From Ancylobacter aquaticus (GTDB lineage: Bacteria > Pseudomonadota > Alphaproteobacteria > Rhizobiales > Xanthobacteraceae), in contig NZ_SMFY01000007.1 of NCBI RefSeq assembly GCF_004339465.1, positions 1 to 64,000 on the forward strand: a stretch of DNA of 64,000 bases. The letters are read 5' to 3'. The notes under the pieces are model-generated. The model had not been told where the DNA came from. It saw only the letters and a list, made by a program, of their open reading frames with translations, and searched no databases. The position numbers and the translations under genes are program-made. Below, piece after piece: positions 1 through 64,000 of this stretch; the stretch's first letter is position 1, and each line of letters begins with the position of its first letter.

Positions 1-152
1 TCATACTCCCCGTCGCCAATCCCCGACGCCACACCCGCGCCCGACGCAACAAATACCGTCGCACCCAAACCGATGTAGCGCTTTACCGTGTCGGCGGACG
101 CGGCAACCCGTGGCTCCGAACCAGAGCTCTCTTTGACAATAGCGATACGCAT
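1..152 (-). CDS. pntA: NAD(P) transhydrogenase subunit alpha, N-terminal fragment
   Basis: Only the first 50 codons are in the window; the gene runs off the left edge. The product begins MRIAIVKESSGSEPRVAAS, the typical N-terminus of the NAD(H)-binding alpha subunit of the proton-translocating, Re/Si-specific transhydrogenase, which interconverts NADH and NADPH at the inner membrane. The ATG lies 8 nt after the stop of the upstream oxidase subunit IV gene, behind GAGAG, so the two are probably co-transcribed. Whether this is the split (PntAA) or fused form cannot be seen. Confidence 0.8.
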   Translation of the reverse strand, partial: MRIAIVKESSGSEPRVAASADTVKRYIGLGATVFVASGAGVASGIGDGEY

Positions 153-160
153 GGGTGCTC

Positions 161-454
161 TCAGGAAGTGATGATCAGGGCGAGCACGAGAACGCCGAGC
201 AGGGCGAACAGCAGCTTGGGCTTGCCATCCTGCGAGGCGAGGCCGACGGCGCAGGCCGCGATCGAGGCCAGCGTGCCGACGGTGAAGATGCCCCAGTGCC
301 CGTTGGCGCCGCCAATGGCGAAGGCCACCATGAAGCAGCACAGAGCCAGAGTGCTGACCAGGGTCATCTTGATGAAGAAGTGATATGTGCCATTGTGCTC
401 GGCATAGTCGTTGCCGTCCGCCTTGGCGTATTCGGTCACCCCGTGATCGGCCAT
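161..454 (-). CDS. aa3-type cytochrome c oxidase subunit IV
   Basis: A 97-residue membrane protein. A short hydrophilic start (MADHGVTEYAKADGNDYAEH) is followed by three hydrophobic stretches at about residues 30-48, 53-73 and 80-96. The N-terminal A(D/E)GNDYxEHxxTY pattern is that of the small bacterial aa3 oxidase subunit IV (Pfam COX4_pro_2), an accessory subunit of the terminal oxidase. The frame extends upstream, but this ATG has GGGAGGGGG 6 nt before it and gives the family length. It is followed by pntA after 8 nt, a pairing I recall from other alphaproteobacteria. Confidence 0.8.
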   Translation of the reverse strand: MADHGVTEYAKADGNDYAEHNGTYHFFIKMTLVSTLALCCFMVAFAIGGANGHWGIFTVGTLASIAACAVGLASQDGKPKLLFALLGVLVLALIITS

Positions 455-541
455 GTCGACCCCCTCCCAAAGAATAATGAGCGCGCGATGCTCCGCTTTA
501 GCGGAAGACGCCGTTTCCGGCAACGGCACGCCCCGGCCGTG

Positions 542-1957
542 TCAGCCCAGACCGGCCTGTGCCAGCGCGGCGCCTTGACGCGCCGCCACCTCCTCGGTGG
601 AGAAATCGGCGATGGCCTCCTCAAATAGGGCGTGGAAGTTCAGCTCCGCCCTGAGGTGCAGGAACACCCCGCCGAGACCGATGGCTGCCCGGTCCATGAA
701 GACGAATTCGCGCGGCACCCGCACCGGCCCCTGCTCCTTCAGAGCGCGATGGACGGTGAAGGCCTCGCGCCGTCCATAGTCGCCCGGTGCCACGCCGTCG
801 GCGATCGTGCGGACCCGGTCGTCGAGCAGCGGGCCATAGATGAAGCGCGCCCAGATGTTGAGCACGTCGATCAGCTCGCGTGTGAGACCGCGAAAGCCCC
901 AGGTCTCATAGGCATGGACGATGCGCGCCGCATCGCCCGCCTGCAGACCGCGATAGAGATCGACCACGCCGCCGACGAAGCTCGGGGGGAAGATGCGGAC
1001 GCAGCCATAGTCCAGCAGGTTGATCCCCGCCGGCGCGCCCGCCTCCTCGAACACGGTGTAATTGCCGAGATGCGGGTCGCCATGGATGACGCCGAAGCGC
1101 GAAAACGGCCGCCACCACGCCGCGAACATGGCGCGGGCGATGGCGTTTCGCTGTTCCAGCGAATGGTCGACGAAATCGAGCAGCCGGCGCCCCTCCAGCC
1201 AGTCGAGGGTGAGCAGGCGCCCGGTCGAAAGGTCCGCATGGACGCGCGGCACGCGCACCGCCGGCACGTCCGCCAGCATCCCGGCGTAGAGCGCGGCATG
1301 AGCGGCTTCGCGCACATAGTCCAGTTCCTCGCGCACCCGCTCGCCGATTTCCTCGGCGATTTCAGTGGTGTCGATGACCGGGTCCATGCGCCGGTGGATG
1401 GCGAGCAGCATGCCGAGCTGCTTGAGGTCGGCCTCCACCGCCGACTGCATGTCGGGATACTGCAACTTCACTGCAAGCGCGGCGCCATCCAGCGCGCGGG
1501 CGCGGTGGACCTGGCCGAGCGAGGCGGCCGCCGCCGGCTCCTTGTCGAAGGAGAGAAAGCGCGCGGCCCAGTCCGGGCCCAGCTCCGCCATCATCCGGCG
1601 CTTGACAAAGGCCCAGCCCATGGGCGGCGCCTGGTTCTGCAGGGTGGCGAGTTCCTTGGCGTACTCCGGCGGCAGTGCGTCGGGAATGGTCGCCATCAGC
1701 TGCGCGACCTTCATGATGGGTCCCTTCAGCCCGCCAAGAGCGGCTGCAAGCGCTGCTGCATTGCCCTGCTGCTGATCCATGCCGAACAGGCGCGTGCCGG
1801 CGATGCGCGCCGCCACACCGCCGACCCTCGTTCCGACGCGGGCATAGCGCAGTGCGCGGGCGGAGAGGCGATTGGCCTCGCGGTCGGGCGAATGGGAATC
1901 GGTCAAGGAAGCCTCATGCGTTGCCCCAACATCTAGAGCGCACCGGGCCGCGCGCAA
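542..1957 (-). CDS. ABC1/AarF (UbiB-like) family protein kinase-like protein
   Basis: 471 residues, the ABC1 atypical kinase fold. Seen: an Ala-rich nucleotide loop (PAAAASLGQVHRA, about 141-152), the catalytic segment HGDPHLGNY (292-300) and the metal-binding LLDYGC (314-319). The family's inhibitory KxGQ motif appears as KVAQ at 83-86. Relatives support ubiquinone synthesis or lipid handling as ATPases; the substrate here is unknown. The start is uncertain: no in-frame ATG occurs until residue 61, and a TTG at residue 18 has GAGG before it. The gene stands alone, between the oxidase subunit IV gene and the DUF6790/DUF3445 pair. Confidence 0.8.
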   Translation of the reverse strand: MRAARCALDVGATHEASLTDSHSPDREANRLSARALRYARVGTRVGGVAARIAGTRLFGMDQQQGNAAALAAALGGLKGPIMKVAQLMATIPDALPPEYAKELATLQNQAPPMGWAFVKRRMMAELGPDWAARFLSFDKEPAAAASLGQVHRARALDGAALAVKLQYPDMQSAVEADLKQLGMLLAIHRRMDPVIDTTEIAEEIGERVREELDYVREAAHAALYAGMLADVPAVRVPRVHADLSTGRLLTLDWLEGRRLLDFVDHSLEQRNAIARAMFAAWWRPFSRFGVIHGDPHLGNYTVFEEAGAPAGINLLDYGCVRIFPPSFVGGVVDLYRGLQAGDAARIVHAYETWGFRGLTRELIDVLNIWARFIYGPLLDDRVRTIADGVAPGDYGRREAFTVHRALKEQGPVRVPREFVFMDRAAIGLGGVFLHLRAELNFHALFEEAIADFSTEEVAARQGAALAQAGLG

Positions 1958-1981
1958 ACGGCTTGGCGCGTGGCCGCGCCA

Positions 1982-2479
1982 TCACCTTTGCGGTACGGGA
2001 CCGAGCACGCGCTGGATCAGCAGCAAGCCGAGCACGGCGAGCGGGGTGAGGAAGTCGGTGTAGAAGATCGGCCCGGCATTCCCACTCGCAAGGTTCCCCG
2101 TCTCCTCGATCTGGATGGCATGGACCATGCCGGCGCCGCCGAGGAAGCCGAGCGCCACGATGCCCACAGCCGCGCGAAAGCCCGGCGAGCCGAGAAAGGC
2201 GCCGACGACCCCGGCCACGCCGATGCCGAGATTGGCCATGCCGACCTCGGCCTGGAACGGGCTCGTCGCCCAGCCGATGGCGGCCGCCGACTGCTCGGCG
2301 AAGAACACATGGCCCATGAAGGCCCAGAGCCCCTGAAGACCTACGGGCAGAAGCAGGATGTAGCGCAGCAGCTCATCGGCCAGCACGGCGAGCGAGAACG
2401 GGCGAGACCCGCGCAGCGACATCAGCACCGCGACGACGATCGCAAGCGCCCAGACGATCAACGGAACCCAGAAAACCAA
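1982..2479 (-). CDS. DUF6790 family integral membrane protein
   Basis: 165 residues with five or so hydrophobic segments (about 3-20, 36-57, 79-94, 101-120, 142-158) and little soluble sequence, so an inner-membrane protein. The pattern with GxxxFxGHxFFAEQSAAxIGW and a C-terminal F(Y/L)TDxLxPL resembles DUF6790; function unknown. The start codon is TTG with GGGAGGGGG just before it. It lies 29 nt downstream of the DUF3445 gene on the same strand and probably shares its transcript. Confidence 0.65.
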   Translation of the reverse strand: MVFWVPLIVWALAIVVAVLMSLRGSRPFSLAVLADELLRYILLLPVGLQGLWAFMGHVFFAEQSAAAIGWATSPFQAEVGMANLGIGVAGVVGAFLGSPGFRAAVGIVALGFLGGAGMVHAIQIEETGNLASGNAGPIFYTDFLTPLAVLGLLLIQRVLGPVPQR

Positions 2480-2508
2480 CGCCCCCTCCCCCGCTCTGCC
2501 GGAACACT

Positions 2509-3480
2509 CTACTCCCCGGTGGCGATCCGCTCCAGCGCCGCCGCCACCGCGTCGCGATGTTCGGTCAACCCCTTATAGGCGAGCTGTTCCGCGTCGAGCC
2601 CGAGGATCTGCTCGCGCAGCGAGGCAGCGAGCGCGCTTCCTTCGGGGTGGCGGCGGAAGGCCAGGAACGGGTCGACATGGATGCGGATGGTGAACAGCAT
2701 GTCGCCGCTTTCGGGCAGGCGCCGCAGCGTCTGCCGCTCCACGCGCACGAAGGCCTCGGGGGCGAGATGGGCCGGGTCGTCGAACCAGTGGCGCGGGCGC
2801 TCCTTCGATTCCGGGTGGTGGCGCTCGTCGTCGGGATAGATCGACCAGTTCACCCGCCACACCGGCTGCTCGACCTTCAGATTCTCGAAGATGCGGTTCA
2901 TCACCCGGGCGAGCTTGCTCTCATAGCCCGGCACCGCCTCGTGCAGCTGGTCCAGCGACTGGCCGAACTTTTCGGCCAGCGACCAGGCGGAGGGAAAGCA
3001 CAGCACGGCGGCGACGAGCCGATAGCCGCCCTCTCCCTTGCGCAGCAGCACGAGATCGTCGGAGACGAGAAGGCCGGCGATGACGAGCGGCGCCTCGCCG
3101 GTGTCGTCGAGGTCGAAGGTCCGGCCGGTGGCGAGCACCGTGAGGCGCCGGCCCTCCAGCAGGTACTGCTCGGGAAAGCGGGTCGTGACATGGGCGACGA
3201 TCAGCTCCAGCACCTCGCGCTGGGCCTCGCGGGTCCCCGGTTCCTCGCGCACCACAACGTCGCGGCTGTCGCGGATCAGCGCCGCGCGCTCGGTCAATGT
3301 GGCCGCCAGCCGCGGGTCCGGCTCGATCCATTCGCCGAGATCGAGCGGCGCGAGCCCAACGGCGAACGCCTTGCGCGAGCCGTCATAGGGCGTGTGGGCG
3401 AAGGGGACGTCGTCGTGCGGGACGGGTGGCGGGGCGGCGACATTCATCGGAGCATGCTCGGCTGGAAGAGCGAGGGGCAA
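2509..3480 (-). CDS. DUF3445 (haem-dependent oxidative N-demethylase-like) protein
   Basis: Up to 323 residues, soluble. It carries the DUF3445 pattern: FAHTPYDGSRKAFAVGLAPL near the N-terminus, a central PSAWSLAEKFGQSLDQLHEAVPGY, and WRVNWSIYPDDERHHPE near residue 210. The family contains haem-dependent oxidative N-demethylases that strip methyl groups from dimethylamine-type substrates; the substrate here is unknown. The longest frame starts at a TTG behind GGGAGG; an ATG 11 codons in (3447) is an alternative. It heads a two-gene run with the DUF6790 membrane protein. Confidence 0.75.
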   Translation of the reverse strand: MPLALPAEHAPMNVAAPPPVPHDDVPFAHTPYDGSRKAFAVGLAPLDLGEWIEPDPRLAATLTERAALIRDSRDVVVREEPGTREAQREVLELIVAHVTTRFPEQYLLEGRRLTVLATGRTFDLDDTGEAPLVIAGLLVSDDLVLLRKGEGGYRLVAAVLCFPSAWSLAEKFGQSLDQLHEAVPGYESKLARVMNRIFENLKVEQPVWRVNWSIYPDDERHHPESKERPRHWFDDPAHLAPEAFVRVERQTLRRLPESGDMLFTIRIHVDPFLAFRRHPEGSALAASLREQILGLDAEQLAYKGLTEHRDAVAAALERIATGE

Positions 3481-3560
3481 GGTGCCCGAACCCTCCCAGC
3501 TTAGAACGTGTGCACCGTTTTCGTCAGCCCAACTTTTCGCCAGTTAAGCGACGGTCAGGC

Positions 3561-3655
3561 GCCATCCCAGCCGAAGGCGAAGCCGCAGAGCCGGGATCGT
3601 AATCCCAACTCGGAAGCACGATCCCGGATCGGCCTTGGGCCGCCCGGGATGACGC
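3561..3655. repeat. Dispersed REP-like intergenic repeat, copy 1
   Basis: The segment opens with CATCCCAGCCGAAGGCGAAG, carries GAGCCGGGATCGT, and ends with CCGCCCGGGATGACG. Together these form a diverged inverted pair. A clearer copy with the same parts lies at 58772-58860 and partial ones near 22319 and 55431. All are intergenic. Such GTCATCCCGG-type palindromes are widespread extragenic repeats in high-GC alphaproteobacteria; no coding role is implied. Confidence 0.6.
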
Positions 3656-3716
3656 ATCGGTCGCGGGGATGCCTCCACCCCTCGGGCGTCTCCGGCATCC
3701 GGCGCGCCGCAGGCCT

Positions 3717-4742
3717 TTACTCGGCCAGTTGGTAGCTGACCGGCAGCCAGCGATAGCCCTCGCCCCGCCGCTCGACATAGCCGATCGAGGGGAAGGAGGT
3801 GTGATAGGCGGCCACCGCGAGGCGGTCGGTGGCGGCCATGTCGTAGATCTTGCGCCGCGTGGCAATTCCCGCCTGCTTGTCCTGGTCAAACAAAGCGTGC
3901 CAGTCGGGGTGCGCCAGCGAAGCCAATTCGTGATGGGCGCAATCGCCCCAGACCAGCAGGCGCTTGCCTTCGCTCTCGACGTGGAAAGCGAGATGGCCGG
4001 GCGTGTGGCCATGCGCGGCCACCGCGCGGATGCCCGGAACCACCTCGCCATCGGCCGCGACAAAACTCATGCGGGCGGCGAGCGGCATCACATGGGAACG
4101 GAACATGATGGCCGAGCCATATTCATTGCTCTCCTTCGGCGCGGCGAGCGGACGGTCGCTTTTCCAGAAATCGAACTCGGTCGCGCCGATGACATAGCGC
4201 GCCTTGGCAAAGGCCGGCTTGCCACCGCTCATCAACCCGCCGACATGGTCGGGATGCGCGTGGGTCAGAACCACCACATCCACCTGCTCGGGCGCATAGC
4301 CGGCCGCCGCCAGCGAGCGGGAGAGCCAGCCACCGGCGGGGGGCGGCACGAAGCCGTTCTCGCCATTGCCGGTGTCGAACAGCACGAGCTCGCGCCCGGT
4401 ATTGACCAAGGTGGGCGAAAAGCCGGGGCGAAACCGCTTTTCCGGCAGGAGGTTCGCCTGCATCAGCGCCTCGACCTCGCTGGCCGGGCGGTCTTCGCCG
4501 ACGATGGGCCACGGCCCGTCGATCATGGCGCTGGCGTCGAGCAGGCTGGTGAACTCGAAGGCCCCGAGCCGAAAGCGCTGGAAGGTCTGGGTCGACGAGC
4601 CGAGTTCCGGCGCCGCCGCATGGGCGGGAAGGCCTTGCAGCACTGCCGGGGCGGCGACCAGGCCGACGGCGGCCGCCAGAATTCCACGGCGGGACGGCGC
4701 CTCGTTCCGGCACAGGCCGGAGGGCGGGAAGAGCATTTTCAT
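3717..4742 (-). CDS. Tat-exported MBL-fold metallo-hydrolase
   Basis: 341 residues. The N-terminus has a twin-arginine signal (SRRGILAAAVGLVAAPAV, 17-34) with likely cleavage after AHA near residue 42, so the enzyme should be folded in the cytoplasm and exported. The metallo-beta-lactamase core shows HAHPDH (161-166), a downstream GHTPGH and WGDCAHHE, which together make a two-zinc site. Substrate unknown: relatives include lactonases, sulfatases and general hydrolases. The gene is divergent from an AraC-type regulator with 87 nt between the starts, the usual layout of a regulator and its target. Confidence 0.8.
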   Translation of the reverse strand: MKMLFPPSGLCRNEAPSRRGILAAAVGLVAAPAVLQGLPAHAAAPELGSSTQTFQRFRLGAFEFTSLLDASAMIDGPWPIVGEDRPASEVEALMQANLLPEKRFRPGFSPTLVNTGRELVLFDTGNGENGFVPPPAGGWLSRSLAAAGYAPEQVDVVVLTHAHPDHVGGLMSGGKPAFAKARYVIGATEFDFWKSDRPLAAPKESNEYGSAIMFRSHVMPLAARMSFVAADGEVVPGIRAVAAHGHTPGHLAFHVESEGKRLLVWGDCAHHELASLAHPDWHALFDQDKQAGIATRRKIYDMAATDRLAVAAYHTSFPSIGYVERRGEGYRWLPVSYQLAE

Positions 4743-4829
4743 GGCGTTCCTCCGGGCCCGCTTCGCGGCGCGCCCTTTTGATGGTCAACTGCGCGCGGCG
4801 TCGTGAGCGCACGGTCGAAGAGGCTATCC

Positions 4830-5708
4830 ATGGCACCGGCTGAGCGATTGTATGAACGTGCGGCCCCCGGCCCGGCAGGCGCGGCGCTGGGGCCGCTGTG
4901 GCATCTCGACGGCGAGCGCACCTGCTTTATCGGCCCGCTCACCTACAACGCGCCGCACCAGCACGGCGCGCCGGTTTTTCTCGTGGGGCTATACGGGCGG
5001 TTCGGCCTGCGGTTGGCCGGGGGCGCGTGGCACTGGGTCCGCACGGCGATGGTTCCGGCCGGGGTGGTGCACGAACTCGATATCGGCGGCGATCCCATCG
5101 GGGTTCTCTACATCGAGCCGACCTTGGAGGGTGCGCACGCGCTGGCCGCCCTCGCCTCCCGCGCCACCGAAACGGAGGGCGTGCTGGTCGCCGGCGGCGG
5201 CCACTTCACGCTGATGCGGGAGCTTTGGGAGGATGCGGGAAGCGTGGCCTGGGCGAGCGAGGCGCTCGACGAACTGATCGGCTTCGGGGCCCGCCGCGCC
5301 CGACAGCCGCTTGATCGGCGCATCGCGCGGGTGCTCGCCCGTTTGCGCGACGGCGCCGACGACACTCCCGGCGTTGCCGCCGCCTGTGCCGGGGTGGGGC
5401 TATCGCCCCATCATTTCCAGCACCTGTTCACCCGCGAGGCGGGCGTGCCCTACCGGCGCTACCGCGCCTGGGGGCGCATGCGGCGGGCCATTGCGGCGGT
5501 CGCACAGGGCAGCAGCCTCACCCATGCCGCCCACGAGGCCGGCTTCTGCGACCAGGCGCATTTCACCCATGATTTCCGCCGCACCTTCGGCGCCCCGCCC
5601 TCGTGGAGCCTGCAGGGCGTGCGGATGTCGGGAGACCCGGCGCGGCGGAAAGCCGCCGCGCAATTGTCGCAAAGCCCGGCGCGGCGGAAACCCGCCGCAC
5701 CGGTGTGA
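4830..5708 (+). CDS. AraC-family transcriptional regulator
   Basis: 292 residues from the ATG that follows GAAGAGG by 7 nt. An N-terminal cupin-like sensing half (HxHGAPVFLVGLYGRF) is followed by a C-terminal AraC DNA-binding domain (about 190-275) with two helix-turn-helices, seen in LSPHHFQHLFTREAGVPYRR and HAAHEAGFCDQAHFTHDFRR. The last 25 residues are an Arg/Ala tail in which PARRKxAA occurs twice. It faces away from the exported MBL hydrolase gene and is the obvious candidate to control it. The inducer is unknown. Confidence 0.85.
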   Translation: MAPAERLYERAAPGPAGAALGPLWHLDGERTCFIGPLTYNAPHQHGAPVFLVGLYGRFGLRLAGGAWHWVRTAMVPAGVVHELDIGGDPIGVLYIEPTLEGAHALAALASRATETEGVLVAGGGHFTLMRELWEDAGSVAWASEALDELIGFGARRARQPLDRRIARVLARLRDGADDTPGVAAACAGVGLSPHHFQHLFTREAGVPYRRYRAWGRMRRAIAAVAQGSSLTHAAHEAGFCDQAHFTHDFRRTFGAPPSWSLQGVRMSGDPARRKAAAQLSQSPARRKPAAPV

Positions 5709-5711
5709 GGC

Positions 5712-7562
5712 TCAGGCCTCCTCCATCGCCTCAAGCTCGGCGATCATGCGCTCGATGAGGCCGAGACCCGTCTGCCAGAAGGCGGGATCGCGGGCATCGA
5801 GGCCGAAGGGCTTCAGCAGTTCCGAATGATGCTTGGTGCCGCCGGCCGCCAGCATGGCGAGATAGCGCTCGGCAAAGCCCTCGCTGGCGTTCTCGTACAC
5901 CGCGTAGAGCGAGTTCACCAGGCAGTCGCCGAAGGCATAGGCATAGACGTAGAAGGGCGAATGAATGAAGTGGCCGATATAGACCCAGTAGTTCTCATAA
6001 CCCGGCCCAAGATGGATCGCCTCGCCCAGGCTTTCGGACTGAACCTCCATCCAGATGGCGCAAATCTTCTCCGCCGTCAGCTCGCCATTCTTGCGCTCGG
6101 TGTGGATGCGGCGCTCGAAGGTGTAGAAGGCGACCTGCCGCACCACCGTGTTGATCATGTCCTCGACCTTCGAGGCCAGCATCGCCTTGCGCGCCTGCGC
6201 ATCCGGCGCCGCCGCCAGCAGCCGGCGGAAGGTCAGCATTTCGCCGAACACCGAGGCGGTCTCGGCCAGCGTCAGCGGGGTCGGCGCCATCAGCGCGCCA
6301 TTCGGCGCCGCCAGCACCTGGTGCACGCCATGGCCCAGCTCATGGGCGAGCGTCATCACGTCGCGCGGCTTGCCCATATAGTTGAGCAGCACATAGGGAT
6401 GAGCGGAGGGCACGGTGGGGTGGGCGAAGGCGCCCGTCGCCTTGCCCGGGCGCACGCCAGCGTCGATCCAGCTCTTGTCGAAGAAATCGCGGGCAATGTC
6501 GGCCATGCGCGGCGAGAAGGTGGAATAAGCGCCGAGCACCGTGTCGCGCGCCTCGTCCCAGCCGATGGGGCGCGTATCCACCTTGGGCAGCGGTGCGTTG
6601 CGGTCCCAGTATTCCAGCTTTTCCTTGCCGAACCACTTGGCCTTGAGCTTGTAGTAGCGGTGCGCCAGCCGGGGATAAGCCTCATGGACGGAGGACACCA
6701 GCGCATCCACCACTTCGCGTTCGACGCGGTTGGCCAGGTGCCGGGAATCGGCGATGTCCTCGAAGCCGCGCCAGCGGTCGGAGATTTCCTTGTCCTTGGC
6801 CAGCGTGTTGGTGATGAGGGTGAACAGGCGCAGATTGTCGCCGAACACCTTGCCGAGCGCCTGCGCGCCCATGCGGCGCTTCTCCTCCTCCGGCTCGGCG
6901 AAGAAGTTCAGCGTCTGCTCCAGCGGCAGTATCTCGCCGTCGACATCGAAGCGCAGCCCGGCGATGGTTTCGTCGAACAGCCGGTTCCAGGCGCCGCGCC
7001 CGGTGACGCCCTTCTCGTGGAAGAGCTGCTCGACGCGATCATCGAGCTGGTAAGGTTTCTCCGCCCGGACATCCTCGATCCAGGGCCGGTAATGGGCGAA
7101 AGCCGGCGCATCGAGGGCGGCCTCCATTTTCGCATCGTCCAGCCGGTTCAGTTCCAGCGTGAAGAACAGCAGGTGCGTGGAGGCATCGGTCAGCTTTTCC
7201 TGCACGTCGCCATAGAATTTCGCCCGCACCGGATCGGTGGTGTCGCCGGAATAGACCAATCCAGCGAAGGAATAGAGCCGGCCCAGAAGATCCTCGATCT
7301 TCTCGTAGCGCGCGACGATGGCCGCCATCTGCTCGCCGGCATCGTCCCCGTCGAGAACGGATGCGAGCTTGCCCTTGTGGTCTTCCTCGAACTGCGCCGA
7401 GCGGGCGGCCACCGCCTCCAGATCGGCCCGCAATTCGGGCGAGTCCATCGCCGGATAAAGATCCGAGAGGTCCCATTGCGGTAGATGGCCGAAGGTGGCG
7501 GCGGCAGGCTCGGGCGAGCGGGGCACGAGGGCGAAATGATCGGAACGGCGCTGCATGTTCAC
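5712..7562 (-). CDS. pepF: M3 family oligoendopeptidase F
   Basis: 616 residues, the usual length for M3B oligoendopeptidases, which cut peptides of roughly 7-17 residues in the cytoplasm. The zinc site HELGHGVHQ lies at 406-414, with the third ligand supplied by the downstream ETASVFGE segment. No signal peptide. The frame begins MNMQRR, so either Met may start. It converges on the AraC regulator with only 3 nt between the two stops, so terminator sequence must overlap coding DNA. Likely role: recycling peptides from protein turnover. Confidence 0.9.
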   Translation of the reverse strand: MNMQRRSDHFALVPRSPEPAAATFGHLPQWDLSDLYPAMDSPELRADLEAVAARSAQFEEDHKGKLASVLDGDDAGEQMAAIVARYEKIEDLLGRLYSFAGLVYSGDTTDPVRAKFYGDVQEKLTDASTHLLFFTLELNRLDDAKMEAALDAPAFAHYRPWIEDVRAEKPYQLDDRVEQLFHEKGVTGRGAWNRLFDETIAGLRFDVDGEILPLEQTLNFFAEPEEEKRRMGAQALGKVFGDNLRLFTLITNTLAKDKEISDRWRGFEDIADSRHLANRVEREVVDALVSSVHEAYPRLAHRYYKLKAKWFGKEKLEYWDRNAPLPKVDTRPIGWDEARDTVLGAYSTFSPRMADIARDFFDKSWIDAGVRPGKATGAFAHPTVPSAHPYVLLNYMGKPRDVMTLAHELGHGVHQVLAAPNGALMAPTPLTLAETASVFGEMLTFRRLLAAAPDAQARKAMLASKVEDMINTVVRQVAFYTFERRIHTERKNGELTAEKICAIWMEVQSESLGEAIHLGPGYENYWVYIGHFIHSPFYVYAYAFGDCLVNSLYAVYENASEGFAERYLAMLAAGGTKHHSELLKPFGLDARDPAFWQTGLGLIERMIAELEAMEEA

Positions 7563-7757
7563 TCCGGCGGACTAGGGAGGCACGGTAAGCCTGTGCTGCA
7601 CTGATATCGTGCGGGGATGCGCGCTATCAACCGCCTCCTGGCTGGATGGTTGCGCGAACGCCCCCACAACAAGGCGAGGCCGGGGGCTGGCGCCGCCTAC
7701 CCCCTTGCCCGGACGGCCTTCGCGCCGCATGTTACCGTTTCAACGGGGAGAATGTGG

Positions 7758-8483
7758 ATGTTTCCGCGCGCGCTGGCCGCCGCTCTCGCCGCGGCGATGA
7801 TTGCCCTTGGTGTTTCCGTCGCGGAGGCGGCGCCCAAGCGGATCGTCATCGTGCGGCATGGCGAGAAGCACACGGCGCTCACCCTGTGCGGCCTCGGCAA
7901 GGAGCGGGCGAAGGCACTGGCGGCGCAGTATCTCAGCCCCACCAGCCCGATGAGCCTCATCAGGGACGATCCGCCGGCCGCTATTCTGGCCATGACGCTG
8001 CACACGGTGGAAACCGCGCGGCCCATCGCCCGTGCCTGGAACATGAAGCTGGTGGCGCCGCCTATCGGCTATGTTCCGATCCGCAACAACCGCTTCTTCA
8101 ATTCCAAGCTGAACGTGGTGAACCGGGACGTGGCGCGCGACCTGCTGGAGAATCCGCGCTGGCACGGCAAAACAGTGGTGATGGTGTGGGAGCATTTCCA
8201 CATCGCCAGCGCGGCGCTGGAGAAGGAATTCGCCGGCGAGGAGGTGACACTCCGCCAGTTGCTGCATCTCGATCGGGTGAAGGGCGTGAAAGGCGGCGTG
8301 CCCGACACCTGGCCGGACAGCAATTACAATTTCTTCTGGGTCCTCACCTATGACCGGCCGCAGGACTCCGTGCCGAGCCGGTTCGAGGTGGTGAGGCAGT
8401 ATTTCGCCGAGCCCTTCGCCAATCTGCCGTCGAACGGCTGGGGCAAACCTGAACCCCTCCCCGCCAACAGCGGCTGCAGCTAA
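7758..8483 (+). CDS. Exported histidine phosphatase family protein
   Basis: 241 residues from the ATG with GGGGAG 7 nt upstream; another ATG lies two codons earlier, and the frame extends 47 codons further up without a good site. The N-terminus is a signal peptide (FPRALAAALAAAMIALGVSV, cleaved after AEA). The mature protein opens with the phosphohistidine motif IVIVRHGEKH and a second active-site region around MVWEHFHIASA. Histidine phosphatases cleave phosphate esters; this one should act in the periplasm. Substrate unknown. It faces a small exported protein gene across a shared terminator. Confidence 0.8.
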   Translation: MFPRALAAALAAAMIALGVSVAEAAPKRIVIVRHGEKHTALTLCGLGKERAKALAAQYLSPTSPMSLIRDDPPAAILAMTLHTVETARPIARAWNMKLVAPPIGYVPIRNNRFFNSKLNVVNRDVARDLLENPRWHGKTVVMVWEHFHIASAALEKEFAGEEVTLRQLLHLDRVKGVKGGVPDTWPDSNYNFFWVLTYDRPQDSVPSRFEVVRQYFAEPFANLPSNGWGKPEPLPANSGCS

Positions 8484-8485
8484 AA

Positions 8486-8507
8486 AAAAGCGCCCGTCAG
8501 GGCGCTT
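8486..8507 (-). terminator. Rho-independent terminator
   Basis: The 8-bp stem AAGCGCCC/GGGCGCTT with loop GTCA is flanked on its left by a run of eight A, which reads as a U-tract on the minus strand. It therefore ends the small exported-protein gene at 8544-8822. On the plus strand no T-run follows, so it is weak for the phosphatase gene. Confidence 0.85.
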
Positions 8508-8543
8508 GAGGCTGGTCATTAAGGGGTCGGCACGTCTCGATGG

Positions 8544-8822
8544 TCAGTCGAAAGCGCGCTTCATGCGCTGCCACGGCGAATCGCGGCCTTCATAGAGCGG
8601 CCCGAAGAATGCGCGCTCCTTCGATTGGCCCTGGGTCTGGCGCACCTGCTGCTTGCGGACGCGGTCATGGTCGCGCACCTGCTTGCGGTCCACCGTATCG
8701 CCGAAGCGCGGCGTGTCGCGCGGGCCGGCCGAGGTGGCACTGGCGGGGGCTGCGGCGATCATAAGGCCAGCGGCAACCAGTGCAGCAACGCCGACCGAAC
8801 TCTTCACTCGTGTCTTCGTCAT
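8544..8822 (-). CDS. Small exported protein of unknown function
   Basis: 92 residues starting MTKTRVKSSVGVAALVAAGL, with GGGAGG five nt before the ATG. A cleavable signal (to about APASA, residue 28) is followed by an Arg/Gln-rich, charged mature part with RKQQVRQTQGQSKERAFFGP and a C-terminal WQRMKRAF. I do not recognise a family. It is monocistronic, ends at a strong terminator, and is divergent from the DUF982 gene. Signal and ribosome site make it a convincing gene despite its size. Confidence 0.7.
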   Translation of the reverse strand: MTKTRVKSSVGVAALVAAGLMIAAAPASATSAGPRDTPRFGDTVDRKQVRDHDRVRKQQVRQTQGQSKERAFFGPLYEGRDSPWQRMKRAFD

Positions 8823-8970
8823 GATGACCTCCCAAAAGTAATCTGCTGGCGAGATAACCTTGATGACGGGAAATAGTTTCATAGAAAAAATGGAGGTATG
8901 ATGTGGCACACGCGACCGAGCTTTGCCGCGATCGCCTGATCCAACTTCGGCCGGGGCCAGCACATGATGC

Positions 8971-8995
8971 GGAACCATTGCCGCAACGGTCCGTT
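8971..8995 (+). promoter_or_regulatory. Putative EcfG (general stress sigma) promoter
   Basis: GGAAC (8971-8975), sixteen bases, then CGTT (8992-8995). This matches the alphaproteobacterial EcfG/SigT consensus GGAAC-N16/17-CGTT exactly. The ATG of the DUF982 gene lies 26 nt after the -10, giving a short leader. It would place that gene under the PhyR-NepR-EcfG general stress response. The match is direct; its use is inference. Confidence 0.6.
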
Positions 8996-9020
8996 TTCCG
9001 CCGACAACCCGGGAAATTCC

Positions 9021-9269
9021 ATGATTGCGCCCCTGTCACCAACCACGCCCCACGCGTTCGATCCGCCGCTGAGCCTGACGGTCAACGGCGACAGCGTGAC
9101 TGTCGCCACGCTGGACGAGGCGCTGTCCTTCGCCGAGCGGCACCCACTTCCCGAGGGCGACTATGAGGGCATGATCCGCCGCCTTCAGGGTTCGCACAGC
9201 GCCGAGGCGATGACGGAGGCGGCGAACGCCTTTCGCTGGTGGGCGCAATCGAACGGGCTGACGCGCTGA
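9021..9269 (+). CDS. DUF982 family small protein
   Basis: 82 residues from MIAPLSPTTPHAFDPP. The body fits the DUF982 pattern: F.PPLSLTV, TVATLDEALSFAERHP, and a C-terminal block ending EAANAFRWWAQSNGL. DUF982 proteins are small, soluble and common in Hyphomicrobiales, with no known biochemical role. The longest frame starts 19 codons earlier, but that start would fall inside the predicted -35/-10 region. The ribosome site (GGGAAA) is weak. The gene stands alone between a consensus EcfG-type promoter and a tRNA on the opposite strand. Confidence 0.75.
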   Translation: MIAPLSPTTPHAFDPPLSLTVNGDSVTVATLDEALSFAERHPLPEGDYEGMIRRLQGSHSAEAMTEAANAFRWWAQSNGLTR

Positions 9270-9353
9270 CGCCTACGAATGCCGCACCCCAACGCGCCCG
9301 AAGGACGGGTAGTTCGGTGATGGAAAGACGGCGATGATCGGCAGGGAACGGAA

Positions 9354-9428
9354 TGGTGGGCGCGACAGGGATTGAACCTGTGACCCCCTCGATGTCAACG
9401 AGGTGCTCTCCCGCTGAGCTACGCGCCC
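9354..9428 (-). tRNA. tRNA-Val (anticodon GAC)
   Basis: A complete 75-nt cloverleaf on the minus strand. Acceptor GGGCGCG pairs with CGCGCCC, the D arm is GCTC-AGCGGGA-GAGC, and the anticodon arm is CCTCG-TTGACAT-CGAGG with anticodon GAC. The T arm is ACAGG-TTCAATC-CCTGT, and the 3' CCA is encoded. It reads GUC and, by wobble, GUU valine codons. Confidence 0.97.
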
Positions 9429-9563
9429 ATTCCGTGGTCTCTTGCGAGCGGGGCTCCCCTATAACCAGAACCCTGCACCCGCGCAAGCGGGGAATGACGG
9501 CTGTGGATGGCGCTGTCGATCAACACGCAATCGCGCCGCGCTTTCACGCGCCGCGCGGCGTCT

Positions 9564-9923
9564 CTACGCCGCCAGCATCTTGCCGACCTCGTTGACCAGA
9601 TCGCGCAGATGGAAGGGCTTGGAGAGCACCTTCGCGTCTTTCGGCGCCTGGCTGCCGGCATTGAGCGCCACCGCCGCGAAGCCGGTGATGAACATCACCT
9701 TTATATCAGGGTCGAGATCGGTGGCGCGGCGGGCGAGTTCGATGCCGTCCATCTCCGGCATCACGATGTCGGTGAGGAGCAGTTCAAAGGGCTCTTCGCG
9801 CAGCCGGTCATAGGCGGAGCGGCCATTGTCGAAGTCAACGACCTCGTAGCCGGCGTTCTGCAGCGCTTTCACCAGAAAGCGGCGCATGTCGTTGTCGTCT
9901 TCGGCGAGCAGGATCTTGAGCAT
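9564..9923 (-). CDS. cpdR: CpdR-type single-domain response regulator
   Basis: 119 residues, only a receiver domain. It starts MLKILLAEDDNDMRRFLVKA and has the acidic pocket DD near residue 10, the phospho-acceptor Asp in LLLTDIVMPEMDG, the conserved Thr in FITGFA and Lys in VLSKPF. The match to CpdR is close along its length. In Caulobacter, CpdR is phosphorylated through the CckA-ChpT relay and, when unphosphorylated, delivers ClpXP to the cell pole to degrade CtrA and other substrates. This ATG has AGGA 8 nt upstream; the longer frame starts in Arg-rich sequence and is unlikely. Confidence 0.9.
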   Translation of the reverse strand: MLKILLAEDDNDMRRFLVKALQNAGYEVVDFDNGRSAYDRLREEPFELLLTDIVMPEMDGIELARRATDLDPDIKVMFITGFAAVALNAGSQAPKDAKVLSKPFHLRDLVNEVGKMLAA

Positions 9924-10185
9924 CCCGGGCATCCTGATTGTCTTGAGGCGGCGAGATCGGCGTCGGGCAGGCCGACGCGCGCATGCCCGCCGCATGCACA
10001 TTCTCCTTGGGTACTCCAGCGCCCCTTAGCACATCGTGAACGCCGCCCCCTTCCCGCACCGGCGGCCTCTCGCGGACGTGTTCACAAAAACCGCCGCGCT
10101 CGCGCCACCGCCGCATTCCGCCTTGCGGGGCGTCATGTTAGAGACGTTGAGGCCCGCGCGCGGCGGTGCCGGAAGCGGATGAGGA

Positions 10186-11067
10186 ATGATGGCCGTCATC
10201 GCCGATCTGATCGACCCCGCCTTCGAGATCGTGCAGCCAGCCTCGCTTCGCGCCCCGTTCCTGTTCAATTCGCCCCATAGCGGGGTGGTCTATCCCCGCG
10301 ACTTCGTCAGCCAGTCGCGGCTCGAACTCCCGGTGCTGCGCCGCTCCGAGGACAGTTTCGTCGACGAGTTGTTCGCCCAGGTGACGCGCTTCGGCATGGG
10401 GTTCATGCGCGCGCATTTTCCGCGCTGCTATCTCGACGTGAATCGTGAACCCTATGAGCTCGACCCGCGCATGTTTGACGGGCGGCTGCCGGCCTATGCC
10501 AACACGCGCTCCATGCGGGTTGCCGGCGGGCTCGGTACCATTGCCCGCATCGTCGGCGAGGCGCAGGAGATCTATGGCCGCCGCATTCCGGTGGACGAGG
10601 CAATTGCGCGCATCGAATCGCTGTACAAGCCCTACCACCGCTCGCTGCGGCAGTTGATGGTGCAGATGCAGCGCAGCTTTGGCGTCGCTGTGCTGGTGGA
10701 TTGCCACTCGATGCCTTCGGGCTGCCAGCGCGATGCACGCATCGACATCGTGCTGGGCGACCGCTACGGCACGAGCTGCGCCGGGATCATCCCCGATACG
10801 ATCGAAGCGGAACTACGCCGGCGCGGCTATTCGGTGGTGCGCAACAAGCCCTATGCCGGCGGCTTCATCACCGAGCATTACGGCAACCCGGCCTCCGGAA
10901 TGCACGCCGTGCAGATCGAGATCAACCGCGCCCTCTACATGCGCGAGGCGACGTATCAACCCTCCGAAAATTTCGAAATCGTGCAGAATGACCTGCTGGA
11001 GGTGGCGCTGGCGCTCGCCGAGGTGCCCCATCTGGAGCTGGCACCGCTGCGGACCGCTGCTGAATAA
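10186..11067 (+). CDS. N-formylglutamate amidohydrolase family protein
   Basis: 293 residues (ATGATG start behind GAGGA). The family pattern is clear: NSPHSGVVYP (28-37), the acidic RRSEDSFVDELF, DVNREPYELDPRMF, the metal-site LVDCHSMPS and the C-terminal HAVQIEINRALYM. Members deformylate N-formylglutamate in histidine breakdown (HutG type) or related N-formyl compounds. No hut genes are nearby, so the substrate here is open. It is divergent from cpdR. Downstream lies an AT-rich stretch with no gene. Confidence 0.85.
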   Translation: MMAVIADLIDPAFEIVQPASLRAPFLFNSPHSGVVYPRDFVSQSRLELPVLRRSEDSFVDELFAQVTRFGMGFMRAHFPRCYLDVNREPYELDPRMFDGRLPAYANTRSMRVAGGLGTIARIVGEAQEIYGRRIPVDEAIARIESLYKPYHRSLRQLMVQMQRSFGVAVLVDCHSMPSGCQRDARIDIVLGDRYGTSCAGIIPDTIEAELRRRGYSVVRNKPYAGGFITEHYGNPASGMHAVQIEINRALYMREATYQPSENFEIVQNDLLEVALALAEVPHLELAPLRTAAE

Positions 11068-11346
11068 ACTATATTTATCAATTACTTAAGTGTCCGTGAC
11101 CAAATTTTTGATGGGGTGATGTAAAAAACCTCAGGAAGAGCCTTGCATTTTAAACATGCGAGCTATACCAATTCTGCACGCTCGGTTCCGGGGCGAAATT
11201 CCACTACCGATGGATCGGTCAAAGCTGCCTGAAAGGCGGAGGGAATTCCAGTCTGCAAGGATTGGCGGGCTCTTTCGGGAGCTCACGGAACCGCAACGGG
11301 ATGACCGCAAGATGGCAAAGCCACGGCAGGCATCTTCGTCCGGCGC
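11068..11346. other. Gene-free segment after the amidohydrolase
   Basis: The first 100 bases are AT-rich for this genome (TATATTTATCAATTACTTAA and following). A small hairpin, GCAT-TTTAAAC-ATGC, lies at about 11146-11160. The open frame through the rest has no ribosome site and unconvincing composition. Nothing here supports a protein gene. It adjoins the 3' end of small RNA copy 1. Confidence 0.5.
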
Positions 11347-11446
11347 AAAAGAAAGAGGCCGCTTACGCAGCGCGCAAGCGGCCCAAGTCTAGGGAGGAAA
11401 CGCCCAAGGAGGGCTGTACGCAGCGACGCCAATCGCTGGGTACGAG
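11347..11446 (-). ncRNA. CUCC-rich small RNA, copy 1 of 3
   Basis: Transcribed leftwards, about 100 nt, with the 5' end estimated from the -10. In order: hairpin AGCGA-TTGGCG-TCGCT (11437-11422); hairpin GCCC-TCCTT-GGGC (11414-11402); unpaired TTTCCTCCCTAGACTT; and a 12-bp terminator stem GGCCGCTTGCGC-GCT-GCGTAAGCGGCC (11383-11357) followed by TCTTTCTTTT. Two CCUCC-type motifs could pair with Shine-Dalgarno sequences. It shares a 31-nt identical core with copies 2 and 3. The layout recalls the anti-SD small RNAs known as alpha-r14, CcsR and cuckoo RNAs; membership is not shown. Function unknown. Confidence 0.75.
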
Positions 11447-11452
11447 TGCAAG

Positions 11453-11479
11453 ATGTAGGTGCATTGCGGATTAATCAAG
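11453..11479 (-). promoter_or_regulatory. Candidate promoter of small RNA copy 1
   Basis: On the minus strand CTTGAT (11479-11474) and CTACAT (11458-11453) stand 15 nt apart. The -10-like hexamer is 21 nt before the UUGGCG loop, nearly the same offset as in copies 2 and 3. CTTGATT-N13-CCTACAT also resembles a heat-shock (RpoH) promoter. Suggestive only. Confidence 0.35.
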
Positions 11480-12231
11480 GCACCCATCGGCGGTTTCTGG
11501 CATACCAAATACGGTAGCGGGCTCGGTGTGGTATTATTGCCGCATTCGACGGTATAAAAATACTTTTCAGGAGTGCGGGTCGCCCTGACGGGCGTTGACG
11601 GGCCGACCGGGGGGTCGCGGCGCGTCAGCGCCCGCTTCCGTTAGGCTCGCCGTAGCCCGCCGCGCGAGCACGCCTCCATGCGGGCGCGCTTCAGATCGGC
11701 GTTCATATCCGGCGCTCAAAGCCGCCGCTCTCCAAAGCCCGCGAACCTGCCCCACGCTGGCCCGCCCAAATCGGCGTGCTCCAGACGGGGCTCTCCAAGC
11801 CGCGCGCTCAAAGCCACGCGCTCAAAATCCGGCGTTCCAAACCGGCATGCCGCCCCGCCGTTCCCCCTTTTGGACACAGCCGCACGCACCGGCGCGGACC
11901 CTCCCGGAGGGTTGCCTGCCCTTTCCAGGGCCGGGCCGCTTTGCCGGCAAACGCTCCCGGCTCTCCGTCTCTGGTTTCGGCCGGGATGACGGGGCCGTCG
12001 AGGGCATTCCAAACGCCCTCCCGCCCGTGCTGGCCCGCAGGCGCCTCGCTGGCGCATTCCGGTGTGGCATGCCTGACGCGTTACCGCACCGCGCGCTCTC
12101 CCAGATCAGGGGTTCCCACTGCGGACCGCACAGACGCGCGCTGGCGCCTCGTCAATGGGCGCAGGATATCAGCCGGTTGGCCTCCGGCACTGGAAGGCAG
12201 CGACGAGAGGCGCAAGAGAACGGCTTGGCCC
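11480..12231. other. Gene-free 750-bp segment between small RNA copies 1 and 2
   Basis: No convincing protein gene. The left 90 bases are AT-richer (GTATAAAAATACTTTTCAGG). From about 11690 to 11850 there is a run of degenerate short repeats built from CTCAAAGCC, CTCTCCAA(A)GCC and (A)AATC(C)GGCG units, which keeps several frames open by chance. Around 11950-11990 a CCGGGATGACGG piece resembles the dispersed REP-like repeat. Long open frames on both strands lack ribosome sites and shift composition along their length. Confidence 0.55.
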
Positions 12232-12333
12232 AAAAGAAAGAGGCCGCTTACGCAGTGCGCAAGCGGCCCAAGTCTAGGGAGGAAACGCCCAAGAAGGGCG
12301 GCGACAGCGTGACGCCAATCACGCCGCCGCAAC
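12232..12333 (-). ncRNA. CUCC-rich small RNA, copy 2 of 3
   Basis: Same order as copy 1. The first hairpin is GCGTGA-TTGGCG-TCACGC (12324-12307): the stem differs from copy 1 on both sides while the UUGGCG loop is kept, a compensatory change. Then come GCCC-TTCTT-GGGC, the unpaired TTTCCTCCCTAGACTT, and the terminator GGCCGCTTGCGC-ACT-GCGTAAGCGGCC (12268-12242) followed by TCTTTCTTTT. The second CUCC motif is altered to UUCUU in this copy, which may change its targets. It has the best promoter of the three. Confidence 0.78.
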
Positions 12334-12339
12334 GCAATA

Positions 12340-12368
12340 ACCATAAGCTCCCGGCGTTCGCCTGACAA
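12340..12368 (-). promoter_or_regulatory. Sigma-70-like promoter of small RNA copy 2
   Basis: Minus strand TTGTCA (12368-12363), 17-nt spacer, TATGGT (12345-12340). The expected start, about 7 nt on, gives a transcript near 102 nt ending at the copy 2 terminator. Only one base of the -35 departs from TTGACA. Confidence 0.6.
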
Positions 12369-12587
12369 CCGCCAAGCGAAAGAAACGAAACTGCCAATTG
12401 GTCGCAGGCGTTCAAATGATGACAATCGCGCGTCCTACGCGCGTCCAGCCCACCGTGCCGCTGAACCGCTGGCATGGCCGGGACTAAGCGCGGGAGATAT
12501 TCGTAATCCCGCGCACCGGCACGGCTGCGCGGCCGGGCGCAGACAAGGCGCCGGCGACGAAAACTGTTAAATTTCAAGAGGTTGCTG

Positions 12588-12687
12588 AAAAAGAAAGGGG
12601 CCGCTCACGTTGCCGGAGCGGCCCAAGTCTAGGGAGGAAACGCCCAAGGAGGGCGGCGGTAAGGCGACGCCAATCGCTCTACCGCGC
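12588..12687 (-). ncRNA. CUCC-rich small RNA, copy 3 of 3
   Basis: The most diverged copy but with the same plan. The first hairpin is GCGA-TTGGCG-TCGC, followed by GCCC-TCCTT-GGGC, the identical TTTCCTCCCTAGACTT, and a terminator GGGCCGCTC/GAGCGGCCC (12624-12616 with 12606-12598) followed by a CTTTCTTTTT tract. The terminator stem has changed on both arms relative to copies 1 and 2 (CTT/AAG to CTC/GAG), again preserving pairing. Conservation of structure over sequence outside the core argues for an RNA rather than a peptide. Confidence 0.75.
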
Positions 12688-12693
12688 TGCAAT

Positions 12694-12722
12694 AATATGG
12701 CAGGTTCACTTCTCCGGCGCAA
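12694..12722 (-). promoter_or_regulatory. Candidate promoter of small RNA copy 3
   Basis: Minus strand TTGCGC (12722-12717), 17-nt spacer, CATATT (12699-12694), 21 nt before the conserved UUGGCG loop. The offset from -10 to loop agrees with copies 1 and 2 within one base. The -35 is weak. Confidence 0.45.
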
Positions 12723-12938
12723 CGACTGAATTGCCCATTTCTTGACCATGCCGGAATGGCAGCCATGCGTGGAACGCGGGGCATTTTTGACGAGCGCCCC
12801 TCATTTGGCGCGGGCCCGCCTTGCCGCAACGGCACCGGCCCCTCGTTGCTGGATGATTGCCGTGCCCGCCGCCTGTCGCTAGGAGTGGAAGCGGCGGGCG
12901 GCGGGCGCCGGCATGTGCAAGCGACAGGGGCAGGGCCG

Positions 12939-13724
12939 ATGGGTGCGGTGGACTTCGAGATTTTCGTCGACGAACTCGCCACCGTGTCCGGCCAGGCCAT
13001 CCTTCCCTTCTTCCGCACCGCGCTGGGTGTCGAGGACAAGAGCCGCGGCGCGGTGTTCGATCCGGTGACGGCCGCCGACCGCGCGGCCGAGCAGGCAATG
13101 CGCGCCCTCATCCGCCGCACCTTTCCCAGCCATGGCGTGCGCGGCGAAGAATTTCCCGACGAGGGCATCGATGCCGACTATGTCTGGGTGCTCGACCCGA
13201 TCGACGGCACCAAATCGTTCATCAGCGGCATGCCGGCCTGGGGAACGTTGATCGGCCTGTGCCGGCAGGGCCAGCCGGTCTACGGCATGATGCACCAGCC
13301 CTTCATCCGCGAGCGCTTCACCGGCGACGGCCAGCAGGCGCGCTATCGCGGGCCGGCGGGCGACCGGCGGCTCACCGTGCGCCATTGCGGCGGCCTCGGT
13401 GAGGCGGTGATGATGACCACCAGTCCGCTGCTGATGGAAGAGGACAACCGCGCCCTCTATACGCAGGTGGAGAAGCGCGTGCGCCTGCCGCGCTATGGCG
13501 GCGACTGCTACGCCTATTGCATGCTCGCCGCCGGCCATGTCGATCTCGTCATCGAGACCAATCTGAACGATTTCGACATATTGCCCCTCACCCCCATCGT
13601 GCAGGGCGCCGGCGGCATCGTCACCAATTGGGAAGGCGGCACGGATCTCACCAGCGGGCGCGTCGTCGCCTCGGGCGATCGCCGGGTGCATGACGAGGCG
13701 CTGAGCGTGCTCAACCGGGGCTGA
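12939..13724 (+). CDS. hisN: Histidinol-phosphatase, inositol monophosphatase family
   Basis: 261 residues from MGAVDFEIF, with AGGGG upstream; a 61-codon upstream extension of the frame has poor composition. Motifs of the Mg-dependent IMPase fold are in order: VTAADRAAEQAMR, GEEF, the metal-binding DPIDGTKSFISG and a late NDFDILPLTPIV. This form is the alphaproteobacterial HisN, which removes phosphate from histidinol phosphate in the last steps of histidine synthesis; an inositol-phosphatase role cannot be ruled out from sequence alone. No other his genes are in the window. Confidence 0.8.
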   Translation: MGAVDFEIFVDELATVSGQAILPFFRTALGVEDKSRGAVFDPVTAADRAAEQAMRALIRRTFPSHGVRGEEFPDEGIDADYVWVLDPIDGTKSFISGMPAWGTLIGLCRQGQPVYGMMHQPFIRERFTGDGQQARYRGPAGDRRLTVRHCGGLGEAVMMTTSPLLMEEDNRALYTQVEKRVRLPRYGGDCYAYCMLAAGHVDLVIETNLNDFDILPLTPIVQGAGGIVTNWEGGTDLTSGRVVASGDRRVHDEALSVLNRG

Positions 13725-13762
13725 CCGCCCCACCGCCGGATCAGATTACGCCCCTCAGGCGA

Positions 13763-14722
13763 TCACGCTGCCGCGCTGCCGGGGATGAAGGCGTCGAAGG
13801 CGGCCAGCAGCGGCTCGCGGAACAGGTCGCGCTCCTGCAGCAATTCGTGGCGGGCGCCCGGAATGATGATGTGTGCGCCGGCAATGAGCCGCGTCCCGAG
13901 ATGCTCGATGCTCGGCGTGCAGACGATCTTGTCCGCGCCGGCGCCCACCATCAGCAGCGGCTGGCGGATCGCACGCGCCGAAGCCGGATCGGCCAGCGTC
14001 TCCATCAGATCGAAGGCGGCCTTCACCCAGCCGATGGTCGGGGGGCCGACATCGAGCTGCGGCTGCTCCATGGAAATCGTCAGGTTGCGGGCGAAGCGGA
14101 CCTCGTCGGAGGTCAGGCGATTGCCGTCGAAATGCACCTCGTGCATCGGCCGCACCCGGCGGGTCGGCACATAGGCTCGCGACAGGCCGACGAAAGACAG
14201 CGTGCGCGCCAGCCGCCGGGCGGCTACGTCGTGCTTGAGCAGCGAGAGGTCGAGCATAGGTGCGACGAGAAACATGCGCTCGAAGAACGACCCGCCACGT
14301 CGCGCATGGTCGAGCAGGATCGCCGCGCCCATCGAATGGGCAAGGGCGAAACAGGGGCCCGGCATGTCCGGCAGCACGGCCTCTTTCAGCAGCGCCTCGA
14401 TATCCAGCTGGTAGTCGGCGAAGTCCCTTACATGTCCCTTCATCGGGTTTGACAACAGCCGCTGCGAGCCGCCCTGCCCGCGCCAGTCGAGCGCGGCCAC
14501 CGCGAAGCCCCGCTCCAGCAGGTCGCGCACCGTCTCGAAATATTTCTCGATCTTTTCCGTCCGGCCGGGAAAGACGCAGACCGTGCCGTAGCCGCCGCCC
14601 CTCTCCGGATTCCAGCGCGCAAAGCGCAGCCGGACCCCGTCGGACGTGGTGACGAAGCCGCAAACCGCACCTTCCGGCACGGGGTTGTCCCGGGTGCTGT
14701 AGAGAATGGGGTCGGACTGCAT
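13763..14722 (-). CDS. Alpha/beta hydrolase, lysophospholipase-like
   Basis: 319 residues, cytoplasmic. The fold shows an oxyanion region (VCVFPGRTEKIEKYF), DWRGQGGS, the nucleophile elbow AHSMGAAI, the acid in VGAGADKIV and the final His in GARHELLQER. The order and the Arg/Glu-rich early block match the PldB (lysophospholipase L2) group, which acts on monoacyl lipids. The elbow is A-H-S-M-G rather than GxSxG, as in many PldB relatives. It converges on hisN with a short gap and is probably monocistronic. Confidence 0.8.
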   Translation of the reverse strand: MQSDPILYSTRDNPVPEGAVCGFVTTSDGVRLRFARWNPERGGGYGTVCVFPGRTEKIEKYFETVRDLLERGFAVAALDWRGQGGSQRLLSNPMKGHVRDFADYQLDIEALLKEAVLPDMPGPCFALAHSMGAAILLDHARRGGSFFERMFLVAPMLDLSLLKHDVAARRLARTLSFVGLSRAYVPTRRVRPMHEVHFDGNRLTSDEVRFARNLTISMEQPQLDVGPPTIGWVKAAFDLMETLADPASARAIRQPLLMVGAGADKIVCTPSIEHLGTRLIAGAHIIIPGARHELLQERDLFREPLLAAFDAFIPGSAAA

Positions 14723-14814
14723 GTGGCCGCGCGCTGGTTTCGCCCCTGCGGCTTATAGCGGAGCCCGCCCGCGCGGCAAGCGCGCAATACGGCGCAAGGG
14801 CGCAAACGCCGCCT

Positions 14815-15198
14815 TCAATAACGCTTGTCGCCGAAGCCGATCACCTTCATGCCGCTGATGGCGCCGGACGCCCCGTCCACCACCACCTGCACGCGCTCGC
14901 CGCGCGGCCCGTTGGCTTCAAGCAGGATGGTAGCGCCGCGCCGGCGGATCACCGAAATGTTCGAGAAGCCCCGCCCCCGGAGCATCCGCACCGCCGCGTC
15001 GGCGTCGACCGGCCCGCTCGCCCGCCCGCGCGCCGGTGGCGCGTCATAAGGCGCGTAGGGGCCGGGGCTCGGCGCATACGGGCCCGGCGGGGGACGGTAA
15101 TTCTGGGCGAGCGCCTGCATCCCCCCCGGCACAGGGGGGGGAAGCGTTCCGAGCAGCAGTCCCACTGCGACGATCAGCACCGTCGATGCCCGCGCCAT
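14815..15198 (-). CDS. Exported Pro-rich protein with a PepSY-like C-terminal domain
   Basis: 127 residues from MARASTVLIVAVGLLLGTLP. A signal peptide is followed by a Pro/Tyr-rich linker with PxPYAPSPGPYAPY repeats. A C-terminal domain of about 55 residues (VDADAAVRMLRGRGFSNIS to the end, with ILLEANGPRGERVQVVVDG) looks like a single PepSY-type unit. The larger gene at 16133-17116 has the same plan. Function unknown; periplasmic location expected. A TTG 14 codons upstream could extend it. Confidence 0.65.
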   Translation of the reverse strand: MARASTVLIVAVGLLLGTLPPPVPGGMQALAQNYRPPPGPYAPSPGPYAPYDAPPARGRASGPVDADAAVRMLRGRGFSNISVIRRRGATILLEANGPRGERVQVVVDGASGAISGMKVIGFGDKRY

Positions 15199-15370
15199 CA
15201 CTCCACACCGTCCCTCGAATTGGCGAGTATCGAACCTCAAACCCTTAAGAACCCGGCACTGAATGTCGCCCGAGCGGGCCGTTCATCCGCCGTTCATCGG
15301 GCGCCAAGGCGCCGCCCGAGATTTGCCTCGCCGGCCCTTGCGCGCCGAAAAGCCCTTCCTATCTCGAATT

Positions 15371-15455
15371 GGTACCGGCCAGAAGGCGGTACGTGAACCG
15401 GGTCCGGCTCCCTCGAGAGGACCCTTCTGCATGTCGCTTTACGTGAGGATATGCC
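15371..15455 (+). promoter_or_regulatory. ROSE-type RNA thermometer in the hsp20 leader
   Basis: The leader folds into successive hairpins: GTACCG(15372-15377)/CGGTAC(15387-15392), then GGGTCC(15400-15405)/GGACCC(15419-15424), then a final one in which GCAT(15429-15432) pairs ATGC(15451-15454). In the last hairpin the TCGCT box (15434-15438) faces the Shine-Dalgarno AGGA (15446-15449). A U(U/C)GCU box opposite AGGA next to a small heat-shock gene is the signature of ROSE elements, which block translation at low temperature and melt on heating. Seen directly: pairings and box. Inferred: temperature response. Confidence 0.75.
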
Positions 15456-15926
15456 ATGCGTACGTTTGATCTTACCCCCCTGCACCGTTCGACCGTCGGC
15501 TTCGATCGCCTGTTCTCGCTGCTCGATCAGGTCGGCAATGTCGACACAGGCGCGACTTACCCCCCCTACAATATCGAGCGCACGGGCGAGACTGCCTATC
15601 GCATCACCGTCGCCGTCGCCGGCTTCACCGAGGACGACCTGTCCATCGAGGTGAAGGAAAACGGCCTGTCCATCCGGGGCGATCGCAAGGCCGATGCCGG
15701 CAAGAACGCCGATGTGCTCTATCAGGGAATCGCTGCCCGCGCCTTCGAGCGCCGCTTCCAGCTCGCCGACCATGTCGAGGTGCGCGGCGCCAGCCTTGCC
15801 AACGGCCTGCTGCATGTGGAGCTGGTGCGCGAAATACCCGAGGCGATGAAGCCCCGCACCATCCCGATTTCGTCCGGCGGCACCGCCCCGCGCGTGATCG
15901 AGGCGCGGACCAGCGCGGCGGCGTGA
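15456..15926 (+). CDS. Small heat shock protein, Hsp20/alpha-crystallin family
   Basis: 156 residues. The alpha-crystallin domain spans about 37-135: PPYNIERTGETAYRITVAVAGF, DDLSIEVKENGLSIRGDR, and the closing GASLANGLLHVELVRE. The C-terminal tail carries the I-x-I anchor IPI needed for oligomer assembly. These proteins hold unfolded proteins for refolding by ClpB/DnaK. The start ATG is 6 nt after AGGA, and that site lies in the predicted thermometer hairpin. Sequence type is the HspD/IbpA class of rhizobia. Confidence 0.92.
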   Translation: MRTFDLTPLHRSTVGFDRLFSLLDQVGNVDTGATYPPYNIERTGETAYRITVAVAGFTEDDLSIEVKENGLSIRGDRKADAGKNADVLYQGIAARAFERRFQLADHVEVRGASLANGLLHVELVREIPEAMKPRTIPISSGGTAPRVIEARTSAAA

Positions 15927-16045
15927 GGCGTCGTCCCGAGGCGGGTGGATTGACCGCCCCCGCTTCGGGCACGGCCCCGACGAGGGCCTACCGGCCGGGT
16001 GAGGACCCCTCCCCCTTCTTCCATCCCGGCCTCAGCTGAACGCAA

Positions 16046-16080
16046 AACGGGCGCCCCGGCGGACCACCGGGGCGCCCGTT
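16046..16080. terminator. Strong bidirectional terminator
   Basis: A perfect 14-bp stem AACGGGCGCCCCGG/CCGGGGCGCCCGTT with a 7-base loop, followed by TT on the plus strand and TTTT on the minus strand. It separates the convergent hsp20 gene and the Pro-rich exported-protein gene at 16133-17116. Confidence 0.85.
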
Positions 16081-16132
16081 TCGATTCGGGACCGAATTCC
16101 TCGCTTGCCGTTGCGGCCTTCGCCGGCCGTGC

Positions 16133-17116
16133 CTATTCCTCGGCCGGCTCCGGCTTGGCCGGGGCGCCGCGCGCATAGACGGAGGCGGTGCCGGCGGGCG
16201 TGGTGCTGCCGGTGCCGACGCCGGTTCCCGTTCCGCTGCTCTCCGTCGCGGCAGCGGCGGGCGGGGGAGCGGCCGGCGGCTCAGCGGCGCTGGCATCGGC
16301 CCCGCTTCCGGGCGTCGGCATCGCGCTCGGCGGGACGGCGGTTCCGGGGATGATCCGCACCGCTCCTGTTGCCTCCGGCGCGGCCGGTGCCGATTCGTCC
16401 GTCCCGTCGGCGGGGGTAGAAGCGGCGGAGGTGGGCGCTTCCCCGGTCTCCGACTCGGCGGGAGAAGCTTCCGGCGGTGAAATGTCCGGCGAGGAAGCCG
16501 CCGGCGCGGCGGCGCCCAGCGCTTCCGCCGACGGCTCCGGCGCGGGAATGGCGGCGAGTTCCGGCGGGCGGGCCGGCGGCAGCGGCGCGATCGCCGGCAG
16601 CGCCTGACGGGTGGAGGGGGTACGCGGCGTGGCGGCCGATGCCTGGCCAATCGGGTGCATGGCGATCACCTGGCCATTATAGGCATCGATCCGCACGCGC
16701 ATGCGGGCGCCCGAGCGGGCGGTGGCGTCGACCATATAAGTGGGTCCGTCGACACGCGCCCGGCCGATGCCTGTCATGCCCATGGAGCGCAGCAGCGGGC
16801 CGATATCGGCAGCGGGAAAGCGCCCCGGCGCGCGATAGTTCGACGGGGGCGGGTAATAGGCGGGAGGCGGCTCGTAATAGGCGGGCGGAGGCGGGTAATA
16901 GGCCGGCGGCGGCTCGTAATAGCGCTCGACATAGACCCCGCCATAGGGGCGGAGGAAAACCTGTGCCTGCGCCGGCAGGCTGGCGAGGGCGCACAGCCCG
17001 GCCAGCACCGGCGCGGCGACCGAGGTGAGCCGCGGTCGCACACGAACGTTCGGCACGCGAGCGTTCGGCGCCCGGGCGGTCGGCGCGGAGGCTGTCGGCG
17101 TGCTGGGCATCGGCAT
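16133..17116 (-). CDS. Large exported Pro/Ala-rich protein with a PepSY-like domain
   Basis: 327 residues. The ATG chosen is the second of three, with GGAG 6 nt upstream. A signal region (AAPVLAGLCALASLPAQAQ) is followed by a Tyr/Pro block of PPPAYYxPPPAYY repeats. Next comes a domain of about 60 residues (AADIGPLLRSMGMTGIGRAR and MRVRIDAYNGQVIAM) matching the C-terminal domain of the gene at 14815-15198. The last 180 residues are a low-complexity Pro/Ala/Glu tail. Likely an envelope protein of unknown role. The tail is uncharged and disordered in composition. Confidence 0.65.
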   Translation of the reverse strand: MPMPSTPTASAPTARAPNARVPNVRVRPRLTSVAAPVLAGLCALASLPAQAQVFLRPYGGVYVERYYEPPPAYYPPPPAYYEPPPAYYPPPSNYRAPGRFPAADIGPLLRSMGMTGIGRARVDGPTYMVDATARSGARMRVRIDAYNGQVIAMHPIGQASAATPRTPSTRQALPAIAPLPPARPPELAAIPAPEPSAEALGAAAPAASSPDISPPEASPAESETGEAPTSAASTPADGTDESAPAAPEATGAVRIIPGTAVPPSAMPTPGSGADASAAEPPAAPPPAAAATESSGTGTGVGTGSTTPAGTASVYARGAPAKPEPAEE

Positions 17117-17364
17117 GGACATCTCCGAAGAGGTTTTAAACCGCCCCCAAGGGAAGCCTCAAATACGGCGTGGGAAAGACCCTTCGCGCGCCGGCTGGAC
17201 CGGCGCGGTTGCGACCGAGCGGCGCAACGGCGTTGCGCGCGAGGCCCGGGCGCCTTACCGTTCCTTGCGCACGACGCCCGCCCTTCGCAAGAAGCGTGAA
17301 AAATCGCGTCGGTCTTGGCGCGCGCGGCGCTTGTGCCCGGACGCCAATTCTGGCATCTTCGCGG

Positions 17365-17393
17365 TTGATAGGGCAGTCATGCTGTCCTATAAT
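17365..17393 (+). promoter_or_regulatory. Near-consensus sigma-70 promoter for gltBD
   Basis: TTGATA (17365-17370), 17-nt spacer, TATAAT (17388-17393). The -10 is perfect and the -35 differs at one base. It lies about 144 nt before the gltB ATG, leaving a leader of roughly 137 nt. No clear sigma-54 site was seen nearby. Confidence 0.75.
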
Positions 17394-17536
17394 TCGGATG
17401 CGCCTGCCCTTCCGGGGCGTGGCACGAAGGATGCTAGCGTCGTTCGGTGAGCGAACACGCCTTGCGGGGGAGCGCCCGGCGAGGTCCATACGTGTCGGCG
17501 CCGGGCGTTAGGACGACCCTTGAGGGAGTGACGGGA

Positions 17537-22264
<4,728 letters not shown>

Positions 22265-22318
22265 CCGCCTCCGCACCGATCGCGCGTTGTCTCGGCCACA
22301 CCCGCAGGGCGCCGCGCC

Positions 22319-22381
22319 GGGATCGCTCTCCGAAGGAGGACGATCCCGGCACCGGCCTCACGGCAGTTCCGGGATGACGGC
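22319..22381. repeat. Partial REP-like repeat between gltB and gltD
   Basis: GGGATCGCTCTCCGAAGGAG, then GATCCCGG, and a closing TTCCGGGATGACGG reproduce half of the dispersed intergenic repeat seen at 3561-3655 and 58772-58860. It sits in the 248-nt gap inside the gltBD transcript, where an mRNA hairpin could set the ratio of the two subunits. Confidence 0.5.
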
Positions 22382-22512
22382 CGGAGGTGTCGAAACCAGC
22401 AGCTTGGCGCGGCGCTCTGCCGCGCCGCCATTTTCCAACTGGCATGTTTGATGTATCTGGCACCGGAGGTGGAATGCCTCCAAGGTGGCGGTGCTCCGCG
22501 AAAGAGGGCGCA

Positions 22513-23937
<1,425 letters not shown>

Positions 23938-23945
23938 GAAGCGAG

Positions 23946-24410
23946 ATGGCGGACAGCCCTGCCGGCGGAGGCCCCTCCCCCGCGCCGGATTTCGTCTGGG
24001 CGCCGCTGGTGCCCGAACTGCTGGTGGCGAACCTCGCCGCCAGCCTTGTCTTCTGGTGTGATCTCTGCGGCTTCGAGATTGCCTATCGCCGGGACGAGGA
24101 TGGCTTCGCCTACCTCGCGCGCGAGGGTGCGCAGCTGATGCTAGAAGAGCGGGGCGAGGGCCGCCAGTGGATCACCGGCCCCCTCGAACAGCCCTTTGGC
24201 CGGGGCATCAATTTCCAGATCACGGTAGGTGCGGTGGAGCCGATCCTCGATGCGCTCGCCGTCGCGGGCTGGCCGCTCCACATGGCACCGGAAGACAAAT
24301 GGTATCGCGCCGGCGAGGATGAGGTGGGCGTGCGCCAGTTTCTCGTTCAGGATCCGGATGGCTATCTCATCCGCTTTTCGGCCAGCCTTGGCCGGCGGCC
24401 GCTCGGCTGA
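23946..24410 (+). CDS. VOC superfamily (bleomycin-resistance-like) protein
   Basis: 154 residues starting 8 nt after the gltD stop, behind GAGAAGCGAG. A single vicinal-oxygen-chelate unit: PELLVANLAASLVFWCDLCG, FAYLAREGAQLMLEER, FQITVGAVEPILDALAVAGW and FLVQDPDGYLIRFSASLG. The final Asp-Pro-Asp-Gly-Tyr-Leu-Ile-Arg-Phe is typical of bleomycin-binding/resistance-like members. Two units would be needed for a full site, so it should dimerise. The tight spacing suggests it is the last gene of the gltBD transcript; why is not obvious. Substrate unknown. Confidence 0.75.
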   Translation: MADSPAGGGPSPAPDFVWAPLVPELLVANLAASLVFWCDLCGFEIAYRRDEDGFAYLAREGAQLMLEERGEGRQWITGPLEQPFGRGINFQITVGAVEPILDALAVAGWPLHMAPEDKWYRAGEDEVGVRQFLVQDPDGYLIRFSASLGRRPLG

Positions 24411-24467
24411 TCCAGACACAGGGATTTTCCCGGCCCCCGCACCCGGCTTTTCATGTCCGCCGATGGT

Positions 24468-25814
24468 TCAGGGCGTCGACGTGCCGGGCAGCGGTGTCTG
24501 CGGCATGGGCGGCACAAGCGGCTCGTCCGGCTGGCCCGGTGGCCAGCGGAAATCGTCGGTGCGCCCGGCCACCGCCGGCGGCGCCGTGCCCTCGACCAGC
24601 ATGCGAGCGGGCTCGGGCGTGGCATCCTCTTCCATCGGCGAGCGGCGGATATCGGTTGCCGACAGCACGCCCGGCGCGCCGGCGAGGGTGCGGGCATTTC
24701 CTGCCGGCGGGCCGCCGGTCAGCATGATGATGGAGGGGCGCGCATCCGCCGGGTCGGCCGCCGTCGCCGGCAGGTCCTTCCCCGTGAGGAGATCGTCGAG
24801 CTTCTGGTCGACGAAGAAGGCCAGCTTGCGCGCGCCCGCGCGGGTAAAGCCGACGCCGTCGGCAGTGCGCAGCCGGCGTCGCTGGCCGTCCACGGCGGGG
24901 CCCGACATCATGAACTTGCCGTTCTCGTCGACGAAGCCGTCGGTCACGTCGACGAAGATGAAGCCGCTGCGCTCGACCATCTCCTTCAGCAGGGCGTTGT
25001 AGCGCGTGATCTGCTCGTTGCGCACCGCGTCTTCCACGGGCGGCAGGCCCACCACCACCACGTTTCGGCGCTGCAGCTTCAGCGCCAGCAGGAAATCCTC
25101 GACGCGGCGGGAATAGAGGTCGCGCCAGCGCTCGTCGAAGAGTTCCGCCCGGGCCCCCGTCCCGTCGGTGATCGGCTCCAGATCGTGGCTGCCGGCGAGC
25201 ACGACGATGACGTTGGCCTGCTCGCTGCCCGTCGGCAATTGCCGCGCGGCGGCGATGAGGTCGACCCCCCGTCCCGGGCCGAAGCCCGCATCGGCCTCGG
25301 AGCGGGCGACGACGGCAGCGGTCTCGCGGTCGGCGGCGAAGGCATCCGCCAAGCCTTGCGCCAGCGTGCCCGCCTGCTCATCACCGAATACCAGCACAAC
25401 CTCCTTCACCTCGTCGGAAGCGGCGCGTGCCTCGCTGGACGAGGCGTGGACCTTGCCGCGCGGGTCAGCCGGCTGCTGCACCACCACGGGCGGCGGAGGC
25501 GCGAATTGCGGTTCGACCGGCCGCACGCGCCGGGGCCGGTTGTCGCGGCGGCCTCCGAACAGGTCCATCAGCGGCTGAAAGGGCGACCAGGCGCGACGCG
25601 GCTCGGCAGGCGGCGGGGCGGCGCGCTGCTGGGGACGCGCCTGCTGGCGCTGCTGCGGTCGCTGCTGCTGTGTGGGGCGCGCGGAGGGCTGGCCGACGTC
25701 GCCCGGCGGGCGGAACCAGTCGCCCTGCGCCTGCGCCAGCGAGCAGCCGGCGACAAGCACGCCGGCCACCGCCAGCGCCTTCAGTCCGAGCCGGTTGCCG
25801 AGCCGCCCGCGCAT
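24468..25814 (-). CDS. DUF459 (SGNH-like) exported protein with altered catalytic motifs
   Basis: 448 residues. The N-terminal signal contains a lipobox-like VAGC (Cys24) but could also be cut after AQA. A Gln/Pro/Arg-rich linker (about 35-120) is followed by a DUF459 SGNH-type domain (about 135-340). The usual GDS nucleophile block reads VVLVFGDEQAG (Glu at 146 where Ser is expected), and the terminal DGVH reads DGVGFTRAGARKLA (Gly at 322). As read, the Ser and His of the triad are missing. A Pro-rich tail closes it. It lies downstream of a lytic transglycosylase on the same strand. A GTG 15 codons up is an alternative start. Confidence 0.75.
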   Translation of the reverse strand: MRGRLGNRLGLKALAVAGVLVAGCSLAQAQGDWFRPPGDVGQPSARPTQQQRPQQRQQARPQQRAAPPPAEPRRAWSPFQPLMDLFGGRRDNRPRRVRPVEPQFAPPPPVVVQQPADPRGKVHASSSEARAASDEVKEVVLVFGDEQAGTLAQGLADAFAADRETAAVVARSEADAGFGPGRGVDLIAAARQLPTGSEQANVIVVLAGSHDLEPITDGTGARAELFDERWRDLYSRRVEDFLLALKLQRRNVVVVGLPPVEDAVRNEQITRYNALLKEMVERSGFIFVDVTDGFVDENGKFMMSGPAVDGQRRRLRTADGVGFTRAGARKLAFFVDQKLDDLLTGKDLPATAADPADARPSIIMLTGGPPAGNARTLAGAPGVLSATDIRRSPMEEDATPEPARMLVEGTAPPAVAGRTDDFRWPPGQPDEPLVPPMPQTPLPGTSTP

Positions 25815-25911
25815 GAGCCGTTTCCCGATGCCTGTATCGATGCCGATACTCCCCCGCACGGGTGGACCATTATCGCGGCTGTTTCAAGACCCCCGCCCTC
25901 GCGGCGCGGTA

Positions 25912-27291
25912 TCAGGAACCGCTGCGCAGGCTGTCCAGCACCTCGCCGCTGGCCAAGCCATCCGGCGCCAGCCCCGCCGCGACCTGATAGTCGCGCACCG
26001 CCGCCCGCGTCTGCGCGCCGAGGGCGCCGTCATGCGGGCCGACATCATAGCCGCGCGAAGCGAGGCGCTTCTGCAGTTCCGAGCGCTCGTTGCGCGACAG
26101 GGCGCGCTGGTCCGGCCAGGGCTGGACGAAGGGTCCGCCGCCGCGCAGGCGGTCCGCCAGATGGCCGATGGCCAGCGCATAGGCGTCGGCCGGGTTGTAG
26201 CTGAGAATGGCCTTGAAATTGTCGGTCATCAGGAAGGCCGGGCCCTTGGCGCCGGCGGGCAGCAGAAGATAAGCCATCTCACCGGCCGGGGGCATCGGCC
26301 GCCCGTCGGGGCGATGAATGCCCAGCGCCGCCCATTCGCGCATCGTCTTGCGCCGGTTCTTGTCGGCGAGCAGATAGTCGAAGCGGCGCGGCAACACGAC
26401 CTCATAGCCCCAGCTGCGGCCCTGCTGCCAGCCGCCACGCTTCAGCTTGTTCGCGGTCGAGCCCATGGCGTCAGCCACCGAATCCACCACGTTGCGATGG
26501 CCGTCGCCGTCAAAGTCCACCGCATCGCGCTGGAAGGCGGTGGGCATGAACTGAGTGAGGCCGAAGGCGCCGGCCCACGAGCCGCGCAGATGGCTCTCGG
26601 GAATGTCGCCGCGGTCGACGATGCGCAGGGCGGCGACGAACTCGTCGCGGAAATAGGGCTTGCGGCGGCCGACGCAGGCGAGCGTGCCGGTGGCCTCGAT
26701 CACCGGGTAGGAGCCCCTCGCGCTGCCGTAATTGGTCTCTATGCCCCAGATCGCCGCGACCACATAGCGGTCGACCCCGTAAGTGCGCTCCACCTGCTCA
26801 AACACTACCGCGTTCTGCGCCATCGCCTCGCGGCCCTTGCGGATGCGGGTCTCGGAGACCAGCATCTCGACATAGTCGCCGGCCGTGCGGGTGAATTCGG
26901 GCTGGGTCTGCAGCTTGTCCATGATGCCGATGTCGGGCTTCAGCCCCGCCGTATAGCGCCGGAAGCCGGCGGCGGAGACGCCCGCCGCGCGCGCCTTCGG
27001 CTCCAGCGCGGCGATGCAGCGGCTGAAATTCGCCTCGTCGCGGGCCAGCGCGGCGGGGGCCATGTCGGGATGGGTGGAAGGCGTGGCCGTCGCAACGGAG
27101 CGGGCCGCCGGACGGGCCTGCGGGCGCGCCTGGGCTGCCGTGCCCGGCGCGCTGGCATGGACGGCCGGCGGCGCGGAAAAGGCGCCGGTGATGTCGTCGG
27201 AGCCTGCGCATCCGGCAAGGCCGAAGCAGACGATGGCGACGCCGGCAATAAGGCCGGCATGCCCCCGGTCGGAGGCCGTGCGGTGAACCAT
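25912..27291 (-). CDS. Lytic murein transglycosylase with C-terminal peptidoglycan-binding domain
   Basis: 459 residues. A lipoprotein signal with lipobox LAGC (Cys28) leads to an Ala/Pro-rich linker and a MltB-type domain (about 85-370). The catalytic Glu is in AAIWGIETNYGSARGSYPV; GAFGLTQFMPTAFQRDAVD and DFDGDGHRNVVDSVADAMGS follow. Residues about 395-455 form a PG_binding_1 domain (LQKRLASRGYDVGPHDGALG). It cuts glycan strands with formation of 1,6-anhydro ends, probably from the outer membrane inner face. The DUF459 gene follows after 97 nt. Confidence 0.9.
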   Translation of the reverse strand: MVHRTASDRGHAGLIAGVAIVCFGLAGCAGSDDITGAFSAPPAVHASAPGTAAQARPQARPAARSVATATPSTHPDMAPAALARDEANFSRCIAALEPKARAAGVSAAGFRRYTAGLKPDIGIMDKLQTQPEFTRTAGDYVEMLVSETRIRKGREAMAQNAVVFEQVERTYGVDRYVVAAIWGIETNYGSARGSYPVIEATGTLACVGRRKPYFRDEFVAALRIVDRGDIPESHLRGSWAGAFGLTQFMPTAFQRDAVDFDGDGHRNVVDSVADAMGSTANKLKRGGWQQGRSWGYEVVLPRRFDYLLADKNRRKTMREWAALGIHRPDGRPMPPAGEMAYLLLPAGAKGPAFLMTDNFKAILSYNPADAYALAIGHLADRLRGGGPFVQPWPDQRALSRNERSELQKRLASRGYDVGPHDGALGAQTRAAVRDYQVAAGLAPDGLASGEVLDSLRSGS

Positions 27292-27537
27292 GACGCAATC
27301 CTAACGCAGAAACCGGCGATGATTAGGCCAGCTTCATGGTTGCGGGGATGTTAACGTGGAGTCACTTTCCTCTGCGGCACCGGCGGGCCGCGTGAAAGTG
27401 ACCGGCGCCGGAACCTATTCCGCCACCTCCGCATTAACCCGCCGGTGCATTCACACGAGCGAAGCGTTAAGTTCGTTTCGGTACGAGTTTCGCTCTTCGG
27501 CCTGAACCTGCGTCATCAAAAGCGGCATATTCCCCCG

Positions 27538-28428
27538 ATGGTAAAACCTATTCGCAAAGCGATCCTGCCCGTCGCCGGCCTCGGCACGCGCTTCCTGCCC
27601 GCCACCAAGGCGGTGCCGAAGGAAATGCTCACCGTGGTGGATCGTCCCGTCGTGCAGCACGTGGTGGACGAGGCGCGCGCCGCCGGCATCGAGCACATCG
27701 TGTTCGTCACCGGCCGCAACAAGGGCGTGATCGAGGATCATTTCGACCGCCAATATGAGTTGGAAGACACGCTGCACGAGCGCGGCAAGATTCATTTGCT
27801 GGAGCGGCTGCGCGAGGAGACGATGGGTCCCGGCGCCACCAGCTTCACCCGTCAGCAGCTTCCGCTCGGCCTCGGCCACGCGGTGTGGTGCGCCCGCGAC
27901 ATCATCGGCAACGAGCCCTTCGCGCTGCTGCTGCCGGACATGCTGCACAAGCCGGCCAACGGCAAGGGCTGCCTCGGCCAGATGGCGGAAGCCTATAAGC
28001 GCACCGGCGGCGGCAACCATCTCGCGGTGTATGAAGTGCCGCCGGAGCAAACCGACCAATACGGAATTGTCGGCCTCGGCGACCAGATGGCCGATGGCGT
28101 GCACAAGATCGCCCGCATGGTGGAGAAGCCGAACAAGGACGTCGCCCCGTCCAATCTCGCCATTTCCGGTCGCTATATCCTCCAGCCGGAAATCTTCGAC
28201 CTGCTCGCCACCCAGGAGCGCGGCGCCGGCAACGAGATCCAGTTGACCGACTCCATGCTGAAACTGGCGCAGAGCCAGGATTTCTACAGCGTCACCTTTG
28301 ACGGCGCGATCTATGATTGCGGCTCGAAGCTCGGCTTCCTCATGGCCAATGTCGCCTACGCGCTGGACAACCCGGAAATCTCCGGCACCTTCCGCCCGGA
28401 GCTGGACGCGCTGCTCGCCAGGGGCTGA
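27538..28428 (+). CDS. galU: UTP-glucose-1-phosphate uridylyltransferase
   Basis: 296 residues from [20 protein letters not shown]. The nucleotidyltransferase signature ([19 protein letters not shown], with catalytic Lys) is at 14-32; [20 protein letters not shown] and the C-terminal [14 protein letters not shown] are also typical. It makes UDP-glucose for lipopolysaccharide and exopolysaccharide synthesis. The ribosome site is poor, but the family start and the lack of coding character upstream fix the ATG. It stands alone and is followed by a strong terminator. Confidence 0.95.
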
Positions 28429-28481
28429 GGACGCCGCCGGAGGGATGCCGCTGCGCGTCCCGCCCCCGCGGAGGAGATCGA

Positions 28482-28510
28482 GCCCGGCGCATCCCCTGCG
28501 CCGGGCTTTT
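28482..28510 (+). terminator. Rho-independent terminator of galU
   Basis: A 10-bp stem GCCCGGCGCA/TGCGCCGGGC with loop TCCCC, followed by TTTT. It lies 54 nt after the galU stop and just before the convergent DUF2267 gene. Confidence 0.85.
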
Positions 28511-28521
28511 CCGTGCCCCTC

Positions 28522-28941
28522 TCAGGCGTGCCAGAACGCCGCCGCACCTTCCGGCAGCGTCGCCAGCACCCGATCGAAGGGCTCCTTGTCGACCTGCCGG
28601 CGCAGAGCGCGGGCCACATCCGTCAGGCAACTGCCAGGCGCAAAATTATGGTGCTGGCGGAGCGCCTGAACTTCCCGCGTCAGCGTCGCCCGATCGGCAA
28701 AGGGCAGGACAGGTTCCGCAAGGTCCCAGCGGGAGACGAAGATAGCGCGCAGGATCGGCGGCAGCACATCGGCGAAGGCCAGCGCCTGCTGCGGCATCAG
28801 CCGACGGCGAAAGGTGCGCAGCACCCCCTCGACCATCGTGTAGGTCTGGTTGCGGGTCGCCAGACCCGAGCCGTCGCGGGCATCGGCGAGGAACCGCTCG
28901 AAATCGTCGGAGGCGTGCTGCAGCTCCATCGGTATCGGCAT
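28522..28941 (-). CDS. DUF2267 family protein
   Basis: 139 residues, soluble and mostly helical. The start is the ATG preceded by GGGGAGCGGGCG; an earlier ATG seven codons up lies within the ribosome site. The pattern RTFRRRLMPQQALAFADVLPP and PILRAIFVSRWDL matches DUF2267, a family of small helical proteins found with stress and photosynthesis genes in other bacteria but without a known activity. It lies downstream of clpB on the same strand, separated by a terminator, so is likely transcribed separately. Confidence 0.75.
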   Translation of the reverse strand: MPIPMELQHASDDFERFLADARDGSGLATRNQTYTMVEGVLRTFRRRLMPQQALAFADVLPPILRAIFVSRWDLAEPVLPFADRATLTREVQALRQHHNFAPGSCLTDVARALRRQVDKEPFDRVLATLPEGAAAFWHA

Positions 28942-28967
28942 CGCCCGCTCCCCTCCCCTCATGAAAG

Positions 28968-28990
28968 AAGGGCCCCGCGAGAGGGCCCTT
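28968..28990 (-). terminator. Rho-independent terminator of clpB
   Basis: An 8-bp stem AAGGGCCC/GGGCCCTT with a 7-base loop, followed on the minus strand by CTTTC. It lies 33 nt past the clpB stop. Confidence 0.75.
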
Positions 28991-29022
28991 CGGTCTTCAT
29001 ACGTAGCGGCGGGGCGTGCCGG

Positions 29023-31641
<2,619 letters not shown>

Positions 31642-31817
31642 TTCGCGTTGCCTCCTGGCCCCCCGCCCGCCCTCTGAGGCACGAACGGTGTTGTGGGACG
31701 ACGGCGCCCGTATCCCGGCCACCGTGACGGACCCCGTTGTGGCGATCCATCGGTCTTCATGTAGTGTGGCGAAACGGCAACGGAAGGGCGTTGCGGAGGA
31801 TCAAAAGCGGATTTTCC

Positions 31818-33089
31818 TCAGGCGGCTGCGGGCTTCACGTCCGGGGCGGTGCCGGGCCGGCCGGGTTCGGTTCCGCCCGGGCATCCGCCGATCACATAGG
31901 CGCCGGCCGCCAGCAGCGCCACAGCCCCCAGCACGAGGAAGGCGGAAGAATAGCCGAGCTGCTGCGCCACCATCCCGCCGAGCAGGGTGGACAGCGAGGC
32001 GCCGATGCCCTGCGCCGTCATCGCGAAGCCGAGGCCGAGATTGAAACGGCCCGAGCCGGCGAGGATGCGCGCCACGAGGCCGGGTGTCGCCACCCCCAGC
32101 AAGCCGGCGCCGACGCCATCCAGCATCTGCACCGGAATGAGCGCCCAGAACGCCCCGTAATGCACCGCCGCCGCCGCGACCACCCCGCGAATCGGCAGTG
32201 CCGCGAGGGCGAGCAGCAGCACGAGGCGATAGCCCCGCCGCGCCCCCAGCCAGGCGGCGACCAGCGCCATCGGGATCATCGTGCCCTGCGCCACCACCAC
32301 CGTGGTCGCGGTCAGCGCGCTCGGGTCCGCTCCCGCCGTGGCCACCATGGCCTGACCGAAAAGCGGCAGCATGGCCGCATTGCCGAGATGGAACAGGCCG
32401 AAGGTGATCGCCGCCGTGACCAGCGCCGGCTCGCGCAGCAGGCGGCCGATGCTCTCGCGTGCCTTGCCCTCGCCGGCCGGCGAGGCAACCGCGCCGCGCG
32501 CCGCTTCATGGTCGATGGCGTCAGCCGGAATCGCCAGCACGGAGAGCGCGCCGAGAAGCGCCATCGCGCCCAGCAGCGCGAACACCGCCGGCAGCCCGAA
32601 CCACCAGCCGAGCACCCCGGCCAGCACGGCGGCGAGGATGTTGCCGGCATGGTTGAAGGCCTCGTTTCGCCCCAGCTGGTGGTCGAAGCCGCCCGGCCCG
32701 ACCAGGCCGAGGGTCAGCCCGGCAATGGCTGGCAGCAGGGCGGCGGCGGCGACGCCGTTCACCGCCTGCGCCAGCGCCACCGTCGCGAAGTGGGGAATGG
32801 CGAGGATCGTCAGCGACGCCGCAAGGATGGCCGCCGAGCCGATGACGATGATCGCCCGCTTGGCGCGGCTCGCATCCACCAGCGCGCCCATCGGCATGGT
32901 CGCGGCCATGCCCACGAGCCCGCCCAGGGTCATCACGAGGCCGATCTCGGCCGGCCCCCAGCCCTTTTCCTGAAGAAACACGCCGAGAAACGGCCCAAGC
33001 CCGTCGCGCACATCGGCGAGGAAAAGGTTCAGCGCGGCGAGCGCCGCGAGTGGCGAGAGCCACGCGACCGTGGAGGGCGAAGAGCGCAT
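31818..33089 (-). CDS. MFS transporter
   Basis: 423 residues with twelve hydrophobic segments and a longer central loop (about 195-220). The motif-A-like GGLVGMAATMPMGALVDASRAKR between helices 2 and 3 marks the major facilitator superfamily. A second match of the same kind is WLGARRGYRL in the C-terminal half. The LFLADVRDGLGPFLGVFLQEK start is seen in a group of uncharacterised MFS proteins; substrate unknown. It lies 91 nt downstream of ubiG on the same strand and could be co-transcribed with it. Confidence 0.8.
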   Translation of the reverse strand: MRSSPSTVAWLSPLAALAALNLFLADVRDGLGPFLGVFLQEKGWGPAEIGLVMTLGGLVGMAATMPMGALVDASRAKRAIIVIGSAAILAASLTILAIPHFATVALAQAVNGVAAAALLPAIAGLTLGLVGPGGFDHQLGRNEAFNHAGNILAAVLAGVLGWWFGLPAVFALLGAMALLGALSVLAIPADAIDHEAARGAVASPAGEGKARESIGRLLREPALVTAAITFGLFHLGNAAMLPLFGQAMVATAGADPSALTATTVVVAQGTMIPMALVAAWLGARRGYRLVLLLALAALPIRGVVAAAAVHYGAFWALIPVQMLDGVGAGLLGVATPGLVARILAGSGRFNLGLGFAMTAQGIGASLSTLLGGMVAQQLGYSSAFLVLGAVALLAAGAYVIGGCPGGTEPGRPGTAPDVKPAAA

Positions 33090-33180
33090 GAACGGGGTTC
33101 CCGGCGGTGATATCGCACCGATAAGTCGCCGCTGCCCGCCCGGTTCCGGTCCGCTCGCGCCATTTCGCCGCGGCGTGCCG

Positions 33181-33930
33181 TCAGGCGGCCGCGCGGCGCT
33201 CCGCCAGCATCATGTAGTTGACCGAAAGGTCGCCCGAGCGCCGCCATTCATCGGCCAGCGGATTGAACACCACGCCCTCGCGCGCGATCACATCGAGCCC
33301 CCCCGTCTCCAGCGCCGACTGGAGTTCCTCGGGGGTGACGAAGCGGTTCCAGTCATGGGTGCCGCGCGGCAGCCAGCCGAGCACATATTCGGCGCCGACG
33401 ATGGCGAGGGCAAAGGAGCGCTTGGTGCGGTTCAGCGTCGCCGCCACCATGAGGCCGCCCGGCTTCACCATCTCCGCCGCGCGGGCGAGGAACAGGTCGA
33501 CATCGGCGACATGCTCCACCACCTCCATCGCCATCACCACGTCGAAACGCTCGCCCTCATCCGCCAGCGCCTCGGCGGTGGTGGCACGGTAGTCTACGGG
33601 AAGGTCGCTCTCCTGCGCGTGCAGCGCGGCGATGCGCACATTCCGCTCGGCCGGATCAATGCCGACGACGCTGGCCCCCATGCGGGCCAGCGGCTCGCTG
33701 AGCAGGCCGCCGCCGCAACCAATATCGAGCAGGCGCAGCCCCTCCAGCGGGCGCATGGCGCGCGGGTCGCGGCCGAAATGGGCGATGATCTTCTCGCGCA
33801 GAAAAGCCAGCCGGACCGGGTTGAACTTGTGCAGAACCCGCATCTTGCCGCGCGGATTCCACCACTCGGCGGCGAGGGCGGCGAAGCGCTCGACTTCCCG
33901 GGGATCGACGGTGGTGGCGGTCGCGGTCAT
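33181..33930 (-). CDS. ubiG: Ubiquinone biosynthesis O-methyltransferase
   Basis: 249 residues behind GAGGCGCCA. It starts with the family-typical [26 protein letters not shown]; the SAM-binding motif is [16 protein letters not shown], followed by [10 protein letters not shown]. UbiG carries out both O-methylations in ubiquinone synthesis using S-adenosylmethionine. The gene is divergent from lysC, an arrangement common in Hyphomicrobiales. A much longer open frame continues upstream opposite lysC and ptsP; it is a shadow. Confidence 0.95.
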
Positions 33931-34089
33931 TGGCGCCTCATCTTCGCCCGGCGGTGCCGAGAGGGATTCCAAGCTCGCGCGGCGGCGTTGCGGGCGCGGC
34001 GCGAGGTGGATATGTATACGCGCCTTTTGGGCCGGAGCCCACCTTCCTCCCGCCCGGCCCCACAGAAGAACACGGTACGGTTTCCCGCA

Positions 34090-35340
34090 ATGGCACGTCT
34101 GGTGATGAAGTTCGGCGGCACCTCGGTCGCCAACATTGAGCGCATTCGCATTGTTGCGCGGCATGTCAAACGGGAAGTGGAGGCCGGCCACCAGGTCGCC
34201 GTCGTCGTCTCGGCCATGTCCGGCAAGACCAACGAGCTGGTGGCCTGGTGCCGCGAAGCCGCCATGCTGCACGATGCGCGCGAATATGATTCCATCGTCG
34301 CCTCCGGCGAGCAGGTGACATCCGGCCTGCTGGCCATCGTGCTGCAGGACATGGGCATTCCGGCCCGCTCCTGGCTCGGCTGGCAGTTGCCCATCTCGAC
34401 CGACGACGCCCATGGCGCCGCCCGTATCCTCGACGTGAATGGCGAGGAAATCGTCGCCCGCTTCGGCCAGGGCGAGGTGGCTGTTATCGCCGGCTTCCAG
34501 GGCATCCACCTGCCAAGCGGGCGGCTCACCACGCTCGGGCGCGGCGGCTCGGACACCAGCGCCGTGGCGATCGCCGCCGGCATCAAGGCGGATCGCTGCG
34601 ACATCTACACCGACGTCGACGGCGTCTACACCACCGACCCGCGGATCGTGCCCAAGGCGCGCCGGCTGGAGAAGGTCGCTTTCGAGGAAATGCTGGAAAT
34701 GGCGTCGCTCGGGGCCAAGGTGCTTCAGGTGCGCTCGGTCGAGCTTGCCATGGTACACAAGGTCCGCACCTTCGTGCGCTCCAGCTTCACCGATCCGGAC
34801 GCTCCGGAACTCAAGACCGCCGGCGACCCGCCCGGCACCCTGATTTGCGACGAGGAGGAAATCGTGGAGAGTGAAGTCGTCACCGGCATCGCCTTCGCCC
34901 GGGACGAAGCCCAGGTCAGCATCCGCCATGTGCCGGACCAGCCCGGCATCGCGGCAAACGTGTTCGTGCCGCTCGCGGAAGCGAACATCAATGTCGACAT
35001 GATCGTCCAGAACATTTCGGCCGAGGGCTTCACCGACATCACCTTCACCGTGCCGACCGCCGATTTCGAGCGCGCCAAGGCGTCGCTCGCCGGCGTGCGC
35101 GACCAGATCGGCTTCCAGAGCATCGAGGGTGCGACGGATGTGGTGAAGGTGTCGATCATCGGCATCGGCATGCGCTCCCATGCCGGCGTCGCCGCCCGGG
35201 CCTTCAAGGCGCTTTCCGAGCGCGGGATCAACATCCGCGCCATCTCCACCTCCGAGATCAAGATCTCGGTGCTGATCGACGCCGCCTATACCGAGCTTGC
35301 CGTGCGAACGCTCCATTCGGTATACGGGCTCGACGCCTGA
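34090..35340 (+). CDS. lysC: Aspartate kinase
   Basis: 416 residues from [19 protein letters not shown]. The kinase domain includes the KFGGTS substrate motif, the [14 protein letters not shown] nucleotide loop and [14 protein letters not shown]. Two ACT regulatory domains lie at about 270-340 and 350-416 ([40 protein letters not shown]). It phosphorylates aspartate at the head of the lysine, threonine and methionine pathways and is usually inhibited by lysine and threonine through the ACT domains. The ribosome site is weak, but the family start is clear. Confidence 0.96.
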
Positions 35341-35421
35341 CGTCAGGCGACGGCGCGGCGCGAGTCGCGCCGCCTTAAGTGACGCTCCGGGATAGCGGCT
35401 CCCGGAAACCGAGGACGGCCA

Positions 35422-37689
35422 ATGCGTGGCGCGCTCGGCGGCCCGCGCGTGCTTTTGAGGCGTCTCCGCGAGGTCATGGCGGAGCCGGTGAGCGCGCAGG
35501 ACCGCCTCGACAAGATCGTGGTGCTGATCGCGGCCAACATGGTGGCCGAGGTCTGCTCGGTCTATGTGCTGCGGGTCGACGGGACGCTCGAACTCTATGC
35601 CACCGAGGGCCTGAACCGCAGCGCCGTGCATCTGACGGTGATGCGGATCGACGAGGGCCTCGTCGGCACGGTCGCCCGCGAGGCCGAGCCGATCAGCCTG
35701 TCCAACGCGCAGGCGCACCCGGCCTTCTCCTACCGGCCGGAAACGGGCGAGGAAATCTACCACTCCTTCCTCGGCGTGCCGATCCTGCGCGCTGGCAACA
35801 CGCTCGGCGTGCTGGTGGTGCAGAACCGCGCCCACCGCTCCTACACCGAGGAGGAGATCGAGGCGCTGCAGACCACGGCCATGGTGCTGGCCGAGATCAT
35901 CGCCTCGGGCGAACTCACCGCCATGGCGCTGCCCGGCGCCGAGCCCGCCGCGCGCCGCCCGCTGCATCTCAAGGGCCTTGCCCTTTCGGAAGGCATCGGC
36001 CTCGGCCATGTGGTGCTGCACGAGCCGCGCATCGAAGTCACCAAGGTCATCGCCGACGACCTGCCGGCCGAGCTGAAGCGCCTCGACGGCGCGGTGGACA
36101 CGCTGCGCGCCTCGATCGACACCATGCTGGCGGACGAGGGCGTTGCCCGTGTCGGCGAGCACCGCGAAATCCTCGAAGCCTACCGCATGTTCGCCCATGA
36201 TCGCGGCTGGATTAACCGCATGCGCGAGGCCGTAATGACCGGCCTCACCGCCGAGGGCGCAGTGGAGCGGGTGCAGTCCGACACCCGCGCCCGCATGCTG
36301 CGCATGACCGATCCCTATCTGCGCGAGCGGATGCACGATCTGGACGATCTGGCCAACCGCCTGCTGCGCCAGCTGACCGGCCGCACCGCCGGCTCCGACC
36401 ATGACCGGCTTCCCGACAACGCCATCATCGTCGCCCGCAACATGAGCCCGGCGGCGCTGCTGGACTATGACCGCACCCGCATCCGCGGCCTTGTGTTGGA
36501 AGAAGGCGCGGCGACCAGCCATCTGACCATCGTCGCCCGGGCGCTCGGCATTTCCGCCGTCGGGCACATGGAGAACGTGGTCGGCCAGGTCGATGCCGGC
36601 GACGCGGTGATTGTCGACGGCGTCAGCGGCGAGGTGCATATCCGCCCGCCGGCCGATGTCGAGAACGCCTATGCCGACAAGGTGCGCTTCCGGGCCAAGC
36701 GGCTGGAGCGCTACGCCGCCCTGCGCGACGTGCCGACCGTCACCAAGGACGGCACGCCGATCGAGCTGCATCTCAATGCCGGCCTGCTGGTCGACCTGCC
36801 GCATATCGAGGACACCGGCGCCACCGGCATCGGCCTGTTCCGCACCGAACTCCAGTTCATGATCGCCTCTGCCTTCCCACGCACCAATGAGCAGCTCAAG
36901 CTGTATCGCTCGGTGCTCGACGCGGCAGGCGAGCGCCCCGTGGTGTTCCGAACGCTCGATATCGGCGGCGACAAGGTGCTGCCCTATATGCGGGCGATCG
37001 AGGAGGAAAACCCGGCGCTGGGCTGGCGCGCCATCCGCCTCGGGCTCGACCGGCCCGGCCTGCTGCGCAGCCAGATCCGCGCGCTGCTGCGGGCCGCCAC
37101 CGGGCGCGAGCTGCGGCTCATCTTCCCGATGGTGTCGGCGGTGGAGGAATATGACCGCGCCCACCACATCGTCGAGCGCGAGTTGACCCATCTGCGCCGG
37201 CATGGCCACGGCCTGCCCGAGCGCGTGCTGGTGGGGGTGATGCTGGAAGTGCCGGCGCTGCTGTTCCAGCTCGACCTGTTGTTCAGCCGTGTGGACTTCG
37301 CCTCCGTCGGCTCGAACGACCTCGTGCAGTTCCTTTATGCCGCCGATCGCGGCAATTCGCGCGTCGCCGACCGCTTCGACCCGCTGGCCCCGGCGGCGCT
37401 GCGGGCGCTGAAGACGATCATCGACAAGGCCGCCGAATACGGCAAGCCGGTCACGCTCTGCGGCGAACTGGCCTCGCGGCCGCTGGAGGCGCTGGCGCTG
37501 GCCGCCATCGGCTACCGCCGGCTCTCCGTCTCCCCGGCCTCCTATGGCCCGGTGAAGGCGATGCTGCTCGAACTCGACCTTCCCGCCGCTACCGCCTTTG
37601 TCGAACCGTTCCTCGGCATTCGCGGCGAGGTGGCGTCGCTGCGCCCGCAGCTCGCCGCCTTCGCCGAGAAGGCCGGCCTGCCCCTGTGA
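35422..37689 (+). CDS. ptsP: Phosphoenolpyruvate-protein phosphotransferase PtsP (EI-Ntr)
   Basis: 755 residues, with GAGGACGG before the ATG. An N-terminal GAF domain (about 25-160) is the mark of EI of the nitrogen PTS rather than sugar EI. The PEP-utilising N-domain follows, with the phospho-accepting His in [15 protein letters not shown] near residue 366. The C-terminal barrel has [22 protein letters not shown] and [14 protein letters not shown]. It starts the PEP-NPr-EIIA-Ntr relay that reports the glutamine/2-oxoglutarate state to transport and PHB metabolism. It lies between lysC and prfA. Confidence 0.95.
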
Positions 37690-37699
37690 GTGCCGCCGC

Positions 37700-38797
37700 G
37701 TGACCGCCCTGCCCGATGCCCGGCTCGACCAGCTTCTCGCGCGCCATGCGGAGATCGAGCACGCCCTCTCCGCCAGCCCGGAGGCGGAAACCTATGTCCG
37801 CCTGTCGCGCGAATTCGCCGACCTCTCGCCGCTGGTCGAGAGCGTGAAGGCGCTGCGCCGCGCCGAGCGCCAGCTGAAGGAGGCCCGCACCCTCGCCACG
37901 GAAGCCTCCGGCGACCGCGAGATGGCAGCCATGGCGCAGGAAGAGGCCGACACGCTGGAGGAAGAGGTGGAAAGCCTTTCCCACGCCGTGCGGCTCGCTT
38001 TGCTGCCCAAGGACGCGATGGACGAGCGCGGCGTCATTCTCGAAGTGCGCGCCGGCACGGGCGGCGACGAGGCGGCGCTGTTCGCCGGCGACCTTTTCCG
38101 CATGTATGAACGCTTCGCCGCCTTGAACGGTTGGTCGGTCGAGGTGCTGTCGATGACCGAGGGTGCGGCCGGCGGCTTCAAGGAAATCGTCGCTGGCCTG
38201 CACGGCAACGGCGCCTATGCCAAGCTGAAATTCGAATCCGGCGTCCACCGCGTGCAGCGCGTGCCGGACACTGAGGGGTCGGGACGCATCCACACCTCCG
38301 CCGCCACCGTGGCCGTGCTGCCGGAAGTGGAGGAGGTCGATGTCGACATCAACGAATCCGACCTCCGCATCGACGTGTTCCGGGCGTCGGGCGCCGGCGG
38401 GCAGCACGTCAACAAGACCGAAAGCGCGGTCCGCATCACCCATATTCCTACCGGAACCGTCGTCGCGGTGCAGGACGAACGCTCGCAGCACAAGAACAAG
38501 GCCCGCGCCATGGGAATGCTGCGCGCCAAGATCTACGAGGCCGAGCGCGAGAAGCGCGACAGCGCCCGTGCCAATGAGCGCAAGGTGCAGGTGGGCTCCG
38601 GCGACCGCTCCGAGCGCATCCGCACCTATAACTTCCCGCAGGCGCGCGTCACCGACCACCGCATCGGCCTCACGCTCCACAAGCTGCCGGAGATTCTCGC
38701 CGGCGATGCGCTGGGCGAACTGGTCGACGCGCTGACCACCGAATATCAGGCCGCGCTGCTCGCCGAGGCCGAAAGCGGCGGCTGGGGCGAGCGGTGA
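37700..38797 (+). CDS. prfA: Peptide chain release factor 1
   Basis: 365 residues from a GTG 10 nt after the ptsP stop. The stop-codon reading domain and the catalytic [22 protein letters not shown] loop (GGQ) are present, with [10 protein letters not shown] and the C-terminal [13 protein letters not shown]. It releases peptides at UAA and UAG. The frame extends 34 codons upstream into ptsP, but that part is Arg/Cys-rich and unrelated. It is in one transcript with prmC, whose product methylates the GGQ glutamine. Confidence 0.95.
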
Positions 38798-39645
38798 CCA
38801 CCCGCACCGCCCTGCTGCGCGCCTTTGCCGCAGCCTTTGCGGAGAAGGGCCTTGAGGCGCCCGAGCGCGAGGCGCGAGCGCTGCTTCGGGCGAGCCTCGG
38901 CCTCTCCGATCTCGACCTCGTGACGCGAGGCGAGCAGCCGGTAACGGAGGAGGATACGGCCCGGCTTCGCGCCCTTGCCGACCGCCGCGCCGCAGGCGAG
39001 CCGCTGGCCCGGCTGACGGGACGACGCGAGTTCTGGAGCCTCGATTTTACCCTCGCCCCCGAGACGCTGGTGCCGCGACCGGAGACGGAAACGCTGGTCG
39101 AAGCGGCCCTCGCGCTGTACCCCGACCGGCACGCACCGCTGCGGATTCTCGACCTCGGCACGGGCAGCGGCGCACTGCTCGCGGCGTTGCTGAGCGAGTA
39201 TCCCGCCGCCTTCGGGATCGGCGTCGACCTGTCATTGGGGGCCGCCCGGCAGGCGCGCGAGAACCTTGCGGCGCTTGGATTTGCGGCGCGCTCACGGGTG
39301 CTGGTGGGGCACTGGGCGCAGGCCCTCGCCGGCGGCTTCGATCTCGTGGTCTCCAATCCGCCTTATATTCCCAGCACCGATATCCCCGCGCTTGAGCGGG
39401 ACGTGCGCGACCACGACCCGCGCCTGGCGCTTGACGGCGGCTCTCAGGGGCTCGACGCCTACCGTGCCCTCAGCCTCGCCCTCCCCGGCCTGCTGGTGGC
39501 CGGCGGGTATGCCGTGCTCGAACTTGGAATCGGGCAGGAGCGGGATGTGGCCGCCCTGCTCGCCGCTGCCGGGCTGCCGGCCGATGGTCCGGCGCGGTGT
39601 GATCTCGCCGGGATCGCCCGTGCCATTGTCGCCCGCAAGCCCTGA
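38794..39645 (+). CDS. prmC: Release factor glutamine methyltransferase
   Basis: 283 residues. Its GTG start overlaps the prfA stop (GTGA), so translation is coupled. SAM-binding motif [20 protein letters not shown] and the N5-glutamine methyltransferase signature [11 protein letters not shown] are present, together with the helical N-terminal domain ([14 protein letters not shown]). It methylates the glutamine of the GGQ loop of RF1 and RF2, which speeds peptide release. The prfA-prmC pairing is widespread. Confidence 0.95.
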
Positions 39646-40231
39646 TATTGCGGGAAACGCCACAAAAAAGGGCTTGGAAGGCGTTACCGAACCGATTAGT
39701 GTCGATTGCAGGAATCGTCCTGAGACATCATCTGCCTTTTGGTGATTGGAACGCCGGTCGCTCTTCGATCCGAGTAGCCGTGCTCGTCACTGGCAGTGGC
39801 ATTCAGGCCCTTGCGAAAGGCCTTGATGCAACCCGTTTCATAAGGGGCGAACGCTCCAAAAGTTTATCAGCGCGGCCTTGGTTGCGCGATGAAACATGGG
39901 GTCGGCCGCAGCGCAGAGTTTGCGCGCGCCGGGTCCGGGCCGGAGAAATGCGGTCAGGACGGATCGGCGTCGGCTTGGCCGGCGGCGAAGCATCTTCGAG
40001 ATGCGCTCCCATGGAAGAAGCCCGATGGTCGAGGGCGACCTGCGGCGCGACTGGGACCCCAGGGTCCCGGCCTGCGGCAGCTTTTCCCGACTGACGGCGA
40101 GATTTCCCGCCGTGCCGTTGCCGAAGGCCTAGGCCGAGGAGCGGGACTGCGGACACCGTGTGATTGACCCGCCTGTATGGCACCGAACGGGGGTTCCCCG
40201 TCCGGCTTTGTGGGGCACAGAGACCAGCTCG
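39646..40231. other. 586-bp gene-free leader region before the DUF4167 gene
   Basis: No plausible protein gene on either strand; the long minus-strand frame through it is a shadow of the DUF4167 gene. Inverted repeats are present: GGGACCC-CA-GGGTCCC at 40053-40068 (with CTGCGGC on both sides) and ACGGGG-GTT-CCCCGT at 40187-40201, about 30 nt before the ATG. The first 200 bases are less GC-rich (GAAACGCCACAAAAAAGGGC and following) and may hold the promoter. No known riboswitch fold was recognised. Confidence 0.5.
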
Positions 40232-41416
40232 ATGCGAAATAGTAATCAGCAGAAGCGTACGCGCGGCCGCAACAACGGCAATCGGCGCAGCCAGAATCCG
40301 CTTACGCGCGTTTATGAGTCCAACGGCCCGGATGTGAAGGTGCGTGGCACGGCGCAGCACGTCGTGGAAAAGTATCAGCAGCTTGCCCGCGATGCGCAGG
40401 CAACGGGCGACTATGTGGCGGCGGAGAACTATCTCCAGCACGCCGAGCATTACTACCGCATCATCGCCGCCGCGCAGGCCCAGTTCGGCGTGCAGGGGCA
40501 GCCCTACCAGCGCTCCGACGATGATGAATTCGACGATGACATGGACGACGGCGGGGTGGACAACCAGCCCGTCTATCAGACCCGCGAACCGTTTGCCGGT
40601 CGCGACAATGGGCAGCGGGATAGCGGCCAGCGGGATAGCGGCCAGCGCGACGGAAACCAGCGCGACAACGGCCAGCGGGACAACGGCCAGCGGGACAACG
40701 GCCCGCGGGACGGCGGCCAGCGCGACGTCTACCGCGACCGCGACAACCGCCGCGACAATCGCGAGCGTGGACAGGACCGCGGCCCCGACCGTAACCAGGA
40801 GCGCGGTCCCGACCGCAGCCAGGAACGCGGTCCCGACCGCAACCAGGAGCGCGACCGCAGCGAGCGGCCTGAGCGTGACCGGCAGGATCGCAACGAGCAG
40901 CGCGCTGAGTCGCGCAGCGAGCCGCGGGAAGGCCGCTGGGCGCGCGAGAGCCGCCCCTATCGCGACAATCGCGCCCCCCGCGAAAGTGGCGACGCCGGCT
41001 ACCGCGACCCCGCTCAGCAGCCACAGCCGCGCCTCGGGCCGGATGTGGAGGCCGAGATCGGCCTGCCCGCCTTCATCACCCAGAGCGGCGGCACCGCCCC
41101 TGTGACCCCTCCGGCCACGCGCAAGAACGAAGCACCGGCGGAAGCGCCGGAGCCCAAGGCTGCACCCGCGCTCGCGGCAACTGCCGTACCGGCCACCATC
41201 GCTGATACGGCACCGGCGGAAGCGCCCGCGGCCGCTGAGGCGCCGGCGCCGAAGACCCGCACGCGCGCTGCCAAGCCGGCAGCGGCCGTGGCGCCCGAGG
41301 AAGCTCCGGCCGACGATGCCGACGGCCGCGCCCCGCGCACGCGCCGTCGCCGCTACCGCCGCAGCGACACCGAAGGTGAAGGCTCCGAGCCCGCCCCGGC
41401 GGAAGTCGCGGAGTGA
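40232..41416 (+). CDS. DUF4167 domain protein with Arg/Asp/Gln repeats
   Basis: 394 residues from MRNSNQQKRTRGRNNGNRRS. The basic, Asn-rich N-terminus and the DUF4167 block (about 8-85: LTRVYESNGPDVKVRGTAQH, YVAAENYLQHAEHYYRI) are typical. The middle is low complexity: seven 5-residue GQRD-like units at about 127-165, then three 8-residue RGPDRNQE units at 183-207. An Ala/Pro/Glu tail ends in RTRRRRYRRS. The family is restricted to alphaproteobacteria and has no established function; RG/RD-rich disorder suggests RNA binding, which is inference. The long leader and strong terminator make it monocistronic. Confidence 0.85.
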   Translation: MRNSNQQKRTRGRNNGNRRSQNPLTRVYESNGPDVKVRGTAQHVVEKYQQLARDAQATGDYVAAENYLQHAEHYYRIIAAAQAQFGVQGQPYQRSDDDEFDDDMDDGGVDNQPVYQTREPFAGRDNGQRDSGQRDSGQRDGNQRDNGQRDNGQRDNGPRDGGQRDVYRDRDNRRDNRERGQDRGPDRNQERGPDRSQERGPDRNQERDRSERPERDRQDRNEQRAESRSEPREGRWARESRPYRDNRAPRESGDAGYRDPAQQPQPRLGPDVEAEIGLPAFITQSGGTAPVTPPATRKNEAPAEAPEPKAAPALAATAVPATIADTAPAEAPAAAEAPAPKTRTRAAKPAAAVAPEEAPADDADGRAPRTRRRRYRRSDTEGEGSEPAPAEVAE

Positions 41417-41441
41417 TCGGTTCCCCCGCTCGCACATGAAA

Positions 41442-41468
41442 AAGGCCCGGCTTAGCCGGGCCTTTTTT
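41442..41468. terminator. Bidirectional terminator
   Basis: A 10-bp stem AAGGCCCGGC/GCCGGGCCTT with loop TTA, T6 after it and A5 before it. It serves the DUF4167 gene on the plus strand and the MOSC gene on the minus strand. Confidence 0.9.
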
Positions 41469-41500
41469 GTTGATCGGCAGAAGAAGGCCGAATCCGGACC

Positions 41501-42334
41501 TCAGACGGTGATCCGCACCGAATCTCCATCGGCGATGAGCCCGCCCTGCTCGATTTCGGCAAAGATGCCGCAATCGGTGTGGCCAAAGGTCCGCATCAGC
41601 GTCCCTGGCACGTCCATGTCGCGCTTGGCCGTCTCCGGGTCGACATTGGTGGCGGCGCAGCGGAAGATGCGCTGGGTGATCTTGAGCCGCACCTGGTTGC
41701 CGACCTCGATCGTATGGCCGACGAGGTCGAACTCCTCCCAGGGCTCCATGCCGTCGAGATAGAGATTGCCGCGAAAGCGCAGCGGGTCCACCGGCTGGCC
41801 GATGATCTCGCCCAGTGCCCGGCAGCTCGCCAGATTGATCAGCGACACATAGCCCTCGGTGGTGTCGACGAAGCGGAATTCAGGCGGTGCCGCCAGCACG
41901 CGCGGCGCGCCGCGCAGCTCATAGCGGGAATAGCGCTGGAAGAACGCCTCGATCGCCTCCCGCCCTTCCGCCGTGTCGAGCTTGCCGCGCGCGGCTTCCT
42001 CACCGTCGAGGCGAATCACCAGTTCCGCCGTCGCGTCGTCGAAGCGGGCTTCGAGAGCGGCCAGGCGCTCGTTGCGCATGAGCATCAGGAACTTGATCTT
42101 GGGCTGGAAGGCCGGCGCTTCGGGGATGAAGCCGGAGGGGCCGTTCTCGATCGCGAAGAGCCGGTCGCCGGGAAAATATTTCCCTGCCACCAGATCGACC
42201 AGCTCAAGCCGCTCCGGCGTCAACCCCTTCACGGGATAACGATAGATCGACTGGATGCTGGCGAAGGCAAGCGACTTCGCCGCCTCAGCAGGGGTGGTGA
42301 AAAGTTCGGCGTCTTCAGTCGATTCGCTCATCAT
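41501..42334 (-). CDS. MOSC domain-containing protein
   Basis: 277 residues. An N-terminal MOSC beta-barrel (IQSIYRYPVKGLTPERL) is followed by the MOSC domain proper, with the conserved cysteine in RIFRCAATNVDPETAKRD. In the C-terminal domain of eukaryotic molybdenum cofactor sulfurase and in mARC/YcbX-type enzymes this cysteine handles sulfur or molybdenum cofactor. The exact substrate is unknown. The start is one of two adjacent Mets behind GTGAGGC. It is divergent from thpR. Confidence 0.8.
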   Translation of the reverse strand: MMSESTEDAELFTTPAEAAKSLAFASIQSIYRYPVKGLTPERLELVDLVAGKYFPGDRLFAIENGPSGFIPEAPAFQPKIKFLMLMRNERLAALEARFDDATAELVIRLDGEEAARGKLDTAEGREAIEAFFQRYSRYELRGAPRVLAAPPEFRFVDTTEGYVSLINLASCRALGEIIGQPVDPLRFRGNLYLDGMEPWEEFDLVGHTIEVGNQVRLKITQRIFRCAATNVDPETAKRDMDVPGTLMRTFGHTDCGIFAEIEQGGLIADGDSVRITV

Positions 42335-42504
42335 GCCTCACCATATCGGCTCCCGAGGTTCGCGTCAGCCGCAGCGATAGTCCGGGCCCATGGCGGCTAT
42401 GCGGACGGCCCGTGTTTTGCCTGTCGTATTTTTGGCTTTTCCTCGGCCTGCGAATCCGTCTCAATGAGTGGCGGGTTCCCTTGCCGGCACCATAGGAGGG
42501 GGTC

Positions 42505-43038
42505 ATGCCTCGGCTTTTCACCGCCCTCGAAATCCCGACCGACGTCGCCGAGCATCTGTCGATGCTGCGCGGCGGACTTCCCGGCGCACGCTGGATCAGC
42601 CCGGACTTCTATCACGTCACCCTGCGCTTCATCGGCGATGTCGACCATGCGGTCGCCCGCGACGCCGCCGCCGCGCTCGACGAGATCGAACGCTTCGGCT
42701 TCGACCTCACCCTTTCAGGCGTCGACCAGTTCGGCAACCATAAGCCGCATTCGATCTTCGTCGGGGTGAAGGCCAACCAGGCGCTGAACGAGCTTCATGC
42801 CGAGCATGAGCGGGCGATGAAACGCATCGGCCTGCCGCCGGAAGGGCGCAATTTCCGCCCGCATGTCACGCTCGCCCGGCTCCGCGATGCCGCCCCCCGT
42901 CAGGTAGCGGACTATCTCGCCCTGCGCGGCTATTTCCGCAGCGCCACCTTCCAGGTCTCACGCTTCGTCCTCTACTCCTCGCGCGATTCCGTGGGCGGCG
43001 GGCCCTATCGGGTGGAAGCCGCCTATCCGCTGATGTGA
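42505..43038 (+). CDS. thpR: RNA 2',3'-cyclic phosphodiesterase
   Basis: 177 residues with AGGAGGGGG before the ATG. The 2H phosphoesterase signature is present twice, YHVTLRFIGDV and PHVTLARLRDA, supplying both catalytic HxT(x) motifs, with RLFTALEIP at the N-terminus. Members open 2',3'-cyclic phosphates on RNA ends to 2'-phosphates. Length is normal. The DUF1232 gene follows after 80 nt. Confidence 0.9.
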   Translation: MPRLFTALEIPTDVAEHLSMLRGGLPGARWISPDFYHVTLRFIGDVDHAVARDAAAALDEIERFGFDLTLSGVDQFGNHKPHSIFVGVKANQALNELHAEHERAMKRIGLPPEGRNFRPHVTLARLRDAAPRQVADYLALRGYFRSATFQVSRFVLYSSRDSVGGGPYRVEAAYPLM

Positions 43039-43118
43039 TGGCGGCGATGTTGCGAAAGGCGGCAATGGCAACCATCTTTCGTAGGACGGGCCTCCCCGGT
43101 ACCCGTCGGGAGAGCGAG

Positions 43119-43532
43119 ATGATCCACCGTTCCGACCCTGCTTTCGACGCCGACGCCGTTGATGTGGATGGCAATGAGGCGGAGCACCGCGAGATCCCCG
43201 GCGCCAGCCCCGGGGATGAGGCGCGGGTGCGCGCCCGCTTCTGGCCGAAGCTGGCCGGCACCCTGTCGCGCATTCCCTTCGCCGAGGACGCGGCGGCGGC
43301 CTATTACTGCGCGCTGGACAGCCAGACGCCGACTCGGGTGCGCGCCCTTCTTTTCGGCTCCCTCGCCTATTTTCTGCTGCCCGCCGATGCGGTGCCGGAC
43401 ATCATCGTCGGCCTCGGGTTCACCGATGACGCGGCGGTGCTGGCGACGGCGCTGAACCTGCTGGCCAGCCATATCGGCGCCGATCACCGGGCGGCGGCGC
43501 GGGCGGCAATTGCGCGGCTGCGTACGCCCTGA
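43119..43532 (+). CDS. DUF1232 (YkvA-like) membrane-associated protein
   Basis: 137 residues from the ATG following GGGAGAGCGAG; upstream in-frame starts overlap thpR and give a basic extension. The DUF1232 core is RVRALLFGSLAYFLLPADAVPDIIVGLGFTDDA in two parts: a hydrophobic segment with the LP.D.(I/V)PD motif. The family (YkvA) is small, with one or two membrane segments and no defined function. Probably co-transcribed with thpR. Confidence 0.8.
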   Translation: MIHRSDPAFDADAVDVDGNEAEHREIPGASPGDEARVRARFWPKLAGTLSRIPFAEDAAAAYYCALDSQTPTRVRALLFGSLAYFLLPADAVPDIIVGLGFTDDAAVLATALNLLASHIGADHRAAARAAIARLRTP

Positions 43533-43747
43533 CGATGGTCGCGACGGTGTCTTCTGGAGACAATCCACCGCAGGACCGCGCCATGCCATCAATTCGCCGT
43601 CCCCCTTCAGCCATTTGAGCCGCAAAGCCCTCCTAACGACGCGCCAAGGGTTCACAGCCGCGAAGAGCGCGGATATCCCTGAGGCGGCCGATACGGAGAA
43701 TCACGCGGAGCCGCCCCGGCGGCCCGAGGATACGGAGGATGCAGACC

Positions 43748-44266
43748 ATGGCACGACGCACCGCGCGCGCCGTACTCGCCGGCCTGGCACTGGCACTGAT
43801 CGGGATCGGCGGCGCCAGCGCACAGGGTGCGCCCAAGCTCGTTACCCAGTCGGGCGATTGGGGTGTCTATCTCGACACCAGCGGCAGCGGGAAGATCTGC
43901 TATGCGCTGTCGCAGCCCAAGACCCGCATGCCGGCTGAGCTCAAGCGCGATCCGGCCTATTTCTTCATCTCCACCCGTACCGCCGAGAATGTGAAGGGCG
44001 AGGTCAGCGTCGTCATGGGCTTCGCGCTGAAGGAAGGCACCGACGCCACCCTGACCATCGGGCCGGCCAGCTTCGACCTCTACACCCGCGGCACCGGCGC
44101 CTGGGTGCGCAATGTCGCGGAGGAGACACGGCTGGTGGACGCCCTGCGCAAGGGCCGCGACGTGGTGGTGAAAAGCACCTCGGCACGCGGTAATGTCACA
44201 ACAGACACCTATTCTCTCAGCGGAATCTCGGCAGCCATCGACCGTGCCGCCCAGGAATGCCGCTGA
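43748..44266 (+). CDS. Invasion associated locus B (IalB) family exported protein
   Basis: 172 residues, with GGAGG 9 nt before the ATG. A signal peptide (ARAVLAGLALALIGIGGASA) is followed by the IalB domain: SGDWGVYLD, KICYALSQPKTRMP, YFFISTRTAENVKGEVSVVM and a C-terminal Cys. Named for a Bartonella protein linked to erythrocyte entry, the family is common in non-pathogenic Hyphomicrobiales as a periplasmic protein of unknown role, so no virulence function is implied. Monocistronic. Confidence 0.85.
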   Translation: MARRTARAVLAGLALALIGIGGASAQGAPKLVTQSGDWGVYLDTSGSGKICYALSQPKTRMPAELKRDPAYFFISTRTAENVKGEVSVVMGFALKEGTDATLTIGPASFDLYTRGTGAWVRNVAEETRLVDALRKGRDVVVKSTSARGNVTTDTYSLSGISAAIDRAAQECR

Positions 44267-44360
44267 CGCGCCCCGCGAGCCTGCCAGAGCCTTTTCCGCG
44301 AAAGCTGACAGACTTTCGCGACGAGGAAACGCTCCAGCGTGTTGATTGCAGGGCACTTTC

Positions 44361-44389
44361 TCATCGGTCAGGTGATTTCGCCTGATCGA
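44361..44389. repeat. Short palindromic element upstream of gloB
   Basis: TCGGTCAGG and CCTGATCGA form a 9-bp imperfect stem around TGATTTCG, followed by AAAA. It sits 70 nt before gloB. A different palindrome of similar flavour is at 62105-62156. It may be an extragenic repeat or an operator; the sequence alone does not decide. Confidence 0.4.
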
Positions 44390-44459
44390 AAAGGGTCCTA
44401 GACTGACGGCGACGGCCTTCCGCCGCGCCGTTCCCCGAGCGCCAATCTTCGAGGTCATC

Positions 44460-45233
44460 ATGCCCGCCGAACTGCGGCTCATCCCCTGCCTCGCCGACAA
44501 TTACGCGGTGCTGCTGCGCGATCCGGTGACGGAGGCCACCGCCGTCATCGACGTGCCGGAAGTGGGGCCCGTGCTGGCCGCGCTGGAGCGCGAGGACTGG
44601 ACGCTCACCCATATCCTCGTCACGCACCATCACACCGATCACATTGCCGGCGTGGAGGCGCTGAAGGAACGCTTCGGCGCCACCGTCATCGGCCCCAAGG
44701 CGGAGCGCGAGACCATTCCCGGGCTCGACTTCGCGGTAGTGGATGGCGATCCGGTCGCCGTGGGCGGGCTGGTGGGGCGGGTGATGGAAACGCCCGGCCA
44801 TACCAAGGGCCATATCGTGTTCCTGTTCGAGGACGAGCGGCTGCTGTTCTCCGGCGATACGCTGTTCGTCATGGGCTGCGGCCGCCCCTTCGAGTGCGAC
44901 CCGCCGGTGCTGTGGGAATCGCTCGTCCGCCTGCGCGCCCTGCCCGACGACATCTCGGTCTATTGCGGGCACGAATACACCCTCTCCAATGCGCGCTTCG
45001 CTCTCAGCCTCGAACCCGACAATGCGGCGGTCGCCGCCCGGCTCGAAGAGATCGAGGCGCTGCGGGCGGCGGGCAAGCCGACCCTGCCGACCACGATCGG
45101 GGCGGAGAAGGCGACCAACCCCTTCATGCGCGCCGACGACCCGGGGCTGGCCGCCCGCATCGGCCTGTCCGGCGCCGAGCCGGGTGCGATCTTCACCGAG
45201 CTGCGCAGCCTCAAGAACAGCTTCCGGGGCTGA
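44460..45233 (+). CDS. gloB: Hydroxyacylglutathione hydrolase (glyoxalase II)
   Basis: 257 residues behind GAGGTCATC. The metallo-beta-lactamase fold shows THHHTDHIAG (zinc site), METPGHTKGHIVF, FSGDTLFVMGCGRPFE and YCGHEYTLSNARFA, and the C-terminal HAGH-type substrate domain ends NPFMR. It hydrolyses S-lactoylglutathione to lactate and glutathione, the second step of methylglyoxal removal. A DUF985 cupin gene follows after 3 nt. Confidence 0.93.
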   Translation: MPAELRLIPCLADNYAVLLRDPVTEATAVIDVPEVGPVLAALEREDWTLTHILVTHHHTDHIAGVEALKERFGATVIGPKAERETIPGLDFAVVDGDPVAVGGLVGRVMETPGHTKGHIVFLFEDERLLFSGDTLFVMGCGRPFECDPPVLWESLVRLRALPDDISVYCGHEYTLSNARFALSLEPDNAAVAARLEEIEALRAAGKPTLPTTIGAEKATNPFMRADDPGLAARIGLSGAEPGAIFTELRSLKNSFRG

Positions 45234-45236
45234 CGC

Positions 45237-45671
45237 ATGCGCCTCGACGGCCTTTCCGCCCGCGAGGTCATCGCCCGCCTCGCCCTCGCCCCGCACCCGG
45301 AGGGCGGGCATTACCGCGAGACGTTCCGCGATCCGCACCCGACCTCGGACGGGCGCTCCGTCTCCACCGCGATCTATTTCCTGCTGGCCGCCGGCGAGGT
45401 GTCGCACTGGCACCGGGTGGATGCCGTCGAGGCGTGGCACTGGTATGCCGGCGCGGCGCTGGAATTGCGGGTGTCGGTGGCCGATTCCGGCCCAATCATC
45501 GCGCACCGACTCGGGACCGGCGACGGCGACGAACCGCAGCGGATCGTCCCGCGCGATGCCTGGCAGTCCGCCCGTAGCCTCGGCGACTGGACGCTGGTCG
45601 GCTGCACGGTAGCGCCCGGCTTCGACTTCGCCGGCTTCGAGCTGGCCGCGCCCGGCTGGTCGCCGGGCTGA
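45237..45671 (+). CDS. Cupin, DUF985 family
   Basis: 144 residues starting 3 nt after the gloB stop, so co-transcribed. The pattern L.PHPEGGHYRETFR, STAIYFLLAAGEVSHWHRVD, EAWHWYAGAALEL and LVGCTVAPGFDFAGFELA is DUF985, a cupin with a possible metal or sugar-nucleotide site. Function unknown; the link to gloB may point to small-molecule detoxification, which is inference. It converges on the EamA transporter gene with 4 nt between the stops. Confidence 0.85.
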   Translation: MRLDGLSAREVIARLALAPHPEGGHYRETFRDPHPTSDGRSVSTAIYFLLAAGEVSHWHRVDAVEAWHWYAGAALELRVSVADSGPIIAHRLGTGDGDEPQRIVPRDAWQSARSLGDWTLVGCTVAPGFDFAGFELAAPGWSPG

Positions 45672-45675
45672 CGCC

Positions 45676-46575
45676 CTATCGCGCTTGCCGCCGTGCCAGC
45701 AGCGTCGCCACGGCGGCACCGCCGACGATGAGGGCGCAGGCGAGGCCGAGCGACCAGCTCAGCGCGGCGAAGCCCGCCGCTACCAGCAGCAGGGTCGAGA
45801 GCACCGGCGCCGCATAGGACATGACGCCGAGCAGGCGAATGTCGCCGCGCTTCATGCCGATGTCCCAGGTGTAGAAGGCGATGCCGACCGGCCCGATGCC
45901 GAGCGCCACCACCGCCAGCCACTCCCCCGCCCCTGCGGGCCACACCGCAGGCTCGAACAGCGCGTGGCACAGCGCGGACAGAACGGCCGTGGCGAGGCAG
46001 AAACCGGCGACGACCTCGGTCGGCACGTTCGCGAAATACCGCGAGCCGACCGAGTAGACCGTCCAGATCACCGCGCAGAGCGCGGCGGCGAGATAGCCGG
46101 GCACGAATTCCGGCGCGAAGCCGAGGCTGCCTGCCCGCCCGCCCAGCAGCACCACCGTGCCGGCAAGGCCCATCAGCGCGCCGGCGATATGGGCCGGGCG
46201 CAGCCTTTCCCCCGGGAGGAAGGCGGAGAACAGCACAATCAGCAGCGGCCAGAGATAGGCGATGAGGCCCGCCTCGGCCGGCGGCGCCAGCTTCAGCGCC
46301 GAGAAATAGAAGAAGTGGTAGCCAAACAGCCCACCCACCCCGTGCAGCCACACCGGCCAGGGCTGGCGCAGCACCGAGAGGCTGACGCCGCGCGCCATCG
46401 CCGTCCCCAGCCCCACCGTGCCGCCAATGGCGAAGGTCAGCGCCGTCAGCAGAAAGGGCGGCACGGCGCCGGTGGACGAGGTCGCCAGCGCCAGCGTCGA
46501 CCACAGCAGGATGGCGGTAAAGCCGATCAGCGTGGCGGTGCGGCGCGCGAGGGGGGCAGTCGCTTGGAGGGGCAT
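45676..46575 (-). CDS. EamA/DMT family permease, YddG-like
   Basis: 299 residues from MPLQATAPLARRTATLIGF, with AGGTG before the ATG. Ten hydrophobic helices and two EamA repeats, the second opening with LAAALCAVIWTVYSVGSRYF. The SALKLAPPAEAGLIAYLWPLL block resembles the aromatic amino-acid exporter YddG. Substrate not established. A longer frame upstream is Arg/Cys-rich and unlikely. Confidence 0.8.
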   Translation of the reverse strand: MPLQATAPLARRTATLIGFTAILLWSTLALATSSTGAVPPFLLTALTFAIGGTVGLGTAMARGVSLSVLRQPWPVWLHGVGGLFGYHFFYFSALKLAPPAEAGLIAYLWPLLIVLFSAFLPGERLRPAHIAGALMGLAGTVVLLGGRAGSLGFAPEFVPGYLAAALCAVIWTVYSVGSRYFANVPTEVVAGFCLATAVLSALCHALFEPAVWPAGAGEWLAVVALGIGPVGIAFYTWDIGMKRGDIRLLGVMSYAAPVLSTLLLVAAGFAALSWSLGLACALIVGGAAVATLLARRQAR

Positions 46576-46716
46576 GGGACACCTGGAATGGGCGCCCCTT
46601 ATGGCCGGGCGGGAGGCACAAGCCAAGCGCCGGCACCCCGGCAATCGTTAGGTCGGGGGAACTGTTTGGCCGGGAGCCGCTTACCCCAACGTCACCTCAA
46701 CGTTCAGGAGTACCGC

Positions 46717-46962
46717 ATGAAATCCCTGGGTTACGCCATCGCTGCCATCGCCTTTGCCGCCCTGCCCGCCTTCGCCCAGACACCCGCCATCGGTGTCGAG
46801 GATGCGCTTCGCATCGCCCGCGACGGCGGGCTGGCGACGATCACCTCGATCGAGCTCGACGACGGTGAATGGGAAGCCGAAGGCCGCGATAGCGCCGGCA
46901 AGGAGATGGAGATCGACATCGACGCCAAGACCGGCGCCGTCATCCGTCGCGAAATCGACTGA
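46717..46962 (+). CDS. Small exported PepSY-domain protein
   Basis: 81 residues with AGGAG 7 nt before the ATG. A signal peptide (MKSLGYAIAAIAFAALPAFA) is followed by one PepSY unit: GVEDALRIARDGGLATITSI, ELDDGEWEAEGRDSAGKEME and IDIDAKTGAVIRREID. PepSY domains are thought to inhibit peptidases or bind small ligands in the envelope. The gene is monocistronic and faces phaB convergently. Confidence 0.85.
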   Translation: MKSLGYAIAAIAFAALPAFAQTPAIGVEDALRIARDGGLATITSIELDDGEWEAEGRDSAGKEMEIDIDAKTGAVIRREID

Positions 46963-47021
46963 GTTCGCCACGTCCGGCCAAGCGGCGCCCGCCGCTTGGC
47001 CCTTACGCCCTCGCCGCCCGA

Positions 47022-47747
47022 TCAGCCGAGATATTGGCCGCCATTGGCGGAGAGTGTCGAGCCGGTGATGAAACCCGCCTCGTCGGCGGCGAGGAACACC
47101 ACGCAGCGGGCGATCTCGTCAGCTTCGCCGAGGCGGCCGACCGGGATCTGCGGAATGATGCTCTTCTCCAGCACGTCCTTGGGCACGGCCAGCACCATCT
47201 CGGTGGCGATGTAGCCCGGGCAGATCGCGTTGACGGTGATGCCCTTCTTCGCGACTTCTTGCGCCAGCGCCTTGGAGAAGCCGATTTCGCCGGCCTTGGC
47301 GGCGGAATAATTGGTCTGGCCCATCTGGCCCTTCTGGCCGTTGATCGACGAGATGTTGACGATACGGCCGAAGCCACGCTCGCGCATGTCCTCGATCACG
47401 TTGCGGCACATGTTGAACACCGAGGAGAGGTTGGTGTTGATCACCGCGTGCCAGTTCTCGGGCGACATCTTGTGCAGCATGCCGTCGCGGGTGATGCCGG
47501 CATTGTTCACCAGCACCTCGACCGGGCCGAGCTTTGCCGTCACCTCGGCGATGCCCGCCTTGCACGCCGCGAAGTCGGAAACGTCCCATTTGAAGGTGGG
47601 GATGCCGGTCTCTTCGGTAAACGCAGCGGCAGCCGCGTCATTGCCGGCATAATTGGCGGCGACGGAATAGCCGGCCGCCTTCAAGGCTTTGCTGATGGCC
47701 GCGCCGATGCCGCGCGTACCCCCGGTGACCAATGCAACACGCGCCAT
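47022..47747 (-). CDS. phaB: Acetoacetyl-CoA reductase
   Basis: 241 residues behind GGGGAAGAC. Short-chain dehydrogenase: VTGGTRGIGAAISKALK for NADPH, NNAGITRDGMLHKM, the Ser in IVNISSINGQKGQMG and catalytic Y-x3-K in NYSAAKAGEIGFSKALA. These, with the Q-rich GQKGQMGQTNYS loop, mark PhaB rather than FabG. It reduces acetoacetyl-CoA to (R)-3-hydroxybutyryl-CoA for polyhydroxybutyrate. Downstream of phaA by 134 nt; no PHB synthase gene is in the window. Confidence 0.95.
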   Translation of the reverse strand: MARVALVTGGTRGIGAAISKALKAAGYSVAANYAGNDAAAAAFTEETGIPTFKWDVSDFAACKAGIAEVTAKLGPVEVLVNNAGITRDGMLHKMSPENWHAVINTNLSSVFNMCRNVIEDMRERGFGRIVNISSINGQKGQMGQTNYSAAKAGEIGFSKALAQEVAKKGITVNAICPGYIATEMVLAVPKDVLEKSIIPQIPVGRLGEADEIARCVVFLAADEAGFITGSTLSANGGQYLG

Positions 47748-47881
47748 GTCTTCCCCCTCTGGCGTCCCTTCCCCAGGGAACTCTCGACGGTTTGTACGTC
47801 GATTCTTGATGACGGCAAGGTCGCGAGCCCGCCTTGCCGTCGCGATTGGTCACAGCTTTTATCGGCCGCGCCGACGCAGGG

Positions 47882-49060
<1,179 letters not shown>

Positions 49061-49317
49061 GAATGACGTCCTCCGGTACGGTCCTGTAGTCGGGCTCGGC
49101 CCGCGGGCCTGCGCCTCACCTTCTCGATCAGGTGTGACAGCATCGTGGTAGCCACCCGTGATCCATGTCAATGGCACCCGGCTTTTCCTGACGTGAGGTC
49201 AAGAGCACCGCCCGCCCTGCCCCGCGCGCGGCGTTGAGCCGCCACAATTCCTGTAGCCGGGCGGTGGGAAACGTCCTAGAGTTTTCAATGGGAAACGATC
49301 AAGGCGACTGGATCACA

Positions 49318-49902
49318 ATGGCAAAATCCAACGAACCCGTCACCATCAAGAAATACGCGAACCGCCGCCTGTACAATACCGGCACGAGCACCTATGTGAC
49401 GCTCGAAGACCTCGCGCAGATGGTCAAGAACGGCGAAGACTTCGTCGTCTACGACGCGAAGTCATCCGATGACATAACGCACTCCGTGCTGACCCAGATC
49501 ATCTTCGAGCAGGAAGGCAAGGGCCAGAACCTCCTGCCGATCAATTTCCTTCGCCAGATCATCCGTTTCTACGGCGACAGCATGCAGATGCTGGTACCGC
49601 GCTATCTCGACATGACCATCGAGAATTTCAGCAAGGAACAGAACAGCCTGCGGGAGAACTTCTCCAAGACGCTGGGCATTGGCGGCATTGGCGGTTTCGG
49701 GATTCTGGACGAGCACGTCCGCCGGAACATGGAAATGTTCGACCGTACCTTCAAGATGTTTCTGCCCGGCGGCCGCGCCGAGGACAGCGCCGCGGCACCG
49801 GCGGCCAGCCCGCAGCCCGACGATTTCGACGAACTGCGCCGGCAGGTTGCCGATATGCAGAAGCGCCTCGACAAGCTCGGCGACGGCGGCAAGAAAGAGT
49901 GA
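49318..49902 (+). CDS. phaR: Polyhydroxyalkanoate synthesis repressor
   Basis: 194 residues from MAKSNEPVTIKKYANRRLYN. The PHB/PHA accumulation regulator DNA-binding domain (6-65) and the following block DFVVYDAKSSDDITHSVLTQ are clear, with a coiled-coil C-terminus (DELRRQVADMQKRLDKL). PhaR binds both PHB granules and promoters of granule-protein genes, lifting repression when polymer accumulates. An ATG ten codons upstream (49288) is an alternative start. The divergent phaA-phaB pair is a likely target, with 257 nt between. Confidence 0.93.
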   Translation: MAKSNEPVTIKKYANRRLYNTGTSTYVTLEDLAQMVKNGEDFVVYDAKSSDDITHSVLTQIIFEQEGKGQNLLPINFLRQIIRFYGDSMQMLVPRYLDMTIENFSKEQNSLRENFSKTLGIGGIGGFGILDEHVRRNMEMFDRTFKMFLPGGRAEDSAAAPAASPQPDDFDELRRQVADMQKRLDKLGDGGKKE

Positions 49903-50023
49903 ATGGCTGGCCGGGACGGCGCCTCGCGGGCGCGCTCCCGGGGGTCGGCTGCCGGAGCGAGGCTTTAACCGCGTGCGCCCCTTGTGAACGGGCTGCCGTG
50001 AGAGGGCCGCGCCGGCCCTCCCC

Positions 50024-51241
50024 TCACCGTCGCGCCACAGCCCCCGCCCTGACGATGGCCGCCGCCGTGTCCACGACGGGATCAGCCTCGTCGGGCTCGC
50101 CCGCACTCGTCTCCGACGCCTCCGGCAGGCCAGCCGCGACCTGCGCGGCCCGCATCCGGTCGATGCCCGAGAACTGGATGCCGGACACTTCAACGCTAGA
50201 GGCGCCGCTGGCCCCGGCCGCCCGCGCCAGCATGCCGCGCAGTTGCGGGGCCATTTCGGCCAGCTGGGCGAACTTGGCGTGGTTGAAGCCGTCGGTCGAT
50301 TTCACATTGGACATGTCGACGACGACGGCGCCCAGTTCCACCAGTTCCGTGTCGTGCGTGTAGGCGCCGAGGCGAGGCTTGTCGCCGGCGATGAAGTCGG
50401 AAAAGGCCAGCGCCTTGTCGTCGCGCGAGACGATGACGATGAACGGCTTGGGCGGCTTGCCCAGCCGCTTGAGCTGGCTCTTGAACACGTCCACGTCGAT
50501 ATCGGGCGCAGCCAGCACGATGTTGCCGAGCTTGCTCATCGGCAAAGGGTTGCCGGAAATCTTGATCTGCCGAAGCGCCTCAACCGTGACCCAGTTGCCC
50601 ATGGAATGGGCCACAATCGTCACCTGATCGGCGCCGCTGTTGAAGACCAGCCGGATCGTCTCTTCCAGCCGGTCGCGCGCGGCCGTGGCGCTGTTGTTGT
50701 CATAGACATAATCGGCGATTTCGCCGCGCGAGGCCCAGGTAAACAGCACCGGCACGCCCGGCGCCTTGGAATCCTCCGCCATCTGGGTGAGGCGGTAGAG
50801 CGCCTCCGAGAACAGCGTGTTGTAGCCGTGCACGAAGATCACCGCCTGCCGCTTGCCGGCCGGGTACTTTGAGAGCTCGCTCTTGAGGTCGGCGTTGAAC
50901 TGCGTCGGCGTGTCCCGATACACCGCCTCGCGCACCACCATGTCGGTAGCCGGGTTGGGCGGCGATTTCTGCGGCGATTCCACCATGCCCGGCTTGTGTG
51001 TCGGGGGAACGCTGATCTCCACCTTGGCGAAGCTCAGCTCCGGCGTCCGCTCGCCATTGTAGAACACGCCGGGCCGGGGGTCGCGCTCGCGCGAGGAGGC
51101 CACCAGGATCGTGTGGGTGCTGGTGCTGACCGTGTCGACGTCGATGACCGAGAGCGCGTCGTCCCCGGGACGGGAAGCACAGCCGGCCAGGATTGGCGCG
51201 CAAAGGGCCCCGACGACCAGCCAGGCGAACCGGCGGCGCAT
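50024..51241 (-). CDS. Lipoprotein alpha/beta hydrolase, DUF900 family
   Basis: 405 residues from MRRRFAWLVVGALCAPILAG; the next residue is Cys21, so LAGC forms a lipobox and the protein should be lipid-anchored. A TTG start 12 codons up would spoil the signal. The DUF900 hydrolase domain shows FVHGYNTLFSEALYRLTQMA, the nucleophile in VAHSMGNWVTVEAL and VLAAPDIDVDVFKSQL. DUF900 hydrolases are uncharacterised esterase-like enzymes often found at the envelope. Monocistronic; convergent with phaR. Confidence 0.8.
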   Translation of the reverse strand: MRRRFAWLVVGALCAPILAGCASRPGDDALSVIDVDTVSTSTHTILVASSRERDPRPGVFYNGERTPELSFAKVEISVPPTHKPGMVESPQKSPPNPATDMVVREAVYRDTPTQFNADLKSELSKYPAGKRQAVIFVHGYNTLFSEALYRLTQMAEDSKAPGVPVLFTWASRGEIADYVYDNNSATAARDRLEETIRLVFNSGADQVTIVAHSMGNWVTVEALRQIKISGNPLPMSKLGNIVLAAPDIDVDVFKSQLKRLGKPPKPFIVIVSRDDKALAFSDFIAGDKPRLGAYTHDTELVELGAVVVDMSNVKSTDGFNHAKFAQLAEMAPQLRGMLARAAGASGASSVEVSGIQFSGIDRMRAAQVAAGLPEASETSAGEPDEADPVVDTAAAIVRAGAVARR

Positions 51242-51421
51242 TCCACGACTTGCATCACGCAACACGGCACGCTCCAAGGTTCAGGGGGCGGAAGGTACCA
51301 TCGTTCCGGTGCAACAGTAAGGCGCGCGGGGGTGCTCGCGCCCGTCATCCGCCGCCATGGCTTCCGGATCGTTACCGACGATGAGGAGGCATCCCGTCGC
51401 GCGACGCCGCCCAACGCAGAA

Positions 51422-51444
51422 AAGCCGGCCCTCGGGGCCGGCTT
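51422..51444 (-). terminator. Rho-independent terminator of rpmF
   Basis: A 10-bp stem AAGCCGGCCC/GGGCCGGCTT with loop TCG, followed on the minus strand by TTTTC. It lies 35 nt after the rpmF stop. Confidence 0.85.
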
Positions 51445-51478
51445 CAGCAATGCGGGCAGACAGCCCGGCAGAAGGCGA

Positions 51479-51664
51479 TCAGGCCTCGGCCTTGACCTTC
51501 AGCACCTGACGGCCCTTGTACATGCCGGTCTTCAGGTCGAGGTGATGGGGACGGCGAAGCTCGCCGGAATCCTTGTCCTCGATATAGGTCGGCTTGGCGA
51601 GGGCGTCGGCGGAACGGCGCATGCCGCGACGCGACGGGCTGGTCTTCTTCTTCGGAACTGCCAT
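51479..51664 (-). CDS. rpmF: 50S ribosomal protein L32
   Basis: 61 residues, full length: [20 protein letters not shown], then [17 protein letters not shown]. This is the zinc-free form: the paired cysteines of other L32 proteins are absent. GGAGACGACA precedes the ATG. A TATAAG at 51746-51741 on the minus strand may be its -10. In alphaproteobacteria the gene stands apart from the plsX-fabH operon, as here. Confidence 0.96.
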
Positions 51665-51820
51665 TGTCGTCTCCTGTCCCGGCCTGGCTCACGCCCAGTC
51701 GGAAGGGCCGGCGCCGGATGGTGCGTAATTCGAGTGGCGGCTTATACAGACTCATGCGCGCGAGCGAAAGAGGCAGACGCAAATCTGTCGCACGCCTTTG
51801 AGGGAGCGCGCTCGCCCGTT

Positions 51821-52498
51821 TCACGCCCCCGCGAGGCAGGCGGTCAGCTCGGCGCCCTCGCGCGGAATGCGGGCCTGCAGGTTTCCGGCGAGCCGCGTCA
51901 GCCCGCGCCCGGGCTTGCCGGCATCGCGCCGGTGCGGATTGGGCAGCATGACCGCGAGCAGCGCCGCCTGCCGCGCGGTCAGGTCGCGGGCGGAGCGCCC
52001 GAAGGCCCGCTGCGCGCCCGCCTCGACGCCAAACTGGCCACCCGGCCCCCACTCGGCGATGTTGAGGTAGATTTCAAGCTGCCGCTGTTTGGACATCACC
52101 ACGTTGAGATACAGCGCGAGCGGCAGTTCCAGACCCTTGCGGATCACGCTGCGGCCGTTCCACAGAAAAAGGTTCTTGGCGAGCTGCATGGTGATGGTGG
52201 AGGCCCCGCGCGGGGCGTTGAGCCCGTCCGATTCGTCGATCACCCCCTGCAGTTCCACCATGTCGACGCCCGAATGGGAACAGAAGCGCGCATCCTCGGA
52301 GGCCAGCACCGAGCGGACAAGATTCGGCGAGATGTTGTCGAACGGCAGCCAGACGCGCTCGACCGGCTGCCCGCTCACCCAGCGCGCCAGCATCAGCGTC
52401 GAGGGCGCGGGCGCCACATTATAGAGCAGCCCGAGCAGCAGCGGCGTGGCCACCACCACCAGCGCGATCTTCCAGGCCCAACGCCAAAAAACACCCAT
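51821..52498 (-). CDS. mtgA: Monofunctional biosynthetic peptidoglycan transglycosylase
   Basis: 225 residues. One membrane anchor (about 8-27) and a single GT51 domain with the catalytic EDARFCSHSGVD, GASTITMQLAKNLFLW and RKGLELPLALYLN motifs. It polymerises lipid II into glycan strands without a penicillin-binding domain. The ATG follows GGGGA by 6 nt; a GTG two codons earlier overlaps that site. Divergent from the prenyl synthase gene. Confidence 0.93.
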   Translation of the reverse strand: MGVFWRWAWKIALVVVATPLLLGLLYNVAPAPSTLMLARWVSGQPVERVWLPFDNISPNLVRSVLASEDARFCSHSGVDMVELQGVIDESDGLNAPRGASTITMQLAKNLFLWNGRSVIRKGLELPLALYLNVVMSKQRQLEIYLNIAEWGPGGQFGVEAGAQRAFGRSARDLTARQAALLAVMLPNPHRRDAGKPGRGLTRLAGNLQARIPREGAELTACLAGA

Positions 52499-52659
52499 GC
52501 TCACTCCCCGGCGAAACCACTCTAGAACACGTGACCAGCGGAGGGCACAGCAATCTCGTCGCCTGACGCACAGCGGCGGCCAACGGTCCGCTTGACCCCA
52601 CCGCCCGGCTCGGGCACGGAACGGAAAATTCCGGCTGCGACAACCCTTGCGGACCCGTC

Positions 52660-53598
52660 ATGCCCACTTCCGAAAGCCGCCCGCCTTTGGCCCTCGCGCT
52701 TGCCCGCACCGCCGAAGCCGTCACCGCCTATATCGAAGGCGCGATTGCCCGCAGCGGCGCGCCGGGCGAGCGGCTGGCGGGCGCGATTCGGCACGCCACG
52801 CTGGCGGGGGGAAAACGGCTGAGGCCGTTCCTCGTGGTCGAATCGGCGGCGCTGTTCGGCGTCTGCGCCGACCGCGCGATGCCGGCCGCGGCAGCGCTGG
52901 AGTGCATTCACTGTTACTCGCTGGTCCATGACGACCTGCCGGCCATGGACAATGACGACCTGCGGCGCGGCCGACCGACCGTCCACCGCGCCTATGACGA
53001 GGCCACCGCCATCCTCGCCGGCGACGGGCTGCTGACCCTCGCCTTCGAGATTCTCGCCGGCGAGGAGGATGACACGGACCCGGCGGTGCGCCTTGCCCTC
53101 ATCGCCAGCCTCGCGCGTGCGGCGGGCGTGGCCGGCATGATCGGCGGGCAGATGCTGGACCTCGCGGCGGAGGGCCGATTCGCGCAAGGGGCGCTCCACC
53201 GCGCGCCGCTCGACCTGTCGGCGGAGGCCATCATCCAGCTTCAGGCGATGAAGACCGGCGCCTTGCTGCGCCAGGCCTGCGAGGCCGGCGCCCTGCTCGG
53301 GCAGGCGAGCCCGGCGGAACGGGCGAGCCTCGATCGCTACGCCCGCGCTGTCGGCCGCGCCTTCCAGATCGCCGACGACTTGCTCGATGTCGAGGGTGAG
53401 GCGAGCCTCGTGGGCAAGGCGGTGGGCAAGGACGCCGCCGCCGGAAAGGCGACGCTGGTCGGCACGCTCGGCATCGAGGGCGCGCGCGCGGAGCTCACCC
53501 GGCTGACCGGCGAGGCAGAAGCGGCGCTCGCCAGCTTCGGCAGCGCGGCCACACTTCTCGTGGAAGCGGCATATTTCGTCGCCGATCGACGCAATTAG
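52660..53598 (+). CDS. ispA: Polyprenyl (farnesyl/geranyl) diphosphate synthase
   Basis: 312 residues. Both Asp-rich motifs are present: DDLPAMDNDDLRRGRPTVH and DDLLDVEGEASLVGKAVGKD; GGKRLRP binds isopentenyl diphosphate. The short insertion pattern and length fit the bacterial FPP synthase IspA, which makes farnesyl diphosphate for ubiquinone side chains and undecaprenyl lipids. Final product length cannot be fixed from sequence. No dxs or xseB lies beside it, unlike the common arrangement. Confidence 0.9.
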   Translation: MPTSESRPPLALALARTAEAVTAYIEGAIARSGAPGERLAGAIRHATLAGGKRLRPFLVVESAALFGVCADRAMPAAAALECIHCYSLVHDDLPAMDNDDLRRGRPTVHRAYDEATAILAGDGLLTLAFEILAGEEDDTDPAVRLALIASLARAAGVAGMIGGQMLDLAAEGRFAQGALHRAPLDLSAEAIIQLQAMKTGALLRQACEAGALLGQASPAERASLDRYARAVGRAFQIADDLLDVEGEASLVGKAVGKDAAAGKATLVGTLGIEGARAELTRLTGEAEAALASFGSAATLLVEAAYFVADRRN

Positions 53599-53615
53599 GG
53601 CTTTCCTCATCTCGA

Positions 53616-53641
53616 CGGAACGATAAGTTCCGGGCAATGTT
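53616..53641 (+). promoter_or_regulatory. Palindrome overlapping a possible EcfG-type promoter
   Basis: CGGAAC-GATAA-GTTCCG (53616-53632) is a perfect inverted repeat. Read as a promoter, GGAAC (53617-53621) and TGTT (53638-53641) are 16 nt apart, one base off the EcfG consensus. The small exported-protein ATG is 54 nt further on. It could be a stress promoter, an operator, or both. Confidence 0.35.
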
Positions 53642-53695
53642 GTTTGTGACGGGAATGTGCGCGCCGCGCGACGTGACCGTTATCTGGAGGTTGAG

Positions 53696-53971
53696 ATGCG
53701 TGTCGCCCTGTTCGCCCTTGCCGCTCTGGTCGCCGGCACAGCCGTCATTGCCACCGCGCCTGCCGACGCGCAGGAATCCAACCGCATCATCATCCGCAAG
53801 CTGCCGCCGCGCTCCTATCTCGATCCCGGCCCGGTGGTGAAGCCCGGCACCTCGCGCGACCTCAATTATGTCTACGTCGCCCACCCGCTCTACCCGCAAT
53901 ATGGCGACGACAGCGGCATCACCGGCATCCGTTGGCCGCTGCCGAGCCGTTTCGACCTGCCGGGTTACTGA
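53696..53971 (+). CDS. Small exported protein of unknown function
   Basis: 91 residues with GGAGG five nt before the ATG. A signal peptide (RVALFALAALVAGTAVIATA, cleaved after ADA) precedes a short Pro-rich mature part: KLPPRSYLDPGPVVKPGTSR, DLNYVYVAHPLYPQYGDD and WPLPSRFDLPGY. No family recognised by me, though the order SYLDxG and RYP/HPLYPQYG recurs in small periplasmic proteins of related bacteria as I recall. Monocistronic, with its own terminator. Confidence 0.75.
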   Translation: MRVALFALAALVAGTAVIATAPADAQESNRIIIRKLPPRSYLDPGPVVKPGTSRDLNYVYVAHPLYPQYGDDSGITGIRWPLPSRFDLPGY

Positions 53972-54003
53972 TTCGCCCCTGCGGCATCCAGCTGAAGACC
54001 TCA

Positions 54004-54028
54004 AAGCCCGGCCCGCGCCGGGCTTTTT
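54004..54028 (+). terminator. Terminator after the 91-residue exported protein
   Basis: Stem AAGCCCGGC/GCCGGGCTT, loop CCGC, then a T5 tract. It lies 32 nt past the stop codon. Confidence 0.9.
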
Positions 54029-54056
54029 CGTGAGTCGTTGACCGGCGCGCCAACAA

Positions 54057-54081
54057 AAAGCCCGGCCGAAGCCGGGCTTTT
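54057..54081. terminator. Terminator of leuB
   Basis: Stem AAAGCCCGGC/GCCGGGCTTT with loop CGAA, A-rich on the left and T-rich on the right, so usable in both directions. It lies 25 nt beyond the leuB stop. Its stem is nearly identical to the neighbouring terminator at 54004. Confidence 0.9.
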
Positions 54082-54106
54082 CTCGTCCGAGGGTCGCGAT
54101 GACGGC

Positions 54107-55216
54107 TCAGGCCGCCTTGTCGAGCTCAGCGAGGATGGCGTCGCCCATGCCGGAGGTTCCGACGCGGGTCTTGCCCTCGGAATAGATGTCCGCCGTGCGG
54201 ACGCCGCCGTCCAGCACGCCGGCGATAGCCGCCTCAAGCCGGTCGGCCGCCTCCAGTTCGCCGAAGGAATAGCGCAGCGCCATGGCGAGCGAGCCGACCA
54301 TGGCGATCGGGTTGGCCAGTCCCTTGCCCGCGATATCGGGAGCCGCGCCGTGCACGGGCTCATAAAGCGCGCGACGACGGCCGGACACTTCCTCGATGCC
54401 GCCCAGCGAGGCGGAGGGGAGCATGCCGAGCGAGCCGGTGAGCATCGCCGCCACGTCGGACAGGATATCGCCGAAAAGGTTGTCGGTGACGATGACGTCG
54501 AACTGCTTGGGCGCGCGCACCAGCTGCATGCCGCACGAATCGGCCAGCTGGTGCTCCAGTTCCACGTCCTCGTAATTGGCGCCGTGCACTTCGCTCACCA
54601 CCTGCTTCCACAGCAGGCCGGTCTTCATCACATTGTGCTTCTCGGTGGAAACCACCTTGTTGCGACGGGTGCGGGCGAGTTCGAAGGCGACGCGGGCGAT
54701 GCGCTCGATCTCATAGGATTCGTAGATCTGCGTGTCGATGGCGCGCTTCTGGCCGTCGCTGAGATCGGTGATGGTTTTGGGCTCGCCGAAATAGACGCCG
54801 CCGGTCAGCTCACGCACGATCAGCACGTCCAGACCCTCGACCAGCTCGCGCTTGAGGCTGGAGGCATCCGCAAGCGCCGGGTAGCAGACCGCCGGACGCA
54901 GATTAGCGAAGAGCTGCAGGTCCTTGCGCAGGCGCAGCAGGCCCGCCTCCGGACGGGATTCATAGTGAACATTCGCCCATTTGGTGCCGCCCACGGCGCC
55001 GAGCAGGATAGCATCCGCGGCGAACGCCTTGGCCATCGCCTCCTCGGAGATTGGCTGGCCGCAGGAATCATAGGCGGCCCCGCCGACAAGGTCTTCCTCG
55101 ATGGCGAAGGAGGCAATGCCGCGCCGGTCGAGCCAGTCGATCACCCGTTTTACCTCAGCCATCACTTCGGGGCCGATGCCGTCGCCGGGGAGAAGAAGAA
55201 GCTTGTGGGTCGCCAT
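54107..55216 (-). CDS. leuB: 3-isopropylmalate dehydrogenase
   Basis: 369 residues from [20 protein letters not shown], with GAGGGACCTG before the ATG. Substrate motifs [15 protein letters not shown] and [13 protein letters not shown], the metal site [16 protein letters not shown] and the NAD loop [18 protein letters not shown] are all present. It oxidises and decarboxylates 3-isopropylmalate in leucine synthesis. leuC and leuD are 4-6 kb away on the same strand, separated by unrelated genes. Confidence 0.97.
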
Positions 55217-55607
55217 CAGGTCCCTCGCTTGCGCCATTGAGGAAGCGTCACTGCCGGGCGAACAGCCGGCGTGCGAGTGCTAAAGGCAGATGATTGCGGT
55301 GGCAAGACGTGCTGGGTGCGAAGACGCACTGGAAGCGGGGGCCTGCCAGAAGCGGGGCCCGCCAGAAGCCGATGCCGCAAAAGGAAACCGCCGGCAGCGC
55401 GCCGGCGGGGGAAGGTGGGGAGGATCGCAGGCTCTCATCCCGGCCGGAGCGAGGCCGGTGCCGCACGTCGCGTTTGATCTTTCCCGGCCGACGGTCATTT
55501 CCCTCATGGCCGGGCGTGACCCGGCCACCCCACCCCCGGTTGTCGTCGAGAAAGAGCCGGGTCCCCGGGACACGCCCGGGGATGAGGGCGGCAAGCGGCC
55601 CGCCGGG
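55217..55607. repeat. 390-bp intergenic region with REP-like sequence
   Basis: No gene is supported. From about 55431 to 55600 it is a mosaic of the dispersed palindromic sequence: CTCATCCCGGCCGGAGCGAG, CTCATGGCCGGGCGTGACCC and GACACGCCCGGGGATGAGGG, with CCCCGGGACACGCCCGGGG able to fold on itself. This lies downstream of the GMC dehydrogenase and upstream of leuB and may end transcripts. Confidence 0.45.
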
Positions 55608-57179
55608 TCAGATCGTCTTGCGCGTCATCTCGCCGGCGATGAAATCGGCCTGCCGCAGCGCCAGCGCCACGATGGTCAGCGTCGGGTTCTCGGCGCCGCC
55701 GGTGGTGAACTGGCTGCCGTCGGCAATGAACAGGTTCGGGATGTCGTGGGTTTGCCCGTGCTTGTTCACCACGCCGTCGCGCGGCTTCTCGCTCATCCGG
55801 TTGGTGCCGAGATTATGCGTGGAAGGGTAAGGCGGCGTCGGCAAGGTGCGCGTCGCCCCGACCGAATCATAGATCGCCGCCCCTTGGGCGTAGGCGTGGT
55901 TGCGCATGGCGACGTCATTGGGATGATCGTCGAAATGCACATTGGCCACCGGCATTCCGTACGCGTCCTTCACATCGGTGTTGAGGGTGACGCGGTTGGT
56001 CTCCTGCGGCATGTCCTCGCCGACGATCCAAAGCCCGGCCATGTTCACATAGCCGTCCATGGCGGAGGCGAAGGAGCGGCCCCAGCCGCCCGGATCGAGG
56101 AAGGCGGCCATGAAGGGCACGCCGATGGAGAGCGTCTCCAGCTCATAGCCGCCGGCAAAGCCGCGCTTGGTGTCGTTCACCGCCTCGTCCCGCACGATGC
56201 CGGCCATGGTGGTGCCGCGATACATGTGCACCGGCTTCTCGAAGATGGCGTAGACCGAGCCGGTCATGTGGCGCATGTAGTTGCGTCCCACCTGCCCCGA
56301 GGAGTTGGCGAGCCCGTCCGGGAACATGCTGCTGGCGGAGTTGAGCAGCAGGCGCGGGCTCTCGATCGAGTTGCCGGCCACCGCGACGATGCGTGCCTTC
56401 TGGCGCTGGGTCTTGCCATCCTTGTCGACATAGACGACCGCCGTCGCCTTGCCGGAGGCATCGTGCTCTATCTTCTGCACCATGCTTTGCGGGCGTACTT
56501 CCAGATTGCCGGTCGCCTCGCCGCGCGGAATCTCGGCGATCAACGTCGACCATTTTGCCCCCGACTTGCAGCCCTGGAAGCAGAAGCCAATCTGCTGGCA
56601 GGCGCCCCGGTCGGCGCGCGGCTCGCTGTTGATCGCCATGCGGCCGGTCGAGACCTCCTTGTAGCCGACCTTCTTGGCGCCGGCCTCGAACACCTTGAAG
56701 TTGTTGTTGCCGGGCAAGCCGGGAATGCCGTTGGTGCGGGTCACACCCATCCGGTCCTCGGCCTTGGCGTACCAGGGCTCAAGGTCCTGCAGCGTGATCG
56801 GCCAGTCCAGCAGGTTGGCGCCGTCGATGTCGCCATAGGTCGAGCGCGTCTTGAATTCGTGCTCCTGCAGGCGCAGCGAAGCGCCGGCCCAGTGGACGGA
56901 GGAACCGCCCACCGCCTTGACGATCCAGGCGGGCAGGTTGGGGAAGTTCTTGTGGACCCGCCATGAACCGGAGGTGGTCCGCATGTCGGTCCAGGCGAGC
57001 TGGGAGAAGCTCTCCCACTCATTATTGACGAAGTCTTCCATGTTGTGGCGCTGGCCGGCTTCAAGGATCACCACCTTGATGCCCTTGAGCGCGAGCTCGG
57101 TGCCCAGCGTGCCGCCGCCGGCGCCGGAGCCGACGATGACGACGACGGAATCGTCATTCAGATCAAAGGGTGCAGACAT
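55608..57179 (-). CDS. GMC-type FAD-dependent dehydrogenase, large subunit
   Basis: 523 residues, GGGAGG upstream. FAD fold VVVIVGSGAGGGTLGTELAL (12-31); GSSVHWAGASLRLQE; the C-terminal PSTHNLGTNRMSEKP and FTTGGAENPTLTIVALALRQ. Cys194, Cys200 and Cys204 (RGACQQIGFCFQGCKSGAKW) match the position where FAD glucose/gluconate dehydrogenases bind an iron-sulfur cluster. No signal peptide of its own. The gene upstream encodes a Tat-signal small subunit like that of gluconate 2-dehydrogenase, so the pair is probably exported together. The sugar or alcohol substrate is unknown, and no cytochrome subunit is adjacent. Confidence 0.85.
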   Translation of the reverse strand: MSAPFDLNDDSVVVIVGSGAGGGTLGTELALKGIKVVILEAGQRHNMEDFVNNEWESFSQLAWTDMRTTSGSWRVHKNFPNLPAWIVKAVGGSSVHWAGASLRLQEHEFKTRSTYGDIDGANLLDWPITLQDLEPWYAKAEDRMGVTRTNGIPGLPGNNNFKVFEAGAKKVGYKEVSTGRMAINSEPRADRGACQQIGFCFQGCKSGAKWSTLIAEIPRGEATGNLEVRPQSMVQKIEHDASGKATAVVYVDKDGKTQRQKARIVAVAGNSIESPRLLLNSASSMFPDGLANSSGQVGRNYMRHMTGSVYAIFEKPVHMYRGTTMAGIVRDEAVNDTKRGFAGGYELETLSIGVPFMAAFLDPGGWGRSFASAMDGYVNMAGLWIVGEDMPQETNRVTLNTDVKDAYGMPVANVHFDDHPNDVAMRNHAYAQGAAIYDSVGATRTLPTPPYPSTHNLGTNRMSEKPRDGVVNKHGQTHDIPNLFIADGSQFTTGGAENPTLTIVALALRQADFIAGEMTRKTI

Positions 57180-57194
57180 GATGCGAGCCTCCCC

Positions 57195-57731
57195 TCACAG
57201 CCAGGCGATGTCGTCGAAGCCGCGGTCGATGTAACCGCCCTTGTCGGCCGAGGAGCCCTCATAGCCAAAGATCGGCCATATCTCCTCCTGGTTGTAGAGG
57301 CCGACGACGAGGCCGCCCCTCACCTTCTGGAAGAAGGCGCTGTCCTCGATCTGGCGCAGCAGCGCGACGCGCTGATCCTCCCAGCCGACATCGGCATAGG
57401 CGACGCCATAATTGGCCCTGGCGAGCGTATCGAGGGTGATGACGCCGTCCTCGACCATTGCTTTCAGCGCAGGATCCTTCGCCGCGTCCGCCTCATAGGG
57501 CTTCATCGCGATGGCGTAGTAACGGTCGGGAATGCGGTCATGGGGGTAGATGTCGCGCGCCATGACGATGAGCGTGCGCATGGTTTCCGGCTTGAGCGCC
57601 GAAACCTCCATTCCCCACGCCTCGCGCGGATTGAGCACCGCGGCGCCGCTCACCATCAGCGCGCCGGCGGCTCCGATGCCGGCAAGCAGGGCGCGGCGTG
57701 ACGGACCTCGCCTGTCGATCAGTGTTGCCAT
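57195..57731 (-). CDS. Gluconate 2-dehydrogenase subunit 3-like protein with Tat signal
   Basis: 178 residues with GGGAGG before the ATG. The twin-arginine signal PSRRALLAGIGAAGALMVSG (10-29) is followed by a helical domain with LIVMARDIYPHDRIPDRYYA and a terminal FGYEGSSADKGGYIDRGFDD. This is the small (gamma) subunit type that pairs with GMC dehydrogenases and carries the export signal for both. It starts the two-gene dehydrogenase unit, 15 nt before the large subunit. Confidence 0.85.
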   Translation of the reverse strand: MATLIDRRGPSRRALLAGIGAAGALMVSGAAVLNPREAWGMEVSALKPETMRTLIVMARDIYPHDRIPDRYYAIAMKPYEADAAKDPALKAMVEDGVITLDTLARANYGVAYADVGWEDQRVALLRQIEDSAFFQKVRGGLVVGLYNQEEIWPIFGYEGSSADKGGYIDRGFDDIAWL

Positions 57732-57800
57732 TGTTACCTCCCAGGTATTTTTATGTATTATTGATCTGTCCCGCGCCGCTTGGCGTGCCGGCGCGGTCGT

Positions 57801-58196
57801 TCAACGGTATCTTCCGTGCTTTTGCAGCACCTCGATCTTGTATCCATCAGGATCCGCCACGAAAAAGAACTTGGCGAGAAGCTCCCCTTCGTGAAGGAAT
57901 TCCTTGATCGGGTTTGGATTGAGGCCCGCTTCAACGAAGCGTGCATGTTCGGCGGCGAGATCATCCACCACGAAGGCGATGTGCCCGTAGCCGTCACCCA
58001 GCACATAGGGCTCGGTGCGGTCGTGGTTGATGGTCAGCTCGACCTCGAAATCGGCTTCCGCATTGCGCAGATACACCAGCGTGAAGCCGTCAAAAGGCAG
58101 ACGCTGCGCCACCTCCAGCCTGAAGGCGCGCGCGTAGAAATCCACCGAGCGCGCTTCATCGAGCACGCGGATCATCGAATGAATGGCCTTCGCCAC
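57801..58196 (-). CDS. VOC family protein, lactoylglutathione-lyase-like
   Basis: 131 residues from a GTG behind GGAGGGACAA. One glyoxalase-type unit: HSMIRVLDEARSVDFYARAF, FTLVYLRNAEADFEVELTIN, GDGYGHIAFVVDDLAAEHAR and FFFVADPDGYKIEVLQKHGR. His, Glu and the terminal Glu fit glyoxalase I metal ligands, but the family is broad and lactoylglutathione lyase activity is not proven. It lies 69 nt upstream of the dehydrogenase pair on the same strand and may be part of that transcript. Confidence 0.8.
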   Translation of the reverse strand: MAKAIHSMIRVLDEARSVDFYARAFRLEVAQRLPFDGFTLVYLRNAEADFEVELTINHDRTEPYVLGDGYGHIAFVVDDLAAEHARFVEAGLNPNPIKEFLHEGELLAKFFFVADPDGYKIEVLQKHGRYR

Positions 58197-58340
58197 TTGT
58201 CCCTCCGGCCGTGAACCTCACCCGGGCGAACGCGTCGCCCTGATCAGGATGCTAGGCCCCGGCACGGGCGGCAGGTGGTAGACCGCTAGCACATCACCAC
58301 GATGTGCATTGAAGGCGACGAGACGGGCGAACGCCCCGCG

Positions 58341-58682
58341 TCACTCGGCGGCTTCGAGGTGGATCCGCCCGCTCTCGCACAAGATGCGCCCGCGCGCGGC
58401 GGCCGGCGCGACGGCGGCGGGGCGGACTTCGGTGAGGAAAATCAGGCAGGAACAGCGGAGCAGCGAGGCAAAGTTGCGCACTTCGCCATGCAGTTCCAGC
58501 ACCTCGTCATGCAGTTTGGTGACGAATTTGCCCAGGCTCATGCCTTGATGGGCGGCAACCTCCTCCAGCACGGTCCAGAACGCCGCCTCCAGCCGGATCG
58601 AGGTGGAATGCCCGCCAATCCGCACCGAGCGCGTCTGGCCGTCATAGGTTTCGGGCGCTTGGCCCGCGAAGATGTGGCACAT
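58341..58682 (-). CDS. Ribbon-helix-helix domain protein
   Basis: 113 residues from the ATG behind GGGAGACGCTCC; a 48-codon upstream extension is REP-derived. The segment RSVRIGGHSTSIRLEAAFWT followed by VLEEVAAHQGMSLGKFVTKL is the RHH_4 pattern: a beta strand and two helices that in dimers bind DNA. The tail RNFASLLRCSCLIFLTEV is conserved in this group. Proteins of this kind are common in alphaproteobacteria and may be transcription factors; targets unknown. Monocistronic. Confidence 0.75.
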   Translation of the reverse strand: MCHIFAGQAPETYDGQTRSVRIGGHSTSIRLEAAFWTVLEEVAAHQGMSLGKFVTKLHDEVLELHGEVRNFASLLRCSCLIFLTEVRPAAVAPAAARGRILCESGRIHLEAAE

Positions 58683-58771
58683 GGAGCGTCTCCCGGATGT
58701 TCTCGTTTTGAACGATTCCATCCCGGGACGGGCGCGGTGTAAAGCGAAAATGCTCAGCGCAAACGCGTCCG

Positions 58772-58860
58772 CGTCATCCCGGCCGGAGGCGACGCCGCAG
58801 AGCCGGGATCGTCCCGCGCGTCTCACGATCCAAGCTTTGCCTTCGGCCGTGCGGGATGAC
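58772..58860. repeat. Dispersed REP-like intergenic repeat, best copy
   Basis: GTCATCCCGGCCGGAGGCGA on the left and CTTCGGCCGTGCGGGATGAC on the right are inverted copies, with GAGCCGGGATCGTCCC inside. A diverged copy sits at 3561-3655. It lies between leuD and the ribbon-helix-helix gene. Confidence 0.65.
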
Positions 58861-58881
58861 GAGGGGTGCGCGTCGGCGCTC

Positions 58882-59487
58882 TCACGCCCAGGGGCGTTCC
58901 TCGGCGAGCTTCTCCTCGAAGGACTTGATCTTGTCCGCCTTCACCTGGGTGAGGCCGATATCGTCGAGGCCGTTCAGCAGGCAGTGCTTGCGGAACGCAT
59001 CGACCTCGAAGGAGATCGAGCCGCCATCCGGCCCGGTGATGGTCTGGCTTTCCAGATCGACGGTGATCTTGGCATTCGCCCCCCGGGCCGCGTCGTCGAA
59101 CAGCGCGGCCAGTTGTTCCGGCGTCACCTTGATCGGCAGGATGCCGTTCTTGAAGCAGTTATTGTAGAAGATGTCGGCGAAAGACGTGGAGATCACGCAG
59201 CGTATGCCGAAATCCAGCAGCGCCCAGGGCGCGTGCTCGCGCGAGGAGCCGCAGCCGAAATTGTCGCCGGCGATGAGAATCGGCGCGCCCTTATAGGCCG
59301 GCTTGTTGAGCACGAAATCGGGATTGTCCGACCCGTCCTCCATGTAGCGCATCTCCGAAAACAGCCCGACGCCCAGCCCGGTGCGCTTGATCGTCTTCAG
59401 ATACTGCTTGGGGATGATCATGTCTGTGTCGACATTGACCAGATGCAGCGGCGCCGCGACGCCCGTCAGGGTGGTGAACGTATCCAT
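58882..59487 (-). CDS. leuD: 3-isopropylmalate dehydratase small subunit
   Basis: 201 residues, GGAGATGTGAGAG before the ATG. The swivel-domain signature is clear: [40 protein letters not shown] and [18 protein letters not shown]. With LeuC it isomerises 2- to 3-isopropylmalate. It is the last gene of a leuC, 44-residue protein, metallopeptidase, leuD run, 57 nt after the metallopeptidase stop. Confidence 0.96.
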
Positions 59488-59544
59488 CTCTCACATCTCC
59501 TGGACGCAGGCGCGCCCGTCAAATTCGGTCCGGGAGCGGGGCCG

Positions 59545-59958
59545 TCAGCCCGCCTCTTCCTCAATGCGCTCCATGTCGTCGTCCGAGAGGCCGAAATGGT
59601 GGCCTATCTCGTGGACGAGCACATGGGTGACGATGTCGCCCAGCGTTTCCTCATTCTCCGCCCAATAGTCGAGAATCGGACGGCGGTAGAGGAAGATCAT
59701 GTTGGGCAGCACGCCGGTAGCGGTCTCGTAGCCCTGCGCCAGCCCGATACCCTGGAACAGGCCGAGCAGATCGAACGGGCTTTCCGCCTCCATCTCCTTC
59801 TGCACCTCGTCGGTCGGAAAATCCTCGACCCTTATGACGAGGTTGCCGCACAGGGAGCGGAACTCGTCCGGCAGGCGGGCATAGGCCTCCTCGGCCATCG
59901 CCTCCATCTCGCTCAGGCCGGGCGCGCCGCGCTTCAGCCAGTCGCCGCTCTCGGTCAT
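59545..59958 (-). CDS. Zincin-like metallopeptidase family protein
   Basis: 137 residues behind GAGGTGAGCCG. The zinc motif VHEIGHHFGLSDDDMERIE (H-E-x2-H with a following Asp) lies near the C-terminus. The N-terminal MAEEAYARLPDEFRSLCGNL and IRVEDFPTDEV and the IFLYRRPILDYW block define the small acidic metallopeptidase family often called MMPR/DUF1025. Catalysis is not proven for the family. Its ribosome site overlaps the stop of the 44-residue gene just upstream, so the two are translationally linked, and both sit between leuC and leuD. Confidence 0.8.
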   Translation of the reverse strand: MTESGDWLKRGAPGLSEMEAMAEEAYARLPDEFRSLCGNLVIRVEDFPTDEVQKEMEAESPFDLLGLFQGIGLAQGYETATGVLPNMIFLYRRPILDYWAENEETLGDIVTHVLVHEIGHHFGLSDDDMERIEEEAG

Positions 59959-59962
59959 CGGC

Positions 59963-60097
59963 TCACCTCAGATAAGTCGCGAACAGATAGGCGACGAGGG
60001 CCAGCGCCACTACCACGGCGAGCCCCCGCCCGATGCGACGGCCCCACACTTCGGTGGGGTCGTCGGGCGGCGGTTCCCAGAACGGATCGCCCCTCAT
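59963..60097 (-). CDS. 44-residue single-pass membrane protein
   Basis: A short frame between leuC and the metallopeptidase gene. The product starts MRGDPFWEPPPDDPTEVWGR and ends in one hydrophobic helix, LAVVVALALVAYLFATYL (about 25-42), followed by Arg. The ATG has GGGGAG 8 nt upstream; the gene begins 22 nt after the leuC stop and its TGA falls inside the ribosome site of the metallopeptidase gene. A good ribosome site, polar-then-membrane composition and tight packing on both sides support a real gene. Function unknown. Confidence 0.7.
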   Translation of the reverse strand: MRGDPFWEPPPDDPTEVWGRRIGRGLAVVVALALVAYLFATYLR

Positions 60098-60119
60098 CGC
60101 GCCATCTCCCCGCCGAGGC

Positions 60120-61541
60120 TCAACCCGCCCGCGGCCAGGTGCGGACGTCGACGAAATGGCCGGCGATCGCCGCCGCCGCCGCCATGGCGGGCGAGACGAG
60201 ATGGGTCCGGCCCTTGAAGCCCTGCCGTCCCTCGAAATTGCGGTTCGAGGTGGAGGCGCAGCGCTCCTCCGGGCCGAGCTTGTCGGCGTTCATGGCCAGG
60301 CACATGGAGCAGCCCGGCTCGCGCCAGTCGAAGCCCGCCGCCTTGAAGATGGCGTCGAGCCCCTCGGCCTCGGCCTGCAGTTTCACCAGCCCCGAGCCCG
60401 GCACGATCATGCCCGAGACGCCTTCGCGCACCTTGTAGCCGCGCACGATGGAGGCCGCCGCGCGCAGATCCTCGATGCGGGCATTGGTGCAGGAGCCGAT
60501 GAACACCTTGTCGACCGGGATGTCGGTGATCCTTGTGCCGGCGACGAGACCCATATAGGCCAGCGCCCGCTTCTTCGCGTCGCGCTTGTCGGCGTCGTCG
60601 ATCAGGTCCGGATCGGGCACCAGCCCCTCGACCGAGATCACGTCTTCCGGGCTGGTGCCCCAGGAGACGATGGGCGGCAGCGAGCCGCCGTCGAGGCGGA
60701 TTTCCTTGTCGAAGAAGGCGCCCTCATCGGAGCGCAGCGTGTCCCAGTAGCGCCGCGCGGCGTCCCAGGCGGCGCCGGTGGGCGCACGCGGGCGTCCCTT
60801 CACATAGGCATAGGTGGTCTCGTCGGGGGCCACCATGCCGGCGCGCGCCCCGCCCTCGATCGACATGTTGCAGACCGTCATGCGGCCTTCCATCGACAGC
60901 GCGCGGAACACCTCGCCGGCATATTCGATGACATAGCCCGTGCCGCCGGCGGTGCCGGTGGCGCCGATGATGGCGAGCGTCACATCCTTGGCGGTCACGC
61001 CGTCGGGCAGCTTCCCGTCGACCGACACCCGCATGTTCTTGCTCTTCTTCTGGATCAGCGTCTGGGTGGCGAGCACATGCTCCACCTCCGAGGTGCCGAT
61101 GCCATGGGCGAGCGCGCCGAAGGCGCCATGCGTCGAGGTGTGGCTGTCGCCGCACACGATGGTGGTGCCCGGCAGGGTGAAGCCCTGCTCCGGGCCGATG
61201 ACGTGGACGATGCCCTGGCGCTTGTCGAGCTCGTTGAAATACTCGACGCCGAACTCGCGCGCGTTCTCGGCCAGCGTCTCCACCTGGATGCGGCTCTCGG
61301 GGTCGTCGATGCCGAAGCGGCGGTCAGTGGTCGGCACGTTGTGGTCGACCACGGCCAGCGTCTTCGACGGCGCATGGACGCGGCGGCCGGCCACGCGCAG
61401 GCCCTCGAAGGCCTGCGGGCTGGTCACTTCATGCACTAGGTGCCGGTCGATATAGAGGAGGCAGGTGCCGTCCTCCTGACGGTCGATGATGTGGTCGTCG
61501 AAAATCTTGTCGTACAGGGTACGGGGAGCGGACGTGCTCAT
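60120..61541 (-). CDS. leuC: 3-isopropylmalate dehydratase large subunit
   Basis: 473 residues. Aconitase-type 4Fe-4S ligands: Cys in [17 protein letters not shown] and the pair in [55 protein letters not shown] and the C-terminal [20 protein letters not shown] are all typical. It forms isopropylmalate isomerase with LeuD. It leads the run that continues through the 44-residue protein and metallopeptidase to leuD. An AT-rich, palindrome-bearing region lies upstream. Confidence 0.97.
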
Positions 61542-62182
61542 CTGGGCATCTCTTGGGGAGAGGAAAACAGGGGGCGGGGCAGCAGCGCAGCCGGGGAGCG
61601 CGAAACCCGAGGGCTCCGGCTCCGGGCGCGCTCAGCTAAGCCCGGCAACCGCGCAGGCGGTGAAGCGTCCAAAAAAGCGCGCCGGCAGGCGGACATGATC
61701 CGGCACGGCGGCGAAACCGATGGTCGTGGGAAGACGACGGCGTGCCTCCGGACGCGCGGCACCGGGCGCCAGCGAAACCGCCGCGCCGCAGGAACCCGTC
61801 ATCGGTGAGCCATGCGCCATCATGGAACCCTTCTAGCAAGTCTGGGCGCGGCAAACAATCGCCACCGTTCCGCAGCCCGTCCTTCGCCGCCGCACGACTG
61901 CGTGACGCGTCAAGCTCCCGGCGCTGCAATTGAAATAATGTATTACATAGTAAAATTAGAATGAAATCGCGGAAAAATAAGCGTATCGGCCCGGCTTGAA
62001 GCCGTTTTACCTTTGATATGGCGCGACATCATCCCCCACGCTAGAGCCGCGCCGTTCAGCTTGCATCGCAAGCGGATCGGATAGCGCGTTCTCTATCTTA
62101 GCGTTAGAGGGCGATTTACCGATCATATTGGTTCAATCTGATCGGATCGCACTCTAAGCTGCTCCAGCCAAGGGAGTGCACG
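61542..62182. other. 640-bp region upstream of leuC
   Basis: The first 280 bases are GC-rich leader sequence for leuC. A 63-residue frame at 61632-61823 on the minus strand is doubtful. At 61925-61985 the DNA is strikingly AT-rich and contains ATGTA-T-TACAT (61938-61948), a possible operator or promoter element for leuC. From 62040 the DNA turns GC-rich and then holds the palindrome at 62105-62156, ahead of the small gene at 62183. No leader peptide with a run of Leu codons was found. Confidence 0.5.
62105..62156. repeat. 52-bp imperfect palindrome
   Basis: TAGAGGGCGAT at the left and the complement of ATCGCACTCTA at the right pair, and inside them CCGATCA pairs with TGATCGG, around a TATTGGTTCAATC centre. 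It lies 26 nt upstream of the small exported-protein gene. Elements of the TAGAG..GATC..CTCTA type recur as extragenic repeats in some Hyphomicrobiales, as I recall; only one copy is in this window. Confidence 0.6.
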
Positions 62183-62425
62183 ATGCGTCTGTCCGACATC
62201 GCCCTGATCGCCGCAACTCTCGCCACCTTCGCCGCTGTCGAGGTGGGAAATCGCGTGGAGATGAAGCCGGAGACCGTGGAGAAGGCCGAACGCCGCCAGC
62301 TCATAACCTGCCCGCTGCGCAAGCCGGACTTCGCCACCGTCATGCAGGCCGCCATGCTCGGCGATGGCACCCTTCTGGTCGAACAGCAGACCAACACCCG
62401 GGTGCTGCACATCAAGGACTGCTGA
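62183..62425 (+). CDS. Small exported or membrane-anchored protein of unknown function
   Basis: 80 residues with AAGGGAG 7 nt before the ATG. A hydrophobic N-terminus (LSDIALIAATLATFAAVEVG) could be an uncleaved anchor, since no clear cleavage site follows. The rest is EKAERRQLITCPLRKPDF and MLGDGTLLVEQQTNTRVLHI, with a C-terminal KDC. Two cysteines could form a disulfide. No family recognised. It faces rplS convergently. Confidence 0.6.
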   Translation: MRLSDIALIAATLATFAAVEVGNRVEMKPETVEKAERRQLITCPLRKPDFATVMQAAMLGDGTLLVEQQTNTRVLHIKDC

Positions 62426-62596
62426 CGCACCGGCCGGCGGTGGGACCCGACGGATGGCCGTTGCGCTAGACGGGCGCCGCTCCGGACACACAGGCCATGG
62501 CTTCGAGCTGTGCGCGACAGAACCAACGCAGTATAGGCTCCCGGACAAACCGCAGCCGGCCGGTGAGCCCTTGCTGGGGCCGCCCGCCAAAAGAAA

Positions 62597-62616
62597 AGGG
62601 CGGCCGAAGCCGCCCT
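62597..62616 (-). terminator. Rho-independent terminator of the rimM-trmD-rplS unit
   Basis: An 8-bp stem AGGGCGGC/GCCGCCCT with loop CGAA (UUCG on the RNA), followed on the minus strand by TTTCTTTT. It is 50 nt past the rplS stop. Confidence 0.9.
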
Positions 62617-62665
62617 GAACATCATCTGGAAGCCGACGGATGCCGGCGCCGTGGCGCCGCGCCAA

Positions 62666-63082
62666 TCACTCGGCGGCGGCGACCGGGGCGGCAGCGCCCT
62701 TCTTGCGGCTGCCGGCGTTCTTGTCCTGGCGCTCGGCGATACGGGCCGACTTGCCGCGACGGTCGCGCAGGTAATAGAGCTTGGCGCGACGCACCTTGCC
62801 GCGACGGACAACCTTCAGGCTGTCGATGTTCGGCGAGTAGAGCGGGAACACGCGCTCGACGCCCTCGCCATAGGAAATCTTGCGAACGGTGAAGCTCTCA
62901 TTGATGCCGCCGCCATTGCGGGCGATCACCACGCCCTCATAGGCCTGCACGCGGGTGCGCTCGCCTTCCTTCACCTTCACATTGACGATGACGGTATCGC
63001 CAGGCTGGAAGTCGGGAATGGCGCGCAGCTCGGCGAGCTTGGCGGCCTGCTCGATGTCGAGCTCGCGAATAATATCGACCAT
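62666..63082 (-). CDS. rplS: 50S ribosomal protein L19
   Basis: 138 residues behind AGGTGATAAC. Typical L19: [40 protein letters not shown] and [20 protein letters not shown]. The C-terminal 25 residues ([17 protein letters not shown]) are a basic/Ala tail beyond the core, common in alphaproteobacteria. It lies 109 nt downstream of trmD at the end of the unit. Confidence 0.97.
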
Positions 63083-63191
63083 GTTATCACCTCAGGCGAG
63101 ATCGGCTGTGGCACGTCAAGCCCAGCCGTCCGCATTTTGCTGTTGTCAGTTGGTAGTGACGGCGCGCCTATACGCGAAACCGAAGGGTTTG

Positions 63192-63911
63192 TCATTCCCC
63201 CTTCGTCGCAGGGCGGCCCTGCGCCGCGCGAAAGGCGGCCCAGAGATCCGGCCGGCGGGCCTTCGTGGCGGCTTCCGCCTGCTCCCGCCGCCAGCGTGCG
63301 ACCTTGGCATGGTCGCCGCTGGTGAGCACGGGCGGGATGTCCATACCCTCGAAGCTCGGCGGGCGGGTGTATTGCGGGTATTCCAGCAGGCCGGCGGAAA
63401 AGCTCTCCTCGGTGCCGGATTCGGGGTGCCCCATCACGCCCGGCAGCAGCCGGACGCAGGCATCGAGCAGCACCAGCGCGCCAATCTCGCCGCCCGAGAG
63501 CACCACATCGCCCACCGACACCTCTTCCAGTCCCCGCGCGGCGACAAGGCGATCATCGACCCCTTCGAACCGCCCGCAGACGATGACGACGCCCTCCCCC
63601 GCGCTGAGTTCGCGCACCCGCTTCTGGGTGAGCGGCGTGCCGCGCGGGGTCATCAGCAGGCGCGGGCGGGTGTCGCCCAGCGGCGCGGCAGCGTCCACCG
63701 CGCGCGCCAGCACGTCGACCCGCATCACCATGCCCGGCCCGCCGCCGGCCGGCGTGTCGTCGACCGAGCGATGGCGGTCGGTGGCGTGCTCGCGCGGGTC
63801 CACCGTCTCCAGCGCCCAGCCGCCCTGCGCCAGCGCGCGCCCGGCCAATGAGAGGCCGAGCGGACCGGGGAACATGTCGGGGAAAATGGTGACGAGGGAG
63901 GCGCGCCACAT
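63192..63911 (-). CDS. trmD: tRNA (guanine-37-N1)-methyltransferase
   Basis: 239 residues from [20 protein letters not shown], with GGAGCGCGGCAC before the ATG. Knot-fold SAM-binding pieces are present: [48 protein letters not shown] and the substrate region [12 protein letters not shown]. It methylates G37 of tRNAs reading CUN, CCN and CGN codons, preventing +1 frameshifts. The ATG lies 11 nt after the rimM stop; a longer frame overlaps rimM and is unlikely. Confidence 0.96.
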
Positions 63912-63922
63912 GTGCCGCGCTC

Positions 63923-64000
63923 CTAGCCCTGGTCCGCCTCGGGCGGCGGGGCCTCTTCGCGCACCCATTCGCCGGGGTCCACGACAAGTCGGCCGGCCGT
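63923..64000 (-). CDS. rimM: Ribosome maturation factor RimM, C-terminal fragment
   Basis: Only the last 25 codons are present, ending [20 protein letters not shown] plus Gln-Gly before the stop. The VDPGEWV closing strand and the trmD and rplS genes that follow identify RimM, which helps assemble the 30S head. The rest lies beyond the right edge. Confidence 0.75.

Follow-up and report, generated by a model that had tools for sequence, protein, structure and literature searches.

Why bacteria keep sibling small RNAs (sRNAs) is a question for which one locus of Ancylobacter aquaticus provides a natural test, as its three copies differ in their promoters and 5' stems and not in the seed. The locus lies in a stretch of 64,000 nucleotides at the start of contig NZ_SMFY01000007.1 (the window) and, judged by its sequence, is an array of three tandem candidate genes for trans-acting sRNAs of the alpha-r8 family (MmgR/suhB, RF00519), each of about 100 nt (Table 1). 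It is considered probable that this three-promoter array encodes RNAs which pair with ribosome-binding sites, that it is linked to PHB through PhaR, and that the 3' parts of its copies are kept alike by exchange.

Table 1. Features of the array and of genes discussed with it (window coordinates; the sRNA copies are delimited by the first base of the 5' stem and the last base of the T tail)
Feature	Position	Strand	Remarks
N-formylglutamate amidohydrolase (FGase) gene	10186..11067	+	PF05013 240.2 bits; adjoins copy 3; the family's usual neighbour
sRNA copy 3, candidate (proximal, adjoins FGase gene)	11347..11444	-	5' to 3' 11444-11347; RF00519 60.6 bits; fold z -5.39
Copy 3 promoter	11450..11478	-	TTGATT at 11478; CATCTT 11455-11450
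Copy 3 PhaR-like box CGCAATGCA	11468-11460	-	between TTGATT and CATCTT; motif in 20/22 copy-3 promoters
Copy 3 5' stem	11444-11433/11426-11416	-	loop 11432-11427
Copy 3 hairpin GCCC-UCCUU-GGGC	11414-11402	-	
Copy 3 core	11400-11385	-	
Copy 3 terminator	11384-11355	-	T tail 11354-11347
sRNA copy 2, candidate (middle)	12232..12330	-	5' to 3' 12330-12232; RF00519 64.4 bits; fold z -6.60
Copy 2 promoter region	12328..12368	-	TTGTCA at 12368; weak TATGGT 12345-12340
Copy 2 PhaR-like box TGCGTTGCG	12336-12328	-	motif in 22/22 copy-2 promoters
Copy 2 5' stem	12330-12319/12312-12301	-	loop 12318-12313
Copy 2 hairpin GCCC-UUCUU-GGGC	12299-12287	-	
Copy 2 core	12285-12270	-	
Copy 2 terminator	12269-12240	-	T tail 12239-12232
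sRNA copy 1, candidate (distal, adjoins hisN)	12588..12685	-	5' to 3' 12685-12588; RF00519 67.0 bits; fold z -4.57
Copy 1 promoter region	12683..12722	-	TTGCGC at 12722; CATATT 12699-12694
Copy 1 PhaR-like box TGCAGCGCG	12691-12683	-	motif in 19/22 copy-1 promoters
Copy 1 5' stem	12685-12674/12667-12656	-	loop UUGGCG 12673-12668
Copy 1 hairpin GCCC-UCCUU-GGGC	12654-12642	-	
Copy 1 unpaired core UUUCCUCCCUAGACUU	12640-12625	-	
Copy 1 terminator	12624-12597	-	T tail 12596-12588
hisN, histidinol-phosphatase (inositol monophosphatase family)	12924..13724, start codon provisional	+	PF00459 170.5; TIGR02067 305.3 bits, cut-off 275.15
PhaR/AniA, PHB-binding repressor	49234..49902, start codon uncertain	+	PF07879 107.3; TIGR01848 152.6 bits, cut-off 109.45

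Family and genomic slot of the array

Three structured minus-strand units of about 100 nt had been proposed for this locus in an initial annotation and are present there, all far above chance both by cmscan and by folding. Each copy matches the full RF00519 model (1-77, gathering score 41), with cmscan E-values over the whole window of 1.2e-11, 5.8e-11 and 5.2e-10, and the fold of every copy beats all of its 200 shuffles. The units share one order of parts, namely a covarying 5' hairpin, a GCCC-UYCUU-GGGC hairpin, the unpaired sequence UUUCCUCCCUAGACUU and a predicted rho-independent terminator, which in the folds and the sequence of 3/3 copies consists of a GC-rich stem and a T tail. The small hairpin is followed in 3/3 copies by the 10-mer UUUCCUCCCU, which the folds leave unpaired or almost so. 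The stretch common to the three copies is 32 nt long rather than the 31 nt first given, and the 16-nt core is identical in all of them.

The array belongs to the alpha-r8/MmgR family, described in the Rfam text for RF00519 suhB as 'Makes More Granules Regulator RNA (mmgR)', because its RF00519 scores lie over the cut-off and those of the next best family, SorY, well under its own (21.7-24.3 bits in a permissive regional search, cut-off 111). A kinship to alpha-r14, CcsR and the cuckoo RNAs had been suggested and does not hold: the units match RF00519, the alpha-r14 model (RF02344, cut-off 58.8) has no match within the array at E <= 10 and matches the genome weakly at four places at E <= 1, and there is no DUF1127 gene among the two flanking neighbours scanned, FGase and hisN. 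The best of the weak alpha-r14 matches (35.3 bits) lies elsewhere in the same genome, on contig 4 (L215). Stress RNAs of the CcsR/cuckoo type would arise as a joint transcript of a heat-shock promoter, from which RNase E would release them; the array has the tandem arrangement and the CUCC-type motifs of such RNAs, yet every unit has its own terminator and promoter-like upstream region, as the annotation had it and as folds and alignment bear out, and with its FGase and hisN neighbours and unmatched alpha-r14 model this origin is highly improbable. On contig 2 of the same genome a fourth match to RF00519 (L004, 1501-1586) reaches 41.1 bits, just over the cut-off, lacks UUUCCUCCCU and is doubtful as a further copy.

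Matches to RF00519 are found in 117/119 genomes of the family (E <= 1e-4) and in 257/297 genomes of the order (E <= 1e-6), with 1 to 9 in each of the latter. Within the genus Ancylobacter 30/30 genomes searched show three or more matches, the number being exactly three in 27 of them (E <= 1e-8). For the comparisons below a clade set of 22 genomes was used, which is made up of the window and 21 genomes found by an exact pattern requiring the loop at least once, and which includes two MAGs and two strains deposited as Bosea sp. and Xanthobacteraceae bacterium, respectively. The three units stand in the same order in 22/22; measured from unit to unit, copy 2 lies 333-382 bp from copy 1 and 343-2355 bp from copy 3. 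Both FGase and hisN flank the array in 21/22, the A. oerskovii chunk ending before the FGase gene. The DNA between copies 2 and 3 of the window holds a degenerate repeat-like stretch at about 11690-11860. In Xanthobacter, Azorhizobium and Aquabacter most of the loci examined carry two copies in this slot, whereas Kaistia carries one.

The 5' stem and its loop

The first stem had been annotated with 4-6 bp and proves to be longer, as the folds give 12 positions in copies 1 and 2 and 11 in copy 3, with one mismatch each in copies 1 and 3. The hairpin sits 5' of the RF00519 model and outside it. Compensatory changes in the stems, also part of the initial annotation, are kept by the homologues and were followed in an alignment made with MAFFT from 62 distinct units, in which identical units are merged and gelatini copy 2, at a chunk edge, is left out. 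Standard pairs of the named structure make up 91.6% of the cells, while shuffles give 83.5% and slid partners 37-53%, and changes on both sides of a pair are seen in 166 cells as compared with 53.7 in shuffles, a value reached by 0/500 of them; these controls are not probabilities, the structure having been derived from the same sequences, which are related. Nine of the 12 pairs of the 5' helix change on both sides. Covariation persists within the copy classes, where, with two rows that fit two classes left out, there are 19 two-sided cells in 6 pairs for copy 1 (21 rows), 17 in 6 pairs for copy 2 (20 rows) and 6 in 2 pairs for copy 3 (19 rows). Such variation with compensation suggests that it is the structure of the stem rather than its sequence that matters.

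Beyond the genus, 20 loci that represent 19 families of the order were picked by hand from the top RF00519 matches, and by our reading 19 of them carry a hairpin at the position of the 5' stem, that of L184 being weak (-9.6 kcal/mol). A long covarying 5' stem may be a general part of alpha-r8 RNAs across the order, and the Rfam model apparently omits a conserved 5' hairpin.

In the 66 clade units the UUGGCG loop stays constant while the stem around it varies. It is present in 66/66 units, although one occurrence of it was a condition of the pattern by which 21 of the 22 genomes were obtained, and it also occurs in 12/12 units of four genomes of the genus selected with RF00519 alone. Microvirga genomes (L059-L169, for example L095) have this loop in several dispersed copies, one of which is on the plasmid pMVF16-1. 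The annotation had offered the idea that the differing copies have split target sets; if the 5' hairpins directed each copy to mRNAs of its own, the copy-specific stems and an exposed, conserved loop would be suited to this. However, the loop is the same in every unit, with the same reservation as to how the genomes were found, and compensated changes occur freely in the stems.

Promoters and 3' parts of the three copies

The -35- and -10-like elements of the three copies do not separate an RpoD from an RpoH type, and the -10 of copy 2 is poor in the window (TATGGT). A -10-like hexamer had been placed 21-22 nt before the loop in each copy; the hexamers that were tried stand at 16-21 nt, so that this distance survives for a single choice, in copy 2 only. 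A feature which all three window promoters share is the PhaR/AniA box YGCRNYGCR. PhaR (AniA) of S. meliloti is reported to bind a palindrome with this core, the mmgR promoter included, where the EMSA shift by PhaR is lost when the palindrome is removed or mutated (PMC12542648). The box is found in 61/66 clade promoters (5/66 are without it) as compared with 167/2414 background windows of the same size (6.9%), counts which come from related and non-independent sequences, and it is the commonest of 24 half-site permutations, the next of which reaches 24/66. Across the order, 18 of the 20 hand-picked loci have one or more boxes upstream. In copies 1 and 2 the +1 box extends into the 5' stem, and its conservation may therefore derive in part from that of the stem. 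The promoter of the best phasin has two boxes near -126 and -95 in 13/13 genus genomes.

Outside the boxes the upstream regions are particular to each copy. Among 16 aligned genomes the copy 1 promoter region is conserved together with an upstream block of about GCATGGCTGCYATTCCGGCA, copy 2 is preceded by a conserved block of about GTTTCGTTTCTTTCGTTT, with a GTTTCGTTTCTTTCG block directly upstream of its promoter, and copy 3 by blocks of about TGGTATGCCAGAAA and GCCTTGATTATTCCGCAATGC. These copy-specific blocks support, short of proof, the notion in the annotation that the copies are divided between conditions.

The 3' parts behave differently. Across the 66 units the 16-nt core is nearly invariant, with a T-to-C change at the last base of one unit. 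The terminator stem, which had been said to differ between the copies, does so for copy 1 against copies 2 and 3, and the latter two differ by one loop base. Terminator identity is 0.776 among copies of one genome and 0.728 between genomes (0/2000 permutations); this first cut misread gelatini copy 2, and a second cut gave the same result, with 0.803 as compared with 0.751 (0/5000), as did 14 chosen representatives, with 0.819 as compared with 0.761 (0/5000). Promoter identity, by comparison, is 0.727 between orthologues of the same copy, and among copies of one genome it is 0.539 as compared with 0.536 among copies of different genomes, which 140/2000 permutations reach; in the 14 representatives there is no such excess (1507/5000). 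The 5' stems have a weak excess within genomes when all 22 are used (41/5000 permutations reach it), which is lost in the 14 representatives (392/5000). Individual genomes illustrate the pattern: one terminator stem is common to all three copies of A. crimeensis, and in A. rudongensis copies 2 and 3 have in common a base that is absent there in polymorphus, 501b and vacuolatus. In the MAG L130 copies 1 and 2 have identical 5' stems, so exchange is not always confined to the 3' part. The homogenisation of the terminators is read as putative gene conversion of the 3' part, which the near-invariant core alone could not show.

The shared core, identical in the window and nearly so in 66 units, and the terminators homogenised within genomes also disfavour separate target sets, which we regard as improbable; one effector with three switches is more likely. 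A further alternative is that three similar promoters simply raise the amount of one sRNA and that there is no division of conditions. The same core in all copies, the homogenised terminators and the same type of box in all three promoters are what redundant dosage would predict, whereas upstream regions conserved per copy over 16 genomes, with blocks that differ by class, and the higher promoter identity between orthologues than between copies of one genome speak for separate switching, and dosage alone is rather unlikely.

Proposed function and known systems

Each gene, with its own promoter and terminator, would give rise to an RNA of about 100 nt, in which the unpaired UUUCCUCCCUAGACUU, probably aided by the UYCUU loop, would pair with purine-rich ribosome-binding regions of mRNAs, as in related RNAs. 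The annotated exposure of a CUCC-type motif able to cover ribosome sites agrees with a core that the folds predict to be wholly or almost unpaired. By analogy with its relatives, such pairing would repress translation, probably together with Hfq; alpha-r8 RNAs are reported to act with Hfq, and reporters of targets of the Caulobacter alpha-r8 RNA SisA are downregulated, with predicted pairing of the conserved seed (PMC12559287). If the S. meliloti model applies, the box in all three promoters would tie the output to PHB status, DNA-bound PhaR repressing the array and PHB granules titrating PhaR away. S. meliloti that has lost the core of MmgR is reported to contain more PHB and phasin protein (PMC8401924). 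The window itself contains a PHB locus (47022-49902) in which genes for acetoacetyl-CoA reductase and thiolase (minus strand) are divergent from phaR (plus strand). The other copy-specific blocks may add further inputs, and repeated exchange between the copies would keep the 3' working part alike, so that the three genes would in the main amount to a single effector under three switches, each copy being made under its own condition, all gated by PhaR and directed at the same targets.

It is likely that the array encodes three separately switched, PHB-linked and probably Hfq-dependent sRNAs that cover ribosome-binding sites. A more specific version can be offered only tentatively, namely a three-input PHB device with one gene-converted seed and terminator and three promoters, with differently placed PhaR boxes and different extra blocks, in which PHB status gates three signals onto one target set and the long 5' stem is general to the alpha-r8 RNAs of the order. 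As to targets, pairing of the core with one phasin leader is no better than with shuffled leaders in 13 genomes (lowest fraction 0.095). The sequence AGGGAGGAA stands directly before the ATG of 5 genes as compared with 1 for the reversed pattern, two of the 5 encoding solute-binding proteins; these genes are too few and the motif too SD-like to call them targets and they are only a lead. The array could instead be mainly a decoy, or itself be under a sponge RNA like CrfA of Caulobacter. However, no CrfA-like long complement was found in the Ancylobacter genome, where the complement of the 16-nt core (<= 2 mismatches, a search that could miss a shorter site) occurs only at the three array sites, and such a role is quite improbable.

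Among known systems, CcsR1-4, the cuckoo RNAs and alpha-r14 (NfeR1) are, like the array, alphaproteobacterial sRNA arrays with CUCC-type motifs, and for the CcsRs a common transcript with a DUF1127 gene is described, which is driven by an RpoHI/HII promoter and from which RNase E processes the RNAs (PMC10253847), whereas the array is flanked by FGase and hisN. AbcR1 and AbcR2 of S. meliloti are likewise tandem homologous trans-acting sRNAs, described as independently regulated, and belong to another family. MmgR of S. meliloti is closer, since it shares RF00519, the UUUCCUCCCU core and a PhaR-type palindrome in the promoter region. MmgR is however reported as a single copy (PMC12559287), in contrast to three tandem copies in Ancylobacter, and as a 77-nt RNA with three stem-loops (PMC7143759), as opposed to units of about 100 nt whose 5' stem is long; the 'three stem-loops' of that review may mean that a 5' stem has already been described.

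The closest parallel in number is Caulobacter crescentus with its alpha-r8 siblings SisA-SisD, the four of which are reported to have unrelated promoters. Here sisA adjoins the FGase gene, as the array does, and the three other siblings are dispersed, whereas in Ancylobacter all three copies occupy the FGase slot. The Sis RNAs are described with a 'weak hairpin' upstream of the core, which differs from the strong covarying 5' stem of the array (PMC12559287). The alpha-r8 family, its FGase linkage and multiple and adjacent copies per genome are already in print (PMC12559287); titles found in a literature search for Ancylobacter small RNA concern other matters, and a search on concerted evolution gave none with 'sibling sRNAs' among the matches listed. 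The family is known and the evolutionary pattern of the array is possibly new: the array links a hitherto uncharacterised locus with a carbon-storage circuit that is known, and its terminators point to ongoing exchange between sibling copies.
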